Shown here piece after piece: positions 1-64,000 of a stretch of DNA of 64,000 nucleotides. The notes under the pieces were generated by a model, which had not been told where the DNA came from, searched no databases, and worked only from the letters and a program-made list of their open reading frames with translations. Every line of letters begins with the position of its first letter. The first letter of the stretch is position 1. The DNA lies in NCBI GenBank assembly GCA_902776945.1, contig CACYSH010000024.1:34223-98222 (forward strand), given 5' to 3'. A program made the position numbers and the translations under genes. Source of the stretch: an uncultured Ruminococcus sp. (lineage in GTDB: Bacteria; Bacillota; Clostridia; Oscillospirales; Ruminococcaceae).

Positions 1-998
1 GTGTTTTTACATATTGTGAATCATTGAACAGTATCACCATTTCAGATGATAATAATTATTATTGTGTTATGGATGGCGTATTATTTAACAAGGAAAAAAC
101 CCAGCTTGTCTCTTGTATTGCCAATAAACAAGGCTCATATATGATCCCGGACAGCGTTACGAACATTGTCGCCGGCGCTTTCCGGGGCTGCGAAAACCTT
201 ACAGGCATAACTATACCGGACAGCGTTACGCGCATTGGCAGCGACGCTTTCTGGGGCTGCACACGCCTTGAAAGCATAACTATCCCGAACGGCATTACAA
301 AAATTGAAAAGTATACTTTCTGGAATTGTAAAAAGCTTGCAGACATAACTATCCCGAACAGTGTTACGAGAATTGCTCAATCCGCTTTTGCAAAATGCCA
401 AAGCCTCGTAAACGTAACTATTCCGGACAGCGTTACGATCATCGACAGCTACGCTTTTGAAAACTGCCAGAGCCTCGAAAACGTAACTATCCCGGACAGC
501 GTTACGAGCATCAGCCACTACGCTTTTGCAGGCTGCCAAAATCTCGCAGGCGTAACTATCCCGAACAGCGTTACAAGCATAGATCGAGGGGCTTTCGGAT
601 ATTACAATTATAATTACGGACCATATCAAAAAATGGACGACTTCACAATAAAGGGCTATAAAGGCACCGCTGCCGAAACATACGCCAGCGAAAACGGCTT
701 TGAGTTCATCGCCCTTGACGAGACCGCCGACAAATACCCAGTTGTCAAGTCCGCAGTTCAGGGCAGGCAGTTCCGCTTGAAATGGACTGCCGTTCCGAAT
801 GCCGAAAAGTACGGTTTAGCCCTTTATCAGTCGGGCAAATGGCGCGTAAAGGTGCAGTTTGCAGGAAATGTTACAAGCTACACCTCTCCTAAGATCAAGA
901 AAGGTACTTATAAAATGGTAGTCTGCGCTAAAGTAAACGGCGAATGGGACACAAGCAGTATCAACAAGAGAGCTTTCACTGTTACAATAACAGAATGA
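1..998 (+). CDS. BspA-like leucine-rich repeat protein, 5' end cut by window
   Basis: The reading frame is open from base 3, and the residues before the first possible start (TTG at 24) already read as LRR (FTYCESLNSI), so the gene begins upstream of the window. About seven 23-residue LRR_5 repeats follow the pattern IPDSVTxIxxxAFxxCxxLxxVT. One typical LRR_5 insert (NNYYCVMDGVLFN) lies near the start. A tail domain resembling fibronectin type III runs from KYPVVKS to the end, and a similar tail ends the next two genes. Such proteins are usually surface-exposed or secreted and bind proteins or host surfaces; no ligand can be read from the sequence. It is the first of three tandem paralogues. 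Confidence 0.85.
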   Translation, partial: VFTYCESLNSITISDDNNYYCVMDGVLFNKEKTQLVSCIANKQGSYMIPDSVTNIVAGAFRGCENLTGITIPDSVTRIGSDAFWGCTRLESITIPNGITKIEKYTFWNCKKLADITIPNSVTRIAQSAFAKCQSLVNVTIPDSVTIIDSYAFENCQSLENVTIPDSVTSISHYAFAGCQNLAGVTIPNSVTSIDRGAFGYYNYNYGPYQKMDDFTIKGYKGTAAETYASENGFEFIALDETADKYPVVKSAVQGRQFRLKWTAVPNAEKYGLALYQSGKWRVKVQFAGNVTSYTSPKIKKGTYKMVVCAKVNGEWDTSSINKRAFTVTITE

Positions 999-1032
999 TT
1001 CAGAACAGTTAAAAAATATCCGCAAAAACAAA

Positions 1033-1067
1033 CGGCAGAGCGCGTAAAAACGTTCTGCCGCGTTTTT
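1033..1067 (+). terminator. Rho-independent terminator of first LRR gene
   Basis: The arms CGGCAGAGCG and CGTTCTGCCG form a hairpin followed by CGTTTTT, 35 bp after the stop. An almost identical hairpin follows each of the three LRR genes. Confidence 0.8.
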
Positions 1068-1125
1068 ATCGCCATATATGTGAATTTTTCTATATTTTCG
1101 AATGAAATATTGTTGATTTTCATCA

Positions 1126-1154
1126 TTGAATTACCGTTAAAAATATTGTATAAT
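1126..1154 (+). promoter_or_regulatory. Sigma-A promoter of second LRR gene
   Basis: TTGAAT and TATAAT are separated by exactly 17 bp, with an A/T-rich leader to the start codon at 1190. The surrounding 60 bp strongly resemble the region before the third LRR gene. Confidence 0.75.
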
Positions 1155-1189
1155 TATATAAAAATATTTAACTTGAAAGGAGTTTTTCG

Positions 1190-2452
1190 ATGAATAAGAA
1201 AATTATAAGCGGGCTGGCGGCTTTGGCTGTCGTGTTTGCGGGCGCGGGTGCTTTGCCTGCGGGGACTTTTGAGGGCTTTTCGCTGACAGCGAGCGCGGAA
1301 AAAGTGGAAATCGTTGACAGCGGATATTGTGGCAATGAAAATGAAAACGAAGGTAAAAATGTCACTTGGACGCTTGACAGCGAGGGTACGCTTGCCATTG
1401 ACGGAACAGGGGATATGGAGAATTACAGCTTTGGTCGTTCTCCGTGGTATTTTGATAGCAAAATTAAACAAATAATAATATATAATGGCGTTACGAGCAT
1501 TGGCGAATATGCTTTCTTCGGCTGCAGAAGCCTTGAAAGCATAACTATACCGGACAGCGTTACAAGCATTGACGACTGGGCATTCGCCGGCTGCAGAAGC
1601 CTTGAAAGCATAACTATCCCGGACAGCGTTATGAGCATTGGCGACGATGCTTTCCAATACTGCACAAGCCTTTCAAGCATAACTATCCCGGACGGCGTTA
1701 CGAGCGTTGGCTCTTATGCTTTTTTGAACTGCACAAGCCTTGTAAGCGTAACTATCCCGGACAGCGTTACGAGCATTGGCTCCTATGCGTTTTCGACCTG
1801 CAAAAGCCTTGCAAGCGTAACTATCCCGGACAGTGTAACGAGCATTGGTGACCGTGCTTTCACCTGGTGTACAAGCCTTACAAGCGTAACTATCCCGAGC
1901 AGTGTTACGAAAATTGACGACTATGCTTTTTGTAGCTGCACAAGCCTTGAAAGCATAACTATCCCGGACAGCGTTACAAGCATTGGCAAGTATGCTTTCT
2001 CCGATTGTACACACCTTGTTAGCATAATTATCCCAAAAAGCGTTATGCATATTGGAAAAAAGGCTTTAGGATATAACGAATTTAATAATAAAAAACCTGA
2101 CGGCTTCACAATAAAGGGCTACAAAGGCACCGCCGCCGAGACCTACGCCAGCAAAAACGGCTTTAATTTTGTTTCCCTCAGCGATAACAAATATCCCAAT
2201 GTCAAGTCCGAAGTGAAGGACGGTCGTTTCCGTATAAAATGGAAGCCTGTTCCCGGTGCCGAAAAGTACGGCATAGCCTTGTATCAGTCGGGCAGCTGGC
2301 GCGTAAAAGTGCAGCTGCCGGCAAATGTCACCAGCTACACCTCGCCTAAGTTAAAGAGCGGTGTATATACAATAGTAGTTTGTGCTAAGATAAACGGCAA
2401 ATGGGATACAAGCAATATCGCCAAAAGAGCTTTCAGAATCATTATAAAATGA
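1190..2452 (+). CDS. Secreted BspA-like leucine-rich repeat protein
   Basis: The product has 420 residues. The start is fixed by AAAGGAG seven bases before ATG and by a clear signal peptide (MNKKIISGLAALAVVFAGAGALP, ending near LTASA). A short beta-rich segment (NVTWTLDSEGTLAIDGTGDME) precedes eight or nine LRR_5 repeats at about residues 95-300, then the FTIKGYKGTAAETYA linker and a tail domain like fibronectin type III. No sortase signal, lipobox or S-layer domain is visible, so surface retention is unexplained. It has its own promoter and terminator. The function is inferred only from the family (adhesion or protein binding). Confidence 0.9.
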   Translation: MNKKIISGLAALAVVFAGAGALPAGTFEGFSLTASAEKVEIVDSGYCGNENENEGKNVTWTLDSEGTLAIDGTGDMENYSFGRSPWYFDSKIKQIIIYNGVTSIGEYAFFGCRSLESITIPDSVTSIDDWAFAGCRSLESITIPDSVMSIGDDAFQYCTSLSSITIPDGVTSVGSYAFLNCTSLVSVTIPDSVTSIGSYAFSTCKSLASVTIPDSVTSIGDRAFTWCTSLTSVTIPSSVTKIDDYAFCSCTSLESITIPDSVTSIGKYAFSDCTHLVSIIIPKSVMHIGKKALGYNEFNNKKPDGFTIKGYKGTAAETYASKNGFNFVSLSDNKYPNVKSEVKDGRFRIKWKPVPGAEKYGIALYQSGSWRVKVQLPANVTSYTSPKLKSGVYTIVVCAKINGKWDTSNIAKRAFRIIIK

Positions 2453-2486
2453 TACACGACAGTTAAAAATTATCCGTAAAAACAAA

Positions 2487-2519
2487 CGGCAGAGCGCCCC
2501 AAAGCGTTCTGCCGTGTTT
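2487..2519 (+). terminator. Rho-independent terminator of second LRR gene
   Basis: CGGCAGAGCG, loop CCCCAAAG, then CGTTCTGCCG and TGTTTG, 34 bp after the stop. It is the same hairpin as at 1033 and 4592. Confidence 0.75.
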
Positions 2520-2565
2520 GTTAAATTTGCTATATTTAGTTGTGAAATATTGTATGTTTTTATGC

Positions 2566-2594
2566 TTGAAACACAATCAAAAATATAGTATAAT
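2566..2594 (+). promoter_or_regulatory. Sigma-A promoter of third LRR gene
   Basis: TTGAAA, 17 bp, TATAAT, placed about 40 bp before the start codon at 2635. Confidence 0.8.
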
Positions 2595-2634
2595 TATAAT
2601 ATGGCATTATATCACATTAAAGGAGTTTTTTCTG

Positions 2635-4557
2635 ATGAATAAAAGATTTGTAAGCGGGTTGGCGGCTTTAGCGGTCGTGTTTGCGGGCGCGGGGGCTTTG
2701 CCTGTTGGGACGTTCGAGGGCTTTTCGCTGACGGCAAGCGCGGCGGAAATTGTCCAGAGCGGCGAGTGCGGCGAAAATCTTACCTGGATGCTCGACAGCG
2801 AGGGTACGCTTACCATAAGCGGTACCGGGAATTTTGAAAATTACTACTGGAACACTATTCCGTGGTATAACAGCAGAAAGGACATTAAGAAAATAATAAT
2901 AAAAAGCGGCGTTACGAGCGTTGGCAACCGTGCTTTCTATGGCTGCACAAACGTTGAAAGCGCAACTATCCCGGACGGCGTTACAAGCATTGGCATAGGT
3001 GCTTTCTATAACTGCGAAAGCCTTGAAAGCATAAAGATCCCGGACGGCGTAACGAGCATCAGCGGTGAGGTTTTCTATAACTGCAAAAGCCTTAAAAGCA
3101 TAAATATCCCGGACAGCGTTACAAGCATTGGCGGCAGTGCTTTCTATAACTGCGAAAGCCTTGAAAGCATAAATATCCCAGACAGCGTGACATTCATTGG
3201 CGTAGGTGCTTTCAGTATCTGCAAAAGCCTTTCAAGCATAGCTATCCCGAACGGCGTTACGTCCATTAGCAACCTCACCTTCTGCTACTGCACAAGCCTT
3301 GAAAGCATAATTATCCCGGACAGTGTGACATTCATTGGTCCCCGCGCTTTCCATGACTGCACAAGTCTGAAAAGCGTAACTATCCCGTACAGCGTTAAGC
3401 GCATTGACGAAGAGGCTTTCGGATATTATTATTATACTACCAGCAGCGGTGCGACCAGCAGTAAAGCTAAAAAGGACAAAAACTTCACGATAACGGGCAA
3501 TAAATGCACCGCCGCCGAGAAATATGCCAATGAAAACGGCTTTAAATTCATCGCCCTTAAAGCGGTAGTCGTTGACAGCGGAGAATGCGGAGAAAACCTC
3601 ACATGGGAGCTTGACAGCGAGGGTACGCTTACGATCACCGGCACGGGAGATATTGAGAAATCCAGCTCTGGCGAAATTCCGTGGAATAGCAGAAAAAGCG
3701 ATATTAATCAAATAATAATAAACAGCGGCGTTACTGGCATTGGCAACGGTGCTTTCTATGCCTGCACAAACGTTAAGAGCGTAACTATCCCTGACGGCGT
3801 TACGAGAATCGGCAGATTTGCTTTTGAGAGCTGCTCAAAACTTGAAAGCATAGCTATCCCGGACAGCGTTACGAGAATCGGCAGATTTGCTTTTTGGGAC
3901 TGCTCAAAACTTGAAAGCATAGCTATCCCGGACAGCGTTACGACGATCAGCAACGGTGCTTTTAGTTCGTGCGGTCTTAAAAACATAACTATCCCGGACA
4001 GCGTGACATCCATTGGCATAAGTGCTTTCGCATACTGTAAAAGTCTTGAAAGCGTTTCTATCCCCGACAGCGTTAAAGGCATAGGTAATCTGGCTTTCGA
4101 CGGTTGCACAAGCCTGAAAAGCATAACTGTCCCGGGCAGAGTTAAGACAATTGGCGAAAAGGCTTTTGGATATTATTATGATAACGGTTATAAAAAAGTT
4201 GACGGCTTCACGATAAAAGGTCACAAAGGCACCGCCGTCCAGACCTACGCTAATGAAAACGGCTTTGATTTCATCGCCCTTGACAGCACAGGGAAATATC
4301 CCGTTGTTACGTCCGGGGTCAATGAAAGACAGTTCGATTTAAAATGGACTTCCGTTCAGGGTGCCGAGGGGTACGGCTTAGCCGTATATCAGTCGGGCAA
4401 ATGGCGGATAAAAGAGCAGTTTGAGGCAGATGTTACAGCCTACACCTCGCCCAAAATGAAAACAGGCACTTATAAAATGGCAGTCTGCGCCAAGATAAAC
4501 GGCGAATGGAATACAAGCAGCCTTAACCAAAGGGCTTTCACCGTTACAATAGCATGA
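2635..4557 (+). CDS. Secreted BspA-like protein with two LRR blocks
   Basis: The product has 640 residues. The open frame extends upstream to 2518, but ATG 2635 is chosen because of AAAGGAG at 2619-2625, the promoter at 2566 that would lie inside a longer gene, and a signal peptide nearly identical to that of the gene before it. The protein contains two copies of one module: SGECGENLTW-type beta segment, about eight LRR_5 repeats, then an FTI-x-G linker. The second module begins near residue 320 (VDSGECGENLTWELDSEG). Only one fibronectin-like tail domain is present, at the C-terminus. This looks like an internal duplication or fusion of a single-block paralogue. Confidence 0.9.
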   Translation: MNKRFVSGLAALAVVFAGAGALPVGTFEGFSLTASAAEIVQSGECGENLTWMLDSEGTLTISGTGNFENYYWNTIPWYNSRKDIKKIIIKSGVTSVGNRAFYGCTNVESATIPDGVTSIGIGAFYNCESLESIKIPDGVTSISGEVFYNCKSLKSINIPDSVTSIGGSAFYNCESLESINIPDSVTFIGVGAFSICKSLSSIAIPNGVTSISNLTFCYCTSLESIIIPDSVTFIGPRAFHDCTSLKSVTIPYSVKRIDEEAFGYYYYTTSSGATSSKAKKDKNFTITGNKCTAAEKYANENGFKFIALKAVVVDSGECGENLTWELDSEGTLTITGTGDIEKSSSGEIPWNSRKSDINQIIINSGVTGIGNGAFYACTNVKSVTIPDGVTRIGRFAFESCSKLESIAIPDSVTRIGRFAFWDCSKLESIAIPDSVTTISNGAFSSCGLKNITIPDSVTSIGISAFAYCKSLESVSIPDSVKGIGNLAFDGCTSLKSITVPGRVKTIGEKAFGYYYDNGYKKVDGFTIKGHKGTAVQTYANENGFDFIALDSTGKYPVVTSGVNERQFDLKWTSVQGAEGYGLAVYQSGKWRIKEQFEADVTAYTSPKMKTGTYKMAVCAKINGEWNTSSLNQRAFTVTIA

Positions 4558-4591
4558 TACAGGACAGCTAAAAATTATCCGTAAAAACAAG

Positions 4592-4619
4592 CGGCAGAAC
4601 GCCCCAAAGCGTTCTGCCG
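4592..4619. terminator. Bidirectional terminator between LRR3 and antiporter
   Basis: CGGCAGAACG, CCCCAAAG loop and CGTTCTGCCG. On the minus strand the stem is followed by CTTGTTTTTAC, so it can also end the convergent antiporter operon. Confidence 0.75.
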
Positions 4620-4632
4620 TAATTATTTGCCT

Positions 4633-5829
4633 TTATGCCGCCGCCTGTTCGGGAGCGGGGTCGGGGGACTTGCCGTAGAGGTATTTAAGCAGTATCGGCG
4701 TAACGATGCTCGATACGATTATCAGCAGAATTACCGCCGTGAAATACGACGAGTCGATTATGCCGAGCGCCAAGCCCTTGCTCGTGATGATGAGCGCTAC
4801 CTCGCCGCGGGTCATCATGCCAGCGCCTATCTTTAAGCAGTCGATGTTTTTGAACTTAAAAGCCTTAGCCGCCAGCCCGCAGCCGATCACCTTGGTAAGC
4901 ATCGCCACCGCCACGAACAGCACCGAAAACACAAGCATACTGCTGTCAACATCGCTGAAATTCGTTTTCAAACCTATCCCGACAAAGAATATCGGCGCGA
5001 AGAACATATAGCCGTTCACGCTCACCTTGCTGTCGATGTAGTCCGCGTCGCGCACGTTGCAGAGGATTATCCCCGCGATGTACGCGCCCGTGATGTCCGC
5101 AATGCCGAAAAATTCCTCCGCGACGTAGGCAAGCACAAAGCACAGCGAAAGCGCGATTATCGGAATGCGGCGCGTGTGCGGATATTTCTCGTCGAGCTTT
5201 TTGAACACGCGGTAAATGACATACCCCAGCGCGAACGAAAGCACCAAAAACAGCGCCACTTTCAGCGAAACGACGGCGGGCTTGTTGTCGGGGTCTTTAA
5301 AGCCGAGTACAAAGGTCAGAACGATTATGCCGATAACGTCATCAATTATCGCGGCGGAAAGGATCGTCTGCCCGACATGACCGTTAAGAAAGCCCATTTC
5401 CTTCAGCACCTCGACCGTAATGCCAACCGAAGTTGCGGTCATAATGCTGCCGATGAACACGGCGCGGAAAAACTGCTCCGTGCCGAACCCGTCAAAGCCG
5501 TATACCCCAAGATAAAGCAGCGTTCCGCCCGCCATTGGCACGAATACGCCCACGCAGGCGATGATGAACGCCTGAAAGCCCGACTTTTTCAGCTCCTGCA
5601 AATTGGTCTCCAGTCCCGCTGAAAACATGATAAGTATAACGCCGATCTCCGCCATCTGGCTGAGAAAATCGCTCGGCTGAACGGCACCGAGCAGGCAGGG
5701 TCCGATGATAAGCCCCGCGATTATCTCGCCCACGACCATAGGAGCCTTGACCTTACGCGCCAAAAGCCCCATGAGCTTCGCGGACATCATTATCAGCGCG
5801 AGATCGAGCAATACTGTATAGCTTTTCAA
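4633..5829 (-). CDS. Cation:proton antiporter, CPA2 (KefB/NapA-like) family
   Basis: The integral membrane protein has 398 residues and about 11-13 hydrophobic segments. It would exchange Na+ or K+ for protons across the cytoplasmic membrane. Family marks are VGEIIAGLIIGP (33-44), the paired aspartates of the ion site in IIDDVIGI (D163, D164), GAYIAGIIL, and the late MTRGEVALI motif. It ends soon after the transport domain and has no TrkA-N/C regulatory domain, unlike full KefB. The start is TTG with GGGAG about ten bases upstream. It lies 19 bp behind the permease gene, so the two are probably one operon. The transported ion cannot be decided. Confidence 0.88.
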   Translation of the reverse strand: MKSYTVLLDLALIMMSAKLMGLLARKVKAPMVVGEIIAGLIIGPCLLGAVQPSDFLSQMAEIGVILIMFSAGLETNLQELKKSGFQAFIIACVGVFVPMAGGTLLYLGVYGFDGFGTEQFFRAVFIGSIMTATSVGITVEVLKEMGFLNGHVGQTILSAAIIDDVIGIIVLTFVLGFKDPDNKPAVVSLKVALFLVLSFALGYVIYRVFKKLDEKYPHTRRIPIIALSLCFVLAYVAEEFFGIADITGAYIAGIILCNVRDADYIDSKVSVNGYMFFAPIFFVGIGLKTNFSDVDSSMLVFSVLFVAVAMLTKVIGCGLAAKAFKFKNIDCLKIGAGMMTRGEVALIITSKGLALGIIDSSYFTAVILLIIVSSIVTPILLKYLYGKSPDPAPEQAAA

Positions 5830-5848
5830 ATCACACTCTCCCTTTCCG

Positions 5849-6952
5849 TCAGCCGATAAGCGATACCGCTCTCTGCAACAGCAGCAGAAGTATCAGCATA
5901 CCGAAATTCACCGCCGAGAACACCGCCATGTATTTTACCGAATCTGCGCCCTCGGTCTTGCGGTAGAACTGGAACGAGATAAGACTCGCGAGCGAGGCGA
6001 TTATGGTTCCCAGCCCGCCGATGTTCACGCCTAAAAGCAGCTGCGTTCCGCTGCCCGTAAAGCCCGAAAGCATGACGGCGGCGGGGACGTTGCTTATCAC
6101 CTGCGAAAGCGCGGCGGAAACGAGCAGTTCCCTGCCCTTCATGATACCCGAGAAAAAGTCGCTGACTGCGCCGATACGCGCAATGTTCCCGACGAACACG
6201 AAAAAGCATACGAACGTGGCAAGCAGCGGGTAATCGACCTTTTTCAGCAGACTGCGGTTGAAGATAAGCGCCGTCGCCACCGCCGCGATAAGGCAGACCC
6301 AGTCGGGGATATAGCCGAACACGGTCAGCAGGCAGACGATGAAAAGCACGGAATATCCCGCGAGGGGCGCGGCTTCGAGAGCGTGTTCCTCATGCTCCGT
6401 ACCCGAACATTTGTCCTTCGGCAGAAGAAGGGTCAGCAGGACGAGGATAAGCAGACTCGCGATACCTGCGGGAGCCATAGTCTTTATGAAAACACCCGCC
6501 GTGAGCTTATAGCTGTTGTAAATAAACAAATTCTGCGGGTTGCCAACAGGTGTCAGCATACTTCCGAGATTCGCGGCGGCGGTTTCAAGCACGATCGTAA
6601 GTATCAGGCTTTTGCGGTCGGCACCGCCCATAGCTATCAATGTCAGGGGGATAAAGGTCAGAAGGGCTACGTCGTTTGTCACCGCCATTGAGGTAAAAAA
6701 GCAGATCAGCACGAAAACAAGCCCGAGCCGCCGCACAGTCCCCGCGTGTTCAAGCAGGCGGTCGGTGACTTTCTCGAAAATGCCCGCGCTGCGGAAGCCC
6801 GCAACGGCGGTCATCAGCGAGAAAAGCTGTATCAGCACGGTGCGGTCAACATATCCCGCGTATCCCGCGTCGGGCGGAACGATAAACATTGTAATAACAG
6901 ACGCAATAAAAGCAGCCGCAAGAACCGGCTGCGCTTTAAGGAATTTCAGCAT
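5849..6952 (-). CDS. SLC13/ArsB-type membrane permease
   Basis: The membrane protein has 367 residues. The two inverted halves each show the motif of the ion-transporter superfamily: TNDVALLTFIPLT in the first half and SNVPAAVMLSGF in the second. Related proteins carry dicarboxylates, sulfate, arsenite or sodium; the substrate is not evident. The frame is open to 7087, but ATG 6952 (or 6955 just before it) is preferred because GAGGG stands 4-7 bases upstream and the promoter at 6995-7023 lies between. First gene of a two-gene operon with the antiporter. The pairing may point to Na+-coupled uptake, which is inference. Confidence 0.82.
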   Translation of the reverse strand: MLKFLKAQPVLAAAFIASVITMFIVPPDAGYAGYVDRTVLIQLFSLMTAVAGFRSAGIFEKVTDRLLEHAGTVRRLGLVFVLICFFTSMAVTNDVALLTFIPLTLIAMGGADRKSLILTIVLETAAANLGSMLTPVGNPQNLFIYNSYKLTAGVFIKTMAPAGIASLLILVLLTLLLPKDKCSGTEHEEHALEAAPLAGYSVLFIVCLLTVFGYIPDWVCLIAAVATALIFNRSLLKKVDYPLLATFVCFFVFVGNIARIGAVSDFFSGIMKGRELLVSAALSQVISNVPAAVMLSGFTGSGTQLLLGVNIGGLGTIIASLASLISFQFYRKTEGADSVKYMAVFSAVNFGMLILLLLLQRAVSLIG

Positions 6953-6994
6953 CATACTTCCCTCTTTTATAATAGTATATTTTTCAGCCTTTAT

Positions 6995-7023
6995 ATTATA
7001 TCGCTGATTTCTTCTTAATTCAA
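6995..7023 (-). promoter_or_regulatory. Sigma-A promoter of permease/antiporter operon
   Basis: On the minus strand TTGAAT, 17 bp, TATAAT, about 40 bp before the chosen start. Confidence 0.75.
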
Positions 7024-7065
7024 CACTTAATTTGTCAATATTCGTGAGATAATATTTTAACGCCG

Positions 7066-7108
7066 AAAAAACGGCAGGACGAACCACAGCGGTACGTTCT
7101 GCCGTTTT
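7066..7108. terminator. Terminator downstream of glgP
   Basis: AAAACGGCAG and its complement CTGCCGTTTT enclose a short spacer. T-runs lie on both sides, so it ends glgP and could work in either direction. Confidence 0.75.
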
Positions 7109-7143
7109 GAATATTATTCAGGTCTGTTTTTCTGCAAATATTT

Positions 7144-9624
7144 TTAAACCTTTACCGGTTTTATGCCCCAGATATTCTCCGCATAATCCTTTATCGTTCT
7201 GTCAGACGAGAACTTGCCCGCACTGCACATATTCAGCCAGCACTTTCTCGCAAATCCCAGTTCATCGCGGAACTCGCGGTTGACTTTGAGCTTCGCCTCA
7301 ACATAGCTTTCCAGGTCGCCCAGCAGATAATAATGATCGGGAACGTGCCAGCTCGCACCGTCCGTCAGCGCCGCATACAGCTCCTTGAACGTGCCTTCCT
7401 CGCCCGGGTGAGCCGCCTCCTCGCAGTCGCAGAAGCTGCCGTCTATCAGCTTATCAAGAACGCGCTTTATCTTCGGATTTGCAAGATACTCACGCGGGTC
7501 ATACTTCGGCATGATCTTTTCAAGGTCTTCCACTCTCGCGCCGAAGATGTAGTTGTTCTCCTCGCCCGCTTCTTCGGCTATCTCGATGTTAGCGCCGTCG
7601 TAGGTGCCGAGCGTTACCGTACCGTTAAGCATAAGTTTCATATTGCCCGTGCCGCTTGCTTCCGTGCCTGCGGTCGAGATCTGCTCGGAAACGTCCGAAC
7701 CCGCCACCAGCTTTTCCGCATAGCTTACGTTATAATTGCTGACAAATACGACCTTCAATTTGCCCGCAACAGCCGGATCGTCGTCGCGCTCGATCATCTT
7801 TGCTATCTGATCTATAAAGCGAATGACAGCCTTCGCCCTGCGATAGCCGGGAGCCGACTTCGCACCAAAGAAGAAGGTCGTCGGGGTAAAGTCGGTTATG
7901 CTGCCGTCCTTCAAGCCGTAATAAATGTAAAGTATCGAGAAGGCGTTCAGCAGCTGGCGTTTGTACTCGTGCAGACGCTTTATCTGCGTGTCGAATATCG
8001 AATCGGTGTTTATCTCGCCGAACATACGCTCTGCCGGCTCGTTGCAGTCCCACTGGAAAACGCGGTCGCTGCGGGGCTTTTTGGCGTTTAAGATGTAGTC
8101 GGCAAGCTGTTTCTTTTTGGTCTTTTTGATCTCGATGAACTCGCGGAGAACGCTCTCGTCATCGGCGTATTTTTTGAGCTTACTAAGCTCGTCAAGGTTC
8201 TTCACCCAGTCCTCGCTGCCTAAAAGCCTTGTGATAAGCGCCGAAAGCTCGGGATTGCAGAGCCTTAACCAGCGGCGCTGCGTGATGCCGTTTGTCTCGT
8301 TAAGAAATCTCTCGGGATAAAGCGCATACCAGTCGGCGAGAGTGCTTGCTTTAAGTATCTCGGTGTGGATAGCCGCCACGCCGTTCACATGACTGCCGAC
8401 ATAGCAAGCCATGTTCGCCATACGCAGCTTGCCGTCGCCGATCGGTGCTAAGTCGGCTATCTTCTTGCGGTCGAAGCCGTCCTTCTTCAAGGAATACATC
8501 TCCGCCTTGAAATGCTCGGAGATCATAAGGCAGATGTCGTAAATGCGCGGCAGCAGCTTTGACACAAGGCGGGTGTCCCACTTTTCGAGAGCCTCCTGCA
8601 TTATCGTATGATTGGTGTAATTGAACACTCTCTGCGCGATGTCGAGCGCCTTTTCAAACGAATAGCGCTCCTCGTCCACGAGTATGCGGATAAGCTCGGG
8701 GATAGAGATAACGGGGTGAGTGTCGTTAAGCTGAATCTGCACGAAATCGGGCAGCGTGTCGAGCGTGTCGTGAACGATCTTGTGCTTTTTAACAATATCC
8801 TGCATCGACGCGGACGAGAAGAAATATTCCTGCTTCAGGCGGAGGATTCGTCCGTCCTCAAAGCTGTCGTTCGGGTAAAGCACTGCACTTATGCTCTCGG
8901 CGGCGGCACGTTCGGCAAAGGCTCCGACGAAATCGCCCGCATTGAACTTGGCAAAATCAAACTCGTTGACCGCCTCTGCCTGCCACAGGCGCAGCGTGCC
9001 GACATTGTTCGTACCAAAGCCGATAACAGGCATATCGTAAGGCACGGCACGGACAGCAAGCACCCTAAATTCGCCCTGATAATAAACGGTCACAGCGTCC
9101 TCATCGTGACGGACAGACCACGGGTCGCCGTAGCGCTGCCAGTCGTCGGCAGTCTCAAGCTGACCCATTCTGAAACCGTCGTCGAGTGTCTGCCTGAACA
9201 GACCGTACTTGTAGCGTATGCCGTAGCCGTCAAGCGGCAGATCGTGCGCCGCCGCCGAATCAAGGAAGCAGGCCGCAAGACGACCCAAGCCGCCGTTGCC
9301 GAGCGCCGCGTCCTCGATCTCTTCAAGCTCCGAAAGCGAACGCCCAAGCTCCGCGAATGCCTTTTCGGCGGTATCGGTAAGCCCCGTACACAGCAGATTG
9401 TTATAAACGGCTCTGCCGACAAGGAACTCCATAGAGAGGTAGCAGGCGCGGCGGGCTTCAAGGTGAGCGGCGCGGCTCTGGCTCCATTCGTCGGCTATTT
9501 CGCCCATAACAGCGCCCGAAAGCACATCGTGCAGCTGCTGCGGGGTAGCCATGTCGGGCATTATGCTGTATTTCTCCTTTAAGCCCTCGATTATTTTTTC
9601 TTTAAGCATTTCGGTTGTTATCAT
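7144..9624 (-). CDS. glgP: Glycogen/maltodextrin phosphorylase
   Basis: The product has 826 residues, the usual family length. It cleaves alpha-1,4 glucan ends with phosphate to give glucose-1-phosphate in the cytoplasm. The pyridoxal-phosphate lysine is in EASGTGNMK (about K663); GNGGLGRLAACFLDS near residue 110 and the NGITQRRWL segment are also conserved. ATG 9624 is chosen because AGGAGG stands eight bases before it; an upstream in-frame start at 9645 would place that site inside the gene. It is the last gene of the malQ operon, which supplies de-branched or rearranged substrate. Confidence 0.97.
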   Translation of the reverse strand: MITTEMLKEKIIEGLKEKYSIMPDMATPQQLHDVLSGAVMGEIADEWSQSRAAHLEARRACYLSMEFLVGRAVYNNLLCTGLTDTAEKAFAELGRSLSELEEIEDAALGNGGLGRLAACFLDSAAAHDLPLDGYGIRYKYGLFRQTLDDGFRMGQLETADDWQRYGDPWSVRHDEDAVTVYYQGEFRVLAVRAVPYDMPVIGFGTNNVGTLRLWQAEAVNEFDFAKFNAGDFVGAFAERAAAESISAVLYPNDSFEDGRILRLKQEYFFSSASMQDIVKKHKIVHDTLDTLPDFVQIQLNDTHPVISIPELIRILVDEERYSFEKALDIAQRVFNYTNHTIMQEALEKWDTRLVSKLLPRIYDICLMISEHFKAEMYSLKKDGFDRKKIADLAPIGDGKLRMANMACYVGSHVNGVAAIHTEILKASTLADWYALYPERFLNETNGITQRRWLRLCNPELSALITRLLGSEDWVKNLDELSKLKKYADDESVLREFIEIKKTKKKQLADYILNAKKPRSDRVFQWDCNEPAERMFGEINTDSIFDTQIKRLHEYKRQLLNAFSILYIYYGLKDGSITDFTPTTFFFGAKSAPGYRRAKAVIRFIDQIAKMIERDDDPAVAGKLKVVFVSNYNVSYAEKLVAGSDVSEQISTAGTEASGTGNMKLMLNGTVTLGTYDGANIEIAEEAGEENNYIFGARVEDLEKIMPKYDPREYLANPKIKRVLDKLIDGSFCDCEEAAHPGEEGTFKELYAALTDGASWHVPDHYYLLGDLESYVEAKLKVNREFRDELGFARKCWLNMCSAGKFSSDRTIKDYAENIWGIKPVKV

Positions 9625-9645
9625 ATTATTTTCCTCCTGATACAT

Positions 9646-10158
9646 CTATATTTTCACTGATATTGTTATATCTTCGTACTCGCTGAAGCTATTTGAAGAC
9701 TTTTGCCTCTCAAATACTGATAAGTTTGAAGCCTTTGAGTTCAGATTGTACTCGGCTTTCACGCCGTTCTCCGTTTGCGTGAGATAAAGCTCGCAGTCAA
9801 AGCGCGTCACCTGATGCCAGTCCCAGTGCATTATTGACACCTGCACGGGGCGGTCACATTCGGGTATATCCAGCTCGTATTCGTACATTGTCTTTTCCCC
9901 CGCCACGTCGGAGATAGTGACGGTGTTTCCGTCCTTGCCGAGGTTAAGGTCTCTCTTACCGCCTACGGTGCGGGAAAAGTCGGTTATGGTCACGCTGCTT
10001 ACATCCACCGGTTCGCCGTCGAGGTAAACGCTCACGGTGCCTTTTATCCTCGCGCTGCCGAAGTAGAGCCGCCCCCTTTCGGGAGAGAGACACACACACG
10101 CCGCCGCGAAAAGCACAATGCACAGCACTATTATTATCGCTTTGCTTTTCTTTTTCAT
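9646..10158 (-). CDS. Unknown exported or membrane-anchored protein
   Basis: The 170-residue product is not recognised. It has an N-terminal hydrophobic segment (residues 7-23) after MKKKSK, ending AAACVC, which could be a weak lipobox or a plain membrane anchor. The remainder is a polar, probably beta-rich domain beginning IKGTVSVYLDGEPVDVSSV. It sits 21 bp before glgP inside the glycogen operon. Nothing in it suggests an enzyme. Its place in a cytoplasmic glycogen operon is odd for an exported protein. Confidence 0.7.
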   Translation of the reverse strand: MKKKSKAIIIVLCIVLFAAACVCLSPERGRLYFGSARIKGTVSVYLDGEPVDVSSVTITDFSRTVGGKRDLNLGKDGNTVTISDVAGEKTMYEYELDIPECDRPVQVSIMHWDWHQVTRFDCELYLTQTENGVKAEYNLNSKASNLSVFERQKSSNSFSEYEDITISVKI

Positions 10159-10187
10159 TTGCGCCTTAAAACGCTCTCCCCTTTACA

Positions 10188-10688
10188 TTATACCGCCACA
10201 TTATCGAAATTCAGCCGCGAGATCTCCCCCGCCGCCGTCAGTACGCCGTGGTGGTTCTCACTCATTATCCATTCCAGCTTTTTGGAAACAATATACATCT
10301 CATGAAAGCCCCAGCCTTCAAGAATTATCCGCGAGATCTCCTCCGCAAAACCCTCATATACCCAATATTTGTAATAAAGCGCGTTCGGGTCGGTGCAGCC
10401 GTCCTCGTAAAGCACATAAAAGCTCTCGTCCGGCGGGAGTATCTTCGGCAGACGTACTATCCACGTTTCGTCTCGCGGCACAACGCTGTTCTGCCTGAGC
10501 TTCGGCGAGTAGCCGTCGATATTCGCCCAATGCAGGTCGTTCCGATAGGTCGTTGTCTTGTCGGCGAATTTGTCCTCAATGCGTATTAATACGTCCTGCC
10601 ATTCGGTCTTTCCAACCTCGTGAAAGCGGGCGCGGTCGATATTGCATTCTTTGATAATTTCTTCTATCTCGCTGCGGATACTGTTCAT
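10188..10688 (-). CDS. Unknown cytoplasmic protein in glycogen operon
   Basis: The 166-residue product is not recognised. No signal peptide or membrane segment is seen. It is acidic and rich in aromatic residues (WVYEGFAEEISRIILEGWGF). The frame is open to 10856, but ATG 10688 is preferred because it overlaps the malQ stop by ATGA, with AAGG just upstream. This coupling implies co-translation with malQ. A small immunity-like or regulatory protein is possible but unsupported. Confidence 0.7.
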   Translation of the reverse strand: MNSIRSEIEEIIKECNIDRARFHEVGKTEWQDVLIRIEDKFADKTTTYRNDLHWANIDGYSPKLRQNSVVPRDETWIVRLPKILPPDESFYVLYEDGCTDPNALYYKYWVYEGFAEEISRIILEGWGFHEMYIVSKKLEWIMSENHHGVLTAAGEISRLNFDNVAV

Positions 10689-12202
10689 TTCGCCTTCTTT
10701 GTCTTTTCGGATTTGGGTTTCGGCTCGGGAACGATACGCCCGTATGTCTCGGTAAGACTGCGTATGCGCTCTGCCAGCTCGTCTGTCAGCTCGCCGCCGA
10801 CCATTCGCCACTGCCAGTTGCCGCCCAGCGTCGAGGGGATATTCATTCTCGCCCACGAATCAAGCTCTAAAAAGTCCTGCATCTGCGCTACCGCCGTTTC
10901 GGCTATGCTGCCCCATGCGGCGCGTATCATCGCCCACGGAATTTCGTTATTGCGCTTGATATTCAGGTACTCGCGGCAGTATTTGAGCGTTTTGCGCTTG
11001 TTCCCGTGTACCCAGCCCATTGCCGTTTCGTTGTCGTGAGTACCCGTGTAGCACACGCAGTTGCTGCTTGTGTAATTGTGCGGCAGATAGGGATTTGCCG
11101 CGTCCGAATCAAACGCGAATTGCAGGACTTTCATGCCCGGATAACCCGACGCTTTCAGCAGCTTTGCGACCTCCTTTGTGATGAAGCCCAAGTCCTCCGC
11201 GATTATGCTCTGCTTTCCGAGCGCGTCTTTCATCGCATTGAAGAGCTTCATGCCGGGACCCTTGCGCCATTCGCCGATAACCGCGTCCTCGTTGCCGTAG
11301 GGAATGCAATAATAGCTCTCGAAGCCGCGGAAGTGGTCTATCCTCACCATATCGTAGGTGGTGCAGGCGGCTTTCAGGCGCTCGATCCACCATGCAAAGC
11401 CCTGTTCCTCGTGATAGTCCCAGCGGTAGAGCGGGTTCCCCCAGAGCTGACCCTTTTTTGCGAAAACGTCGGGGGGACAGCCCGCAACGTCAATAGGCTT
11501 TCTGTCCTCGTCAAGCAGGAAAAGCTCGGGCTGCGTCCACACCTCCACGCTGTCGTAGGCAACATAGATCGGTATATCGCCGATGAAATTTATCCCCAGC
11601 CCGTTGACGTAGGCTTTGAGCGAGTGCCACTGCACCGAATATTCGTATTGCAGAAAGGCGTGGAAATCAACGTCCTCGGCGTACTTTTCGAAAGCCGCCG
11701 CGACTGCTTCCGGCTCGCGCAGTCGGAGAGGCTCCTCCCAGTCGTACCAAGCCTTGCCGCCGTGAGCGAATTTCAGCGCCATGAAAAGTCCGTAATCCTT
11801 CACCCACGGATTTTCCGCGATAAATTCTTCAAGCTCCGCGCCGCCCTTTTTGGCGTAAGCCTTGTAAGCCTTTTTGAGAATCGGGTAGAGCTTTTCGTAG
11901 ATAAAGCCGTAATCAACAACGCTCGGGTCGCCCCATTTGATGTTCTTGTAGTCCTTCGGTTTCAGAAGACCGTCCTTTTCGAGCGTTTCGAGGTCGATGA
12001 AGTAGGGATTCCCCGCGAACACCGAAAAGCTCTGATAGGGTGAATCGCCGTAGCTTGTCGGGGAAACAGGCAATATCTGCCAGTAATGCTGACCCGCCTT
12101 TTTAAGAAAATCTGCGAAAGCATACGCTTCTTTGCCGAGTTTTCCTATGCCGTATTCGCCCGAAAGTGACGATATATGAAGTAATATTCCGCTTGCACGC
12201 AT
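10685..12202 (-). CDS. malQ: 4-alpha-glucanotransferase (amylomaltase)
   Basis: The GH77 enzyme has 505 residues. It transfers alpha-1,4 glucan segments between maltodextrins and releases glucose. The nucleophile lies in MVRIDHFRGFESYY (about D289) and the acid/base in IIAEDLGFI near residue 340. The N-terminus RASGILLHISSLSGEYGIGKLG and the late YTGTHDNETAMGW are typical of the family. First gene of a four-gene minus-strand operon ending with glgP, and it has a perfect promoter. ATG 12202 is the only sensible start. Confidence 0.97.
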   Translation of the reverse strand: MRASGILLHISSLSGEYGIGKLGKEAYAFADFLKKAGQHYWQILPVSPTSYGDSPYQSFSVFAGNPYFIDLETLEKDGLLKPKDYKNIKWGDPSVVDYGFIYEKLYPILKKAYKAYAKKGGAELEEFIAENPWVKDYGLFMALKFAHGGKAWYDWEEPLRLREPEAVAAAFEKYAEDVDFHAFLQYEYSVQWHSLKAYVNGLGINFIGDIPIYVAYDSVEVWTQPELFLLDEDRKPIDVAGCPPDVFAKKGQLWGNPLYRWDYHEEQGFAWWIERLKAACTTYDMVRIDHFRGFESYYCIPYGNEDAVIGEWRKGPGMKLFNAMKDALGKQSIIAEDLGFITKEVAKLLKASGYPGMKVLQFAFDSDAANPYLPHNYTSSNCVCYTGTHDNETAMGWVHGNKRKTLKYCREYLNIKRNNEIPWAMIRAAWGSIAETAVAQMQDFLELDSWARMNIPSTLGGNWQWRMVGGELTDELAERIRSLTETYGRIVPEPKPKSEKTKKAK

Positions 12203-12248
12203 AACATTTCATTCCTTTCGTTGATAAGAAAAAGATTGTAACAAAAAT

Positions 12249-12277
12249 ATTATAGCATACTTTATGGCTTTTGTCAA
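12249..12277 (-). promoter_or_regulatory. Consensus sigma-A promoter of malQ operon
   Basis: On the minus strand TTGACA, 17 bp, TATAAT: both boxes match consensus. No operator palindrome is obvious around it. Confidence 0.88.
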
Positions 12278-12319
12278 TTATTCACGAAAATTTATTGATA
12301 ACTTATATCAGCATTTTTG

Positions 12320-12502
12320 TTATACTGCCCTCTATTCCAAATGCCGCAACAGATCCGTGCAGAGGCGGATTTTATCAAGGCGCTTGCACGATCACGTTCG
12401 TGCCACCGCAGGCGGGCTGTCGCCCTTCAAGTGTGTGCAAATACAGAGAAAATTCGCCTGTGTGCGAATACATTGTGGAATTTGGAATAGAGGGCAGTAT
12501 AA
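12320..12502. mobile_element. MITE-like element with 23-bp perfect inverted ends
   Basis: The ends TTATACTGCCCTCTATTCC (continuing AAAT) at 12320-12342 and 12480-12502 are exact inverted copies. The 183-bp element has no coding frame of note. TA stands at both outer edges, as expected of Tc1/mariner/IS630-type insertion. A lone end with the same sequence lies at 44809-44830. It fills most of the 313-bp gap between malQ and thiE. Confidence 0.75.
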
Positions 12503-12515
12503 ATGCGCGGGCAAA

Positions 12516-13148
12516 TCAAAACTTTTCCAAAATCCCCTTCATCTCACGGGCGGCGGATTCGGGGTCTTTATCGGCGATAATGTCCGAGATGACCGCCGCG
12601 CCGTCTATCCCCATTCCCGCGAAAGTCAGCACGTTCGAGCGCTTCACCCCGCCTATAATGACTATCGGGATATTGACAGCGGCGCGTATGGCGGCAAGGT
12701 TTTCCCGCGTGTTGGGCTTTGCGTCGGTCTTGGTCGAGGTAACGAACATCGCCCCCACCCCGAGATAATCAGCGCCGTCAGCCTGCGCTTTCACGGCTTG
12801 CCCGACAGTCGGCGCGGTTATGCCTATTATCTTGTCAGCGCCCATGATACGGCGGGCAACATCGCACGGAATGTCGCTCTGCCCGAGATGAACGCCCGCC
12901 GCGCCCGCCGCCAGAGCAACATCAAGCCGGTCGTCGATGATAAGCGGCTTGCCGAAGCTGTCCGTCACCCGCTTTACCCGCACGGCAAGCTCGTAAAGCT
13001 CCCGCGAGGAGGCGTTTTTCTCCCTCAGCTGGATAATGTCGGCACCGCCGCGCAGCACGGCAGCAACGCTTTCCTCAACGGTGGAGTGGGTCATAAGTCC
13101 GCTGTCGGTGCAGATGTACAATTCGTAGCTGATGTTATTTTTATTCAT
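12516..13148 (-). CDS. thiE: Thiamine-phosphate synthase
   Basis: The TIM-barrel enzyme has 210 residues and joins the hydroxymethylpyrimidine pyrophosphate and thiazole phosphate moieties into thiamine phosphate. Family marks in order are QLREKNAS (about 40), LIIDDRLDVALAAGAAGVHLGQ (68-90), IGITAPT, GADYLGVGAMFVTSTK and PIVIIGGV. ATG 13148 has GGAGAGC a few bases upstream. No other thiamine gene and no TPP riboswitch is visible nearby, so thiE is isolated here between a MITE and a repeat block. Confidence 0.95.
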   Translation of the reverse strand: MNKNNISYELYICTDSGLMTHSTVEESVAAVLRGGADIIQLREKNASSRELYELAVRVKRVTDSFGKPLIIDDRLDVALAAGAAGVHLGQSDIPCDVARRIMGADKIIGITAPTVGQAVKAQADGADYLGVGAMFVTSTKTDAKPNTRENLAAIRAAVNIPIVIIGGVKRSNVLTFAGMGIDGAAVISDIIADKDPESAAREMKGILEKF

Positions 13149-13224
13149 GGTATGCTCTCCTTTTGGCGTTTATACTTTAAATTTGGAATATCAAACGGCT
13201 TGCCCCCGCCGCTTGCCCGGTTTT

Positions 13225-13612
13225 GCAATGCGCGGTATGTAGGGGCGCACCTATGTGTGCGCCCGTGTCTTGCCCCGTCCGAACTATTTTTCAAACCTTC
13301 GCGCAATTCTTGTAGGGCTGGGGCTTGCTCCTGTCCGTGAATTTCCCCGCCTTTGCGATTTTGCAGACATTCGCGCTATTATTTGCGAAAATCGCCTGTC
13401 TGAACTACGTTCAGACCGCTCTTCTCGCAAATTAAAATCGGCAATTTGCTTGTTTCCGCTCATTTTTGCAGATTCATTCACTTTGCTTGTTTTTGTTGCT
13501 CTTTCTTAAAATTGCCGATTTTAATTTTGGACTTAACGTCTTCTCTTTTCCGTAAACTTGCTGATGCCGCCGGCTTTTGTGGGGGAAACCCTTCTGAAGA
13601 AGGGTTACCATT
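13225..13612. repeat. Repeat block with copy 1 of the 19-bp-stem family
   Basis: The part from about 13230 holds short GC palindromes of the GTAGGGGCGCACC type. The core is a perfect 19-bp inverted repeat, AAATTAAAATCGGCAATTT at 13429-13447 and its complement at 13509-13527, around a 61-base loop. It is followed by a conserved tail (GACTTAACGTCTTCTCTTTT) and the hairpin AACCCTTCTGAAGAAGGGTT. The stretch 13423-13612 is almost identical to 38559-38749. No gene is seen in it. Confidence 0.8.
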
Positions 13613-13653
13613 CCCGCACATAGTCAAGTCATTAAAATTCTGCATAAAAATGC

Positions 13654-13682
13654 TTGATTTTTATATCGCTTTATGTTATAAT
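13654..13682 (+). promoter_or_regulatory. Sigma-A promoter of GH3 gene
   Basis: TTGATT, 17 bp, TATAAT, 40 bp before the start codon. Confidence 0.7.
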
Positions 13683-13721
13683 TGTCAAAAGGGCTTTTGC
13701 CCGCATGAAAGGATGACTAAT

Positions 13722-16478
13722 ATGCTTGAAAATAATATGAAACTCGACTGGAACAAATACCTCGAAAAGGCGGCGGAGGTCTGCGCCGACGGCATCGTTA
13801 TGCTCAAAAACGATAACGCCGCACTCCCCCTCTCCCGCACGGAAACTATCGCCGTTTTCGGGCGCATTCAGCTGAATTACTACAAAAGCGGCACAGGCTC
13901 CGGCGGAATGGTGAACGTCTCAAAGGTCACGGGCGTTATTGACGGTCTCACCGAACAGGGCGCAAAGCTCGATACCGAACTTCTTGACGTTTACAAAAAG
14001 TGGGTCGAGGAAAATCCGTTCGATCTCGGCGGCGGCTGGGGCAGCGAACCCTGGTGCCAGAAGGAAATGCCCCTCACCGACGAGCTTGTTTTCAAATCCG
14101 CCGCCCGCTCCGACGCGGCTGTAATAATCATCGGCAGAACGGCGGGCGAGGAGCAGGACAACAAGGCGGAGGAAGGCTCGTTCCTGCTGACGGCGGGCGA
14201 GCGCGATATGCTCCGTATCGTGCGGGCGCATTTTAAGCGCGTTATCGTGCTGCTGAACGTCGGCAATACTATTGATATGGGCTTTGTTGACGAGTTCTCC
14301 CCCGACGCGGTGCTGTATATATGGCAGGGCGGCATGACGGGCGGCACCGGCGCGGCGCGGGTGCTTCTGGGCGACGTTTCCCCGGGCGGCAGACTTCCCG
14401 ACACTATCGCCCTCGACATCGCCGACCACCCCGCCGACAAGTATTTTTACGGCAGGGAGCGCAATATTTACGCGGAGGATATTTTCGTCGGCTACCGCTA
14501 TTTCGAGACCTTCGCCCGCGACAAGGTGCGCTATCCGTTCGGGTTCGGGCTTTCCTACACCGATTTCGAGGTGAACGCGGCGGGCGCATTCGACCAAAAC
14601 GCGGGGCTTGTCACCGTTACCGCAAATGTCAAGAACATCGGCAGGGTAAGCGGAAAAAACTCGGTGCTTGTCTACTGCGAAGCGCCTAACGGCAGGCTCG
14701 GCAAGGCGGCGCGGGTTCTCTGCGGCTTTGACAAAACGGACGTACTTTCCCCCGACGAAAGCCAGAAGCTCACGATAGAGATCCCCTTTGCCGCCTTTGC
14801 TTCATACGACGACAGCGGCGTTACGGGTCACGCCTGTTCGTGGCTGCTCGAAAAGGGCGAATATCGTTTTTACGCGGGCGGAGATGTGCGAAATGCGGCG
14901 GAGTTCTTCTCATTCGCGCTTGACGAGGACATTGTGATAAGTCGGCTGAGTCAGCAGCTTGCGCCGGTTACACCGTTCGAACGTATGGTAAATAACGGCG
15001 GTGACACCCCCGCATTTCAGCCCGTGCCGCTTTCGCAGACGGACGAATCCGCCGAAAGAAAAGCCGCTCTCCCCGCCGAAGACGTTCCCGCGGGCAGCGG
15101 CGAAAGCTCTGTCAGGCTGGGCGATGTGGCGAACGGCAAAAACACTCTCGGCGAATTTATCGACCAACTCACAGACGACGACCTTTGCTGTCTTGTGCGC
15201 GGCGAGGGTATGTGTTCGCCGAAGGTAACTCCGGGCACGGCGGCGGCATTCGGCGGCGTATCGGACAGGCTGGCGGCGCTTGGCGTTCCCTGCGGCTGCT
15301 GCTCGGACGGTCCTTCGGGAATGCGGCTCGACTGCGGCACAAAGGCTTTCAGTCTGCCGAACGGAACGCTTATCGCCTCGACCTTCGACAAGCGCATCAC
15401 GCGGGAGCTTTTCTCTTTCACCGGTATGGAAATGGCAGCCAATCACGTTGAATGTCTGCTGGGTCCCGGCATGAATATCCACCGCCACCCGCTGAACGGC
15501 AGGAATTTCGAATATTTCTCGGAAGACCCGTTCTTAACGGGCAGTATGGCGGCGGCGGAGCTGAAAGGTCTGCACAGCGCGGGCGTTGAAGGCACGGTCA
15601 AGCATTTCTGCGGCAACAATCAGGAAACGAACCGCCATTTCATCGACAGCGTTATTTCCGAACGCGCTCTGCGTGAGATTTATCTCAAAGGCTTTGAAAT
15701 CGCGATAAAAGAAGGCGGCGGGCGCTCGGTAATGACGACCTACGGGCAGGTAAACGGCTTGTGGACGGCGGGCAGCTTCGCGCTTAACACAGGGATCCTG
15801 CGCGGCGAATGGGGCTTTGACGGCTTTGTGATGACGGACTGGTGGGCGAACATCAACCGCCGCGGCGCTGCTCCCGACAAGGGCGACCTTGCGGCGATGG
15901 TCGCGGCGCAGAACGACGTTTACATGGTCTGCGCGGACAGCGTGAACCACCCCGACGATCTTAAAGCGGCTCTTGCTGACGGACGTTTATCCCGCTTTGA
16001 GCTGCGGCGTTCGGCGGAAAACATTTTGAAATTCCTGATGAACAGCCGCGCCATGAAACGCCTGCTCGGCACGGCGGGCGAGGTCGAAGTGATAAACAAG
16101 CCCGACGAGAGCGAGACCGAAAACTCCGGCACCGACGTTTTCGGGCTTGACGGAAGAGCGGTCATTGACCTGAGCGGGGTAAAGACGGGTCGTGGCAGCG
16201 ACTATTCTTTCACGCTCGATGTGAAGAAGCCGGGCGCACACAAATTCACGCTGACTGCAAGCTCGATGATGAGCGAAACGGCACAGATGAACGTCACTTT
16301 GTACAGCTTAGGGACGGCGTTCGGGACGTTCACTTTTAATGGCACGGGCGGAAAGCCTGTGTCGTTCACGGCGGAGAATGTGCCGTTGTTCTCGCGTTAT
16401 TCGATAATCAGGATACATTGCAGCACGGGCGGGCTTGATCTGATAAGCCTTGAAGCGGAATGCACGCAGCCGTACTGA
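13722..16478 (+). CDS. GH3 beta-glucosidase with inverted domain order
   Basis: The product has 918 residues. It would remove terminal beta-glucosyl (or related) units from oligosaccharides. The domains run in reverse of the common GH3 order: the (alpha/beta)6 C-type domain comes first (GIVMLKNDNAALPLS near residue 25), then a fibronectin-III-like segment (about 290-420), then the TIM-barrel with KHFCGNNQE and the nucleophile in VMTDWW (D706). A C-terminal beta-rich module (VIDLSGVKTGRGSDYSFTLD) resembles a carbohydrate-binding domain. ATG 13722 is chosen for AAAGGA eight bases upstream; the frame is open to 13446 only because the repeat block happens to be open. There is no signal peptide, so it acts on imported sugars. 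Confidence 0.93.
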   Translation: MLENNMKLDWNKYLEKAAEVCADGIVMLKNDNAALPLSRTETIAVFGRIQLNYYKSGTGSGGMVNVSKVTGVIDGLTEQGAKLDTELLDVYKKWVEENPFDLGGGWGSEPWCQKEMPLTDELVFKSAARSDAAVIIIGRTAGEEQDNKAEEGSFLLTAGERDMLRIVRAHFKRVIVLLNVGNTIDMGFVDEFSPDAVLYIWQGGMTGGTGAARVLLGDVSPGGRLPDTIALDIADHPADKYFYGRERNIYAEDIFVGYRYFETFARDKVRYPFGFGLSYTDFEVNAAGAFDQNAGLVTVTANVKNIGRVSGKNSVLVYCEAPNGRLGKAARVLCGFDKTDVLSPDESQKLTIEIPFAAFASYDDSGVTGHACSWLLEKGEYRFYAGGDVRNAAEFFSFALDEDIVISRLSQQLAPVTPFERMVNNGGDTPAFQPVPLSQTDESAERKAALPAEDVPAGSGESSVRLGDVANGKNTLGEFIDQLTDDDLCCLVRGEGMCSPKVTPGTAAAFGGVSDRLAALGVPCGCCSDGPSGMRLDCGTKAFSLPNGTLIASTFDKRITRELFSFTGMEMAANHVECLLGPGMNIHRHPLNGRNFEYFSEDPFLTGSMAAAELKGLHSAGVEGTVKHFCGNNQETNRHFIDSVISERALREIYLKGFEIAIKEGGGRSVMTTYGQVNGLWTAGSFALNTGILRGEWGFDGFVMTDWWANINRRGAAPDKGDLAAMVAAQNDVYMVCADSVNHPDDLKAALADGRLSRFELRRSAENILKFLMNSRAMKRLLGTAGEVEVINKPDESETENSGTDVFGLDGRAVIDLSGVKTGRGSDYSFTLDVKKPGAHKFTLTASSMMSETAQMNVTLYSLGTAFGTFTFNGTGGKPVSFTAENVPLFSRYSIIRIHCSTGGLDLISLEAECTQPY

Positions 16479-16484
16479 TATAGA

Positions 16485-16753
16485 AAAAGTACCTCCGCCA
16501 ACTCTGACGGAACACCCGCGAAGCGGAACCGGGGTCAAGGGGCTTCGCCCCTTGCGGGGTATGGGGCAGCGCCCCATACGGAATCAAGCCGCGCATAGTC
16601 AAACCGACCGCCTTGCAGAACTGTTCGCGCGGCTTGCGGCACGAACGAAGTTCGTGCAACCTTTGTGCGAAGTGAGCGGAGCGAACGAGCGGTCTGTGCG
16701 GTCTGCACTTTCTTATCGGTGAGGCAGAGCGCGGTCAGCACTTTCTTTGGAGC
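16485..16753. repeat. GC-rich repeat block inside a duplicated terminator arm
   Basis: The left half-hairpin AAAAGTACCTCCGCCA at 16485 recurs at 16754, where it is part of a full hairpin. Between them lies a block with CGAAGCGGAACCGGGGTCA and GGGGCTTCGCCCC. Related sequence lies inverted at about 48560-48745. The palindrome GCACGAACGAAGTTCGTGC is at 16639-16657. No gene is seen. Confidence 0.65.
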
Positions 16754-16793
16754 AAAAGTACCTCCGCCAAAAATGACGGAGGTACTTTTATTA
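16754..16793 (+). terminator. Rho-independent terminator downstream of GH3 gene
   Basis: AAAAGTACCTCCG and CGGAGGTACTTTT form a 13-bp stem around a 10-base loop, followed by ATTAATT. Confidence 0.75.
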
Positions 16794-16799
16794 ATTATT

Positions 16800-16962
16800 C
16801 TATAAATGAGCGCTCTTTGTTAATTTACACAAATAACCATTGTTTTATAAAGCCTTTTCACCGGGACGGCGGGGGCAATGGCATGAACTTGTTCGTGCAG
16901 CCGCCCTACAAGCCTTGTGATAGTCTGGACTTGTGCAAATTGACGGCGATGCTCATTTATAG
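16800..16962. mobile_element. MITE-like element, CTATAAATGAGC family
   Basis: The 163-bp element has the perfect 12-bp inverted ends CTATAAATGAGC and GCTCATTTATAG. Subterminal segments TTAATTTACACAAATAA and TGCAAATTGACGGC are shared with other copies (25262, 53843, 44942, 52355). The palindrome GCATGAACTTGTTCGTGC sits inside at 16881-16898. It ends 13 bp from the aspartokinase stop. Confidence 0.7.
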
Positions 16963-16975
16963 TTCAAATGCTCAA

Positions 16976-18295
16976 TTACAGTCTCTGAAGCACAAATATC
17001 TCGTAAATAGCGTTGCAAGCCTTCTCGAAATCCTTCTCATTAACGCCGATGATGATGTTCAGCTCACTCGAACCCTGGTCTATCATCTTTACATTGACAT
17101 GAGCATGAGCCAGCGCCGAGAAAATACGTCCCGCCGTGCCGCGCTCACTCTTCATACCTCTTCCGACTACCGCAATAAGCGCAAGGTCGGTCTCGATGTC
17201 GATAAGGTCGGGGTGACAGTTGCGGTGCAGACCCGCGAGAATTTCCTGCTCCTTTTCGGCAAACTCCGACTGATGAACGATAACGCTCATGGTGTCGATA
17301 CCCGAAGGCATATGCTCGAACGAAACGCCGTTCTTCTCGAACTGTTCAAGCACTCTCCTGCCGAAACCAAGCTCGTTATTCATCATATCTTTTTCGATAT
17401 TGACAACCGCAAAGCCCTTCTTGCCCGCAATGCCCGTAATGGTATAAAGCGGCTTCTGACTGGTGGTGTCAACGATGAACGTGCCGGGGTCGCCGGGCTT
17501 GTTGGTGTTCTTGATGTTTATCGGAATGCCCGCCTTGCGCACGGGGAAAATAGCGTCCTCGTGGAAAACAGAAGCGCCCATGTAGGAAAGCTCGCGCAGT
17601 TCACGATAGGTTATCGTGCGGATAGGCTGAGGGTCGTTGACAATTCTCGGGTCGCATACGAGGAATCCCGAAGTGTCCGTCCAGTTTTCGTAAAGGTCTG
17701 CGCCCGTGCCTGCCGCAACGATAGAACCCGTGATGTCCGAGCCGCCGCGTGAGAACGTCTTTATAGTATCGTTCGGCATACTTCCGTAAAAGCCCGGAAC
17801 TACTGCGCGTTCGATGTCTTTCAGCCTTTCGCCGACCGCCGCAAAGGTGCGGTCAGAATCAAAGCTGCCGTCCTCGGCGAAGAAAACCATTTCTGCGGGG
17901 TCAACAAAGGTATAGCCCAGATAAGCCGCGAGGACAAGACCGTTTAAATATTCGCCTCTCGAAGCGGCGTAATCGCGACCCGCCTTACCGATAAAGCAAG
18001 CCTTAATGGTATCAAATTCCTTTTCAATATCAATATCAATATTAAGCTCGCCTATAATGCTGTAATAGCGCTCTTTGATAGCGTCAAATTCCTTGTCGAA
18101 GTTCTTGCCCTTTGCCGCCAGCTCATAGCAGCCGTAGAGCATATCTGTTACCTTTGTATCCGCCGCGAAGCGCTTACCGGGTGCGCTCGGAACGACATAT
18201 CTTCTCGATTCGTCCGAGTGGATAATATCTGCGACCTTGCGGAACTGCTCCGCGCTTGCAAGCGAACTGCCGCCGAACTTTACTACCTTTACCAT
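16976..18295 (-). CDS. lysC: Aspartokinase
   Basis: The product has 439 residues. It phosphorylates aspartate, the first step to lysine, threonine and methionine. The amino-acid-kinase domain carries VKFGGSSLA at residues 4-12 and FSRGGSDITGSIVAAG near 180. Two ACT domains fill about residues 300-439 (LIAVVGRGM, MIDQGSSELNIIIGV) and normally give feedback control by lysine or threonine. It is a single-function protein without homoserine dehydrogenase. The leader is only about 60 bases, too short for a lysine riboswitch, and none is seen. Confidence 0.95.
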   Translation of the reverse strand: MVKVVKFGGSSLASAEQFRKVADIIHSDESRRYVVPSAPGKRFAADTKVTDMLYGCYELAAKGKNFDKEFDAIKERYYSIIGELNIDIDIEKEFDTIKACFIGKAGRDYAASRGEYLNGLVLAAYLGYTFVDPAEMVFFAEDGSFDSDRTFAAVGERLKDIERAVVPGFYGSMPNDTIKTFSRGGSDITGSIVAAGTGADLYENWTDTSGFLVCDPRIVNDPQPIRTITYRELRELSYMGASVFHEDAIFPVRKAGIPINIKNTNKPGDPGTFIVDTTSQKPLYTITGIAGKKGFAVVNIEKDMMNNELGFGRRVLEQFEKNGVSFEHMPSGIDTMSVIVHQSEFAEKEQEILAGLHRNCHPDLIDIETDLALIAVVGRGMKSERGTAGRIFSALAHAHVNVKMIDQGSSELNIIIGVNEKDFEKACNAIYEIFVLQRL

Positions 18296-18362
18296 AACCG
18301 TATCATTCCCTTACACAAATAATATAAATTTCAGAGAAAACCTCTCTTTGACGTACCTTTAT

Positions 18363-18391
18363 ATTATATGCTTTATATGGCGTTTAGTCAA
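18363..18391 (-). promoter_or_regulatory. Sigma-A promoter of aspartokinase
   Basis: On the minus strand TTGACT, 17 bp, TATAAT. Confidence 0.82.
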
Positions 18392-18544
18392 TGGACAAAG
18401 CCCACAAGATTTTGTTAATTTTTTGTGTACCCGATGTGCGTACTGTTGTGTGCGAGTCGCGGACACTATTTTTTTCCTGTGATAATCCTGCCGTTTCTGC
18501 CGATACTAATGAAAAGTCACAACAGAAAGGAACGGTAAAACGAC

Positions 18545-19339
18545 ATGAACAAAAACATGATAAGTCTTATAACGGCGGCAGTTTTATGCGCGGGGCTTGT
18601 GAGCTGCGGCAGCGAAAAAACCGACACCGGCGAGACCGTGACCGCAAGACCCGTGCAGGTAACGGCTCCCTCGACGGTGAAACAAGGCTACGGTCAGGGT
18701 GTGCAGCTTGATGAGAAGAACCGCCCGCTCGGTGCGCTCGATTTCAACGCGAAATACGGCGAATTTAACGCCGAAGCGATAAGCACCGACGACAAGCGCA
18801 TAAGGCTGACCTTCGACCAGGGCTATGAAAACGGCTACACGGCGAAAATTCTTGACACGCTTAAAGAAAAGCACGTTCAGGCGATCTTCTTTCTTGTGCA
18901 GGACTACGCCGAGCGCAATCCCGATCTTGTGAAGCGCATGATCGACGAGGGGCATATAATCGGCAATCATTCGGTAACGCACCGCTCGATGCCGGGGCTT
19001 TCGGCGGAGGAATGTGCAAAGGAGATCAACGGGCTTAACGATTATCTTGAGGAGCATTTCGGGGTAAGACCGACGCTTTTCCGACCGCCTATGGGGGAAT
19101 TTTCGGAGCTTTCGCTGGCGGTAACGAATCAATGCGGGTGTAAGACGGTATTGTGGAGTTACGCCTATCGTGACTGGGAGACGGACGATCAGCCCGCGCC
19201 GAATGAAGCAATGATGAAGCTGACGGGGGCGGCGCATGAAGGCGCGATATATCTGCTGCATTCGGTTTCGGAGACAAACGCAGAAATTTTAGGCAAATTC
19301 ATTGACGATCTGCGCGACAAGGGTTACGATCTGTATTAA
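18545..19339 (+). CDS. PdaA-like polysaccharide deacetylase lipoprotein
   Basis: The product has 264 residues. A signal peptide ends at the lipobox GLVSC (Cys near residue 21), so it is anchored outside the membrane. The NodB-type domain shows LTFDQGYENGYT, the metal-binding HSVTH and the RPTLFRPPMGEF motif. This matches the PdaA branch, which makes muramic delta-lactam in spore cortex, better than plain chitin deacetylases. In this branch the second Asp of TFDD is already replaced (by Asn in B. subtilis PdaA, from memory); here it is Gln. The start has GAAAGG upstream. It is a single gene followed by a terminator. Confidence 0.85.
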   Translation: MNKNMISLITAAVLCAGLVSCGSEKTDTGETVTARPVQVTAPSTVKQGYGQGVQLDEKNRPLGALDFNAKYGEFNAEAISTDDKRIRLTFDQGYENGYTAKILDTLKEKHVQAIFFLVQDYAERNPDLVKRMIDEGHIIGNHSVTHRSMPGLSAEECAKEINGLNDYLEEHFGVRPTLFRPPMGEFSELSLAVTNQCGCKTVLWSYAYRDWETDDQPAPNEAMMKLTGAAHEGAIYLLHSVSETNAEILGKFIDDLRDKGYDLY

Positions 19340-19345
19340 CAAAGC

Positions 19346-19388
19346 AAACGAACCGGAAATGCCCGAGGACGGTTTTCCGGTTCGTTTT
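19346..19388 (+). terminator. Terminator of the deacetylase gene
   Basis: AAACGAACCGGAAA pairs with TTTCCGGTTCGTTTT, ending in a short T-run, 7 bp after the stop. Confidence 0.8.
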
Positions 19389-19499
19389 AGATTCCTGCTC
19401 ATCTGTTTTGCTATGCAAGGGCGTGCATTGCTCGCCCGTGAATGCCCTCAAAACCGCGATTTTACAGCATTTTTGAATAGGTTAATGCGTATGTGATAA

Positions 19500-19790
19500 T
19501 TTCCCGACCTCGCGCTATTGATTTGCGAAATATCGCCTGTCTGAACTTGTTCAGACCGCTCTTCTCGCAAATATAAAATCGGCAATTCACTTGTTTCCGA
19601 ACAGACTTACAGAGCTATTCAATTGTACGTTTTTGTTAGCTTTTCTTTAAATTGCCGATTTTAATTTTGAACCGAACAATTTTCTTTTTACCGTTAGCTT
19701 GCGAACGCCGTCGGCTTTTGTGAGGTAAGACCCTTTGCACGAACAAGTTCGTGCCAACCCCTTCCTAAGACTTTTGGTTTTTTTCTCATT
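19500..19790. repeat. Copy 3 of the 19-bp-stem repeat, diverged
   Basis: Arms AAATATAAAATCGGCAATT (19569) and AAATTGCCGATTTTAATTT (19649-19667) enclose a diverged loop. The tail contains the palindrome GCACGAACAAGTTCGTGC at 19737-19754 where copy 1 has a plain hairpin. The remainder of the 460-bp gap shows no gene. Confidence 0.75.
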
Positions 19791-19799
19791 TTCGGGCTT

Positions 19800-20105
19800 T
19801 CATATTATCAACCCCGTTATCAACGCCGTCACCGATGCCGCCAACGCCACCACTATCAACGGCAATTCAAAATACGCCAGCACTACCGCAACCGCCGTTC
19901 CCGCCGCCGCCGTTATCCTGCTCCCCGTACTGTCTATTATCGCGGGGATCGTCATCGCACTAAGCACCGCATACGGAATATAATGCAGAAAACTCCGCAC
20001 AAACCGCGACTTGATCTTCTTCGTGAAAAACGTAAACGGCAGCATTCGTATCAGATACGTCACACCCGCCATTACCGCCGTATAGATCAACACCCTCGCG
20101 TGCAT
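19800..20105 (-). CDS. azlD: AzlD-family membrane protein
   Basis: The 101-residue protein has four hydrophobic segments. It carries the AzlD marks YLIRMLPF and SFLHYIPYAVLSAMTIPA. With AzlC it forms an exporter of branched-chain amino acids or their analogues in the cytoplasmic membrane. Its start codon directly follows the azlC stop, which implies translational coupling. Confidence 0.92.
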   Translation of the reverse strand: MHARVLIYTAVMAGVTYLIRMLPFTFFTKKIKSRFVRSFLHYIPYAVLSAMTIPAIIDSTGSRITAAAGTAVAVVLAYFELPLIVVALAASVTALITGLII

Positions 20106-20816
20106 TTACTCCGCCTCCCCGCTCTCGTCTTTTACCGGGAATACCGCCGCACCCAGCGCCGCCGCCGCAACCGCGCTGATTATCATTGCAAAGCCGTTGG
20201 GAACTACCTTTATCAGCTCCGCAAACAACAGGCTGAACAGCGCCGCTGCGATCACCACGCACAGCACAGAGCGCTCCTTCCTCGCGGGCGGAATGATTAT
20301 CGCTAAGAACATTCCGTAAAGCATTATCCCCAGCGCCCCCGCGACCACATCGGGCAGCAGCTGACCCGCCGCCGCGCCCATTGCCGTCCCCGCGACCCAG
20401 CCCGCCGCCGCAACGAGTATCATTCCGTACATATACGCGGGGCGCAGCGGCTCCTTCCTCGACGCGCAGAGTATAAATATTTCGTCGGTGATGCCGTAGG
20501 ACGCGAGCAGGCGGTGTTTCAGCTTAAATTCGGGGTCGAGCCGCTGCGAAAGCGACAGCCCCATAAGCGAATAGCGTATGTTGATTATCAGCTGCACAAG
20601 TATCATCTCGATGATAGTGCCGTTTGCCGCGATGACCTCTATGCCCTTCGCCTGCCCCGCCGACGTAATGTTCGTCAGCGAGATAAACGCCGCTTCAAGC
20701 GTGGTAAGCCCCGTTGCCGCCGCCTTTATCCCGATAGCGAACGACACCGAAAGATAGCCCAGCATTATCGGCAAGCCGTCAGCCATTCCCTTTGAAAAAT
20801 CCTTTGTGTTATTCAA
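20106..20816 (-). CDS. azlC: AzlC-family branched-chain amino acid exporter subunit
   Basis: The 236-residue membrane protein shows the AzlC pattern: GMADGLPIMLGYLSVSFAIGIKAAATGLT at the start and NIRYSLMGLSLSQRL plus GITDEIFIL in the middle. It makes the large subunit of the AzlCD exporter. AGGCAGG precedes the ATG. The 371-bp region upstream holds no gene but has a candidate small RNA on the other strand. No Lrp or CodY site can be identified by eye. Confidence 0.93.
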   Translation of the reverse strand: MNNTKDFSKGMADGLPIMLGYLSVSFAIGIKAAATGLTTLEAAFISLTNITSAGQAKGIEVIAANGTIIEMILVQLIINIRYSLMGLSLSQRLDPEFKLKHRLLASYGITDEIFILCASRKEPLRPAYMYGMILVAAAGWVAGTAMGAAAGQLLPDVVAGALGIMLYGMFLAIIIPPARKERSVLCVVIAAALFSLLFAELIKVVPNGFAMIISAVAAAALGAAVFPVKDESGEAE

Positions 20817-20965
20817 TTCTCAAGACCTGCCTTTTTTGATGAATTGTCCGTACAAGCAAGCATCTGTTGTACATAACATATACAAAAGCTCGTGAATAAT
20901 TCTGAAACATTGTGCAATATTTTTTTTGAAAAATATGTACTCGGTTCATATTCGGTTCATTTAAG

Positions 20966-21115
20966 AGTGTTATAATAATATCAACAAAGAGAGATACAAA
21001 GGCTCTCGACCAAATAATGAATTTTCCTAAATCCCTTTTCATAATTCTATAGATGACTAAAGCCCGTTGACGGTACGCCGACCGATTTAAATCAACGGGC
21101 TTTGATCATGCCTTT
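20966..21115 (+). ncRNA. Candidate small RNA (weak)
   Basis: An extended -10 box (TGTTATAAT at 20968-20976) lies on the plus strand. About 85 bases on, the arms AAAGCCCGTTGA and TCAACGGGCTTT (21059-21103) are followed by GATCATGCCTTTTT. The T-run is only on the plus side. No open frame fits. A good -35 box is missing, so this is only a suggestion. Confidence 0.25.
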
Positions 21116-21133
21116 TTGCCCGAAAATATTATT

Positions 21134-21163
21134 AAAAGCGGCTGTATTTCAAGCCGCTTTTTT
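21134..21163. terminator. Terminator downstream of pncB
   Basis: AAAAGCGGCT and AGCCGCTTTTTT form a 10-bp stem with an 8-base loop. It is about 25 bp past the pncB stop and works in both directions. Confidence 0.75.
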
Positions 21164-21187
21164 CATTTCTATAAAGCCATAAAACCG

Positions 21188-22624
21188 TCATGCTCTTTCG
21201 GCTAAAAGCTGCTGCTTTACGCTCCACAGCTTTTTCGATAGATCGACGTAATAGGTGTGCGGGTTCTCGAACCGCTTTACCTCGTCCCAGAGCGTGTCAA
21301 GCTCCGCCGCGCAATGGTCGCATATCTCCTTGTAGGACGGCTCCTCATAGACCTGCTTGCCGTCCTTGAATATCTGCACCTGCATTTCCTTAGCCGTAAA
21401 ATCGCGGAGAGTCTTTTTCTTCCAGGTGTAGTCGGGGTCGAAAATGTCAAGACTGCGGCTGTCGTCTATGGTCTCGTCATAAACGCAGAGCTGGTCTGCC
21501 AGCGCCTTGCCTGTCTCCTTGTCGTAAAGACGGTAGAACTTCTTGAAGCCGGGCGTGGTTATCTTGCCGACGTTCTCCGAAATTTTTATCTTGGGAACGA
21601 TACGTCCGTTTTCCTCGACCGCCGCCAGCTTGTAAACGCCGCCGAACACGGGCGCAGACATGGAGGTTATCAGCCTCTCGCCCACGCCGAACAGATCGAC
21701 CGCCGCGCCCTGATATATCATATCACGGATTATGTATTCATCGAGCGAATTGGACGCAACTATCTTGCAGTCGGAATAGCCCGCATTGTCAAGCATTTTC
21801 CGCGCCTTTCGGGACAGATAGGTAATGTCGCCCGAATCGAGCCTTATGCCCTTCGGTCGCTTGCCCAACGGTTTCAGCACGTTGTTGAAAGCCCTTATCG
21901 CGTTGGGAATGCCGCTTTCAAGCACGTTGTAAGTATCGACAAGCAGGGTCACGCTGTCGGGGAAGCACTCGCAGTAGGTCTTGAAAGCCTCGTACTCGTC
22001 GCCGAACATCTGCACCCAAGAATGCGCCATAGTACCCGTAGCGGGGAAACCGAATTTCTGATCGGTTATCGTGCAGGCAGTCGCCGCACAGCCGCCGATC
22101 CCCGCCGCCCTCGCGCCGAAGATAGCCGCGTCCGCGCCGTGCGCTCTTCTCGAACCAAATTCCGATACCGCCCTTCCCTGCGCCGCTCTTACGATCCGGC
22201 TTGCTTTTGTGGCAATAAGAGACTGATGATTTATCGTCAGCAGCAGATATGTTTCAACAAGCTGCGCTTCGATAGCGGGCGCTCTGACCGTCAGCAGAGG
22301 TTCGCCGGGGAAAACGACAGTCCCCTCGGGGACAGCCCAAATATCCCCCGTGAAACGGAAGTCCTTTAAATAGTCAAGGAACTTTTCGGAAAACATATTC
22401 TTCGAGCGCAGGAACTCGATGTCCTCCGCCGAGAAATGCAGATCATTTATGTACTCGATCACCTGCGAAAGCCCGCAGCAGATAGCAAAGCCGCCGCCGT
22501 CGGGTACCTTGCGGAAAAACAGGTCAAAGTAAGTGATCTTGTCCTTCATGCCGCTCTCGAAATAGCCGCTGCCCATTGTCAGCTCGTAGTAGTCGCAGAG
22601 CATGGTATAGTTAAATGCTTCCAT
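21188..22624 (-). CDS. pncB: Nicotinate phosphoribosyltransferase
   Basis: The product has 478 residues. It converts nicotinate and PRPP (with ATP) to nicotinate mononucleotide for NAD synthesis. Marks are MLCDYYELTMGSGYF at the start, SEFGSRRAHG near 155, GTMAHSWVQMFGDE, DTYNVLESGIPNAIRAF and the phosphate-binding IRLDSGD. The C-terminal segment with CDHC (near 455) is usual in the longer clostridial form. It is the last gene of an operon with a nicotinamidase upstream. Confidence 0.95.
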   Translation of the reverse strand: MEAFNYTMLCDYYELTMGSGYFESGMKDKITYFDLFFRKVPDGGGFAICCGLSQVIEYINDLHFSAEDIEFLRSKNMFSEKFLDYLKDFRFTGDIWAVPEGTVVFPGEPLLTVRAPAIEAQLVETYLLLTINHQSLIATKASRIVRAAQGRAVSEFGSRRAHGADAAIFGARAAGIGGCAATACTITDQKFGFPATGTMAHSWVQMFGDEYEAFKTYCECFPDSVTLLVDTYNVLESGIPNAIRAFNNVLKPLGKRPKGIRLDSGDITYLSRKARKMLDNAGYSDCKIVASNSLDEYIIRDMIYQGAAVDLFGVGERLITSMSAPVFGGVYKLAAVEENGRIVPKIKISENVGKITTPGFKKFYRLYDKETGKALADQLCVYDETIDDSRSLDIFDPDYTWKKKTLRDFTAKEMQVQIFKDGKQVYEEPSYKEICDHCAAELDTLWDEVKRFENPHTYYVDLSKKLWSVKQQLLAERA

Positions 22625-22654
22625 TTTATACAGACCTCCGTTCCCGATGTCCGT

Positions 22655-23068
22655 TCAGCAGTACGGACATTTTATGTATTTCATATCATACGTTTTCTTT
22701 TCAAGATCGAAGATATAGGCATAGCAGTATCCAAGCTCGGTATCCCATTCGGCGGAATCCCAGTCTGCCTCTGTTTCGGCATAATTGAATTGAAGTCTCG
22801 GCTTTGTATAAACAGTGCCAAGAACGCTTTCAACCTCGCTTCTGTCGGTCAAGTCTTCCTCGGTTATCGGAGTTTTTGCGGTAACAAGCACGGTCTTGTA
22901 GCCCTCGCCAAGCTCACCGTCCTCTATGGGCTTATCGTCCCACCAGCAGTATCTTGTGCGCAGAAAGCCGCCGTTATCATCAGAGGCATACAGCACAAAA
23001 TTATAGAAAGAACCCGTTTCGGGAGTGATTATATCCGAAACTCGCTTTATCAGCTCATAAAGCGTCAT
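22655..23068 (-). CDS. Unknown small protein in NAD-salvage operon
   Basis: The 137-residue product is not recognised. It is acidic (KPIEDGELGEGYKTVLV) with many Trp and Tyr residues and ends in IKCPYC, a CxxC pair that could bind metal or be redox-active. No signal peptide or membrane segment is seen. It lies 9 bp after the nicotinamidase and 30 bp before pncB, so it is co-transcribed. A link to NAD metabolism is by position only. Confidence 0.65.
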   Translation of the reverse strand: MTLYELIKRVSDIITPETGSFYNFVLYASDDNGGFLRTRYCWWDDKPIEDGELGEGYKTVLVTAKTPITEEDLTDRSEVESVLGTVYTKPRLQFNYAETEADWDSAEWDTELGYCYAYIFDLEKKTYDMKYIKCPYC

Positions 23069-23077
23069 CTCGTCAAA

Positions 23078-23611
23078 TCATTCCGCGTCGTGGCGTACAA
23101 CGGTTATCTGCAAGCCCTCCATAACATCGAAGGTCTTTGCTTCAAGCTCGCTGTCGGGAGCCGCAACATAATTTGTGTCAATGATAACCTCGGTCTCGGG
23201 CAAAGCGGTCTTTACCATGATAGCGTTGGCAAGAACACACATATTGGTAACAAGTCCCACCAGCTCAACGCTCTCATAACTGCGGAATTTCAGATAATCG
23301 GCAAGCTCCAGCGAACCGAAGGTGTCCTTATAGAACACCTTGTCCTTGTCGGTGCGCTCCTTGGCGGTAAAGCCGTAGAGCTTATGACCGGGAGTGTCCT
23401 CAACGCAGTGGGGAGTAGGCAGCTTTCTGCCCTCCTGCGTGGAGAGATAGTCCTCCTGATGAGTGTCCATAGTATAGATGACCTCGCCGCCCTCCTTGCG
23501 GTAGTCGCGTATTTTGTGAGCGATCTTCCTGTCGAGAGCCGCAGCGGCTTCAAAGCCCAGCGAGCCGTTTACAAAGTCATTCTGATAGTCAACGATTACA
23601 AGCAGTTTCAT
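23078..23611 (-). CDS. pncA: Nicotinamidase-type cysteine hydrolase
   Basis: The product has 177 residues and an isochorismatase-like fold. It would hydrolyse nicotinamide to nicotinate. The Asp of the triad is in VIVDYQNDFVNG, metal ligands are suggested by TMDTHQEDY, and the nucleophilic Cys is in GLVTNMCVLANA. ATG 23611 is chosen for GGAGGAG just upstream; the longer frame to 23656 runs into the promoter. The operon order pncA, unknown, pncB supports nicotinamide as substrate, but related hydrolases have other substrates. Confidence 0.85.
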   Translation of the reverse strand: MKLLVIVDYQNDFVNGSLGFEAAAALDRKIAHKIRDYRKEGGEVIYTMDTHQEDYLSTQEGRKLPTPHCVEDTPGHKLYGFTAKERTDKDKVFYKDTFGSLELADYLKFRSYESVELVGLVTNMCVLANAIMVKTALPETEVIIDTNYVAAPDSELEAKTFDVMEGLQITVVRHDAE

Positions 23612-23661
23612 AATGCTCCTCCAATATTTCAAGCGCCGCAGCGCGGATATAGTCATACTTA

Positions 23662-23690
23662 ATTATAACATTTTTTTCGCCGTTTGAAAA
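23662..23690 (-). promoter_or_regulatory. Probable promoter of pncA operon
   Basis: On the minus strand TTTTCA, 17 bp, TATAAT; the -35 box is weak. The repeated TTTAAC and TTAACA words just upstream (23706-23722) could belong to an operator, but this is not established. Confidence 0.5.
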
Positions 23691-23842
23691 GCCCTTTGTA
23701 CTGGTTTAACACTAATTTAACAATTGATACTATTCCTCGACCAAATTCGCAACAATCTTCGCCACCCTGAACACGATTGCCGTCGTCTTCCTCCTCGACT
23801 AACGCCAGTTAGCCTTCGTCGTCATTGACAGCGTTCTGCGGC

Positions 23843-24370
23843 TCACATATCGGAAAACGATGACGACAAAACAACGCGCTCCGCCGTGATATTGCTTTTT
23901 ATCACCTCGACCGAAAAACGGTGAATATCGCCGCCGGTGGTGCTGCCGCACAGGTCTTCGATAACCGCGCAGTCCTGCACGCTGTCGTAAACGGGCAGAA
24001 CGGTCGCAAGCACGCAGCAGCCTGTATTCACGCCGCAGAAATACACCTTATCGAAACGCTCCGTTTCAAGGAATCTGCGAAATTCCTCATTAAAAAAGGC
24101 AGAATAGGTAGATTTGTCAAAAACTCTGCTCACAAGGGGCTTTATCGGCTCGGCAAGCTCGGTCTCTTCAGAGCCTGCCATGCAGCTTTCCCAATGCTCG
24201 AATTTATAACAGGCGGTATCGGGGGCGTTAATATAGCGCGTAGCAACAATTTTATCAAACACGCCGCCGCACCTTCCGACAAATCCCGCGATCTTTTCGG
24301 GAATATCTGCGGTATGCTCATTCACAAAGCCCTTTTGCATATCAATAATTACAAGACAATTCTTTTGCAT
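23843..24370 (-). CDS. Isochorismatase-family cysteine hydrolase
   Basis: The product has 175 residues. The triad is visible: Asp in VIIDMQKGFV, Lys near STYSAFFNEEF, and Cys in GVNTGCCVLATV. It is a second, diverged member of the fold found in the neighbouring nicotinamidase, but it lacks the TMDTHQ metal segment, so nicotinamide is less likely as substrate. Its own start (ATG 24370, AAAGGG about 11 bases upstream) lies next to the insertion site of a small element. The substrate is unknown. Confidence 0.8.
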   Translation of the reverse strand: MQKNCLVIIDMQKGFVNEHTADIPEKIAGFVGRCGGVFDKIVATRYINAPDTACYKFEHWESCMAGSEETELAEPIKPLVSRVFDKSTYSAFFNEEFRRFLETERFDKVYFCGVNTGCCVLATVLPVYDSVQDCAVIEDLCGSTTGGDIHRFSVEVIKSNITAERVVLSSSFSDM

Positions 24371-24385
24371 CAGTATTTTTCACCC

Positions 24386-24545
24386 TTTTCCGATACACTA
24401 CCCACAACTTAAGGTTTACAAGGTGTAGGGCGGCTGCACGAACTTGTTCGTGCCATTGCTCCCGCCCGTAAATGAACGTTTTTTAAAGATGATTTCCGTC
24501 AATTTTTTCTTAAGTTGTTTAAGTTGTGGATAGTGTTTTCCGATA
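24386..24545. mobile_element. MITE-like insertion with 10-bp target duplication
   Basis: TTTTCCGATA stands at 24386-24395 and again at 24536-24545. Between them a 140-bp element begins CACTACCCACAACTTAAG and ends with the inverted copy AAGTTGTGGATAGTG (one mismatch in 15). The palindrome GCACGAACTTGTTCGTGC is inside (24436-24453). No coding capacity is present, so movement would need a transposase from elsewhere. Confidence 0.75.
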
Positions 24546-24576
24546 TGTTACCCTTCGTGCGTATCCGGCGCACAGC

Positions 24577-25173
24577 TCATTGATCTTCTTCGTCATCGTC
24601 AAACGGCGCTTCCGGCAGATCGTCGGCGCAGACCACGAAATCAAGCACCCTGCCGTAAAGCTCGGCGGAATTGGCTTTCATCTTGCGGCAGATATGCTCT
24701 GCCTGCTCGCGGTCGGGCGCGTACAGACTGAGCTGCATAAGCGCAGCACCGCCGTCCGAAACGGTGCAGCTCACCTTGCAGCCCGCGCCTTCCTCGGTGA
24801 TCTCCGTGCTGACGCTCTGCTCCGCCTTCTGATGTGCGAAAAGCCGCAGCCCCGAAGCCAGTATTCTGTCGCGCACGCTTCTCGGCAACAGCTTTTTGAA
24901 GCTCTCCGCGCCGCTCCTGCCCTCCTCACTCAGCAGATATTCGGGAACGCCGCCGTGATCCTGCTTGACAAGCACGCCCGCGTCAAGCAGTTCCTTAAAG
25001 GCTTCGATGAACAGGAAATAGTCCACTATCTCCTCGCCTGTGAATATCTCAAGCAGCTGCACATATGTACACGGCTTGCCTGTCTGCTTGAGAAAATATG
25101 CCATAAGGAGCTTTACCTCGTATAATTCGCGGGGATTGAATACCTCCGGCTTTATTTCGGGATAACGAAACAT
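24577..25173 (-). CDS. DUF4364 family protein
   Basis: The 198-residue cytoplasmic protein has a winged-helix-like N-terminal part (LLMAYFLKQTGKPCTYVQLLEI; YFLFIEAFKELLDAGVL; YLLSEEG, about residues 20-105) and a mixed C-terminal domain ending in the acidic tail DDDEEDQ. The family is common in clostridia and has no established role; a transcription regulator is plausible from the fold. The start is preceded by AGGTG. Confidence 0.8.
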   Translation of the reverse strand: MFRYPEIKPEVFNPRELYEVKLLMAYFLKQTGKPCTYVQLLEIFTGEEIVDYFLFIEAFKELLDAGVLVKQDHGGVPEYLLSEEGRSGAESFKKLLPRSVRDRILASGLRLFAHQKAEQSVSTEITEEGAGCKVSCTVSDGGAALMQLSLYAPDREQAEHICRKMKANSAELYGRVLDFVVCADDLPEAPFDDDEEDQ

Positions 25174-25200
25174 ATTTTTTCACCTCCGCGCACTTTCATA

Positions 25201-25575
25201 CTGTAAATGAGCAACGCCGTTTTGTCCGTACCATTGCCCCATACTCACTAATACTATTTAACTATAAACGAGTGCTTTTTGTTAATTTACACAAATAATC
25301 ATCGTTTTATAAAGCCTTGCGATATTCTTGAATTGTGCAATTTGACGGTACTGCTCATTTATAGTATTTAATACAAAACTCAACGTCATCAGGATAAGGA
25401 AAATGATTGCGCAGAAGCGCACCTATGTGTGCGCCCGTTCCCCGCATTTTTCATGACCCGCGGGCGCACACGCAGGTGCGCCCCTACATTACTTGCGCAA
25501 ACCCATTCACACCAAATTAGAAACATAATAATTTCGGGGGTCACACGGACGCGCAATGCGCGTCCCTACAATATG
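25201..25575. repeat. Intergenic repeats: CTATAAATGAGC family and GC palindromes
   Basis: A lone end CTGTAAATGAGC is at 25201. A 103-bp copy runs from CTATAAACGAG at 25262 to GCTCATTTATAG at 25353-25364. Then GCGCACCTATGTGTGCGCCC and the inverted GGGCGCACACGCAGGTGCGC lie at about 25418-25490, and GACGCGCAATGCGCGTCC at 25549-25566. No gene is seen in this 420-bp gap. Confidence 0.65.
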
Positions 25576-25592
25576 GAGCCTGCATTTTGCCC

Positions 25593-27611
25593 TCACTTTG
25601 CGGTTTCGGCGGCTTTCCGTTCAAGCACCACGCATATACCCATGTTGACATCAACCACGTACTGTGGCTCGAATTGTTTCTTTGGGTACATTTCGTAGAA
25701 TTTTTCGCTTTCATTACCCATAATAATAACATCATCATCCGTGTCAGAACCTACAACTTTTCCGCTTTTGAAACTCGTTTTTATTTCATCGGAAGTTTCC
25801 TCATGCCTGAAATAACTCTCATTGAATTTCGTGCCGTATTTCTCATATAAAGCCTTTATCTTTGCGTACTGCTCTTCTGTAAACGTGTAATTTAAATTAA
25901 AAACGAGTATATAGTCAAGCTGCTCCCCGGAGATCTCATCAAGCCTGCTGTCGAGTTGTGATATATATGTAAAATATGCCTTGTCTGCTTCGCAAAGATA
26001 AGACGGATAGCTGCACATTATGCTTACCGGCAAACCTTCGGGCAAGATGACAAGACAATTCTTTCCCGCAAGAGATCGCCTTACCTCCGCTTCGCCGCCC
26101 GCCTCGCTGTAAAACAACTTGCAAGGCCACATGATGTACATTCTGACAAGAGCCGCCGCCGCAAGCGCCAACACGATGATGACAGCATACTTGCTCACTC
26201 GCGGGATCAGCCCGACGATCTTGAAAGCAAGAAATACGACCGACGCACAGCAGAATGGCATAAGGTGGAAAACATACCTGATTGCGCTCTCGGCATAATA
26301 ATAGAAATCTGTCTGCCGACCCATTATCAACGTGCTTACAAGCACACCGAGCGCCATAGCGACAAACAGCGCGTCCGCATGACGCACACGCCCGACAACA
26401 GTACCGCATACTCCTTTGACATTATCTCTGAAAACTATGAACCATTTATCATTACGGAAAAGAAAGCATAAAGGTATGCTTATCAAAACGAGAGAAAATA
26501 CAACTGCAAAAATATACGCGGGAGCGTTGGAAGCAAGCACCGACACTTTTAAGCCTACCGAATATCTGAGAGTGTAGCTTAGACAAAGCCTGAAATTTTC
26601 CCAGTATGGAAGTATTATGTCATTGTTTTCCGCAATGCCACCGCTACCGTCCGTACTGTTTCCGCTCACGATAATGAGCTGACGTACCGCCGCGGGGAAT
26701 ATCGCAAACATCAGCCCCAGCGCCGCAAGCTCCGAGCCGCCGTAAACAAGCATTTCCTTTATCTTCTTATGGAAGAGCAGCCACAGGCATATCACGGCGG
26801 TAAAAGCGCCGACGAAAACCACGCCCAGATACTGCGTGAAAAATGCCAGAAAGCTCGTGACGGCGATCGGTATGACTGCCGTGAGCCTGCATTCGCCCTC
26901 GCGGCGCAGCCGATAGAAAAACGATGCCGTAAAGTATACCGTCATCATCAGCAGCGCGGTAAGCAGACTGTACTGCCTGATAAAAATGTACGTTGACAGC
27001 GCACCCGACGATGCGGCATAAAGCGCCGTAGGGACAAGAGCTTTTACGCCGTCCTCCGTCATCAGCGCCGACAGCTTGAAAAGAAACAGCGTTGTCAGAA
27101 CAAGACAAACACAGTTTATGACAAATCCGTACATGAACGAAAACCGGTTCGGGAAGAACGAACTTATCGTGTGGAGTATCATGTAGAAAAACGGCGGGTG
27201 ATAGTCAAGCATCTGATTGCTGAACACCGAGTCATAAGCAAAGCGTTCACCGGGCTGCACGGTTATATAGTTTTTGAAAACGCTGCCGTCGAGCCATTCG
27301 TTGTAATTAACAAGGGAGTCGATCGAGGTGTCGGCTACATGAACGCCCTCCCGCAAAAACAGGAACGGTTTGTAATAGCTGTTGGCAAGCCCGTAGCTCC
27401 ATATCTCGTCGCCGAAAAAGCCTTCCTTTTTGCAGTTAAAACTATACACGGTATATATCAGCTGTCCTATTATAATAACAGCAAGTATGATATATACGGG
27501 CAAGGCGGCGCGTTTTCTGCTTTGTACCGGCTTTTCCTTCCCGGGTTCGGTCTCTTCGCTCACTTCGGGACTGCCGCCTTCCGTCCCGCCGATCGCCGTT
27601 TCTTCCATCAC
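25593..27611 (-). CDS. GT-C type membrane protein (putative glycosyltransferase), copy 2
   Basis: The product has 672 residues. A cytoplasmic tail is followed by about ten or more membrane helices (first VYIILAVIIIGQLIYTVYSF), then a C-terminal soluble part after residue 510. The first outer loop carries GDEIWSYGLANSYYKP; an acidic residue there is typical of GT-C enzymes, which use polyprenyl-linked sugars. No exact family is recognised. It overlaps the stop of the next gene by 4 bases (GTG start, ATG one codon later) and is a clear paralogue of it. An export or glycosylation role is inference. Confidence 0.75.
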   Translation of the reverse strand: MMEETAIGGTEGGSPEVSEETEPGKEKPVQSRKRAALPVYIILAVIIIGQLIYTVYSFNCKKEGFFGDEIWSYGLANSYYKPFLFLREGVHVADTSIDSLVNYNEWLDGSVFKNYITVQPGERFAYDSVFSNQMLDYHPPFFYMILHTISSFFPNRFSFMYGFVINCVCLVLTTLFLFKLSALMTEDGVKALVPTALYAASSGALSTYIFIRQYSLLTALLMMTVYFTASFFYRLRREGECRLTAVIPIAVTSFLAFFTQYLGVVFVGAFTAVICLWLLFHKKIKEMLVYGGSELAALGLMFAIFPAAVRQLIIVSGNSTDGSGGIAENNDIILPYWENFRLCLSYTLRYSVGLKVSVLASNAPAYIFAVVFSLVLISIPLCFLFRNDKWFIVFRDNVKGVCGTVVGRVRHADALFVAMALGVLVSTLIMGRQTDFYYYAESAIRYVFHLMPFCCASVVFLAFKIVGLIPRVSKYAVIIVLALAAAALVRMYIMWPCKLFYSEAGGEAEVRRSLAGKNCLVILPEGLPVSIMCSYPSYLCEADKAYFTYISQLDSRLDEISGEQLDYILVFNLNYTFTEEQYAKIKALYEKYGTKFNESYFRHEETSDEIKTSFKSGKVVGSDTDDDVIIMGNESEKFYEMYPKKQFEPQYVVDVNMGICVVLERKAAETAK

Positions 27612-29536
27612 GACGCACCTTCCTTTCGTTCAAGCACTACGCAGATACCCAGATTGACATTGATTACATATTTCGGTTCGAACTGTTCCCTGGGGTACAT
27701 CTCGTAGAATTTTTCGCTTTCAAGCCCGCTGAACTGCATATCGCGTATGCCGTCATGCTTGAAAGCGTACTCGGGTACTTCCGAGCCGTATTTCTCGTAT
27801 AAAGCTTTCAGCTGCGCGAACTGCTCCTCGGTAAACGTGTAATTGTAATTAAAGACGAATATGTCGTCCACCTGTTCCTCCGCGATCTCGTCAAGCTGTT
27901 TGTCAAGGTTCTCCGGCTGAGTAAAATAAGCCTTGTCAGCATTTTCCAGGTAAGTAGGGAAGCAGGTTATCGGGCTTGCCAGGGCATTCTCGTATAGTAT
28001 AACAAGACAGTTCTTTCCCGCCAGCGATTTGCGGACTTCCGCTTCGTTTCCCGCTTCGCTGAAGAAAAACTTGCACGGCCACATGATGTGCATTCTCACA
28101 AGCGCCGCCGCCGCCATCACGGCAGCGATACCAAACGTGAACCTTTCCGCGTGCGGTATCAGCCGTATCACCTTATATATGAAGAATACCACCGCCGCGC
28201 AGACAATCGGGAAAAAGGGGAAAACATATCTTGCCGTAGTCTGCGGTTCGGCGTAGAAATCCGACTGGCGGCTTATTATCAGCACGCTTACCATAACGCC
28301 GAGCGCCATGCCGATGAACATCGCGTCCGCGTGGCGCACGCTGTTCAGTACGGCAGCGCCCGCTCCCCCGACTTTGGCTTTTATTGCGGCGAACCATTTT
28401 TCACGGCGGAAAAGAAAGCACAGCGGCACGCAGATCAGCACGATGCAAAACACCGCGGCAAAAACATAGTTCGAGGTGTTGGTATCCATCACCGTGACCT
28501 TGAGACCTACCGAGTATCTCAGCGTGTAACTCAGGCAAAGCCTGAAATTATTACGGTAAGGAAGCACCAGGTCGCTTTGTACTCCAAGGCTGTCGGGGTC
28601 AAGCTCGGCAGATCCGCCAACGAAGAAAATGTGCCTAAGCGCCGCAGGGAATATCGCCAGAAACAGCCCCAGCGCCGCCAAAACCGACCCGCCGTAAACG
28701 AACATAGCCTTTATCTTCTTATGGAACAGCAGCCACAGACATATCACCGCAGTCAGTATCCCGAGAAACATTATGCCGCAGTAATGAGTGAAAAATGCCA
28801 GGAAGCTCGTGACGGCGATCGGGATAACCGCAGTCAGCCGACATTCTCCCTCACGGCGCATACGGTAGAAAAACGATGCCGTATAGTATATCGTCATCAT
28901 CATGAGCGCTGTAATCACGCTGTACTGCCGTATAAACAGGAACGTTGACAGCGCTCCCGTCGAAGCGGCGTAAAGAGCCGTCGGGACAAGAGCTTTCACG
29001 CCGTCCTCCGTCATCAGCGCCGATACCTTGAACAGAAACAATGTTGTCAGGACAAGACAAACGCAGTTGATGACAAAACCGTACATGAACGAAAATTGAT
29101 TCGGGAAGAACGAGCATATCGTATGCAGTATCATGTAGAAGAACGGCGGGTGAAAGTCAAGCATCTGATTGCTGAACACCGAGTCATAAGCAAAGCGTTC
29201 ACCGGGCTGCACGGTTATATCGCCCTCCTGCACGGTGATATAGTTCTTAAAAACGCTGCCGTCCAGCCATTCGTTAAAGCCTTCGAGGTCGGAGTACTTG
29301 GCATCACTGAGCGGCACGCCCTCCCTTACAAACAAAAACGGCTTGTAGTAGCTGTTGGCAAGCCCGTAGCTCCACGGCTCGTCGATATTAAATCCGTCCT
29401 TTTTGTAATTAAAACAGTACACGGTATATATCAGCTGTCCTATTATAATAACGGCAAGTATGATATATACGGGCAGAGCGGCGCGTTTTCTTATATGTAT
29501 CGGCTTTTCGTCCTCTGTATTCTTTTTTTCACTCAT
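27608..29536 (-). CDS. GT-C type membrane protein (putative glycosyltransferase), copy 1
   Basis: The product has 642 residues. It aligns with its neighbour along the full length: KRAALPVYIILAVIIIGQL, then NIDEPWSYGLANSYYKP in the first loop, NQMLDFHPPFFYMILHTI and LVPTALYAAS. The DE pair in the first loop is the likely catalytic site by analogy with GT39-like enzymes. The soluble C-terminal part ends NLGICVVLERKEGAS and matches the neighbour (NMGICVVLERKAAETAK). GGAGGG is 14 bases before the ATG, which is long. It follows aroC by 46 bp on the same strand. Confidence 0.75.
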   Translation of the reverse strand: MSEKKNTEDEKPIHIRKRAALPVYIILAVIIIGQLIYTVYCFNYKKDGFNIDEPWSYGLANSYYKPFLFVREGVPLSDAKYSDLEGFNEWLDGSVFKNYITVQEGDITVQPGERFAYDSVFSNQMLDFHPPFFYMILHTICSFFPNQFSFMYGFVINCVCLVLTTLFLFKVSALMTEDGVKALVPTALYAASTGALSTFLFIRQYSVITALMMMTIYYTASFFYRMRREGECRLTAVIPIAVTSFLAFFTHYCGIMFLGILTAVICLWLLFHKKIKAMFVYGGSVLAALGLFLAIFPAALRHIFFVGGSAELDPDSLGVQSDLVLPYRNNFRLCLSYTLRYSVGLKVTVMDTNTSNYVFAAVFCIVLICVPLCFLFRREKWFAAIKAKVGGAGAAVLNSVRHADAMFIGMALGVMVSVLIISRQSDFYAEPQTTARYVFPFFPIVCAAVVFFIYKVIRLIPHAERFTFGIAAVMAAAALVRMHIMWPCKFFFSEAGNEAEVRKSLAGKNCLVILYENALASPITCFPTYLENADKAYFTQPENLDKQLDEIAEEQVDDIFVFNYNYTFTEEQFAQLKALYEKYGSEVPEYAFKHDGIRDMQFSGLESEKFYEMYPREQFEPKYVINVNLGICVVLERKEGAS

Positions 29537-29582
29537 GAAAAGATCTTAACCCTCCGATACTTGATATTATTTTCATATTTTC

Positions 29583-30680
29583 TCAGAAATTAGGAAACTT
29601 CAGCATATGGTTCAGAATGGCGATATTTACCGCCGCCTCAACGCAGGGAACGGCTCTCGGAACCACGCAGGGGTCGTGTCTGCCCTTTATCTCAATAGTT
29701 TCGTTGGTAAGGTTCTTCATATCGACCGTGCGCTGCGGCTGCGCTATCGAGGGAGTAGGCTTGAACGCCACGCGCAGGGTTATCGGCATACCGTTCGAAA
29801 TACCGCCCAGAATACCGCCCGCAAAGTTCGAGCGCGTAACCACATGACCGTGATCGTCAACGAAAAATTCATCGTTGTTCTCGCTGCCTAGCAGCTTTGA
29901 AGCGTTGAAGCCCGCGCCGAACTCAAGCCCCTTTACGGCGGGAATGCCGAAGATAAGCTGTGCTATCGAGTTTTCGAGACCGTCGAAAATAGGCGAGCCG
30001 ATACCCGCGGGAACGTTTATCGTGATACATTCCACGATGCCGCCCACGCTGTCAAGACAATCTCTTGCCTTTTCGATGTCGCGGATCATGCGCTTGCCCT
30101 TTTCGTCGTTAAGCACGGGAAATGCCTTTTCGCGCACGGCGAGAATATCGTCGCGGGAGGTGCGCACATGGTCGAAGCTGTCGTCCTTTATTTTATGTAT
30201 CTCGGCGATGTGAGCGCCCGTGTAGATCCCGCGCTTTTCGAGGATCTGTCCGCAGACGGCACCCGCAAAGCACAGCGGAGCGGTAAGTCTGCCCGAAAAA
30301 TGTCCGCCGCCGCGAACGTCGTTAAAGCCCTTATAGCGTATAGCGCCCGTATAATCGGCGTGACCGGGGCGCACGAGCGTATCGAGCTTCGACTTCACAT
30401 AATCGTTCGAGTGCTGGTCGGTATTCTGGATAAACGCGCAGAGGGGCGTGCCGGTAGTCTTGCCGTTTAAGAAGCCCGACATTATCTGCGGCATATCCTT
30501 TTCGCGGCGCTGGGTAGAAGTAGCGTCCTTCTTCGGGGCGCGGCGGGACATGAACTGCAAGAGCTTGTCCATATCTATTGATTCTCCGGGCGGCACGTTG
30601 TCAATGACCACGCCTATTGCGGGGCCGTGGCTTTCGCCGAATACCGAAAACGAAATGTTATTGCTCCATGATGATGCCAT
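29583..30680 (-). CDS. aroC: Chorismate synthase
   Basis: The product has 365 residues. It makes chorismate from EPSP, the last shikimate step, using reduced flavin. The N-terminus SVFGESHGPAIGVVIDNVPPG, the RRAPKKDATSTQRREKD loop, RPGHADYTGAIRYKGFNDVRGGGHFSGR and RSNFAGGILGGISNG are all family marks. ATG 30680 follows AGGAGG; the frame is open to 30737 without support. aroA and aroB lie upstream on the same strand but are separated by repeat arrays. Confidence 0.97.
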   Translation of the reverse strand: MASSWSNNISFSVFGESHGPAIGVVIDNVPPGESIDMDKLLQFMSRRAPKKDATSTQRREKDMPQIMSGFLNGKTTGTPLCAFIQNTDQHSNDYVKSKLDTLVRPGHADYTGAIRYKGFNDVRGGGHFSGRLTAPLCFAGAVCGQILEKRGIYTGAHIAEIHKIKDDSFDHVRTSRDDILAVREKAFPVLNDEKGKRMIRDIEKARDCLDSVGGIVECITINVPAGIGSPIFDGLENSIAQLIFGIPAVKGLEFGAGFNASKLLGSENNDEFFVDDHGHVVTRSNFAGGILGGISNGMPITLRVAFKPTPSIAQPQRTVDMKNLTNETIEIKGRHDPCVVPRAVPCVEAAVNIAILNHMLKFPNF

Positions 30681-30757
30681 TGTATATCCTCCTAAGTCGG
30701 AAGCGTTCCGCTCCCCGATAATTTTTCCTTTTACCAAAACATACTATACTATAACAA

Positions 30758-31005
30758 GTTAATAATGAATAGTGAATAGTTAATAGTTAAGGAGCGCCTT
30801 CGGCGCGTATTATGCGGACGCAAGCGCCGCACTAATGGCTATTCGGCTCAAATTAAAAAATTCAGTGCGCGGCGAAGCCGCGGCTCAAATTAAAAAATTC
30901 AGTGCGCGGCGAAGCCGGCGCATAATAACGTCCGCGAAGCGGACACCTTAACTATTCACTATTCACTATTAACTATTAACTTTTTTCACTATTAACTTTT
31001 TTCAC
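30758..31005. repeat. Heptad-array inverted-repeat element
   Basis: The left end is an array of TTAATAG/TGAATAG heptads (30758-30789); the right end (30948-30990) is the inverted array CTATTCACTATTAAC. Between them are AGCGCCTTCGGCGC, the word AAATTAAAAAATTCAGTGCG given twice in tandem (30850 and 30888), and GTCCGCGAAGCGGAC. Other copies lie at 31476, 56513 and 63181. No gene is seen. Confidence 0.75.
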
Positions 31006-31006
31006 T

Positions 31007-31471
31007 TTATCTGTAAAATCCTCTGCCGCCCGAAAAGTAGTCCGCCAATATCGCCTTGTGCTGTTCGCTGTAAATCTCCGGCAGGTCGTCTTTGCCGAAC
31101 CAGCCAAGCTCGTCCGTTTCGATATGGTCGCAGTACAGCTCGCCGCCTATCTTATGCGCTATGAACGCCGCCACAATCGGCTGCGTTTTGTTCCACCGTG
31201 AAAAATACCCCGAATAGATACCGAGCAGCGCGTCGGCGGCAACATCAAGCCCGGTTTCCTCACGAGCCTCGCGGATAGCGGTCTGCTCCATTGTTTCGCC
31301 GTATTCCATAAGCCCGCCGGGAATCCCCCACTTGCCGCAGTCACAGCGCTTCACAAGCAGAACTCTCCCGCCGCCGTCCTCGATGACCGTTCCCGCCGCG
31401 CCCAGAATAAGCTCGCCGTCGCCCGCAAGAGCGCGTATCCTCTTCGCATATTCCAACAACCTCACCCCCAC
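31007..31471 (-). CDS. NUDIX hydrolase
   Basis: The product has up to 154 residues. The NUDIX box reads GLMEYGETMEQTAIREAREETGLDV (residues about 63-87), matching GX5EX7REUXEEXGU, so it cleaves a nucleoside diphosphate derivative. The preceding GGRVLLVKRCDCGKWGIPGG is also typical. The start is uncertain: GTG 31471 is the longest option, while TTG codons near 31459 follow GTGAGG. The upstream repeat array may have replaced the original leader. The substrate is unknown. Confidence 0.85.
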   Translation of the reverse strand: MGVRLLEYAKRIRALAGDGELILGAAGTVIEDGGGRVLLVKRCDCGKWGIPGGLMEYGETMEQTAIREAREETGLDVAADALLGIYSGYFSRWNKTQPIVAAFIAHKIGGELYCDHIETDELGWFGKDDLPEIYSEQHKAILADYFSGGRGFYR

Positions 31472-31475
31472 TTAA

Positions 31476-31800
31476 AAAGTTAATAGTTAATAGTGAATAG
31501 TTGATAGTTAAGGAATCGCCTTCGGCGCATTATAAAAGTTAATAGTTAATAGTGAATAGTGAATAGTTAAGGAGCGCCTTCGGCGCATTATAAAAGTTAA
31601 TAGTTAATAGTGAATAGTGAATAGTTAAGGAGCGCCTTCGGCGCGTATTATGCGGACGCAAGCGCCGCACTAATGGCTATTCGGCTCAAATTAAAAAATT
31701 CAGTGCGCGGCGAAGCCGATAATAACGTCCGCGAAGCGGACACCTTAACTATTCACTATTCACTATTCACTATTCACTTCTTCTCACTATTCACTTCTTC
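31476..31800. repeat. Heptad-array element with 58-bp left end iterated three times
   Basis: The module that starts AGTTAATAGTTAATAGTGAA and ends GCGCCTTCGGCGCATTATAAA occurs at about 31480, 31537 and 31595, with a 58-bp period. The third copy continues into the full element, which ends in TTCACTATTCAC arrays up to the aroA stop. The whole 329-bp gap is repeat. Confidence 0.75.
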
Positions 31801-33036
31801 TCACTGTTCACTTCTTTCGATTTTGCCGCCGAGCGATTCGTATACCTCGAAGAAATCGGGGTAGCTCTTTGAAACGCACTGAGCGCCCAGTATCTTCACG
31901 GGAGCCGCACAGCGCGTGGCGGCGATCGCCATTGCCATTGGTATGCGGTGGTCGTTGAAATCGGGAACGGTGCCGCCGTCAAGAGTTTCCCTGCCCTCGA
32001 TGATAAGCCCGTCGGGCAGCTCGGTGACTTTCCCGCCCACCGCGTTAAGGCTTTCCGCCATTGCCGTAAGACGGTCGCACTCCTTGATACGCAGCCGCGC
32101 CGCGTTCGTTATGCGCGAGGTACCCTCGCAGAAGCTCGCCAATACAGCCAGTATCGGCACGAGGTCGGGAATATCCGAGCAGTCGATCTCAAACGCTTTC
32201 GGTCTGCCTGTATCACTCTTATTATACACCATTTGTTTGCAAATTTCAACGATTTTTTTGTCGCCCTGAAAAGAATTTACATTTAAGCCCGAAATATCAA
32301 GCGCCGAACCGAGCGCGTTCGCCGCGTAAAAGAACGCCGCCTGCGAATAATCGCCCTCGACCGCGCCGCTGTAAGGCTTTAATTCGGTACCCGAAAGCGC
32401 GAAACCGTGTTCGTCCCCCGTGACATCACAGCCGAATTTCGCCAGAACGTCGCGGGTAAGATCGACATACGGGCGTGATTCGAGCGCGGAGGTAAGCGTT
32501 ATCCTGCTTTCGCCCTTGATGAGCGGCAAAGCCAGCAGCAGACCCGTGATGAACTGCGAGGAAATGTCCCCCGCTATCCTGAACTCGCCGCCCGTGAGTT
32601 TGCCGCGCACCGTGAACGGCATTGTATTATTATAATCAAATGTTATGCCATGTTTTGGCAACTCTTCAAGATAGGGCGTTATCGGTCGTTCGGGAAGCCT
32701 TCCCTGCCCGACAAACGTTGCTTCAACCCCCAGCGCACACGCCACAGGTATCAGGAACCGCAGCGTAGAGCCGCTTTCGCAGCAGTCGAGTACAGCCTTT
32801 TCGGGCGGAGCTTTTATGCCGTCTATCGTGACCGTGCTGCCGTCGCATTCTATTTCCGCGCCGAGCGCCTTCATCGCGCCGATTGTCGCCAGAACGTCCT
32901 TCGAGAAATAAACGTCCGTGATCACCGACCTGCCCTCCGCGAGCGCCGCCGCGATTATCAGACGGTGCGCCGCGCTTTTCGAAGGCGGCACACGCACCGC
33001 GCCGCTTAATTTTCCGGGTGTTATCGTAATATCCAT
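31801..33036 (-). CDS. aroA: 3-phosphoshikimate 1-carboxyvinyltransferase (EPSP synthase)
   Basis: The product has 411 residues. It transfers enolpyruvate from PEP to shikimate-3-phosphate. PPSKSAAHRLIIAAALAEG (17-35), ESGSTLRFLIPVACALG, GQGRLPERPI, the late RLRIKECDRLTAMA and FNDHRIPMAMA are all in place. The C-terminal end touches the repeat array, where the last codons (GGKIERSEQ) are followed at once by the stop. An aroB copy lies upstream on the same strand. Confidence 0.97.
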   Translation of the reverse strand: MDITITPGKLSGAVRVPPSKSAAHRLIIAAALAEGRSVITDVYFSKDVLATIGAMKALGAEIECDGSTVTIDGIKAPPEKAVLDCCESGSTLRFLIPVACALGVEATFVGQGRLPERPITPYLEELPKHGITFDYNNTMPFTVRGKLTGGEFRIAGDISSQFITGLLLALPLIKGESRITLTSALESRPYVDLTRDVLAKFGCDVTGDEHGFALSGTELKPYSGAVEGDYSQAAFFYAANALGSALDISGLNVNSFQGDKKIVEICKQMVYNKSDTGRPKAFEIDCSDIPDLVPILAVLASFCEGTSRITNAARLRIKECDRLTAMAESLNAVGGKVTELPDGLIIEGRETLDGGTVPDFNDHRIPMAMAIAATRCAAPVKILGAQCVSKSYPDFFEVYESLGGKIERSEQ

Positions 33037-33160
33037 ATCTTATCTCTTACTCCTTGCGTTTTTACCGATAATGAGAACATCTGTCAAGATCAGTCGCTTT
33101 TGATGTGCAAATTTTTGGACAATAAAATTTAAACCCCGCGCTGTTACTGCAAAAATACAG

Positions 33161-33366
33161 TTGTTGACGGTGTGACGGCACTTTTTACAAACTTTATAAA
33201 AATACTATTCGATAATTTTTATAAAAGTTTATGATTTTTGCTGTTCTGCCGTCAACAAAAGCTCAAAACCATTGATTTTACGGGGTAAAACCGTGTTGAC
33301 GGCACTTGCGTTCTGCCGTCAGCAGCCGTCAACAGACTGAGCGCGGGCGTTCACACAGAAACGCCC
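33161..33366. repeat. Nested inverted repeats between aroA and aroB
   Basis: TTGTTGACGG (33161) and CCGTCAACAA (33249) enclose the inner arms AAACTTTATAAAAAT (33189) and ATTTTTATAAAAGTTT (33215). Further copies of TGTTGACGGCA and TGCCGTCA-type words run to 33332. A hairpin GGGCGTT-AACGCCC (33344-33365) abuts the aroB stop. It reads as one or two small elements; no gene is seen. Confidence 0.55.
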
Positions 33367-34473
33367 TTACATATTCTCCAGAACGGCGGCTATCTGACTT
33401 TCGGCTATCTCCATACCGTACTTCTCACCGTCGTGGACGACTTCGCCAATGCCCTTTTCAAAGACGAAACGCAGTTTGCCGTTGCGTACCTTCTTATCGG
33501 TGTAGAGCTTTTTCACAAGAGCCGCACGGTCGATATAGTCGGGGATAGCCACGGGCAGTTCGGCGCGTTTGTACAGTTCTATAACGCGAATCATATCTTC
33601 TTCGCTGATGAAACCGAGCGCGTTTCCGAGCCGCACCTGCGCCGCCATGCCGATGCCGACCGCCTCGCCGTGCAGAAGTTTGTAATCGGAAAGCGTTTCG
33701 ATAGCCCTGCCGACCGTGTGACCGAGATTAAGCACCTCGCGCAGACCCGATTCGCGCTCGTCCTTCATGACAACGGCGTACTTCACGCGGCAGTTATGAA
33801 GGGCGATGTACTCGCAAACTTCGGTGTCGCAGTCAAAGACCTTTTCTATGTTACTTTCAAGATACTCAAAAAGCTCCTTATCGCCGAGACAACCGTGCTT
33901 TATCGTCTCGGAAAGACCGCTTGCTATCTCGCGGCGCGGCAGAGTTTTCCAGGTGTCAATGTCTATCCAGACCTTGGCAGGCTGATTGAAAAGCCCGATA
34001 AGATTTGTCGCAAGGGGCGTATCGACCGCCGTTTTGCCGCCCACCGAAGCGTCTGCCGCCGAAAGCAGCGTGGTCGAGAAGGTGGCAAAAGGCACGCCGC
34101 GCCCGTATGTTCCCGCGACGAAGCCCGCAAGGTCGCTGACAACGCCGCCGCCTGTTGCAAGCACGGCGCAGTCGCGGCGGAAGCCTGCCGAAAGCATTGA
34201 ATCCTCGACAAACTCCTTCATTTCACGGGTCTTGCTTTTTTCGCCCGCGGGGATAGTGAAGAGCCGAACGTCAAAGCCCTTATCCGCAAGCAGTTTGCAA
34301 ATAGGCTGTGCATAGAGCGGTTCAACGTTTGAATCGGTGACTATGGCGATACGTTTTATCTTGCCGAAGAGACCGCCCTCGATGTCGGCGGCGCATTTTT
34401 CGGTCAATGCGTGACCTATTTCGATGTCGTAGGAATCGTCCACGACCTTTTTCAGTTCAAGTCTGAGTTTCAT
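33367..34473 (-). CDS. aroB: 3-dehydroquinate synthase
   Basis: The product has 368 residues. It cyclises DAHP to 3-dehydroquinate with NAD and a divalent metal. GGGVVSDLAGFVAGTYGRGVPFATFSTTLLSAADASVGGKTAVD (about 108-152) includes the NAD and substrate sites; the metal ligands are in SETIKHG, LNLGHTVGRAIE and LHGEAVGIGM. AAGGAG stands about 10 bases before ATG 34473. First of the three shikimate genes in transcription order. Confidence 0.97.
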   Translation of the reverse strand: MKLRLELKKVVDDSYDIEIGHALTEKCAADIEGGLFGKIKRIAIVTDSNVEPLYAQPICKLLADKGFDVRLFTIPAGEKSKTREMKEFVEDSMLSAGFRRDCAVLATGGGVVSDLAGFVAGTYGRGVPFATFSTTLLSAADASVGGKTAVDTPLATNLIGLFNQPAKVWIDIDTWKTLPRREIASGLSETIKHGCLGDKELFEYLESNIEKVFDCDTEVCEYIALHNCRVKYAVVMKDERESGLREVLNLGHTVGRAIETLSDYKLLHGEAVGIGMAAQVRLGNALGFISEEDMIRVIELYKRAELPVAIPDYIDRAALVKKLYTDKKVRNGKLRFVFEKGIGEVVHDGEKYGMEIAESQIAAVLENM

Positions 34474-34504
34474 ATTCTTTTTTCTCCTTGGAATCCGTTA
34501 TAAT

Positions 34505-34523
34505 ATAATAAGCGGCTTATTAT
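34505..34523. promoter_or_regulatory. Perfect palindrome upstream of aroB (possible operator)
   Basis: ATAATAAGCGGCTTATTAT is a 19-bp perfect palindrome 32 bp before the aroB start. The TATTAT/TATAAC sequence beside it could be the -10 region, so the palindrome would overlap the promoter. The regulator is unknown. Confidence 0.4.
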
Positions 34524-34631
34524 TGTCGGGCGACCGGACGTATTTATCCGCACCGGTTCCCGAAAATATGCCCTGTTCGGCAATGCCGTATTGTATGGGC
34601 GCTCCTGCGTGAGCGCCCGCGAACAGCCTTC

Positions 34632-35108
34632 TTACAGCTCTATCCTGATTACTCTTCCTTCCGACCTATACTGCCTGCACTTCACGCCGACCATTTCAAG
34701 CATCATCTTACTTGCGCGTGTCTCCTCCGAATCGGCATACTTGTCCGAAAGGTAAACAACTTCCTTGATACCGCTCTGAATGATAGCCTTAGCGCACTCA
34801 TTACAGGGGAAAAGCGAAACGTAAAGCCGCCCGCCTTTAAGCGAAGTCCCGCTGTTCAAAATGGCGTTTAGCTCCGCATGGCAGACAAACGGATACTTGG
34901 TATCGAGCTTGTCGCCCTCGCGCCCCCAGGGCATATCGTCGTCATTACAGCCGGTCGGCATACCGTTGTAGCCTACCGAAAGTATCTTGTTTTCGTCGGA
35001 AACAATGCACGCCCCGACCTGCGTATGTGCGTCCTTGCTGCGCTCCGCCGAAAGCAAAGCCACCCCCATAAAGTATTCGTCCCATGTTATGTAATCCTTG
35101 CGTTTCAC
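34632..35108 (-). CDS. dCMP deaminase-like zinc enzyme
   Basis: The product has 158 residues. It carries the cytidine/deoxycytidylate deaminase zinc site HAELNAIL and PCNECAKAI, with [21 protein letters not shown] before it. It would deaminate dCMP to dUMP for thymidylate synthesis; ComEB proteins have the same form. GTG 35108 is chosen because AAGGAGG stands eight bases upstream; the longer frame begins with TTG at 35129 and overlaps the preceding gene. It is the last gene of the fabD cluster. Confidence 0.9.
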
Positions 35109-35125
35109 ACTTTTTCCCTCCTTAG

Positions 35126-35485
35126 TCAACAGTCAATAAATATTCCCGTAAATTCTTCAAAGCACCCCTTAAAGTACACGTCCATTGCGTAATCGACCCT
35201 GCGGTCTTTATACGGCAGATAATATCTGTACCAAAGCTCGGTTCTGCCGCCGAAAAAACAGATAAAATCGAGTTTCAGCGCGGCGGGGTCGGGGATAAAG
35301 CTCGCCTGAAAATCCTCCTGCGCGAACAGATATTCGCAGATGCGCGGGAAAGCCTCGCGGTAACAGTCGGCAAGCCGCTCCGCGAACGCCGTCTGCGCTT
35401 CGTCCGGCTTTACGTCAAAAACTATCTTAACGCCGTTTTTCCGCGCCGCCCAGCACTCGTCCTGCGGGGTGTAGACGAATTTCAT
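35126..35485 (-). CDS. Unknown small protein
   Basis: The 119-residue cytoplasmic protein is not recognised ([58 protein letters not shown]). ATG 35485 overlaps the fabD stop (TGATG), so it is translationally coupled to fabD. The open frame extends to 35590 but without support. No domain suggests a function. Confidence 0.65.
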
Positions 35486-36411
35486 CAGCCCACAACAGCC
35501 CCCAGCGATTCCATATCCTCGCAGTTCACCGCCTGAACGCCTTCGAGAGTTTTCTTGACAAGCCCCGTCAGCACCTTGCCGGGACCGCACTCGATGAACA
35601 TATCAAAGCCCGCATTTTTCATAGCATTCAGTTCGTCGGTAAAGCGCACGGGGGAAACAATGTGCTTCGCAAGCATTTCCCTCATATTGGAAAAATCGGT
35701 GAGCGGAGCGCCCAGCACGTTCGAATAGAAAGCGCATTTCGGCTCGGCGAACTTTATCCCCTCCGACTTGGCAAGAAATTCCTCTGCGGCGGGGCGCATA
35801 AGCTCGCTGTGGAACGCCGACGCTACATTGAGCTTGACAGCCTTCACGCGCTTGGCGGAGCTTGCCTGCTTGATAAGCTCCGCGGCGGCTTCGGCGGCTT
35901 TTTCCTCGCCCGCGATAACGGTCTGCACGGGGGAATTGTAATTTACGGGGACTACATAGCCTTCGGTCTTTTCGCAGGCGGCTTCGACTTCGGCGGGGGT
36001 GCAGCCAAGCATAGCATACATAACGCCGCCGCTTGTCTCGGCACACTTCTGCATAGCTTCGGCACGGATCCTGATAAGCCTGAAAGCGTCCTCGTAGGAG
36101 AGCATACCGGCAGCCGCCATAGCCGCGTATTCGCCGAGAGAATGTCCCGCAACGGCTTCGAACTTCACGCCGTGAGTGTCAAGCGCTTCAAACGCGCAGA
36201 GCGAACAAGCCATAATAGCGGGCTGAGAATATACGGTCTTGTTAAGCTCTGTGGGGTCGTCTGCGAAAACTATGTCTTCGAGCTTATAGCCCAGTACGTC
36301 GTCTGCTATTTTGAATACTATCCTTGCACCGGGTTCGTTGTCGTAAAAGTCCTTAGCCATACCCGCATACTGCGAGCCTTGTCCCGAAAAAAGTAAAGCT
36401 GTCTTTGCCAT
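35485..36411 (-). CDS. fabD: Malonyl-CoA:ACP transacylase
   Basis: The product has 308 residues. It loads malonyl groups onto acyl carrier protein. The N-terminal LLFSGQGSQYAGM, the nucleophile in GHSLGEYAA (S91) and the catalytic His in SAFHSELM (H201) are present. The usual neighbours fabK, fabG, fabF and acpP are absent here; instead an unknown gene and a deaminase follow. GGAGAA precedes the ATG. Confidence 0.96.
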   Translation of the reverse strand: MAKTALLFSGQGSQYAGMAKDFYDNEPGARIVFKIADDVLGYKLEDIVFADDPTELNKTVYSQPAIMACSLCAFEALDTHGVKFEAVAGHSLGEYAAMAAAGMLSYEDAFRLIRIRAEAMQKCAETSGGVMYAMLGCTPAEVEAACEKTEGYVVPVNYNSPVQTVIAGEEKAAEAAAELIKQASSAKRVKAVKLNVASAFHSELMRPAAEEFLAKSEGIKFAEPKCAFYSNVLGAPLTDFSNMREMLAKHIVSPVRFTDELNAMKNAGFDMFIECGPGKVLTGLVKKTLEGVQAVNCEDMESLGAVVG

Positions 36412-36482
36412 GATAAATTCTCCTTTTTTGATTTTTTATTTTTTGGTTGTTGTTTTTGTTGTTTTATGCGAGCATATATGTA

Positions 36483-36580
36483 ACAATATCAATATCGGTT
36501 TCATTTACAGTCTCAATAACAATAACAGTATCAATATCGGTTTCATTTACAGTAACATTTACAGTATCAGTATCGGCATC
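36483..36580. repeat. Simple direct repeat upstream of fabD
   Basis: The words TATCAATATCGGTTTC and ATTTACAGT occur twice with a 42-bp spacing (36483-36511 and 36525-36553), followed by diverged partial copies (ATTTACAGTATCAGTATCGG). The tract lies between fabD and a lipoprotein gene and is not coding. Confidence 0.6.
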
Positions 36581-36649
36581 TTTTGTATGCTTAAGCTGCC
36601 TAAAGCTGCCTTTTGGCAGGTTCTCTTTCCTGCCGAAAAAACAGTTATG

Positions 36650-37432
36650 TTATTGTGCGTTATCCCCGAACCTGACCCGCTGTCCGTCAATAAAGACGGC
36701 GTAAGGACTTGAACTGTCTAAAGGGTCGTTGTTCTTTGTAATGTAATTGGGACAGTAGGCGGAGTAGGTGTATTCCTCCGAACTTATACCCGAATACTGC
36801 CCCTCGTTAGTGCAGATGATATGGTCGGGCGGCACTACCGAATCAAAATCCTCGGGGCAGCCGAGCGTCAGCTCCTTGCAGTAAATGCCGCCGTCGTGCA
36901 TGAACACTTCAAGGCTGTGATAAAACGCTTCAAGCTCCGTTTTGCCGAGCATACGCGGCATAAGTACGTCCACATCGAAACTGTTGTCTTGCAGATACGC
37001 CGCGAGGTCGGTGTTTTTGTCGTAATCACAGCTGTGCAGATGATTGTAAACGCGCTCGTTCACGATCACCTTGCAGCCCGGACAAGCCGTTTCCGCCGCC
37101 CTGCGTATTTTTTCAAGAGCCTCCGCGCCGTAGCGCACATAGATGTAGTCGGTCTGAACCGTCTTGTCCCTGTCGAACTGAAAGATGTATATTTCTTTGT
37201 CGCCCGTTTCGGGACAGGTGGCGGTGAAATTGCAGGTCGCGCCGCCCGACATCTTTTTCGATTTGAGCTTGAACTCCGTGCCGAAGCGTTCGTTAAGGGT
37301 CTGTACCGCGGCGTTTATATCGTCCCTGCGATTGCCCGAAAAGCCTTGCGCGATACCCGCTGCGCACCCCGCCAGCGAGATAAGCGCGGTGCCTGTCGCG
37401 ATTAGCGCCGTCAGTTTAAGTGCCGTTTTCAT
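36650..37432 (-). CDS. Unknown lipoprotein, paralogue of the next gene
   Basis: The product has 260 residues. A signal peptide MKTALKLTALIATG ends at the lipobox SLAGC. The rest is a soluble domain that aligns with the upstream neighbour: LNERFGTEFKL, TCPETGDKEI, YIYVRYGAEALEKI and IYCKELTLGCP each have counterparts there. ATG 37432 is chosen because GGAG lies just upstream and the signal matches the neighbour; it overlaps the neighbour by 17 bases. The function is unknown. Confidence 0.75.
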   Translation of the reverse strand: MKTALKLTALIATGTALISLAGCAAGIAQGFSGNRRDDINAAVQTLNERFGTEFKLKSKKMSGGATCNFTATCPETGDKEIYIFQFDRDKTVQTDYIYVRYGAEALEKIRRAAETACPGCKVIVNERVYNHLHSCDYDKNTDLAAYLQDNSFDVDVLMPRMLGKTELEAFYHSLEVFMHDGGIYCKELTLGCPEDFDSVVPPDHIICTNEGQYSGISSEEYTYSAYCPNYITKNNDPLDSSSPYAVFIDGQRVRFGDNAQ

Positions 37433-38249
37433 TTCCGTTCTCCGTTTCATCAAGCAGACTTTCCCGCCAATAGTCCCCGTCTATATACAGTTCGTATTCA
37501 TCGTTTTTCTTAGGTTCGTTGATATGCCTGTAAAGGCTCCTGACCCCGCGGTAAAATATGTTCCTCTCGCAGTAGAACGGTATCCTGTTGTCATCTTCTT
37601 CGCCAATATCGGCAATGATATGGTCGAGCGGTTTAATACATTCTGCCGGTACGGGACAGCCGACATGAAATTCTTCGCAGTTTATGCCTGCGCCGAGCAT
37701 AGCGCGGGCAAGCCTTTTGTACTCCGCGACAAGTTCATCCTTTTCGAGCTTATCGGGCAGATATATCATTATCTTGAAATTATTGTTCATGAGGTAGTCG
37801 TCCGGGCTGTGTATGCCGCCTGCGGGCGCGTAGATACAATGATTATCCGAAATATCGTATACCTCCACCGCACAATCGGGTGCGGCATCCTTAGCCGCTT
37901 TCATTATCCTTTCAAGAGCCTCGCTGCCGTACATGAGGTAAGAATAATCCGTATAGGCACCAAGCACCTCATCGAAGAGGCGCAGGTCAACTTCCTTGTC
38001 GCCCAGCTCGTCACAGGTTACGGCGATGTGACAGAGCGCCCCGCCTTTTGGCGAGAGCTTTCTTTCGAACCTGAACTCCGTGCCGTAGGTCTCGTTCGCG
38101 AGGTTTATGGTCTTATCTATGTATTCATCACGGTTGGCTTTGAATATCCTGCCCGGCTCTTTTTGATAATAATAGGGTATGCACCCCGCGAGGGTCAGCG
38201 CCGTGAGCAGGGCTGCCGCAAGCGCCGTCAGTTTAAGTGCTGTTTTCAT
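37416..38249 (-). CDS. Unknown lipoprotein, paralogue of the previous gene
   Basis: The product has 277 residues, with signal peptide MKTALKLTALAAALLTA and lipobox TLAGC. The aligned segments are ANETYGTEFRF, TCDELGDKEV, YSYLMYGSEALERI and INCEEFHVGCP. The pair comes from a tandem duplication, and the second start lies within the 3' end of this gene. Nothing indicates an enzyme. It follows a long repeat-rich spacer. Confidence 0.75.
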   Translation of the reverse strand: MKTALKLTALAAALLTALTLAGCIPYYYQKEPGRIFKANRDEYIDKTINLANETYGTEFRFERKLSPKGGALCHIAVTCDELGDKEVDLRLFDEVLGAYTDYSYLMYGSEALERIMKAAKDAAPDCAVEVYDISDNHCIYAPAGGIHSPDDYLMNNNFKIMIYLPDKLEKDELVAEYKRLARAMLGAGINCEEFHVGCPVPAECIKPLDHIIADIGEEDDNRIPFYCERNIFYRGVRSLYRHINEPKKNDEYELYIDGDYWRESLLDETENGNENGT

Positions 38250-38439
38250 AACTATTGTTCTCCGTTTTATACTCCATACAATGGGTAATTTATCTATTAT
38301 TAATTATAATACTTTTTTTAATAAAATTCAAGGTCTTTGCGACATTTAATAATTTATCCAAATAATAGCGTTTTTAACTTTTGATGATCGCCCGCAAAAT
38401 ACCCCCGCCGATTTTTCCCGACCGTGCAAAAACCCGATT

Positions 38440-38775
38440 TTGCGCAAATATTGTAGGGCGGGGGCAGGTTCAACCCCCGCCGCTTGACTGCGCAATTCTG
38501 CCCCACCGTCGCAATTTTCTGACCTTCGCGCAATTCGTTTGCGAAAATCGCTGCGCTCTTTCGCAAATTAAAATCGGCAATTTGCTTGTTTCCGCTCATT
38601 CTTGCAGATTCATTCACTTTGCTTGTTTTTGTTGCTCTTTCTTGAAATTGCCGATTTTAATTTTGGACTTAACGTCTTCTCTTTTCCGTAAACTTGCTGA
38701 TGCCGCCGGCTTTTGTGGGGGAAACCCTTCTGAAGAAGGGTTATTGCGATTATCTCAACTTCCTGAGACTTTTGG
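38440..38775. repeat. Copy 2 of the 19-bp-stem repeat
   Basis: The arms AAATTAAAATCGGCAATTT at 38565-38583 and the complement at 38645-38663 enclose 61 bases, as in copy 1. The tail to 38749 is nearly identical to copy 1. A hairpin GGCGGGGG-CCCCCGCC precedes it at about 38458. The rest of the 762-bp gap holds only the fusA-type promoter. Confidence 0.8.
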
Positions 38776-38883
38776 TTTGCCTTCACTTTGCTTTAAAATC
38801 TGCCATTTCATATACAAAATTCGCTTTTCACAGGACTTTCGCATATTTTTTCATAAATCGGCGATTTTTTTGTAAAAAAATCC

Positions 38884-38912
38884 TTGACATCTGTGTGAAA
38901 ATATTATATAAT
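38884..38912 (+). promoter_or_regulatory. Consensus sigma-A promoter of EF-G-like gene
   Basis: TTGACA, 17 bp, TATAAT; both boxes are perfect. The leader is about 95 bases. Confidence 0.88.
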
Positions 38913-39011
38913 AGGTTCATACGGTTGCAATTTTTTAGGGAATTTGGCTAATCTGACAAATATCTTACTGACAAACTGTAAATTTTAAATAAAGAATAGG
39001 AGCGAATCGTT

Positions 39012-41093
39012 TTGAAAAGCTATGACAACACCAAGATCAAAAATATCGCAATCGCGGGTCACGCAGGTTCCGGCAAGACTACTCTTGTCGAGGCTCTGCT
39101 TTACAGCGCAGGAGTTTCCGACCGCTTCGGCAAGGTAGCCGACGGCAACACCGTCTCTGACTACACCGCCGAGGAAGTAGCCCGCAAATGCTCGGTCTAC
39201 ACCTCCCTTTCCTGCTATGAAAGGGACGGCTTTAAGGTAAACCTCCTCGACACCCCCGGTCTGCTCGATTTCGAACAGTCTATGGTCGAGGGTATCTCCG
39301 CCTGCGGCTGCTGCATGATAACCGTTTCGGGCAAGTCGGGCGTTAAGGTCGGCACCCACAAGGCGTATAACTACGCCAAGAAAATGGGCAAGCCCACAAT
39401 GTTCGTTGTCACCAAGCTCGACGACGAAAACGCCAACTTCAACAACATCTTCACCGAGCTGAAAACCGAGTTCGGTCCCACCGTTTGCCCCGTGGTCGTT
39501 CCCGTTATCGCCGACAGAAAGATAGTTTCCTATGTGAACCTCATCGAGATGAAGGCGTATAAGTACGAAAACGGCAAGGCAGTCGAGACCGATATGCCTA
39601 CCGCAGAGGTCTCCGAGAAAATGGAATACCGCATAGACGGTCTTATCGAGGCTGTTTCCGAAGCTATCGCCGAGACCGACGAGGAGCTTATGGAAAAGTT
39701 CTTCGAGGGCGAGCCTTTCACCCACGACGAGCTTGTTGACGGTATCCACAACGGTCTGAACAAGGGTCTTATCTCGCCCGTAGTGTGCGTTTCCGCCGCT
39801 ACCCTTGAAGGCATTGATATGCTTATGAAGGAGATAACCCTGCTTCTGCCCGCTCCCGCCGAAAAGGACGACAAGCCCGCCACAGACAAGGACGGCAATA
39901 TCGTTGATATAACCTCCTCCAAGGACGACCCGCTCACTGCCAATATCTTCAAGACCGTTGCCGACCCCTTCGTAGGCAAGATGAGCTATATCCGCGTACA
40001 GTCGGGCGTATTGAAGAGCAATTCCGAAGTGGTAAACGCCGCAACAGGCTCGACCGAGAAGGTCGGCAAGCTGTATTATCTCATCGGCAAAAAGCAGATC
40101 GAGACAAGCGAAGTAGGCACGGGCGACATCTGCGCGGCTGTGAAGCTCTCTGCGAACACGGGCGACACGCTCTGCGACGCTTCAAGAGTTGTCGCTTTCG
40201 AAAAGCCCAATTTCCCGAAACCGACTTACCGCGTTGCCGTAAGAGCCGCCTCGCAGAACGACGAGAGCAAGATCTCGAACGCCATTGCGCGTATGCTTGA
40301 AGAGGATATGTCGCTGACCTATGCGCAGGATCCCGACACCTTCGAGATGATACTTTCCACGCTGGGCGGTCTGCACCTTGAGACCGTTGTTTCGAAGCTC
40401 AAGAGAGATTTCGGCGTTGACGTTGTTACCTCCGTGCCGAAGATCGCCTACAAGGAGACTATCCGCAAGAAGGTCAAGGTACAGGGCAGACACAAGAAGC
40501 AGTCGGGCGGTCACGGACAGTTCGGCGACGTTTGGATAGAGTTCGAGCCGTGCATTTCCGACGAACTTATCTTTGAAGAAAGGGTATTCGGCGGCGCGGT
40601 TCCGAAGAACTACTTCCCCGCTGTTGAAAAGGGCTTGCAGGAGTGCGTAAAGCACGGCGTTCTCGCGGGCTATCCCGTTGTGGGCGTTAAGGCTATCCTT
40701 GTTGACGGTTCGTATCACCCTGTTGACTCTTCCGAAATGGCGTTCAAGACGGCGGCTTCCATCGCTTTCAGGGACGGCATTCCGCAGGCGGAGCCTATGC
40801 TGCTGGAGCCTGTCGGCAACCTTGAAGTTGCCGTTCCCGATGAGAACACGGGCGACGTTATCGGCGAGCTGAACAAGCGCCGCGGCAGAGTTATGGGCAT
40901 GGTTCCCTCCGAGACCGAAAAGGGCATGACCGTTGTTACGGCAGAAGTTCCGATAGCCGAAATGAGCGACTTTACGCTGACGCTCCGTCAGATGACGCAG
41001 GGTCAGGGCAGCTTCACGCTGGAGACTGCGCGTTACGACCAGCTCCCCGCGAACCTTGTTACAGCTGTTATCGCGGCTTCAAAGACCGAATAA
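39012..41093 (+). CDS. EF-G-like translational GTPase
   Basis: The product has 693 residues. It has the domain plan of elongation factor G: GTPase domain with GHAGSGKT (16-23), DTPGLLDF and VVTKLDDE, then domain II, and domains III-V with the late AEVPIAEMSDFTLTLRQMTQGQGSF. In canonical EF-G the fourth GTPase motif is NKMD; here it is TKLD, and the first motif is GHAGSGKT rather than GHIDAGKT. It is therefore more likely the EF-G-like paralogue than the main fusA. It stands alone, away from the rpsL/rpsG/tuf cluster. The start is TTG with AGGAG nine bases upstream. Confidence 0.85.
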   Translation: MKSYDNTKIKNIAIAGHAGSGKTTLVEALLYSAGVSDRFGKVADGNTVSDYTAEEVARKCSVYTSLSCYERDGFKVNLLDTPGLLDFEQSMVEGISACGCCMITVSGKSGVKVGTHKAYNYAKKMGKPTMFVVTKLDDENANFNNIFTELKTEFGPTVCPVVVPVIADRKIVSYVNLIEMKAYKYENGKAVETDMPTAEVSEKMEYRIDGLIEAVSEAIAETDEELMEKFFEGEPFTHDELVDGIHNGLNKGLISPVVCVSAATLEGIDMLMKEITLLLPAPAEKDDKPATDKDGNIVDITSSKDDPLTANIFKTVADPFVGKMSYIRVQSGVLKSNSEVVNAATGSTEKVGKLYYLIGKKQIETSEVGTGDICAAVKLSANTGDTLCDASRVVAFEKPNFPKPTYRVAVRAASQNDESKISNAIARMLEEDMSLTYAQDPDTFEMILSTLGGLHLETVVSKLKRDFGVDVVTSVPKIAYKETIRKKVKVQGRHKKQSGGHGQFGDVWIEFEPCISDELIFEERVFGGAVPKNYFPAVEKGLQECVKHGVLAGYPVVGVKAILVDGSYHPVDSSEMAFKTAASIAFRDGIPQAEPMLLEPVGNLEVAVPDENTGDVIGELNKRRGRVMGMVPSETEKGMTVVTAEVPIAEMSDFTLTLRQMTQGQGSFTLETARYDQLPANLVTAVIAASKTE

Positions 41094-41118
41094 TATAAGC
41101 GAATATTTTTGAAACAGG

Positions 41119-41179
41119 ATCGGCAATTTCGAAAGCCCCGCAAAAGCGGGAGGGAATCAAGTGAAATTGCCGATTTTTT
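41119..41179 (+). terminator. Terminator of EF-G-like gene, with nested hairpin
   Basis: Outer arms ATCGGCAATTTC and GAAATTGCCGAT end in a T-run. An inner hairpin CCCGC-AAAA-GCGGG fills the loop. The outer arm is the same word found in the dispersed 19-bp-stem repeats. Confidence 0.8.
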
Positions 41180-41306
41180 GCAAAAGACCCGCCCGCCTGC
41201 GCGTGCAAGGCTCCGTTTTGTTTACAATTTGCGGCTAAAGTGCTGATTAATATACAGAAACGTGTTAAAGCGTCGTTTAGTTTACAGATACAGGTAAAAT
41301 TGTATA

Positions 41307-41335
41307 TTGACTTATTACGCTTGAAATGCTATACT
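41307..41335 (+). promoter_or_regulatory. Sigma-A promoter of double-glycine peptide cluster
   Basis: TTGACT, 17 bp, TATACT, about 65 bp before the first peptide start. Confidence 0.75.
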
Positions 41336-41402
41336 TATATTAACGAAAGGGAACAACAAAGCTCCCGAAAAGAACCGAAAAGCATTTTAAGGAGGAATAA
41401 TT

Positions 41403-41663
41403 ATGACAGACAACAACATGAACATCAGCAACACACCCGAACAGGAACTTGACCTTCACCAGCTGGAGCAGGTAAGCGGCGGCACTATGAGAGGCAGAAA
41501 GTCCAAAGAGACCACGATCGCCGGCGAAGTCCCCGCAGCCTGCGGCGACAGTATTCGCGTAAAAGGAAATCGCGGCGACATCAACCCCGCTGATAACCCG
41601 GGCGGCTTTGACGGCGATGATATAAATACGCCTGCAAGACCTGTAATGAGAGTTCGTGTATGA
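41403..41663 (+). CDS. Double-glycine leader peptide 1
   Basis: The 86-residue precursor has a 27-residue leader whose end, LDLHQLEQVSGG, fits the double-glycine consensus (hydrophobic at -12, -7 and -4, then GG). C39-type peptidase ABC transporters cut such leaders. The 59-residue core starts TMRGRKSKET, has one Cys (PAACGDS), and ends RPVMRVRV. The core aligns loosely with peptides 2 and 3 at GDS and GGFDGDD. AAGGAGG is seven bases before ATG. No transporter or modification gene is seen nearby. Bacteriocin, signal peptide or RiPP precursor are all possible. Confidence 0.8.
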   Translation: MTDNNMNISNTPEQELDLHQLEQVSGGTMRGRKSKETTIAGEVPAACGDSIRVKGNRGDINPADNPGGFDGDDINTPARPVMRVRV

Positions 41664-41720
41664 TAACACCCTTCCGCAAAGCCCGTATCAGTCCCGATAA
41701 CTATTTAAGGAGGAATAATT

Positions 41721-42005
41721 ATGACAGACAACAACATGAACATCAGCAACACACCCAAGCAGGAGCTTGACCTTGAACAGCTGGAGCAGGTAAGCGGCGG
41801 CGGCGTATTAGTATTAAGAGAAAAAGGCACAAAGCTCCAACCCGCCACCGGCGGCATAATGCCCGTTGCGGGCGGTGACAGCCTTCAAGCCACCGGCGGA
41901 GTGATTAAGCCCTTCCCCTCCGGCGGCGCCGCTGCTGATAACGATGACAGATCGGAAGGCGGCTTGTCAAGAGCGTCCGGACGCCCTTTGTCCAGAGTCC
42001 CTTAA
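41721..42005 (+). CDS. Double-glycine leader peptide 2
   Basis: The 94-residue precursor has a leader identical to peptide 1 except for two residues, ending LDLEQLEQVSGG. The 67-residue core begins GVLVLREKGTKLQPATGG and contains DSLQATGGVIKPFPSGGAA, then an Asp-rich stretch and the basic end SGRPLSRVP. Cys is absent, so no lanthionine or disulfide chemistry is possible. AAGGAGG precedes the ATG. The 57-bp gap before it resembles the gap before peptide 3 (GATAACACCC, AAAGCCCGTAT), so whole units were duplicated. Confidence 0.82.
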   Translation: MTDNNMNISNTPKQELDLEQLEQVSGGGVLVLREKGTKLQPATGGIMPVAGGDSLQATGGVIKPFPSGGAAADNDDRSEGGLSRASGRPLSRVP

Positions 42006-42078
42006 TTAAAGGGACGTGCAAGATAACACCCGGAAAGCCCGTATAAAAACCAAACAACCATTTTAAGGAAGTACCATT

Positions 42079-42354
42079 ATGGCAGATAACAACATGAATC
42101 TTAGCAGCACCCCCGAGCAGGAGCTTGACCTTGACCAGTTAGAGCAGGTAAGCGGCGGTATACTCAGAGAAAAAGGCGCAAAGCTCCAACCCGCCTCCGG
42201 CGGCGAAATACTCGCTGCGAGCAGCGGCAACCTTCAAGCCCTTGGCGGAGTGATTAAGCCCTTCCCCACCGGCGGCGCCGCTGATGACGAAGAAAGCTCC
42301 GAAAGCGGCAAGCGCGGAACGCCAAGCAAAAAACCTATGCGTCCTCCTCCGTGA
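42079..42354 (+). CDS. Double-glycine leader peptide 3
   Basis: The 91-residue precursor has the leader end LDLDQLEQVSGG. The 64-residue core begins ILREKGAKLQPASGG, contains NLQALGGVIKPFPTGGAADD, and ends KKPMRPPP. It is close to peptide 2 and has no Cys. AAGGAAG precedes the ATG, a slightly weaker site than in the other two. A hairpin at 42411 follows the cluster. Confidence 0.82.
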   Translation: MADNNMNLSSTPEQELDLDQLEQVSGGILREKGAKLQPASGGEILAASSGNLQALGGVIKPFPTGGAADDEESSESGKRGTPSKKPMRPPP

Positions 42355-42410
42355 TGACGATACGTCCCGAGTTGGGACAGGAACAATGAACTAAAACCTA
42401 ACAATCAGGG

Positions 42411-42438
42411 GAGCCGATGCCTTCATCGGCTCTCTCGT
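42411..42438 (+). terminator. Hairpin after peptide cluster (terminator or attenuator)
   Basis: GAGCCGATG and CATCGGCTC form a 9-bp stem with a tight loop, followed by TCTCGTGCTGTTTT. The T-run is poor, so partial read-through into the lipoprotein 34 bp on is likely. A smaller hairpin GTCCC-GGGAC lies at 42364. Confidence 0.55.
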
Positions 42439-42472
42439 GCTGTTTTCAAACAGATTTTTCCCGGAGAGATAA

Positions 42473-44806
42473 ATGAAAAAGAAAAGATCAATACTGACAG
42501 GGCGAATCATCGCGCTGATAACGGCGGTAATGCTCACGGGCTGCGCGGAGAACATCGACACCCGCGAAACATCGACCGCCGCGCCGCAGACAACGCAGAC
42601 CGTCACCGCTGCTGCGGAAACCTCTGCGGCTTCCGCAGCGCCGCCGCCCAGGAAAGAAACCGCTGCCGTCACGATTGCCGCAACAGCTGCCGCCGCTCCC
42701 ACGCCCCCCGAAAAGCCCGACCCCACCGCCGAGGTGTACGCGGCTGCAAAGCCCCTTGAAGGGCTGAAGCTCGTTCCCGCTTCAAAGCAGGGCGTTTACA
42801 AGCTGGTCGGTCTGCCCGAAAAGGAACCCGAGCTTGAATATCATCACGGAACGGTGGTGGCTTTCGAATGCGTCAAGACAGAATTAAAAATCAAGACCGA
42901 TAGTGAAGCTGACAGCGAAAGTGAAACCGAAAGCGAAAGTCAAGCTGACAGCGAAAGCAAAACCGACAACGATAGCCACGTTGACAGCGTAAGCAAAACC
43001 GAAAGCGAAAGCCAAACTGACAGCGAAAGCAAAACCGAAAGCGAAAGTCAAGCTGACAGCGAAAGCGAATCCGACGGCGAAAAAGAAGACGGCGGGCTTA
43101 TGCTCGAAACCTTCAACATAAGAATATACGATATGCAGAAGTCGCTTATTCTCGGCGAGACCGATTCGATTACTACGGGCTACTATCCCTACAACTGGGA
43201 GACCTGCGGCAGCTTTGACGACGGCTATTATTCCTGCATGGGAAACAAATTCCGGATAATGGACATCGGCATGAACGTCCGCAGCGAGTTCGAGCTGCCG
43301 TTAAGCAGCTGCACCCGCGTATGGGTCACGGACAGCGGCAGATTTATCCTGTGCAACAGCCGCCGCGGGCCCTCTTCGCTTTTCGACGCGGAAACGCAGA
43401 CCGAGATAAGCCTTTCGCGGAACGTAAAGGCGGCGGGCGTGATAAGCAAAAGCGGCGATACCTTCGAGATAATCACCGCCAAAGGCGAACGCTTCACCAT
43501 AACGGGCGGCGGCGAGGTAACTTCTCTCGGCATACTTGAGATACCCGCCTACTACCGCGAATCGCTCGCCGAACTGAGCGGCAGAGTGATAGACCTTGTG
43601 CCTTCGGGGCTGTGCGTAAGAGAACCCGCAGAAGGCACCGCGCTGCTCGCCGACAAGCTCCCCGAAAAGATAAGCTATATCATCGCCGCCACAAAAAGAT
43701 ATATCACCTACACGGGCGAAAACGGCAAGTCGCGGGTCATCGACCTCGAAGCGGGCAAGGTCTCCGAAGAGATAGGCAAGGGCAAATACGCCATGCGCGG
43801 TGACAGCCTTGACGATGATTTTATTTTCTATAACGGCAGCCGTTACTGCCTTGCGGTACCCTCCGAGCTTAAATACGAGCAGACCATAGGCACGACCGGG
43901 CTTGACCTGAAAACAGAGGAATATCTGCTGTACTTCCAGCCGCCGCAGCCCGACAGCGACCGTTCGGAGCAGCTTCTGGACGAGCTTCTCAACACCTACA
44001 ATGTGCGCGTGATGTTCGCCCCGATAGACGAGGACGTAAGCTACTGCGGCTACTACTGCAAGGCTTACAACGGCAGTCAGGCGGAAATACTGGAAGGGCT
44101 TAAGGATTTTCTCGCCCTGTCGCCGCCCGCCATACTTACCGAAGCGACGAAATTCGGCGCGGAAACGTGGATACTTATTTGCAGCACCATTGTTGACGAC
44201 CCCGAGCTTTCCTCATTCGGGGCGGCGGGATTCACGGCGGAGATAGGGCTTCACCCGTTTGTGGCGCTTGAAACTCCGCTTGACGAAAAGCAGGCAAAGG
44301 CGGCGGATCACCTGACGGAAAGCGAGCTGTACGAGCAGTTCAAAACGACTGTCACGAACAATTTTTCGCATGAGTTCATACACATTCTTGACAGAAACAC
44401 GACTGCGTTTCAGCTTGACGAATGGGATTCGCTTTCGCCCGACGACGCATATTTCAACAGCTACAATTCCGTAAGCGGCGACGAACGCTACATTCATCCT
44501 TCGGGCGAATTTGACGACAATGTTTATTTCACTGACATTTACGGCAGAGTGAACGAGCTGGAGGACAAGGCGCGTATCGGTGAAAACCTTTACTATGCGC
44601 GGCTGGAGGAGAAAAAGGCGGCGAGGGCAAAATTTGCGTGTTCGCGTTCGCTGTATGATAAGGCGGTGAAGCTGTGCGGGATACTGCGTGAGAATTACGA
44701 TTGTTTAGACGAAATACCGAAAGGCGAGTGGTATCTGGAAAAGCCGCTTCTCGGAAGCTATAAAGAGATGAAAAAGGCGTATATCAAGGAGAAAAACGGC
44801 GAATGA
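42473..44806 (+). CDS. Large lipoprotein with HExxH metallopeptidase motif
   Basis: The product has 777 residues. Signal peptide and lipobox MLTGC (Cys24) anchor it outside the membrane. A Thr/Ala/Pro-rich linker (25-90) is followed by a low-complexity Ser/Asp/Glu tract (142-207, units such as DSESKTESES). A beta-rich region (about 208-450) may be a propeller. The C-terminal domain has HEFIH at 633-637, and FTDIYGRVNELEDKARIGENL about 60 residues on offers a Glu as third zinc ligand, as in gluzincins. No exact family is recognised. GGAGAG precedes ATG. It follows the double-glycine peptides; whether it acts on them is unknown. Confidence 0.75.
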   Translation: MKKKRSILTGRIIALITAVMLTGCAENIDTRETSTAAPQTTQTVTAAAETSAASAAPPPRKETAAVTIAATAAAAPTPPEKPDPTAEVYAAAKPLEGLKLVPASKQGVYKLVGLPEKEPELEYHHGTVVAFECVKTELKIKTDSEADSESETESESQADSESKTDNDSHVDSVSKTESESQTDSESKTESESQADSESESDGEKEDGGLMLETFNIRIYDMQKSLILGETDSITTGYYPYNWETCGSFDDGYYSCMGNKFRIMDIGMNVRSEFELPLSSCTRVWVTDSGRFILCNSRRGPSSLFDAETQTEISLSRNVKAAGVISKSGDTFEIITAKGERFTITGGGEVTSLGILEIPAYYRESLAELSGRVIDLVPSGLCVREPAEGTALLADKLPEKISYIIAATKRYITYTGENGKSRVIDLEAGKVSEEIGKGKYAMRGDSLDDDFIFYNGSRYCLAVPSELKYEQTIGTTGLDLKTEEYLLYFQPPQPDSDRSEQLLDELLNTYNVRVMFAPIDEDVSYCGYYCKAYNGSQAEILEGLKDFLALSPPAILTEATKFGAETWILICSTIVDDPELSSFGAAGFTAEIGLHPFVALETPLDEKQAKAADHLTESELYEQFKTTVTNNFSHEFIHILDRNTTAFQLDEWDSLSPDDAYFNSYNSVSGDERYIHPSGEFDDNVYFTDIYGRVNELEDKARIGENLYYARLEEKKAARAKFACSRSLYDKAVKLCGILRENYDCLDEIPKGEWYLEKPLLGSYKEMKKAYIKEKNGE

Positions 44807-44808
44807 TA

Positions 44809-44953
44809 TATACTGCCCTCTATTCCAGATGCCACAATATATTCGCAAAACCGGGTTTTATGAAGCGGCGGGGGATTTCTCCCGCCGTTTCCATAATAAG
44901 GCATTATCTGACAGCGCTTATTTATGCAATTTGACGAAAACGCTCATTTATAG
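44809..44953. repeat. Remnant repeat ends
   Basis: TATACTGCCCTCTATTCCAG (44809-44828) matches one end of the element at 12320, but no partner end is found. A right end GCTCATTTATAG of the CTATAAATGAGC family lies at 44942-44953, just before a promoter. Confidence 0.6.
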
Positions 44954-44961
44954 TTATTACG

Positions 44962-44990
44962 TTGACATGACCGCAACTATGTGGTATAAT
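44962..44990 (+). promoter_or_regulatory. Consensus sigma-A promoter of membrane protein gene
   Basis: TTGACA, 17 bp, TATAAT, 25 bp before the start codon. Confidence 0.85.
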
Positions 44991-45015
44991 TAAAACAGAA
45001 AAGGAGGCACCCGTT

Positions 45016-45813
45016 TTGGAGGAATATCTTTTACCCGACGATCAATACGTCGGCTTTGAACGGCGCAGATTCACAACAAGCCGTCTATGGTATGCGGCAC
45101 TTATCCCGCTATTCGGCATTTTCATCGAGATCTACGCCAATTCCATGCCGCTCGGGCTTCTCGTATGGATAACGGCGCTTATCTCCGCGCCCGCGGCTTG
45201 CCTGCTCGACAGACGCTACATCAAAAAAATGGGTGCCGATACAAGCAGCCTGAAAACGGCTTACACAATACTGCCGCCGCTTTATATCTTTAAAAGAACA
45301 AAGCTCACGGGAGATTCGCGGGTCAGCGGTATTGTTTGGTGCATGATGCTTGTCTACGCGCTGATAATGAACGGCTTCACAAGGAATCTCACGATGAATG
45401 AGATCTCGATCACGCAGTATATCTCGGAGACTTACTGGAGCCGCATTGAGGAAACGGCGGAAATCTACTGCGACAAGTCGGTGAACGAAACGCTCGAAGA
45501 GCTTTCGGGCGGCAGTCTCACATGGAGCGGCAGCCGCGCAAAGGACTGTCTTAAAGTAGAATGTACGGGAGAAAACGGCTTTTCGGCGGATTTCACGATA
45601 GATTATGACGGTTACATTGCGGGAAACCGGCATTTGGACAAGCTGACTTTCGAAGGAAATACCTTAGACGGCGCAGCGGCGGCGGAGCTTATAGAGGAAA
45701 AATTCGGCAAAAAAGACGACGAAAGCGAAGCGCCGACGGAAAGCGTCCCCGCTGAGGAAGGCTCTTCCGATGATGATTCGGCAGCGGCAGAGGACGAAAG
45801 CGCGGCGGCGTGA
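45016..45813 (+). CDS. Unknown membrane protein with exported C-terminal domain
   Basis: The product has 265 residues. Three hydrophobic segments (about 24-42, 44-64, 103-121) are followed by a polar domain (residues 130-235) that contains SGGSLTWSGSRAKDCLKVECT and ADFTIDYDGYI, and an acidic tail rich in Ser, Asp and Ala. TTG 45016 is the start, with AGGAGG eight bases before it. It is a single gene with its own promoter. No family is recognised. Confidence 0.75.
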   Translation: MEEYLLPDDQYVGFERRRFTTSRLWYAALIPLFGIFIEIYANSMPLGLLVWITALISAPAACLLDRRYIKKMGADTSSLKTAYTILPPLYIFKRTKLTGDSRVSGIVWCMMLVYALIMNGFTRNLTMNEISITQYISETYWSRIEETAEIYCDKSVNETLEELSGGSLTWSGSRAKDCLKVECTGENGFSADFTIDYDGYIAGNRHLDKLTFEGNTLDGAAAAELIEEKFGKKDDESEAPTESVPAEEGSSDDDSAAAEDESAAA

Positions 45814-45839
45814 TATGTAAAATGAGCGTTTGTCGGCGC

Positions 45840-46070
45840 TATCTATCAATTACAATTGTAGGGCGGGGGCTTGCCCCATACGCACTAACCTATTCTAAAA
45901 TGCCGTAAAAATCGCGATTTTGTGGGCGATGCAATACAAATTGTAGGGGCGCACCGGCGTGTGCGCCCGCCAATAGGCACGTTGTTTCCGAACGGGCGCA
46001 CACATAGGTGCGCCCCTACATAAAATCGGTATAATGTGGTGGGGACTTGCCCCCGCCCTACACGATCAAC
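45840..46070. repeat. GC-rich palindromic repeat block
   Basis: GTAGGGGCGCACC and GGTGCGCCCCTAC face each other at about 45951-46020, between GGGCGGGGGCTTGCCCC-type words at 45863 and 46041. No gene is seen in this 313-bp gap. The promoter of the two-component operon must lie at its right end but is not clear. Confidence 0.6.
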
Positions 46071-46126
46071 GAACAATTATTTGCTTGCCGAATCAATAAT
46101 ATTTTTTATAAAGGGTGTGACATATC

Positions 46127-46807
46127 ATGAGATTACTTCTCGCAGAGGACGAAAAGGAGCTTTCAAACGCGCTTACCGCCGTTCTGAAAGTGAACAATTA
46201 TTCGGTCGATCCCGTTTATAACGGCACCGACGCGCTTGCTTACGCTTCGGCGGATAACTATGACGGTATCATAATGGACATTATGATGCCGGGTATGTCG
46301 GGTCTTGACGTGCTTAAAGAAATTCGGCGCAAGGGCAACGGTATCCCCGTTCTGCTGCTTACCGCCCGCAGCGAGCTTGAAGATAAAGTCACCGGGCTTG
46401 ACGCGGGCGCAGACGACTACCTCACCAAGCCTTTCGCCATGAAAGAACTGCTCGCCCGCGTCCGCGCCATGACGAGAAGAATTTCTGAAGCCGCGCCCTC
46501 CGACGACCTGCGCTTCGGCGACATAACCCTTAAACGCTCCACTTTCGAGCTGACGGGGCCGAAAGGCTCGCTGCGGCTCGGCAGCAAGGAATATCAGCTG
46601 CTTGAATACATGATGCAGAACCCGAATATGCTCATCTCCACCGAGCGTTTTATGGAAAAAATATGGGGCTACGACAGCGATGCGGAAATAAACGTCGTGT
46701 GGGTGTACATCTCATACGTTCGCAAAAGACTTGCTTCGGTAGGCTCCGCCGTGACGATAAGGGCGGCTCGCGGGGCAGGTTACAGTCTGGAGTACAAAAA
46801 TGCTTAA
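46127..46807 (+). CDS. OmpR/PhoB-type response regulator
   Basis: The product has 226 residues. The receiver domain has the acidic pair AEDE (7-10), the phospho-acceptor in IIMDIMMPG (D51) and the Lys in YLTKPFAMKELLAR. The C-terminal winged helix (about 127-226) binds DNA (SKEYQLLEYMM; WVYISYVRKRL). AGGGTG precedes ATG. It overlaps the histidine kinase by 8 bases, so the two form one operon. The signal and targets are unknown. Confidence 0.96.
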   Translation: MRLLLAEDEKELSNALTAVLKVNNYSVDPVYNGTDALAYASADNYDGIIMDIMMPGMSGLDVLKEIRRKGNGIPVLLLTARSELEDKVTGLDAGADDYLTKPFAMKELLARVRAMTRRISEAAPSDDLRFGDITLKRSTFELTGPKGSLRLGSKEYQLLEYMMQNPNMLISTERFMEKIWGYDSDAEINVVWVYISYVRKRLASVGSAVTIRAARGAGYSLEYKNA

Positions 46808-48071
46808 AAAACTCAGCTTTCGCTTTTCGGCGGCGGCTATCGGCACGCTTTTCTTTATCGAGCTGGTCATGATACTTTTCATCAACGGCTTCAACTTCCG
46901 CGAGACCCTGCGGCAGACTGACGACACGCTGGCGCTTCTTGTGGAAAACGGCGGCAAGCTGCCCGATATTCGCGCAATGCCGCCCTTCGGTATGCGCGGC
47001 GAATTTCAGCCCGACAACCGCGCCGACCGCGAATGGAGATATACCATGCGTTATTTCAGCGCACGCACCGACGGCTTTATCACCGTGTACAATACGCTGA
47101 ATATCGCAACGGTCGAGCTTGATACAGTCGAGGAATACGCAGAGGACGTTTTCTCACGCGAGGATTTCAAGGGCTTTTATAACGGAATGAATTTCCGCTG
47201 TCAGGTCAAGACCTTCAATGACGGCTCGCGGCTTGCGGTATTCTGCGACTTTTCGACCGCCGCGCAGAGCTTCGGCAGAGTGGCAAAGCTCTCGGCGGGT
47301 ATCTCGCTGGGGCTGCTTGCGGTGTTCTCGGTGATAATCGTGCTGCTTTCAAAGCGCGTGGTCAAGCCCGTTATCGAGAATCAGGAAAAGCAGGCGAGGT
47401 TCATCACCGACGCGGGACACGAGCTTAAAACGCCGCTTGCGATAATCCGCGCCAACACCGAGGTCATCGAAATGACCTCGGGCGAAAGCGAGTGGACGCG
47501 CAGCACAATAAATCAGACCGACCGCTTAAACGACCTTTTGCAGAGAATGTTAATGCTTGCCAAAAGCAGTGAGAGCAGCAGTTTCAGCTTTGCGGAGCTT
47601 GACCTGACGGCGCTGGCGCGTAAGCTGGCGGACGATTTCGAGACCTACTGCAACGCCGAGAACAAGCCTCTTGAAGCGAACATTGCGGAGGGCGTTATCG
47701 TGAACGGCGACGCTAAAATGCTTGATATGCTGCTTTCAACGCTTTTAGAAAATGCTGTCAAGTACGGCAAGCCCGAAAATCCGATAGGGCTTTCATTGGC
47801 GGAGAGCGGCAAGTATCTGACGCTTGAGGTCACGAATCTTTGCTCCGACCCGCCGCAGGGGGATACAAGGCTTTTGTTCGACCGTTTTTATCGCGGGGAT
47901 TCGTCCCGCACGAGGGAGACAGGCGGCAGTGGTATCGGATTGTCGATAGCGAAGATGATAACCGAAGCGCATAAAGGTAAGATAGCGTGTAATGTTGAAG
48001 GTGAAAGGGTGACGTTCACGGTAAGGCTGCCGAAGGAGACCCATGTGAAAGCCGGATTCATTGCAAAGTGA
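46800..48071 (+). CDS. Sensor histidine kinase
   Basis: The product has 423 residues. A first membrane helix lies at about 12-32 and a second at 166-184, with an extracytoplasmic sensor domain between. The H-box is FITDAGHELKTPLAII (H207), then the N-box near LLENAVKYG, and the G-boxes SGIGLSIAKMI. It phosphorylates the response regulator encoded just before. The HAMP linker is short or absent. The C-terminal end lies next to a repeat block. Confidence 0.95.
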   Translation: MLKKLSFRFSAAAIGTLFFIELVMILFINGFNFRETLRQTDDTLALLVENGGKLPDIRAMPPFGMRGEFQPDNRADREWRYTMRYFSARTDGFITVYNTLNIATVELDTVEEYAEDVFSREDFKGFYNGMNFRCQVKTFNDGSRLAVFCDFSTAAQSFGRVAKLSAGISLGLLAVFSVIIVLLSKRVVKPVIENQEKQARFITDAGHELKTPLAIIRANTEVIEMTSGESEWTRSTINQTDRLNDLLQRMLMLAKSSESSSFSFAELDLTALARKLADDFETYCNAENKPLEANIAEGVIVNGDAKMLDMLLSTLLENAVKYGKPENPIGLSLAESGKYLTLEVTNLCSDPPQGDTRLLFDRFYRGDSSRTRETGGSGIGLSIAKMITEAHKGKIACNVEGERVTFTVRLPKETHVKAGFIAK

Positions 48072-48076
48072 AGGCA

Positions 48077-48400
48077 AACCAAAAGAAAAAAGCGCAAAGT
48101 GAGGGCAAACCAAAAGTCTTAGGAAGGGGTTGGCACGAACGAGTTCGTGCAGGGATAACCCTTCTTCTTGCACGAACTTGTTCGTGCAAAGGGTCTTCCC
48201 CCACAAAAGCCGGCGGCATCAGCAAGTTTACGGAAAAGAGAAGACGTTAAGTCCAAAATTAAAATCGGCAATTTCGAGAAATAGTAACAAAAACAAGCAA
48301 AGTGAATAAATCTGCATAACGTGACGGAAACAAGTAAATTGCCGATTTTAATTTGCGAAAGAGCGCAGCGATTTTCGCAAACGAATTGCGCGAAGGTCAA
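48077..48400. repeat. Copy 4 of the 19-bp-stem repeat, inverted
   Basis: The arms lie at 48256-48274 and 48336-48354, in the opposite orientation to copies 1-3. The palindromes GCACGAACGAGTTCGTGC (48133) and GCACGAACTTGTTCGTGC (48170) are inserted into the hairpin that copies 1 and 2 show without insertion. Confidence 0.8.
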
Positions 48401-48770
48401 AAAAATCGCAGCGGTTGGGAAAATCGTGCCGACAAGCGGCGGGGGCAATTCACGGACGCGCAATGCGCGCCCCTACAAAGCATTGCAACCCCGTGAGGAT
48501 TTGCGGCGCAGGCGGCGGGGACAAGCCCCCGCCGCACAATCCCGCGCTCTGCCCCACCGTAAAGAAAGTGCAGGGCGCACAGACCGCTCGTTCGCTCCGC
48601 TCACTTCGCACAAAGGAAGGCAGCCGCACGCTTGTTTGCGAGGGCGGTAAACTTACGAGCGTGCGGCTGATTTAAATGGGGGCGCTGCCCCCAAGCCCAC
48701 GCAAGGGGCGAAGCCCCTTGACCCCGGTTCCGCTTCGCGGTTTTCTGCATTGCAAGCCCCTTGACCCCTT
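48401..48770. repeat. GC-rich repeat block
   Basis: It contains GACGCGCAATGCGCGCCCC at 48455, GGGGACAAGCCCCCGCC at 48517, and a block from 48560 to 48745 that is the inverted relative of 16516-16710 (GGGGCGAAGCCCCTTGACC). No gene is seen. Confidence 0.6.
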
Positions 48771-48793
48771 TTCGCTCTTTTAGGAGAATAATA

Positions 48794-49861
48794 ATGATAT
48801 TTAAACTCACTTGCCCCTCGTTCGGGAGATATTTCAATGTCCCCTGCCGCTCGGTGGAGGGCTTCATCAAAACCGCCGACGGGGATTTTTTCAAAATACT
48901 GCTCTGCGCTCTCTGCTCGGACAGCCCGTACCTCGACAGCGAGGAACTTTCGGCACGGGCGGGAGTTTCCCCCGAAACGGCGGGCGACGCGCTGCTTTTC
49001 TGGATGTCGAACGGCGTGCTTTATGCCGAACCTGCCTCCGGCGACGCACCCGCCGTAATGCCCGCAGCGTTACCGACAATGACCCCGGTGATAACGCCTG
49101 TGATGTCTCCCGCAGCAGCAACGCCTTCGACCGCCAACAATTCGACCGAAAGCGCCGACAAGCCCGAAAAGAAACCGCCTGCGAAGATAGTATTAAAGTA
49201 TTCAAACAAGGAGCTTGCCGATAAAGCCGCCGAAAACCACGAGATCGCCGCGCTTTACGAGCAGGTGCAGCGCGTTCTGGGGCGCACGGTCAACCCCAGC
49301 GAGCTTTCCGTATTTGTGAGCCTGTACGAATACTACGGCTTTTCGGTGCCTTCGATAATCATTCTGACCCAGTACGCACACGATGCGGGCAAGGGCAAGG
49401 TACGCTATATCGAGACCGTCGCCCGCGACTGGTTCGACCGCGGTATAACCGAATATCCCGACATCGAGCAGGAAATAAGCAGGCTCACCGAATATGATAA
49501 GTTCGAAACAAAGATCAAAAGGCTGCTGCATCTTGATGTGCGGCTGACCCCGCAAATGTCAAAGATACTCTCAAGCTGGGCGGAATGGGGATTTTCAGAC
49601 GAGATGATCGAGCTTGCCGACGAAAAATGCCGCAACGCCATAATGCGCACCGATCTGAAATACATGAACGGAATTTTGAAGAACTGGCACGAAAACGGGA
49701 TAAAAACTCCCGATGACGCAGCCGAACAGGACAGCAGCTACGCAGAAAGAAAAAAAGGCTCCGACGACAACGGGGACAGCTCGTTCAGCATCGACGAGTG
49801 GTATATTCAGGCGGGCAGCTACGACCCCGAAAAGATCGGCTTCAAGGAGGATGACGAATAA
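48794..49861 (+). CDS. DnaD-domain replication initiation protein
   Basis: The product has 355 residues. An N-terminal winged-helix-like part (about 30-80, LCALCSDSPYLDSEELSARAGVS) is joined by a Pro/Ala/Thr linker (90-140) to two DnaD-type helical domains (ALYEQVQRVLGRTVNPSEL; IETVARDWFDRGITEY). It helps remodel DNA and load the helicase at replication start. ATG 48794 follows AGGAG; an upstream in-frame ATG at 48761 has none. It is two bases from the helicase-loader gene, the usual clostridial pair. Confidence 0.9.
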   Translation: MIFKLTCPSFGRYFNVPCRSVEGFIKTADGDFFKILLCALCSDSPYLDSEELSARAGVSPETAGDALLFWMSNGVLYAEPASGDAPAVMPAALPTMTPVITPVMSPAAATPSTANNSTESADKPEKKPPAKIVLKYSNKELADKAAENHEIAALYEQVQRVLGRTVNPSELSVFVSLYEYYGFSVPSIIILTQYAHDAGKGKVRYIETVARDWFDRGITEYPDIEQEISRLTEYDKFETKIKRLLHLDVRLTPQMSKILSSWAEWGFSDEMIELADEKCRNAIMRTDLKYMNGILKNWHENGIKTPDDAAEQDSSYAERKKGSDDNGDSSFSIDEWYIQAGSYDPEKIGFKEDDE

Positions 49862-49863
49862 CC

Positions 49864-50847
49864 ATGAAATACACCGAAAGAGCTTCGGAGCTTGCCGCAA
49901 GGGAGATAGAATCCCGCAGAACGGCGGCTCTCGAAGAACAGCGCCTGCGCGAGCTGGAGGTCTCCGAAAATATGCCCGAAGTAAGCAGACTTCGCACGCA
50001 GCTCCGCGATAACTACATAAAGATAATAAAGCTCGTGGCTTCGCACGACAGCCACGCCGCCGAGACCGCCGCAAAAATACGCGAGGACAGCCTTTCCAAA
50101 TCCGAAAGCATAGCGATAATGCTCGAAAAAGAAAAAGGCGACCCAAAATATCTCGAACCGAAATTCACCTGCCCGAAATGCTCCGACACGGGGTACGTTG
50201 ACGGTATCCGCTGCGAGTGCTTAGAGCAGCTGCTGATGAAATATTCGCTTGAGGAAATGAGCAGCGGTTCGGCGATAAGGCTGCACGATTTCAACGAATT
50301 TCGCGCCGATTTCTACCCGCCCGGCGAAATTCGCGAGCGCATGGTAAAGAACTGGACAATGTTTATGAATTATTGTCAGGAATTTGGCGGCACGAGTACG
50401 AAGCGTTCCATGCTTTTCATGGGCGAGACAGGGCTTGGCAAGACGTTTTTCTCATCGTGCATCGTGAAGCGGCTCGGAGATATGGGAATATCTGCGGCAT
50501 TCATGTCGGCGTTCGATATGCTGAGGACGCTTGAAGGCGAGCATTTCGGGCGCGTTGAGGGCGACACTATGGAACATCTGCTGACAGCGCCGCTTCTCGT
50601 CATAGACGATCTTGGCGCGGAGCCTTCCGGTTCGAAATATTACAACACGTTCCTTTACAATATCATCAACGGCAGAAGTAACCGTATGCTGCCGACGATC
50701 GCTTCGACGAATCTTACTCCCGATAAGATAAAATCGCGGTATGGGAACCGGATCGCCTCGCGTATGCTGAGTGAGTTTTTGCCGGTGCTTTTCCGCGGGA
50801 ATGATATTCGGCAAAAGAAGTCGGCGCAGAGGATATATAATGCGTGA
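49864..50847 (+). CDS. DnaC/DnaI-like helicase loader ATPase
   Basis: The product has 327 residues. The N-terminal coiled region is followed by a zinc-binding motif CPKC and CEC (C103, C106, C117, C119), a Walker A GETGLGKT (187-194) and a Walker B LLVIDDLGAE (D248, D249). The AAA+ domain loads the replicative helicase DnaB/DnaC. It overlaps nothing but follows dnaD by two bases, with GGAGG inside the end of dnaD. The IstB-like form also occurs in transposons, but the pairing with dnaD and the zinc motif favour the chromosomal loader. Confidence 0.93.
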   Translation: MKYTERASELAAREIESRRTAALEEQRLRELEVSENMPEVSRLRTQLRDNYIKIIKLVASHDSHAAETAAKIREDSLSKSESIAIMLEKEKGDPKYLEPKFTCPKCSDTGYVDGIRCECLEQLLMKYSLEEMSSGSAIRLHDFNEFRADFYPPGEIRERMVKNWTMFMNYCQEFGGTSTKRSMLFMGETGLGKTFFSSCIVKRLGDMGISAAFMSAFDMLRTLEGEHFGRVEGDTMEHLLTAPLLVIDDLGAEPSGSKYYNTFLYNIINGRSNRMLPTIASTNLTPDKIKSRYGNRIASRMLSEFLPVLFRGNDIRQKKSAQRIYNA

Positions 50848-50931
50848 TATTTACGGTAAAGTGGGCGACAATGTTATTTGTAATGTAGGGGCGCATCTGC
50901 GTGTGCGCCCGTGAGTCAATATGCAAAACGC

Positions 50932-50974
50932 AAAAAGCGCTTTCCCTTTGTGCAGGGAGAGCGCTTTGTTTTTG
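50932..50974 (+). terminator. Terminator of dnaD/loader operon
   Basis: AAAGCGCTTTCCCT and AGGGAGAGCGCTTT pair around TTGTGC, followed by GTTTTTG. Confidence 0.82.
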
Positions 50975-50980
50975 TTATGG

Positions 50981-51160
50981 TATAGTAAACGACATAAATA
51001 ATTGTTCAATTGTTCGTTGATTGTGTAGGGCGGGGGCTTGCCCCCATTTGCATTAACCTAATTCAAAGTCATTGAAAATACGGAGATTTCGGGGTTGCAC
51101 GGGCGGGAGCAATCCCCGCCCTACACAATTAAATCACAAATTTTAATGTCGTTTACTATA
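50981..51160. mobile_element. MITE-like element, TATAGTAAACGACAT family
   Basis: The 180-bp element has perfect 15-bp inverted ends, TATAGTAAACGACAT and ATGTCGTTTACTATA. It carries GC-rich hairpins inside. The final 46 bp recur at 56465-56510 with one change. It ends four bases from the radical SAM stop. TA at both tips again suggests TA-targeting transposition. Confidence 0.75.
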
Positions 51161-51163
51161 ATA

Positions 51164-52237
51164 TCACCAAAGAATATCCTTAAAACACAGCCGCGGTTCG
51201 TTTTTCTCAAAATCCCAGCTATGGAACGAATCGCCGTGACAATGTGCGACCTCCGCACAGTTACGGCATTTTTCACAATCGTCCGAAAGATCGCGGCGGA
51301 ACGCCTTAAAACCGTTCTGCCATACCTCGCTGAAACGGTCGCGCAGAATATTCCCCTGCACCAGTTCGGGACGGCGCTCGATGTCAAGACACGCGATTAT
51401 ATCGCCGTTCGCCGTGATACTCGCCGTGTACAGCCCCGCCAAACAGAAATAATACCAGTCGCGCACCTCATGCTCATACTCCAGCCCCAAATAATGGCTG
51501 CAACCGTAGCAGACAGGCTCGCCCGCCATGCGCTTGTCGCGGATATAGTTTATCAGATGTCGGTGGTCGTCGGGGGTCAGCAGCAGTTCGGGATATTTCA
51601 GCGCCCTGCCCATAGGCTCGATGCCGAGTATTCGCCACGAATCTATGTCCATTTTGTCGAATATCGCAAACAGCTCGTCAAGCTCGCCGATGTTCTGATG
51701 CGTTACAACGGTCGTTACCTGCACGGTCTTGAAGCCGCCGACCGCCAGCAGATTTTCTATCCCCCGCATGGCGAGCTTATACCCGCCGGGCGTGCGGCGG
51801 AATGCGTCGTGGGTCGGTTCAAGCCCGTCTATGCTGACCGATACAGTCGCCATGCCCGCGTCGCGCAGCCGCTGTGCTGTCTCCCGCGTGATGAGCGTGG
51901 CGTTCGTGGTCATTCCCCATGCAAAGCCCAGTTTATGCGCATAGCCCATTATGTCGAAGAACTCGCGCCGCAGCAGCGGTTCGCCGCCCGTTATACAGAG
52001 CATTTTGTCGTCCGTGCCGAGATCGGCTTTTACCTCGTCCAGAAAGCGATAGTAGGTCTCGGCGGGCATTTCGTCGAGAACAATGTCCCCGCAGCTGCTA
52101 CCGCAGTGCAGACAGCGTTCGTTGCAGCGCGATGTAAGCTCTAAGAAAAGATAGCGCAGGCGCGGTTTTTCAAACAGACTGCGGCGGTAATCGGCGAGCG
52201 TATCCATACCCTCCAGCTTTAAATTAACGTCTATCAT
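51164..52237 (-). CDS. Radical SAM/SPASM enzyme of the rSAM/lipoprotein type
   Basis: The product has 357 residues. The radical SAM cluster motif is CNERCLHC (C38, C42, C45), followed by CITGGEPLLRREF and TVSVSIDGLEPTHDAFR. The C-terminal SPASM region has Cys-rich segments (CYGC, CEKCRNCAEVAHCHGDS, late CFKDILW) for extra iron-sulfur clusters. LELTSRCNERCLHCGSSCG and the RILGIEPMGRA segment resemble the family I recall as the enzyme of the rSAM/lipoprotein system (TIGR04133), known mainly in Bacteroidetes. The two genes before it encode lipoproteins, which fits. The chemistry is unknown; peptide modification is inferred. Confidence 0.85.
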   Translation of the reverse strand: MIDVNLKLEGMDTLADYRRSLFEKPRLRYLFLELTSRCNERCLHCGSSCGDIVLDEMPAETYYRFLDEVKADLGTDDKMLCITGGEPLLRREFFDIMGYAHKLGFAWGMTTNATLITRETAQRLRDAGMATVSVSIDGLEPTHDAFRRTPGGYKLAMRGIENLLAVGGFKTVQVTTVVTHQNIGELDELFAIFDKMDIDSWRILGIEPMGRALKYPELLLTPDDHRHLINYIRDKRMAGEPVCYGCSHYLGLEYEHEVRDWYYFCLAGLYTASITANGDIIACLDIERRPELVQGNILRDRFSEVWQNGFKAFRRDLSDDCEKCRNCAEVAHCHGDSFHSWDFEKNEPRLCFKDILW

Positions 52238-52251
52238 TGCGTAACTCCTTT

Positions 52252-52365
52252 AATGTAAACAGGCGTTTTCGTCAAAATGCAAAAAACCAAACTATCGCAA
52301 GGCTTGCCCCCGCCGTCTTCACGGACAGGTCTATTTATGCAGTTCGCCGAAGCCGCTCATTTATA
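52252..52365. repeat. Degenerate CTATAAATGAGC-family copy
   Basis: The right end GCTCATTTATA is at 52355-52365; the left end is decayed (ATGTAAACAGGCG). It separates the radical SAM gene from its lipoprotein genes by 133 bp. Confidence 0.55.
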
Positions 52366-52370
52366 CTCCT

Positions 52371-53015
52371 TTACTGAAATACATCGGGCGGTCCGTAAAC
52401 GGGCGCGGGCAGCGTTGAGGTCATATTTATATTCGAGCTGTCATCGTTCGGGAACGCCGCCGCCGAGCCGTAAGCGCCGACGGGAACATTTCCGTCAGGC
52501 GTGGAATATACGTTCGAGAAGGCGGTCTCGCTTGTGGTGACGATATTTCCGTATTCGTCGGTAACGGTCGTTTCGGCGGCGGAGCCGCTTGTTTCGGTGG
52601 GCGAGGTCTCCGATACGGCGGCGCTCGTTTCGGGAGCGGTCGTTTCAAGCACAGGCTCGGGAATGTTCGTGGTAATGGCGGTCGGCTGAGTGGTGATCGT
52701 CGGCTTGGTCTCCTTTGTCGTCGCCTGTTCGGTCGTTGTCGTTTCGGCGGTGGTCTCGGTCGGCTTTTCGGTGGTAGTCTTTTTCTTTTTCTTGGTGGTG
52801 GTCGTGGCTGATGTTTCAGCCGCGGCGGTAGTCTCGCTCGTTTCGGAAGACTCGGCGGCTGTCGTTTCGGCGGCTGTCTCCGAAGCCACTTTGGTAATGT
52901 CGGGCGGCGGGCCGTAAACGTTCTGTTCGTTGCTGCCGGGCAGATTGCAGGAGCTGAATCCTGCGGCGGCGGTAAGTATCGCCGCGATAAGCATGGTCTG
53001 TCTTGTTTTCTTCAT
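52371..53015 (-). CDS. Lipoprotein with Tyr-Gly-Pro-Pro motifs
   Basis: The product has 214 residues. Signal peptide and lipobox GFSSC (Cys23) are clear. NVYGPPPDI follows at 32-40, and a second copy VYGPPDVFQ forms the extreme C-terminus (206-214). Between them is a Thr/Glu/Ala-rich linker with a KKKKK block, and GAYGSAAAF near 190. Putative lipoproteins of the rSAM/lipoprotein system carry a related YGxP motif just after the lipid Cys (from memory, TIGR04134). ATG 53015 has GGAGG upstream. It lies 28 bp after the other lipoprotein gene and before the radical SAM gene. Confidence 0.8.
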   Translation of the reverse strand: MKKTRQTMLIAAILTAAAGFSSCNLPGSNEQNVYGPPPDITKVASETAAETTAAESSETSETTAAAETSATTTTKKKKKTTTEKPTETTAETTTTEQATTKETKPTITTQPTAITTNIPEPVLETTAPETSAAVSETSPTETSGSAAETTVTDEYGNIVTTSETAFSNVYSTPDGNVPVGAYGSAAAFPNDDSSNINMTSTLPAPVYGPPDVFQ

Positions 53016-53043
53016 GATAATATTTACCTCCGTGCGGGGTTGG

Positions 53044-53826
53044 TTATTCGGTGTCCTCAATGTCGGGTGCTATCTCTATTTCGTCGTATTCCTCTATGCC
53101 GTCCTCGTCGGCGAAAATGTCGGCATCGTCGTCCGCCGCTGTTTCGATTTCAAAACCCTCTGTCTGACCTTCGGCAGAACTGCCGACATCTGCGGGCTTG
53201 TCCTTTGCGGAGCCTGCCGCTTCGCCGCCCGACGAGCTTGTGTCGGCGGCTTTGCTCTCGGCAGACTTCGAACTGCCGTTATCGGTCGATTTTGATTTGT
53301 CGGCTTTGCTTTCGGCAGACTTCGAACTGTCTTTATCGGTCGATTTGGATTTATCGGCTTTGCTCTCGGCAGATTTTGAACTGCCGTTATCGGTCGATTT
53401 TGATTTGTCGGCTTTGCTCTCGGCAGACTTCGAACTGTCGTTATCGGTCGATTTTGATTTGTCGGCTTTGCTTTCGGCAGATTTTGAACTGTCTTTATCG
53501 GTAGATTTGGCTTTGTCGGCTTTGCTTTCGGCAGACTTCGAACTGTCGTTATCGGTCGATTTTGATTTGTCGGCTTTGCTCTCGGCAGATTCGGAGCTGT
53601 CTTTTTCGGAAGAGCCTGTGCTGTCCTGCGCGGATTTATCGGGAACGCTTTCCGCCTGTGGGGAAACTGCTTCGGGAGCGGATTCACTGACGGTCGTAAG
53701 CGTTGCATTGGGGTCGGGCCCGTAAGCGCCGTAAGCACCATACGACGGCGGCGAACATGATGCCAGCCCTGCGGCAGCAGCAGTCAGCGCCAGCGCGACG
53801 GCGGCGGTCTTTGCAGTCTTTTTCAT
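53044..53826 (-). CDS. Lipoprotein with YGAYGAYGPDP motif and 18-residue repeats
   Basis: The product has 260 residues. Lipobox GLASC (Cys24) is followed at once by SPPSYGAYGAYGPDPN (25-40). Six 18-residue units (SAESKADKSKSTDNDSSK type) fill residues 80-187, a hydrophilic spacer able to cross the cell wall. The tail is highly acidic (DDDADIFADEDGIEEYDEIE). AGAGG precedes ATG. It is the first gene of the apparent operon with the second lipoprotein and the radical SAM enzyme. Confidence 0.8.
   Translation of the reverse strand: MKKTAKTAAVALALTAAAAGLASCSPPSYGAYGAYGPDPNATLTTVSESAPEAVSPQAESVPDKSAQDSTGSSEKDSSESAESKADKSKSTDNDSSKSAESKADKAKSTDKDSSKSAESKADKSKSTDNDSSKSAESKADKSKSTDNGSSKSAESKADKSKSTDKDSSKSAESKADKSKSTDNGSSKSAESKAADTSSSGGEAAGSAKDKPADVGSSAEGQTEGFEIETAADDDADIFADEDGIEEYDEIEIAPDIEDTE
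53266..53589 (-). repeat. 54-bp tandem repeat inside lipoprotein gene
   Basis: Six in-frame 54-bp units encode the 18-residue spacer repeats. The units differ by only a few bases, so copy number is likely to vary between strains. Confidence 0.85.
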
Positions 53827-53842
53827 TTATTTTACCTCTTAT

Positions 53843-54034
53843 CTATAAATGAGCAGTGCCGTCAATTTGCACAAATCCAAACTATCACAAGGCTTGCAGG
53901 GCGGCTGCGGCATCAACTTGTTGATGCAAACTTGTTGGCATTAACTTTGTTAATGCAGCCATTGCCCCCGCCGTCCTCATGTAAAGACTTTATCTAATTA
54001 TTTATGCAATTTAACAAAAGGCGCTCATTTATAG
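53843..54034. mobile_element. MITE-like element, CTATAAATGAGC family
   Basis: The 192-bp element has the 12-bp ends CTATAAATGAGC and GCTCATTTATAG. TGCCGTCAATTTGCACAAAT is the inner left arm. Two palindromes sit inside in tandem: GCATCAACTTGTTGATGC (53910-53927) and GCATTAACTTTGTTAATGC (53938-53956). Confidence 0.72.
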
Positions 54035-54095
54035 CCCTTATTTTAAAGCCCGACCCCTTGCGGCGGTCGGGCTTGTTATGCTTATTCAGAAGCTG

Positions 54096-54809
54096 TTATC
54101 TGAACTTGAACTTTCTGCGTCTGCCGGGATCATCGGAGCGGTCGTCTTCGTCATCGTCATAGTCGTCATCGTCGCGGCGGTCGTCGTAGTCCACATCACC
54201 GCCGATACGCCTGTTAAGATTTTCCACCGCGTTCATGGTGCTTACGACCTGATCGGTGCTTTGCGAGATGTTCGCCTGAGCGGTTTCGAGAACCTCTCTT
54301 GCATCGGAAAGCGCCTTGTTCACGCTGTCAGCCAGCGCACGGCGGATACGCTTGTCGTTCTCGCGTGCGTCGGTGATGATCTGATCTGCCTCCGCCTTTG
54401 CATCGTCAAGGATAACCTCCGCCTCGTTATGCGCGGCTTTGATTATCTCGGCGGCGCGGGCTTCGGCATTCTTGGTTATCTCGGTCTCGCTGACAAGCTC
54501 GTAAGCCTTGTTCTTGGCGGCTTCAAGCCCTTCCTCCGCCTTGCGCACGATCTTATCGGCTTCGTTCTCCGCCCTCTTGATGATTTTTTCGGCTTCGGCA
54601 TTGCCTTCGGCGATTATATTTTCTCTCTGGCGCTGGGTCTCCTTTGCCTTTTCAAGCTCGGGCGGCAGGCTCAGGTGAAGATTGTCTATGTAATCCCTCA
54701 TCTGTTCGCAGTCGATCATTTTCTTGCTGGAAAACGGCACTGCGGAGGAATTATCAAGCAGCTCCTCCATTAATTCAATGATCTCGTCAATGCTCATGTT
54801 GTTGTTCAT
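54096..54809 (-). CDS. Coiled-coil protein, V-ATPase subunit E/H-like or DivIVA-like
   Basis: The product has 237 residues. A long Ala/Glu/Lys-rich helix (about 50-190, EAEKIIKRAENEADKIVRKAEE) is followed by an Asp-rich tail (DDRRDDDDYDDDEDD) and the basic end RRRKFKFR. Such proteins sit next to rsmD and coaD in many clostridia; the exact role is not known. The start has AAAGGA 11 bases upstream. A division or cell-envelope role is possible by analogy with DivIVA. Confidence 0.75.
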   Translation of the reverse strand: MNNNMSIDEIIELMEELLDNSSAVPFSSKKMIDCEQMRDYIDNLHLSLPPELEKAKETQRQRENIIAEGNAEAEKIIKRAENEADKIVRKAEEGLEAAKNKAYELVSETEITKNAEARAAEIIKAAHNEAEVILDDAKAEADQIITDARENDKRIRRALADSVNKALSDAREVLETAQANISQSTDQVVSTMNAVENLNRRIGGDVDYDDRRDDDDYDDDEDDRSDDPGRRRKFKFR

Positions 54810-54915
54810 TTATGGAACATCCTTTCTTGAATTGGTATCTTGGATTATATAAATGGGCGCTTTCGGCAATTTGCGCAGAATGCTTGTTATACTGTTTCTT
54901 GACCAAATTGCCTTT

Positions 54916-55428
54916 TTAAATCTTCCTGAAAAGCCTTGAATTTATATCGCTGAGTATCTCCTGCGGAACAAAGCTCGAAATATCCCCGCCCAGCCCCGCG
55001 ATCTGCTTCACCACGCTCGACGAAAGATACATATTCTCGGTGCTTGTCGTAAGAAAAACCGTCTCCGCACCGGGATAAAGCTGCTTGTTCGCAAGCGCCA
55101 TCTGAAACTCATACTCAAAATCCGAAACGGCACGCAGCCCCTTGACGATAGCGCAGGCATGAGTGCGTTCCAGATACTCCGCAAGCAGCCCGTGATGACA
55201 GTCCACAAGCACGTTTTCAAGGTGCTTCGTGACCTTTAGTATCAGCATCATGCGTTCCTCGATAGTGAACGATTCGCTGCCGCTTTTGTTCGGATTGAAC
55301 GACACCAGCACTATCACCTTATCGAATATCTTTGCGGCGCGTTCGATTATGTCTATATGCCCTTTGGTTATGGGGTCAAAGCTGCCAGGGCAGACGGCTA
55401 TGCGCTTTCTTGGTGCCTCGCTGCTCAT
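54916..55428 (-). CDS. coaD: Phosphopantetheine adenylyltransferase
   Basis: The product has 170 residues. It makes dephospho-CoA from phosphopantetheine and ATP, the fourth step of CoA synthesis. The nucleotidyltransferase motif CPGSFDPITKGHIDII (13-28), GLRAVSDFEYEFQMALAN and STENMYLSSSVVKQIA are diagnostic. ATG 55428 overlaps the rsmD stop by ATGA, the usual pairing. Confidence 0.97.
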   Translation of the reverse strand: MSSEAPRKRIAVCPGSFDPITKGHIDIIERAAKIFDKVIVLVSFNPNKSGSESFTIEERMMLILKVTKHLENVLVDCHHGLLAEYLERTHACAIVKGLRAVSDFEYEFQMALANKQLYPGAETVFLTTSTENMYLSSSVVKQIAGLGGDISSFVPQEILSDINSRLFRKI

Positions 55429-55982
55429 TCGTCGTCGTCCTCCGTGGGTCTGCGGTAAACGGTCACGGCGACCTTACCGTAGCGGTATCTTTTGTGGAGC
55501 GTAAGCCCGGGGTATTCGTCGGGCAGAGTAAGCTCCGTTTCATGCTCACAGATAACGAACGCGGCGGGATTCATCTTATCGCCCAGAAACGGCAGAGCCT
55601 TTTCAAGCAGTCCGTTTCGGTAGGGCGGGTCAAGAAAGGCAATGTCAAAGCCGCCCTTTGCCACCTTCACATATTCCGTGCTGTCCATGTGGAGGATCTT
55701 TGTCTGTTCGCGGGGAAACTTGCAGGTATCAAGATTATCGCGGACGATCTCGACAGCGGCGGCGCTCATATCAACGAAAACGCAGTGCTTCGCGCCGCGG
55801 CTGAGTGCTTCAATACCCAGCTGACCGCTGCCTGCGAAAAGATCAAGCACGGCGGCGTGCGGCACGTCGAACTGTATCACGGAAAAAATAGCCTCCTTGA
55901 CCGCGTCGGGGGTAGGTCTTATATCAAGCGAGTCGAGCGTTTTTAGTTTTCTGCCCCTCGCCGAACCGGTTATAACTCTCAT
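55425..55982 (-). CDS. rsmD: 16S rRNA (guanine966-N2)-methyltransferase
   Basis: The product has 185 residues. The SAM-binding motif is VLDLFAGSGQLGIEALSRGA (about 46-65), and the catalytic motif is LDPPYRNGLLE. RPTPDAVKEAIFSVI precedes them. It methylates G966 in 16S rRNA during 30S assembly. First gene of the rsmD, coaD, coiled-coil operon. Confidence 0.96.
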   Translation of the reverse strand: MRVITGSARGRKLKTLDSLDIRPTPDAVKEAIFSVIQFDVPHAAVLDLFAGSGQLGIEALSRGAKHCVFVDMSAAAVEIVRDNLDTCKFPREQTKILHMDSTEYVKVAKGGFDIAFLDPPYRNGLLEKALPFLGDKMNPAAFVICEHETELTLPDEYPGLTLHKRYRYGKVAVTVYRRPTEDDDE

Positions 55983-56179
55983 AATTTAAAATTCCTTACA
56001 AAGTTTTTTTATATAGTTTATTATACAATATTTATCGCGGTTTGTCCATAGCAAAAGAAATAAATTTTTGCATAAAAACGGCGAATAAAACAAGTTTATG
56101 CACATTGCCGCAAACGCGGGGCGGCGCGTAGGATAATTATGCACTATACACAATAATAAAACGATCAAGCAAAGCGAAA

Positions 56180-56570
56180 AAAAAGCACAACGGTCTGAAA
56201 ATCAAGGCGGTGGAGATTTATACACGAACACGCAAAACACGGACGCGCAATGCGCACCCCTACAATATTATATATTGCAGCAGACCTGTGTGGATTGTTC
56301 GACCCGTGTGTGACAGCTTGCCCGTGAACGCCCACAAAGCCGCGATTTTACAGTGATTTTGAATAGGCTATCGCGTATAGGGCAAGCCCCGCCCTGCAAT
56401 GTGTATGCGGGGCGGTCAAAAAAATCCGTGACGGCGGAGCAATTCACGAACACTGCAATAAACACCCGCCCTACACAATCAAATCACAAATTTTAATGTC
56501 GTTTACTATAAAATACGCGCCGAAGGCGCTCCTTAACTATTAACTATTAACTATTCACTATTCACTTTGT
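56180..56570. repeat. Repeat-rich spacer before SDR gene
   Basis: It holds GGACGCGCAATGCGCACCCC (56241), a lone TATAGTAAACGACAT-family end (56465-56510) and directly after it an inverted heptad array (GGCGCTCCTTAACTATTAAC, 56520-56566). The first 200 bp of the gap (55983-56180) are A/T-rich and show nothing recognisable. Confidence 0.65.
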
Positions 56571-57341
56571 TTACAGCAGTCCGCCCAGCTTGCCTTTCTG
56601 ATAAAAGCCCGCAACCTTCATGCTTATCCCTTCGGGTATCAGCTTTGAAGCGGTCTTTGTAACGGCAAGAATATTCTCGGGGATAATAATGCGGTCGCCG
56701 CGGTCAAGCCCCCTCGCGGCACACTTGGCGCAATACTGCGGCGTAATGCCCTTAGTCATGAACCTTACCTCCGCAACATCATTGAACTCGGTGTTGACGG
56801 GGCCCGGACAAAGCGCCGCGATCTTCACATGACTGCCCTCTGATTTAAGCTCCTCGTAAATGCCGTTTGTAAGCGAAACGATAAACGATTTTGTCGCATA
56901 GTACATCGCCATATTGGGGCCGCCCGGCATAAGCCCCGCCGAAGACGCAACGTTCAGTATCGCGCCGCTGTCGCGGTAGCGGAAGTCCTTCAAAAAATCA
57001 TGCGTGAGGATAGCGGCGGCGGTGCAGTTTACGTCTATCATCTTTATCTGCTTGTCGAGGTCGAGCTGCTCGAAGGTACCCACCGCGCCGAAGCCTGCGC
57101 AGTTTATGAGCAGCTGCACGTTCATGTCGCTGACCTCGCCGAAAAGCGCCTTGCAGGTGTCGCGGTCGGAAAGGTCTGCCTCGATTATCTTTGTATCGCA
57201 TTTAAGCGTATCGGCAAGCTCTTCAAGCCTGTCGCGGCGGCGGGCGACAAGCACGATGTCAAAGCCCCTTGTCGAATAAAGTTTTGCAAGCTCTCTGCCT
57301 ATGCCCGAGCTTGCCCCTGTGATAACTGCCCATTTTTTCAT
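56571..57341 (-). CDS. Short-chain dehydrogenase/reductase
   Basis: The product has 256 residues. The Rossmann motif is ITGASSGIGREL (8-19), followed by NCAGFGAVG and the catalytic YYATKSF. The length and the C-terminal part (GITPQYCAKCAARGLDRGDRIIIPENI) resemble the DltE/YqjQ-like subgroup. The substrate is unknown. GGAG lies a few bases before ATG. Confidence 0.88.
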   Translation of the reverse strand: MKKWAVITGASSGIGRELAKLYSTRGFDIVLVARRRDRLEELADTLKCDTKIIEADLSDRDTCKALFGEVSDMNVQLLINCAGFGAVGTFEQLDLDKQIKMIDVNCTAAAILTHDFLKDFRYRDSGAILNVASSAGLMPGGPNMAMYYATKSFIVSLTNGIYEELKSEGSHVKIAALCPGPVNTEFNDVAEVRFMTKGITPQYCAKCAARGLDRGDRIIIPENILAVTKTASKLIPEGISMKVAGFYQKGKLGGLL

Positions 57342-57399
57342 GATGAGATGCTCCTTTCATAAGGTCATTGCCTGCGGTAATGCCTGTGTGTTTTTTGCG

Positions 57400-57480
57400 G
57401 TGTGACCCCTCCGCCAAATTAAGCCTCCCATGAAAGGGGAGGTGGCGCGGCGCAGCCGCGTCAGAGGGGTTTCCTATATA
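57400..57480. repeat. CCCCTCCG/CAGAGGGG inverted repeat
   Basis: GACCCCTCCGCC and the GTCAGAGGGGTTT end enclose CATGAAAGGGGAGGTGGC and the hairpin GCGCGGCGCAGCCGCG. The same motif is common between genes in related gut Firmicutes. The rest of the 335-bp gap holds the promoter below. Confidence 0.55.
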
Positions 57481-57607
57481 TTATAGTATACCCCAAAACC
57501 GTGCCGTTGTCAATCATCATTATGAGAAAAATTTAGTACACTTCAATATTTTTGACCGGGTAAATACGGCGGGGTTTTATTATTCAAACGAAAACGTGCA
57601 TTTCGTG

Positions 57608-57636
57608 TTGACATTCGGTTCAAAATATGAGATAAT
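57608..57636 (+). promoter_or_regulatory. Sigma-A promoter of nucleotidyltransferase gene
   Basis: TTGACA, 17 bp, GATAAT, 40 bp before the start codon. Confidence 0.75.
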
Positions 57637-57676
57637 AATATTTATGAATAATCTTATTTTTTTAGGAGATGACACA

Positions 57677-58600
57677 ATGAAAACAACACTTGTAATAATG
57701 GCGGCAGGTCTCGGCACCCGCTACGGCGAGGGCAGGATAAAGCAGCTCGACCCGATAGGTCCCAACAACGAGATAATCATGGACTACTCTATCTACGACG
57801 CTAAGGCGGCGGGCTTCGATAAGGTCGTGTTTATAATAAGGCGCGACATAAAACAGGCTTTCGATGATATGATAGGCTCGCGTATCGGCAGACAGATCGA
57901 GACCGATTACGTTTATCAGCAGACCGAGGACGTTCCCGCCAAATTTAAGCATCTGGAGCGCGTTAAACCCTGGGGAACGGGTCACGCCGTGCTGGCCTGT
58001 CAGGGTGTTGTGAACGAGCCTTTCGCCGTTATCAACGCCGACGACGTTTACGGCAGACAGGCTTTTGTCTCCATGCACGATTTTCTTGTGAACGGCTCCG
58101 CAGACGGCAGTAAGCTCCACCTTGCCATGCCGGGATTTATTCTCGGGAATACTCTTAGCCGCGAGGGTTCCGTGACACGCGGCGTATGCTCCGCCGACGA
58201 AAACGATATGCTGACAAACATAACCGAGACATACGGTATCCACGACGAGGACGGCAAGGTCATCGCGCTGACCGAAAAGGGCGCTTCGACCACGAAAGAG
58301 ATCAGCCGCGATTCGCACGTTTCGATGAATATGTGGGCTTGCCCCGCCGAGTTTATCGGCACACTGGGCGCGGAGTTTGTGAAGTTCCTCGAAAAGAGCG
58401 GCACCGACGCGGGCGCGGAATTTCTGCTGCCTACCGTTATCAATGATATGCTGCACCGCGGCGAAGCAGACTGCCGCCTGATAGAAACGACGGACAAATG
58501 GTTCGGTATGACAAGCGCCCGCGACAGGATAGCGGCGCAGGAGGCTGTCCGCGAGAACATCGCGGCGGGTATTTATCCCGAAAGGCTTTGGAAGGATTGA
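57677..58600 (+). CDS. NTP-transferase family sugar nucleotidyltransferase
   Basis: The product has 307 residues. The N-terminus TLVIMAAGLGTRYGEGRIKQLDPIGPNNE carries the nucleotide-binding GLGTRYG motif, and VINADDVYG holds the metal-binding Asp. It would activate a sugar phosphate to a nucleotide sugar; the sugar is unknown. ATG 57677 follows AGGAG; the frame is open to 57596 but covers the promoter. A lipoprotein gene follows 7 bp later in the same operon. Confidence 0.82.
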   Translation: MKTTLVIMAAGLGTRYGEGRIKQLDPIGPNNEIIMDYSIYDAKAAGFDKVVFIIRRDIKQAFDDMIGSRIGRQIETDYVYQQTEDVPAKFKHLERVKPWGTGHAVLACQGVVNEPFAVINADDVYGRQAFVSMHDFLVNGSADGSKLHLAMPGFILGNTLSREGSVTRGVCSADENDMLTNITETYGIHDEDGKVIALTEKGASTTKEISRDSHVSMNMWACPAEFIGTLGAEFVKFLEKSGTDAGAEFLLPTVINDMLHRGEADCRLIETTDKWFGMTSARDRIAAQEAVRENIAAGIYPERLWKD

Positions 58601-58607
58601 TAGGAAA

Positions 58608-59084
58608 ATGAAGAAGATTTGTGCTGCCGTTATTGCTGCGGCAGCTCTGACAACGCTTGCCGGGTGCGGCTCGGACGCTCAGAAAAGCGAGGTCGCGGAG
58701 ATAACCCGCGCTCAGTCGATAACTACCACTCAGGCGCAGCAGTCTGCTGAAATGCCCGAATACAGCGCCGACGAGCTTAAACCGCTTTACAAGGCTCCCG
58801 CCGATTTTGTCAAGATCGACACGACCCTTGACGACCCGACCACGGGGGAAATGCGGTTCCTTTATGACGGCAAGGGGCGCGTTGTCTGTGAAGCGTATAC
58901 GATAAGCGAACACCCGGTAAGGGTCGATTACGGCTATGACGACACCGAGAAGAAGGTCAAGATAGTCGCTTTTATGGAAAACCGCGTTGTTGACGAAAAG
59001 AGCATCGACCTTCCCGACTATGATGAGACTGTCGGTTTTGCCGATAAGGAAGGCTATTATTTCAAGGGCTACAAGTTCGAATGA
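58608..59084 (+). CDS. Unknown small lipoprotein
   Basis: The product has 158 residues. Signal peptide and lipobox TLAGC (Cys20) are clear. A Thr/Gln/Ser-rich linker (27-50) leads to a small beta-rich domain (FVKIDTTLDDPTTGEMRFLYD; VRVDYGYDD). It is co-transcribed with the nucleotidyltransferase and followed by a terminator. The function is unknown. Confidence 0.75.
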   Translation: MKKICAAVIAAAALTTLAGCGSDAQKSEVAEITRAQSITTTQAQQSAEMPEYSADELKPLYKAPADFVKIDTTLDDPTTGEMRFLYDGKGRVVCEAYTISEHPVRVDYGYDDTEKKVKIVAFMENRVVDEKSIDLPDYDETVGFADKEGYYFKGYKFE

Positions 59085-59104
59085 ACCGTTAAGTATAAGC
59101 AAAT

Positions 59105-59137
59105 AAAAGGCTTCTGTTTCCGGAAGCCTTTTGGCAT
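59105..59137 (+). terminator. Terminator of nucleotidyltransferase operon
   Basis: AAAAGGCTTC and GGAAGCCTTTT pair around a short loop, 20 bp after the stop. Confidence 0.8.
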
Positions 59138-59139
59138 TA

Positions 59140-59285
59140 TTTAAAGAAAACCGCGAAGCGGAAAATTGCAGGGCGGGAGCTTGCCCAATATGCGCTAACC
59201 TATTCGAAAATGCTGTAAAATTGCGGTTTTGTGGGGCGTTCACGGGCGGACATTGCTCATTTATAATTATTATTGCTCATTTATA
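59140..59285. repeat. Repeat remnants before glgB
   Basis: AACCGCGAAGCGGAAA-type and GGGCGGGAGCTTGCCC words are followed by two tandem copies of the end GCTCATTTATAATTATTA (59247 and 59271). Confidence 0.55.
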
Positions 59286-59325
59286 ATTATTATATTATCG
59301 CGTAAGGAGGAGAACATCACCTGAT

Positions 59326-61143
59326 ATGGAAATTGACAGCTTTTTCAGAGGAGACGCATTCGACGCTTATGATTATTTCGGCGCACACCTCAACGGAAAC
59401 GGCGCTGTATTCAGAATCTACGCCCCAAACGCCGCAAAGGTCGCAGTCGTGGGAGACTTCAATAAATGGTACCCCCGGCAAATGAACTGCGACAGAGGTA
59501 TCTGGTCTGTGCAGATACCCGAAGCCCGAGAGGGTCATTTTTACAAATATGTCGTCTATACCCAAAGCGGCGAGGTTAAGGAACATTGCGACCCCTACGG
59601 CTTCGGAATGGAACTGCGCCCGCGCTGGTGTTCGGTGGTGCGTGACCTTGACAGCTTTAAATTCACCGACGACGAATGGATATACTTCCGCGACAAAAAT
59701 TACGACAAGCCTCTAAATATCTACGAAATGCACCTCGGCGCGTGGAAAGAGGCTCCCGGATTCGTATTCGAAAAGGACGACCCCGACAAGCGTTTCATGA
59801 CCTACGACAAAATAGCCGACCTGCTGATACCCTATCTTAAAGAAAACGGCTTTACCCACGTTGAGTTCATGCCGCTTTCGGAACACCCCGCAGATATTTC
59901 GTGGGGCTATCAGAACACGGGCTTTTACGCGCCTACTTCCCGCTACGGCACGGCTAAACAGCTCATGGAGCTTATCAACAGGCTCCATAACGCGGGGCTT
60001 GGCGCTATAATGGACTTTGTGCCTGTGCATTTCGCGCTCGATGATTACGCCCTGCGCGAGCTTGACGGCACGCCGCTTTACGAATACCCCGAGTCGGACG
60101 TGGCGGTGAGCGAATGGGGAACCTGCAATTTTCTGTTCAACAAGCCCCATGCGGCGGCTTTCATGCAGTCCTGCGCCGATTACTGGCTTACGAAATATCA
60201 TTTTGACGGTCTGCGAATGGACGCTATCAGCCGTGCCATTTACTGGCAGGGCGACCCGAACAGGGGCGTGAATCCCAATTCGCTGAATTTTCTGCGGCAG
60301 ATGAACGGCGGTCTGCAAATGCGGCACGGCGACTGTATGCTTATCGCGGAGGATTCGACCGCCTTCCCGAAGATAACCTGTCCCACGCAGTACGGCGGAC
60401 TGGGCTTTGATTACAAGTGGGATCTGGGCTGGATGAACGACACGCTCAATTACTTCCGCACGCCGCCCATTGAGCGCAGGGGACATCATCACAAGCTGAC
60501 GTTTTCCATGCAGTATTTCTATAACGAGCTTTATCTGCTGGAGCTTTCCCACGACGAGAACGTTCACGGCAAGGCGACGATAATCAACAAGATGTGGGGC
60601 GATTACGAGGACAAGTTCCCGCAGGCGCGGGCGATGTATATGTATATGTACACGCACCCGGGCAAAAAGCTGAATTTCATGGGCGGCGAGAACGGGCAGT
60701 TCCGCGAGTTTGACGAGAACCGCGGGCAGGACTGGGACATTCTGAAATATCCTCTGCATGAGAGCTTCAACCGATATTTCAAGACTCTGACGGCGCTTTA
60801 TCTGAACGAGCCTGCTTTGCATTGTGCGGAGTATGACCCGAACAATTTCCGTTGGTTAATGGCGGATAATGCCGATCAGAATTTCTATATTTATGAGCGG
60901 CGGGAGTGTCGGGAGAATGGCGGCAGGATAATTTGTGCGTTTAATTTTTCGGGCGGCGAGCAGACTGTCAGCTTTGATTATGGCGAGAATATAACGCTGG
61001 AGCCGATTCTGCATTCGGACGAGCAGACATACAGCGGGACGGTGCCGCATGAGGAAATCAAGCCAATCTCTGCCGAAAACAACAGGCTGACGATAACGCT
61101 GCCGAGATTTTCGGGAGAGCTATTCAAAATAGATAAAAGATAA
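59326..61143 (+). CDS. glgB: 1,4-alpha-glucan branching enzyme
   Basis: The product has 605 residues, near the short end for the family. The CBM48 domain at the start (YFGAHLNGNGAVFRIYAPNA; VVGDFNKW) is followed by a GH13 barrel with the nucleophile in DGLRMDAIS (D299), the acid/base in IAEDSTAFP (E342) and the third acid in LSHDENVHGK. It makes alpha-1,6 branches in glycogen. AAGGAGG lies about 15 bases before ATG, longer than usual, and no other start is in frame. The glgP and malQ genes are 50 kb away. Confidence 0.96.
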   Translation: MEIDSFFRGDAFDAYDYFGAHLNGNGAVFRIYAPNAAKVAVVGDFNKWYPRQMNCDRGIWSVQIPEAREGHFYKYVVYTQSGEVKEHCDPYGFGMELRPRWCSVVRDLDSFKFTDDEWIYFRDKNYDKPLNIYEMHLGAWKEAPGFVFEKDDPDKRFMTYDKIADLLIPYLKENGFTHVEFMPLSEHPADISWGYQNTGFYAPTSRYGTAKQLMELINRLHNAGLGAIMDFVPVHFALDDYALRELDGTPLYEYPESDVAVSEWGTCNFLFNKPHAAAFMQSCADYWLTKYHFDGLRMDAISRAIYWQGDPNRGVNPNSLNFLRQMNGGLQMRHGDCMLIAEDSTAFPKITCPTQYGGLGFDYKWDLGWMNDTLNYFRTPPIERRGHHHKLTFSMQYFYNELYLLELSHDENVHGKATIINKMWGDYEDKFPQARAMYMYMYTHPGKKLNFMGGENGQFREFDENRGQDWDILKYPLHESFNRYFKTLTALYLNEPALHCAEYDPNNFRWLMADNADQNFYIYERRECRENGGRIICAFNFSGGEQTVSFDYGENITLEPILHSDEQTYSGTVPHEEIKPISAENNRLTITLPRFSGELFKIDKR

Positions 61144-61179
61144 GAGATAAAAGATAAAAGATATTTTTAGGCGCAAAGC

Positions 61180-61620
61180 CTACCCAAATCGCAAAACAAG
61201 GGCAAACCAAAAGTCTTAGGAAGGGGTTGGCTGCATTAACTATGTTAATGCCAGCAAGCTCGTGCAAGGGGATAACCCTTCTTCTTGCACGAACTTGTTC
61301 GTGCAAAGGGTCTTCCCCCCACAAAAGCCGACCGCCTTCGCAAATTAACGGAAAAGAGAAGCCGTTAAGTTCAAAATTAAAATCGGCAATTCAGAGCAAA
61401 TCCCACAAAAAAGCACAAGCGTTAAAATCAGCAAATCGTGACGGAAACAAGGAAATTGCCGATTTTAATTTGCAAAAGAGCGCAGCGATTTTTGCAAACG
61501 AATTGCGCGAAGGTCAAAAAAATCGCGACAGTGTGGAAATTCATGTAGGGGCGCGATGTTTCCGAACCGCGCCGTTTTTCCTGCAAAACGGGCGCACACA
61601 TAAGTGCGCCCCTACAAATA
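61180..61620. repeat. Copy 5 of the 19-bp-stem repeat, inverted, plus GC palindromes
   Basis: The arms lie at 61374-61391 and 61453-61471. The palindromes GCATTAACTATGTTAATGC (61233) and GCACGAACTTGTTCGTGC (61287) occupy the places seen in copy 4. TGTAGGGGCGCG and the inverse TGCGCCCCTACA lie at 61544-61616. No gene is seen in this 510-bp gap. Confidence 0.75.
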
Positions 61621-61653
61621 AACCATATACAGACAAAAAGGAGGACAACGCCA

Positions 61654-62538
61654 ATGTCATACCCCGTAACGCTCGGCAATAGACTTCTGCCCGACAACAA
61701 AAAAGAGTACTACCTCGAAGAAACGCACGAATTTCTCGTCCTCACCTGCGACGAGACCGTAGGGTATGTGAGCTTTAGAAACGATGACGGCAGTTGGTTC
61801 CATACCGCCGCAAGCATAGACGTACTCGGCTGGGTAGACCTCACAACGGGCAGGCAGAACGGCGAACGCACCAAAATGGAATGGGTGCTGACCGACGAGG
61901 AAAGAAACACACGTTCGTACTCCAAACGCTTCGGTAAGCTCAAAATATACCGCGTAAAGGCGCACCCGCACCGTCCATTTAGCGGAGAAAAAGCCAAGTA
62001 TAATGATGTCCCCAAATACGCGGAGCAAATATATGTCACCGAGATACTGGGCGAGCTGGTGCCTAACGCTTTCCTGTTCGGTGTGCTGGAGGAGTATAAA
62101 AAGCCCGTTACCATGCACTCCGACCTGCTCGGGGATTTCGTCCTCGACAAGCGCTACGGCGGCAGCTGGGAATGCGAATGCGACTGGCTCGGCAGAAAGA
62201 TCCGGTTCACCTTTTATGATGATGCCGCCGATGAATTTGCCGTGATCATAAAAAACGCCGAGCAGTTCTGGCGCGACCGCGAAAACTGGGATAAGAAAAT
62301 GCGCGAATACGCCGCCGACGAGCTGACATACCTTGCGGGCGACTGGGGCGAAAATTCCGCAGACGGCGAGATAACCGAGGAGGAATTTGCCCGCAAGATA
62401 AACCTTTGCAGTATCCATTTTATGGACGGCGGGAGTTTTCAGGCGTGGTTCGACGACGGCGGATTCTTCGGCGACCATTCTATAACGGTATGGGGCAATT
62501 TTGAAAAGGGCTTTAAAAACGCCCGGCTGGAGGGCTGA
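61654..62538 (+). CDS. DUF2262-containing protein
   Basis: The product has 294 residues. The C-terminal half (about 165-294) matches the DUF2262 pattern: FVLDKRYGGSWECECDWLGRK, AADELTYLAGDW, ITEEEFARKINLCSI, FDDGGFFGDHSITVWGNFEKGF. The N-terminal half is not recognised. No signal peptide is present. AAGGAGG lies before the ATG. Some DUF2262 proteins stand near toxin or immunity genes, but nothing of that sort is visible here. Confidence 0.78.
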   Translation: MSYPVTLGNRLLPDNKKEYYLEETHEFLVLTCDETVGYVSFRNDDGSWFHTAASIDVLGWVDLTTGRQNGERTKMEWVLTDEERNTRSYSKRFGKLKIYRVKAHPHRPFSGEKAKYNDVPKYAEQIYVTEILGELVPNAFLFGVLEEYKKPVTMHSDLLGDFVLDKRYGGSWECECDWLGRKIRFTFYDDAADEFAVIIKNAEQFWRDRENWDKKMREYAADELTYLAGDWGENSADGEITEEEFARKINLCSIHFMDGGSFQAWFDDGGFFGDHSITVWGNFEKGFKNARLEG

Positions 62539-62562
62539 AACGCTCTCGGGAGGAAAAATATT

Positions 62563-63177
62563 ATGAGAAAAGCAATGACTATATCTTACGAGGTGGGCGA
62601 CAGCCTTTACCTTAATCTGACAAACAAATGTCCGTGCGCCTGCACCTTCTGTCTGCGGCAGAACGGCGACACGGCTTACGGCTCCGACCCGCTGTGGCTG
62701 GAGCATACGCCCTCTTTTGAGGAAATTACCGAAAATCTGTCAAAACGCGAGCTTGACAAGTACAAAAATATCGTTTTCTGCGGCTACGGCGAGCCTACCT
62801 GCGAGCTTGAAATGCTCAAAAAGGTGGCTAAGTGGCTCAAAGAGCGCACAAAGACCCCGCTTCGGCTCAATACGAACGGGCTTTCCGACCTTATCAATCA
62901 CCGCGATACCGCGCCGGAGTTTGCGGGGCTTATCGACATAATCTCCATAAGCCTTAATGCCCCCGACGAAGCCGATTATATGGCGGTAACGCGCCCGACG
63001 TTCGGCGAGGGAAGCTACGGCGCAATGCTTAAATTCGCGGGCGAGGTCAAGAACTACGTTCCCGAGACCGTGCTTACGGTCGTTGACGTGATAGGCGAGG
63101 AAAACGTTGAGAAGTCGCGGCACGTTGCAGAGAGCGTGGGCGTGAAACTGCGCGTCAGGGAATATATACCCGACTAA
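62563..63177 (+). CDS. Radical SAM protein, TatD-associated type
   Basis: The product has 204 residues. CPCACTFCLRQNGD holds the cluster motif CxxxCxxC (C23 or C25 start, C27, C30), followed by IVFCGYGEPTCELE and LRLNTNGLSDLINHRD. This form is known as the radical SAM protein linked to TatD nuclease; its reaction is unknown. There is no SPASM region. GGAGG precedes ATG. It follows the DUF2262 gene by 24 bp. tatD is not in the window. Confidence 0.85.
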   Translation: MRKAMTISYEVGDSLYLNLTNKCPCACTFCLRQNGDTAYGSDPLWLEHTPSFEEITENLSKRELDKYKNIVFCGYGEPTCELEMLKKVAKWLKERTKTPLRLNTNGLSDLINHRDTAPEFAGLIDIISISLNAPDEADYMAVTRPTFGEGSYGAMLKFAGEVKNYVPETVLTVVDVIGEENVEKSRHVAESVGVKLRVREYIPD

Positions 63178-63180
63178 TAA

Positions 63181-63447
63181 AGTTAATAGTGAATTTAGTT
63201 AATAGTTAATAGTGAATAGTGAATAGTTAAGGTGCGCCTGCGGCGCGTATTATGCGGACGCTGCGCGCCGCACTAATATTTTTCATTACACACTTGCGAG
63301 TCAATGCGCGGCTGCATGAACTTGTTGGCATTAACTTTGTTAATGCAGCTATCGCCGCGCAACGTCCGCGAAGCGGACACCTTAACTATTCACTATTCAC
63401 TATTCACTATTAACTTTTTAAATCACTATTAACTATTAACTTTTTAA
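63181..63447. repeat. Heptad-array inverted-repeat element
   Basis: The left array of TTAATAG/TGAATAG (63182-63229) and the right array CTATTCACTATTAAC (63384-63445) enclose the GCGCC/GCGGAC core. GCATTAACTTTGTTAATGC is inserted at 63328-63346. Confidence 0.72.
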
Positions 63448-63464
63448 GAAAGAAGGACAAGAAT

Positions 63465-64000
63465 ATGGAAAAGCTATGGAGAAAGAATTTTATCAATATC
63501 GAACCCTACACGGCGGGTGAACAGCCCAAAGACAAGAACATTATCAAACTCAACACCAACGAATGCCCCTATCCGCCGGCGCCCGGCGTAAAGAAGGCTA
63601 TGGAGGAGCTGATGGCGCATACGGATGACCTGCGCCTCTATCCGGATATGAACGCCTCGATGCTGGTGGACGCGCTGGCTGAGCACTACGGGATCGACAG
63701 CAGCAGGATCTTTGTCGGCGTGGGCTCCGATGACGTGCTGGCCCTGTGTTTTCTCACGTTTTTTACGAACGGCGATCCCATCCTCTTTCCGGAGATCACA
63801 TACAGTTTTTATCCCGTGTGGGCAGAGCTGTACGGGATCGACTACAAGCAGATCCCGCTGACCAGTGAGCTCACGATCGATTCCTATGAGTATATCCCGC
63901 GGCTGACGAAGATGAAGAACGGAGGCGTCATATTCCCCAATCCGAATGCGCCCACAGGCGTGGAAGAGCCGCTCAGCATCATTGAGCGGATCGTCAAGGG
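63465..64000 (+). CDS. hisC: Histidinol-phosphate aminotransferase, 3' end cut by window
   Basis: The first 178 codons read MEKLWRKNFINIEPYTAGEQ, LNTNECPYPPAPGVKKAM, LRLYPDMNAS, FVGVGSDDVLALCF and FPNPNAPTG. These are the marks of PLP-dependent HisC, which transaminates imidazole-acetol phosphate in histidine synthesis. AAGGA precedes ATG. Ile is written almost only ATC (about 14 of 17), while the gene just before uses ATA and ATC about equally, so the codon use differs. No stop occurs before the window end. Confidence 0.88.
   Translation, partial: MEKLWRKNFINIEPYTAGEQPKDKNIIKLNTNECPYPPAPGVKKAMEELMAHTDDLRLYPDMNASMLVDALAEHYGIDSSRIFVGVGSDDVLALCFLTFFTNGDPILFPEITYSFYPVWAELYGIDYKQIPLTSELTIDSYEYIPRLTKMKNGGVIFPNPNAPTGVEEPLSIIERIVK

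Follow-up and report, generated by a model that had tools for sequence, protein, structure and literature searches.

Does the radical SAM enzyme encoded beside two lipoproteins in an uncultured Ruminococcus sp. of the rumen serve these neighbors alone, or does it recognize a motif that other proteins of the cell also carry? The locus lies in a stretch of 64,000 nucleotides, here called the window, in which gene order and Pfam matches agree with the original prediction of a SPASM radical SAM enzyme downstream of two lipoproteins. The minus-strand gene order is lipoprotein A, lipoprotein B, enzyme (table 1); for lipoprotein B the ATG start was used, an alternative longer TTG start lying at 53060.

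Table 1. Features of the locus, with coordinates in the window.
Feature	Position	Strand	Evidence
Radical SAM/SPASM enzyme, 357 aa	51164..52237	-	Open reading frame; NCBIfam and Pfam matches
Lipoprotein B (carrier), 214 aa from ATG	52371..53015	-	Open reading frame
C-terminal YGPP tag (tag 2, PVYGPPDVFQ) of lipoprotein B	52386..52397	-	Translation; genome YGPP scan
YGPP tag near the lipid cysteine (tag 1, NVYGPPPDI) of lipoprotein B	52905..52916	-	Translation; genome YGPP scan
Lipoprotein A (carrier), 260 aa	53044..53826	-	Open reading frame
Spacer of lipoprotein A, made of 6.7 tandem copies of a 54-bp unit	53247..53609	-	
YGA-YGA-YGPDP motif of lipoprotein A	53710..53742	-	Translation; YGPxP variant of the tag

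Both lipoproteins carry the predicted Tyr-Gly-Pro motifs, although "right after" the lipid cysteine was a loose description: in lipoprotein A, Cys24 is followed by SPPSYGAYGAYGPDP and the first motif tyrosine stands 5 residues past the lipid cysteine, and in lipoprotein B the tyrosine of tag 1 (Tyr34) stands 11 residues past Cys23. Lipoprotein A has the motif as YGPDP, without YGPP. A second copy indeed closes lipoprotein B, whose last nine residues are VYGPPDVFQ; a linker rich in Thr, Glu, Ser, and Ala separates its two YGPP tags, and the same two-tag layout occurs in a relative (L005 and L010, one locus, both among the 84 examined below). Lipoprotein A has a Ser/Lys/Asp repeat spacer plus an acidic tail, and at L005, 95% identical as a locus, a similar acidic tail is found ahead of lipoprotein B, where the contig stops.

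Relationship of the Enzyme to TIGR04133

The enzyme is a radical SAM/SPASM protein, as it passes the Pfam cut-offs for Radical_SAM (PF04055; 83.1 bits, cut-off 29.5) and SPASM (PF13186; 38 bits, cut-off 21.5) and contains CX3CX2C (C38/C42/C45). A 71-row alignment shows a further invariant C49 and seven invariant cysteines in the SPASM region (C246, C265, C283, C324, C327, C333, and C351). The AlphaFold2 model calculated from 71 sequences (pLDDT 92.1), used instead of one from 6 sequences (pLDDT 53.4), has a predicted fold closest to SkfB, SuiB, and other SPASM maturases.

The original prediction assigned the locus to the TIGR04133/TIGR04134 pair, and part of this stands: TIGR04133 is the best NCBIfam match of the enzyme over nearly its full length (262.9 bits, profile 7-339 of 350), leading the next family (146.6 bits) by 116 bits, with the mycofactocin maturase third at 137 bits. 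However, the TIGR04133 cut-off is 425 bits and annotated members score 607.9 and 451.4, whereas 9/9 scanned relatives of the window enzyme score 253.9-291.5 (254-292 bits for the 10 clade enzymes scanned), and TIGR04134 (cut-off 39.8 bits; annotated members 207.1 and 43.7) matched neither the window lipoproteins at E ≤ 1, nor the window genome at E ≤ 10, nor 114 carriers at E ≤ 0.003, the listing at E ≤ 0.1 covering 25 of 44 families. Membership in the pair by cut-off is ruled out by these profile scores of enzyme and carriers. In our trees, window-type enzymes and TIGR04133 form one clade (support 99/99 and 99/97), and from its sequence we place the enzyme in a sister clade to TIGR04133 in Ruminococcus and its relatives. 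Against TIGR04103, which we take to be the family of the splicease PlpX, it scores 111.3 bits (cut-off 725), and the AhbD model outscores the splicease-type model. In the tree with eight outside enzymes the splicease group is closest to the window-type enzymes, a statement valid only among the sampled enzymes, since these were chosen by similarity to a TIGR04133 query and AhbD and NirJ were left out.

The YGxP motif expected of TIGR04134 lipoproteins was found in all three TIGR04133-type loci fetched, of which two are annotated as TIGR04133/TIGR04134 and the third is an unannotated relative. It stands as YGSP, YGMP, or YGTP at or shortly past the lipoprotein cysteine, and the residues common to the three are Y, G, and the Pro at +3 alone. 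Lipoprotein B has this trait as YGPP and lipoprotein A only as YGPDP. We regard the YG(x)P motif as the conserved part of the enzyme's partner proteins. The window clade resembles the pair known from Bacteroidota and Treponema in its full-length homologous enzyme, in the lipoprotein-enzyme order of the two annotated loci, and in the motif position. It differs in having carriers with between one and eight tag sites, dockerin and cytosolic carriers, and proteins that TIGR04134 does not match; also unlike the window clade, the two known TIGR04134 lipoproteins match CarboxypepD_reg (one above and one under the Pfam cut-off).

Codistribution of Tag and Enzyme

Searches of genome contigs confirmed 150 relatives, of which the 80 best loci were kept. 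An upstream YGPP reading frame on the enzyme strand was found at 80/80, at most 162 nt from the enzyme in 79. Several strains of Ruminococcus flavefaciens are among those encoding the enzyme. Across the 84 loci examined, the enzyme strand holds 128 of 129 YGPP frames. Reading-frame clustering of 83 loci showed YGPP proteins as the only widely conserved feature besides the enzyme, the next cluster occurring in 14 loci; no RRE-like partner was seen among the conserved neighbors, and the loci do not show the makeup of a classical RiPP cluster, in which a transporter or protease accompanies a leader-core precursor.

We counted 356 sites in 113 carriers: YGPP 300, YGPx 38, and YGxP 18. Pro is found at +2 in 95% and at +3 in 89%, neither being invariant; V stands at -1 in 74%, a position also occupied by L, A, E, D, T, and K, and +6 is F in 36% and F or Y in 49%. 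Counting against a tag, the same carriers contain 56 YG sites with Pro at neither +2 nor +3, of which some look like tags, and 5 copies that lack the Gly (YEAP, YSAP).

In the window genome (4.0 Mb), YGPP occurs 6 times in any frame and the backward control pattern 22 times; three of the six are Walker-A motifs (in proteins named by eye as RuvB, AAA ATPase, and Lon), two are in lipoprotein B, and one is in an unlinked PrsW-family protein. Chance or composition as the source of YGPP is ruled out by this rarity together with the linkage at 80/80 loci. Within the same 13 genera, VYGPP DNA is present in 33/33 enzyme-positive and 4/49 enzyme-negative genomes (Fisher 7e-19), where enzyme status rests on at most 5 first-look candidates scored per genome at E ≤ 1e-60, so that a diverged enzyme could escape notice. 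One of the 33 (G420) is a probable contaminant: by eye its contig looks like Bacteroidales contamination, and its enzyme, at 527.3 bits, is a genuine TIGR04133. Leaving out this genome and its genus gives 32/32 and 3/43. For the genus of the window, the co-occurrence count is 5/6 versus 0/7. The 33 enzyme-positive genomes hold 111 VYGPP matches and 48 of the backward control, which is frequent in some genomes, and 6 of 20 fetched stretches around VYGPP matches lack a carrier. Counting against a tag, 113/363 enzyme-negative genomes of the whole family sample have a VYGPP match; in three such genomes outside the enzyme's genera the frames were all short or spurious-looking.

Diversity of the Carriers

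The sequences show YGPP on many unrelated proteins of the cell surface, the cellulose machinery, and metabolism. In the enzyme's gene neighborhood, carriers are lipoproteins (1-6 tags), dockerin proteins, small signal-less proteins, and DUF805 membrane proteins, and 42 of 114 carriers scanned match Dockerin_1 (E ≤ 0.01). L023, L025, and L029 are among the dockerin loci. Carriers unlinked to the enzyme include PrsW protease, purine nucleoside phosphorylase (PNP), a GNAT acetyltransferase, and zinc ribbons. A restriction of the tag to lipoproteins is ruled out by these dockerin, signal-less, DUF805, and unlinked carriers; the "two-substrate version" first proposed was therefore too narrow, and the long spacers noted with it, though present in the window lipoproteins, belong to just one kind of carrier.

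In 9/14 orthologs, PNP has an N-terminal extension that bears 1-3 tags; it is tagged in 3/3 known enzyme-positive genomes and 1/4 genomes searched and found negative; in 7 further genomes of genus g95, with enzyme status not called, 5 are tagged and 2 plain. Two observations count against a tag: PrsW is tagged in 2/11 orthologs, the closest pair, and G392 (89% complete), in which the enzyme was not found, has the tag on its PNP and on a zinc-ribbon protein.

A Probable Portable Tag and Its Candidate Chemistry

Because the carriers are not one family and VYGPP DNA co-occurs with the enzyme, YGxP is probably a portable tag served by one enzyme on many carriers. The enzyme would be the maturase of a peptide tag X-Y-G-P-P, with Y-G-x-P as its deeper core, which it would recognize in the cytoplasm on tag-bearing proteins, modifying the tyrosine by radical SAM chemistry; lipoproteins and dockerin proteins would be exported already modified. 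Modification of the tag, its location at Tyr, and the role of the unlinked carriers as substrates are our inferences. Anaerobic sulfatase-maturating enzymes offer a partial precedent, one SPASM enzyme acting through a short motif on several proteins; their substrates have one common fold and are modified at a catalytic residue, whereas carriers of the window clade have the tag alone in common.

Splicease-like excision of tyramine, leaving an α-keto-β-amino residue, is by analogy the likeliest chemistry, though held tentatively. Passages of PMC11002830 place the splicease PlpX in IPR026482, and those of PMC10533398 describe a prototype substrate with X-Y-G. This motif is present in the window lipoproteins and carriers, and one of three precursors near a splicease-family enzyme of Nostoc closes with LYGLPPELF, which matches Y-G-x-P-P..F; the TIGR04134 lipoproteins (YGSP, YGMP) and this precursor appear to have the same tag core. 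Against the link, Pro at +3 is missing from one splice tag in the literature. Besides the distance to TIGR04103 and the missing RRE-like partner, the window clade differs from splicease, with its Nif11/NHLP precursors, in having no such leader among the families listed for the carriers and an invariant Cys upstream (C246), and in lacking the fourth Cys of C-x2-C-x5-C-x3-C.

A Tyr-centered cross-link is almost as likely as excision, a possibility in which a triceptide-like cyclophane or ether would join the Tyr ring to Pro at +2 or +3 or to an acidic or aromatic residue at +4 to +6. The frequency of both prolines and of F/Y at +6, the modeled fold, and the Tyr-to-Cβ links between residues i and i+2 formed by SPASM enzymes (described in part of PMC11002830) are consistent with it. 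Against this, neither Pro is invariant, the TIGR04133-type loci retain only that at +3, and Pro is absent from the triceptide partner residues named in passages of that paper. A modified tag might plausibly be a reactive or rigid handle attaching or localizing its carriers. More doubtful is the full scenario of proteome-wide YGxP splicing or cross-linking by one enzyme, from dockerin proteins to PNP, giving a reactive (e.g., ketoamide) linking or localizing handle, with tags gained with the enzyme and lost without it.

It is improbable that the locus is a dedicated pair of enzyme and two lipoprotein substrates, with YGPP elsewhere coincidental. Enzyme and lipoproteins do adjoin in the same orientation, and each of the two annotated TIGR04133 loci has one adjacent lipoprotein; however, carriers of several folds occupy the same gene position, unlinked PNP, GNAT, PrsW, and zinc-ribbon proteins are tagged, and outside Walker-A motifs YGPP in the window genome is confined to lipoprotein B and PrsW. 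The chance is slim, too, that YGPP, polyproline-like, serves only for docking or as an adaptor while the enzyme acts on another site or molecule: proline-rich motifs often bind partner domains, and several tags per carrier lie within low-complexity linkers, but what constantly accompanies the enzyme, at 80/80 loci, is the tag, and clustering revealed no other widely conserved neighbor. Slimmer still is that of a mycofactocin-like linkage of Tyr to the preceding residue, which the prevalent V at -1, the related SPASM enzyme MftC, and a substrate ending in Val-Tyr (VY in Haloterrigena MftA) would favor, but the -1 residue varies, and MftC chemistry includes a decarboxylation that cannot occur at internal tags. 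MftC also serves a pathway to a small-molecule cofactor, which has an MftB and an MftF of its own.

Peptide-modifying radical SAM enzymes are known mostly from dedicated natural-product precursors. If the portable tag is real, with one maturase acting through a short tag on proteins of many folds, including PNP and dockerin proteins, this chemistry would have a new use in ordinary cell biology and perhaps in rumen fiber degradation; such a one-tag, one-enzyme system could become a labeling tool. The uncharacterized TIGR04133/TIGR04134 pair also acquires a connection to splicease substrates that rests on the motif and can be tested.

Three further scans were made for relatives. No relative came out of a viral scan with a fragment of TIGR04133. 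A scan with the splicease enzyme as query gave 20 weak partial matches, which were left out of the analysis. The scan with query A3 returned one locus, in which a neighbor with a weak Pfam match carries YGSP twice, set between CxxC pairs that resemble those of zinc ribbons.

The Window Locus and Its Host

The arrangement reported in the original prediction, two lipoproteins with Tyr-Gly-Pro motifs followed by a radical SAM/SPASM enzyme, was seen again in the window; on the minus strand the gene order is lipoprotein A, lipoprotein B, enzyme, and the spacer of lipoprotein A is a 54-bp tandem repeat. The window genome (4.0 Mb in 280 contigs) contains 27 Dockerin_1 matches (E<=0.001), which argues for a host that is probably a cellulosome-forming, Ruminococcus-like bacterium, and a locus whose enzyme is 95% identical to that of the window carries the name Ruminococcus sp. 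(MAG).

Coordinates of the tagged proteins and the enzyme in the window genome (G000)
Feature	Position	Strand	Detail
Lipoprotein A	53044-53826	-	SYGAYGAYGPDP after Cys24
Lipoprotein B	52371-53015, from ATG	-	NVYGPPPDI after Cys23; C-terminal end VYGPPDVFQ
Radical SAM/SPASM enzyme	51164-52237	-	357 residues
PrsW-family intramembrane protease	G000:C8:10660-11979 (L090, another contig)		YGPP tag in tail, NDEVQTVYGPPSALRG

Two kinds of repeats were noted here. A MITE-like element at 50970-51171, just downstream of the enzyme gene, ends in inverted repeats of 36 nt whose arms, 81% complementary, lie 130 nt apart, and a 15-base piece of its end recurs at 56496-56510. A dispersed repeat is present twice, at 52270-52371, in the gap that separates lipoprotein B from the enzyme, and at 53860-54039, upstream of lipoprotein A; the copies have diverged, agreeing at 87%, 84%, and 86% in three stretches.

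A Conserved Tag at Enzyme Loci

A contig scan with a six-enzyme alignment gave 150 confirmed relatives, of which the best 80 were kept; these are mostly labelled Ruminococcus, Lachnospiraceae, or Oscillospiraceae. The motif singled out in the window held up across these homologues: a frame with YGPP (hereafter the tag; its bearers, carriers) lies upstream of the enzyme, on the same strand, in 80/80 of these best loci, within 162 nt in 79 and at 864 nt in the remaining one (L031). With four same-genus loci added, 128/129 YGPP frames are on the enzyme strand (among the loci, L005 and L010 are one locus and L006 and L040 share an identical enzyme protein). Of these 129 frames, the 115 whose N-terminus is signal-like were retained, comprising 113 distinct sequences, and the other 14 were set aside; a 114-row carrier alignment excludes the mis-started L068 from the 113 and includes the two window lipoproteins.

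The 113 carriers hold 356 sites (YGPP 300, YGPx 38, YGxP 18), one to eight per protein, or one to six among the 71 carriers with a lipobox by our own pattern. Valine stands at -1 in 74% of sites; 40% have Q at -3, 36% have F at +6, and Y/F-D-P is common at -11 to -9. Tyr-Gly is present in every counted site, as is built into the counting, and neither proline is invariant; the same proteins also hold 56 Tyr-Gly pairs with Pro at neither +2 nor +3, and five tag-like copies lacking the Gly.

The carriers themselves are diverse. Dockerin_1 was found in 42/114 (E<=0.01; best 4.6e-14), these being secreted dockerin proteins, many without a lipobox; in two genomes of one genus (G233 and G159, genus g3) the enzyme-adjacent carrier belongs to the DUF805 membrane proteins and has the tag in its tail, and several of the 14 set-aside frames (L007, L008, L069, L084) encode small proteins that have no signal and bear a single tag. 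Clustering of neighbouring frames (70 residues or longer) at 83 loci recovered the enzyme in 74 loci, the main YGPP-protein cluster in 53, and the next cluster in 14; no constant transporter, peptidase, or RRE was seen among these clustered neighbours. On an IMG/VR contig classed as viral (L228, 2000-4059), a 54% identical enzyme adjoins a protein in which YGSP occurs twice, interspersed with zinc-ribbon-like CxxC pairs; the Pfam match of this protein is below cut-off.

The Tag beyond the Locus

In any frame, YGPP occurs six times in the window genome versus 22 for the backward control (the reversed motif pattern): three are Walker-A motifs, two lie in lipoprotein B, and one is in the tail of the PrsW-family protease. 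The PrsW tag is also present in G010, the nearest relative, but in none of nine further orthologues as read (2/11 tagged). This protease also has a C-terminal zinc-ribbon-like stretch, scoring 24.9 bits against a Pfam cut-off of 25.

Among 13 genomes of the window's genus, VYGPP DNA was found in 5/6 enzyme-positive versus 0/7 enzyme-negative genomes, the sixth positive being 56% complete. The enzyme was found in 33/396 genomes of the family sample; by tallies taken by hand from tables, VYGPP DNA is present in 33/33 of these versus, among enzyme-negative genomes, 4/49 within the same 13 genera (Fisher 7e-19) and 113/363 over the whole sample (Fisher 4e-16). Without G420, a probable contaminant contig, and its genus, the first two counts become 32/32 and 3/43. 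The 33 genomes hold 111 VYGPP matches versus 48 for the backward control. The G420 contig (L225, G420:C2) looks Bacteroidales-like by eye within a bin of the window's family, a probable contamination, and its enzyme is a truncated, true TIGR04133 member.

Twenty stretches were fetched around VYGPP matches, from seven enzyme-positive and two enzyme-negative genomes; a carrier is present in 14, one being an enzyme locus (G327), and six are without one. New carriers over the Pfam cut-off were a purine nucleoside phosphorylase (PNP), a GNAT acetyltransferase, and small zinc-ribbon proteins. A five-member carrier family of 258-289 residues, starting MKHS or MKQS and bearing one YGPP tag (L185 2055-4500, L188), had no Pfam match in the two members scanned.

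PNP is the clearest unlinked case. Its orthologue was recovered in 14/16 genomes of one genus (g95), with an N-terminal extension bearing one to three YGPP in nine and the usual start in five. It is tagged in 3/3 genomes known to be enzyme-positive; where the enzyme was searched for and not found, it is plain in 3/4 and tagged in one (G392, 89% complete). The seven from genomes outside the enzyme search comprise five tagged and two plain.

Taken together, these comparisons support well a portable YGxP tag that would be served by one enzyme. The original prediction was right about an enzyme/lipoprotein locus and too narrow in its biology, the tag being found on many unrelated carriers, including unlinked ones. 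That the tag is modified, by which chemistry and for what purpose, are proposals; a modified tag might act as a handle binding or linking carriers, which would fit surface and cytosolic proteins alike.

Relationship to the Named rSAM/Lipoprotein Pair

The assignment to the NCBIfam pair TIGR04133/TIGR04134 proved nearly right. TIGR04133 is the top NCBIfam match of the window enzyme (262.9 bits, profile positions 7-339 of 350), below its cut-off of 425 bits and followed by heme b synthase AhbD (146.6) and mycofactocin MftC (137); nine relatives picked from loci score 253.9-291.5. The enzyme reaches 111.3 of 725 bits on TIGR04103, which we take to be the splicease family (PlpX-type SPASM enzymes). 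On the lipoprotein side, TIGR04134 matches nothing in the window genome (E<=10) and 0/114 carriers (E<=0.003).

Annotated pairs score 607.9 (enzyme) and 207.1 (lipoprotein) in Parabacteroides distasonis, and 451.4 and 43.7 in Treponema saccharophilum, their lipoproteins bearing CEYGSP and SCYGMP, respectively; in Phocaeicola massiliensis, CEYGTP is found in a frame adjoining an unannotated TIGR04133-type relative. As judged from these motifs, the core shared with the TIGR04133 type (YGSP, YGTP, YGMP) is Y-G-x-P. In trees of 22 and 21 sequences, the window type and three TIGR04133-type enzymes form a single clade (support 99/99 and 99/97), within which the window-type enzymes group separately (94/91 and 95/99). 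Because of these scores, motifs, and trees, the window type is placed as a sister clade of the named pair, itself uncharacterised as far as we found.

Full-text searches of open-licence papers returned none naming TIGR04133, TIGR04134, or 'rSAM-associated lipoprotein', none pairing YGPP with radical SAM, and none joining dockerin, radical SAM, and Ruminococcus flavefaciens; nothing relevant to YGxP appeared by title, and the titles and abstract openings of papers on dockerin and radical SAM do not suggest tagged carriers. Neither 'lipoprotein' nor 'TIGR04' occurs in PMC10352776. We came across no earlier description of the pair beyond its NCBIfam names.

Predicted Enzyme Structure and Possible Chemistry

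An AlphaFold2 model of the enzyme (71 sequences; pLDDT 92.1, pTM 0.90) has SkfB, SuiB, BlsE, a sactipeptide maturase, and the sulfatase maturase anSMEcpe as its top solved structures in Foldseek. Seven cysteines of the SPASM region are invariant (C246, C265, C283, C324, C327, C333, and C351), whereas a Cys of a Nostoc splicease-family enzyme, by spacing at position 337, has no counterpart in the window type; from this we infer a single auxiliary cluster whose set of ligands is unusual.

The splicease PlpX excises tyramine from X-Y-G and then rejoins the chain (PMC10533398, PMC11002830), and tested splice tags contain LYGLPI or GYGLPI, one having GYGVVFPG without Pro at +3 (PMC10533398). A precursor adjoining the Nostoc enzyme ends in LYGLPPELF, near carrier tags like VYGPPEMF, whereas two other precursors at that locus have no Tyr-Gly in the core. 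Among eight outside enzymes sampled, a set to which AhbD and NirJ do not belong, the group nearest to the window type comprises the splicease, GDL-type, and an unnamed Agathobacter enzyme. The Tyr-Gly core, the PlpX substrates, the Nostoc LYGLPPELF, and these tree neighbours make tyramine excision at the tag a possible chemistry, which we propose tentatively; a Tyr cross-link at the tag rather than excision would be almost as likely, and some other chemistry would take up the rest of the probability.

Closest to the splicease in the tree are the GDL-type enzymes, and DUF1843 peptides beside them (L232, L236, L261) frequently have Y-G, Y-A, or Y-M close to the N-terminus, as in PYGAG, PYGPA, MYAAS, and MYMAT.
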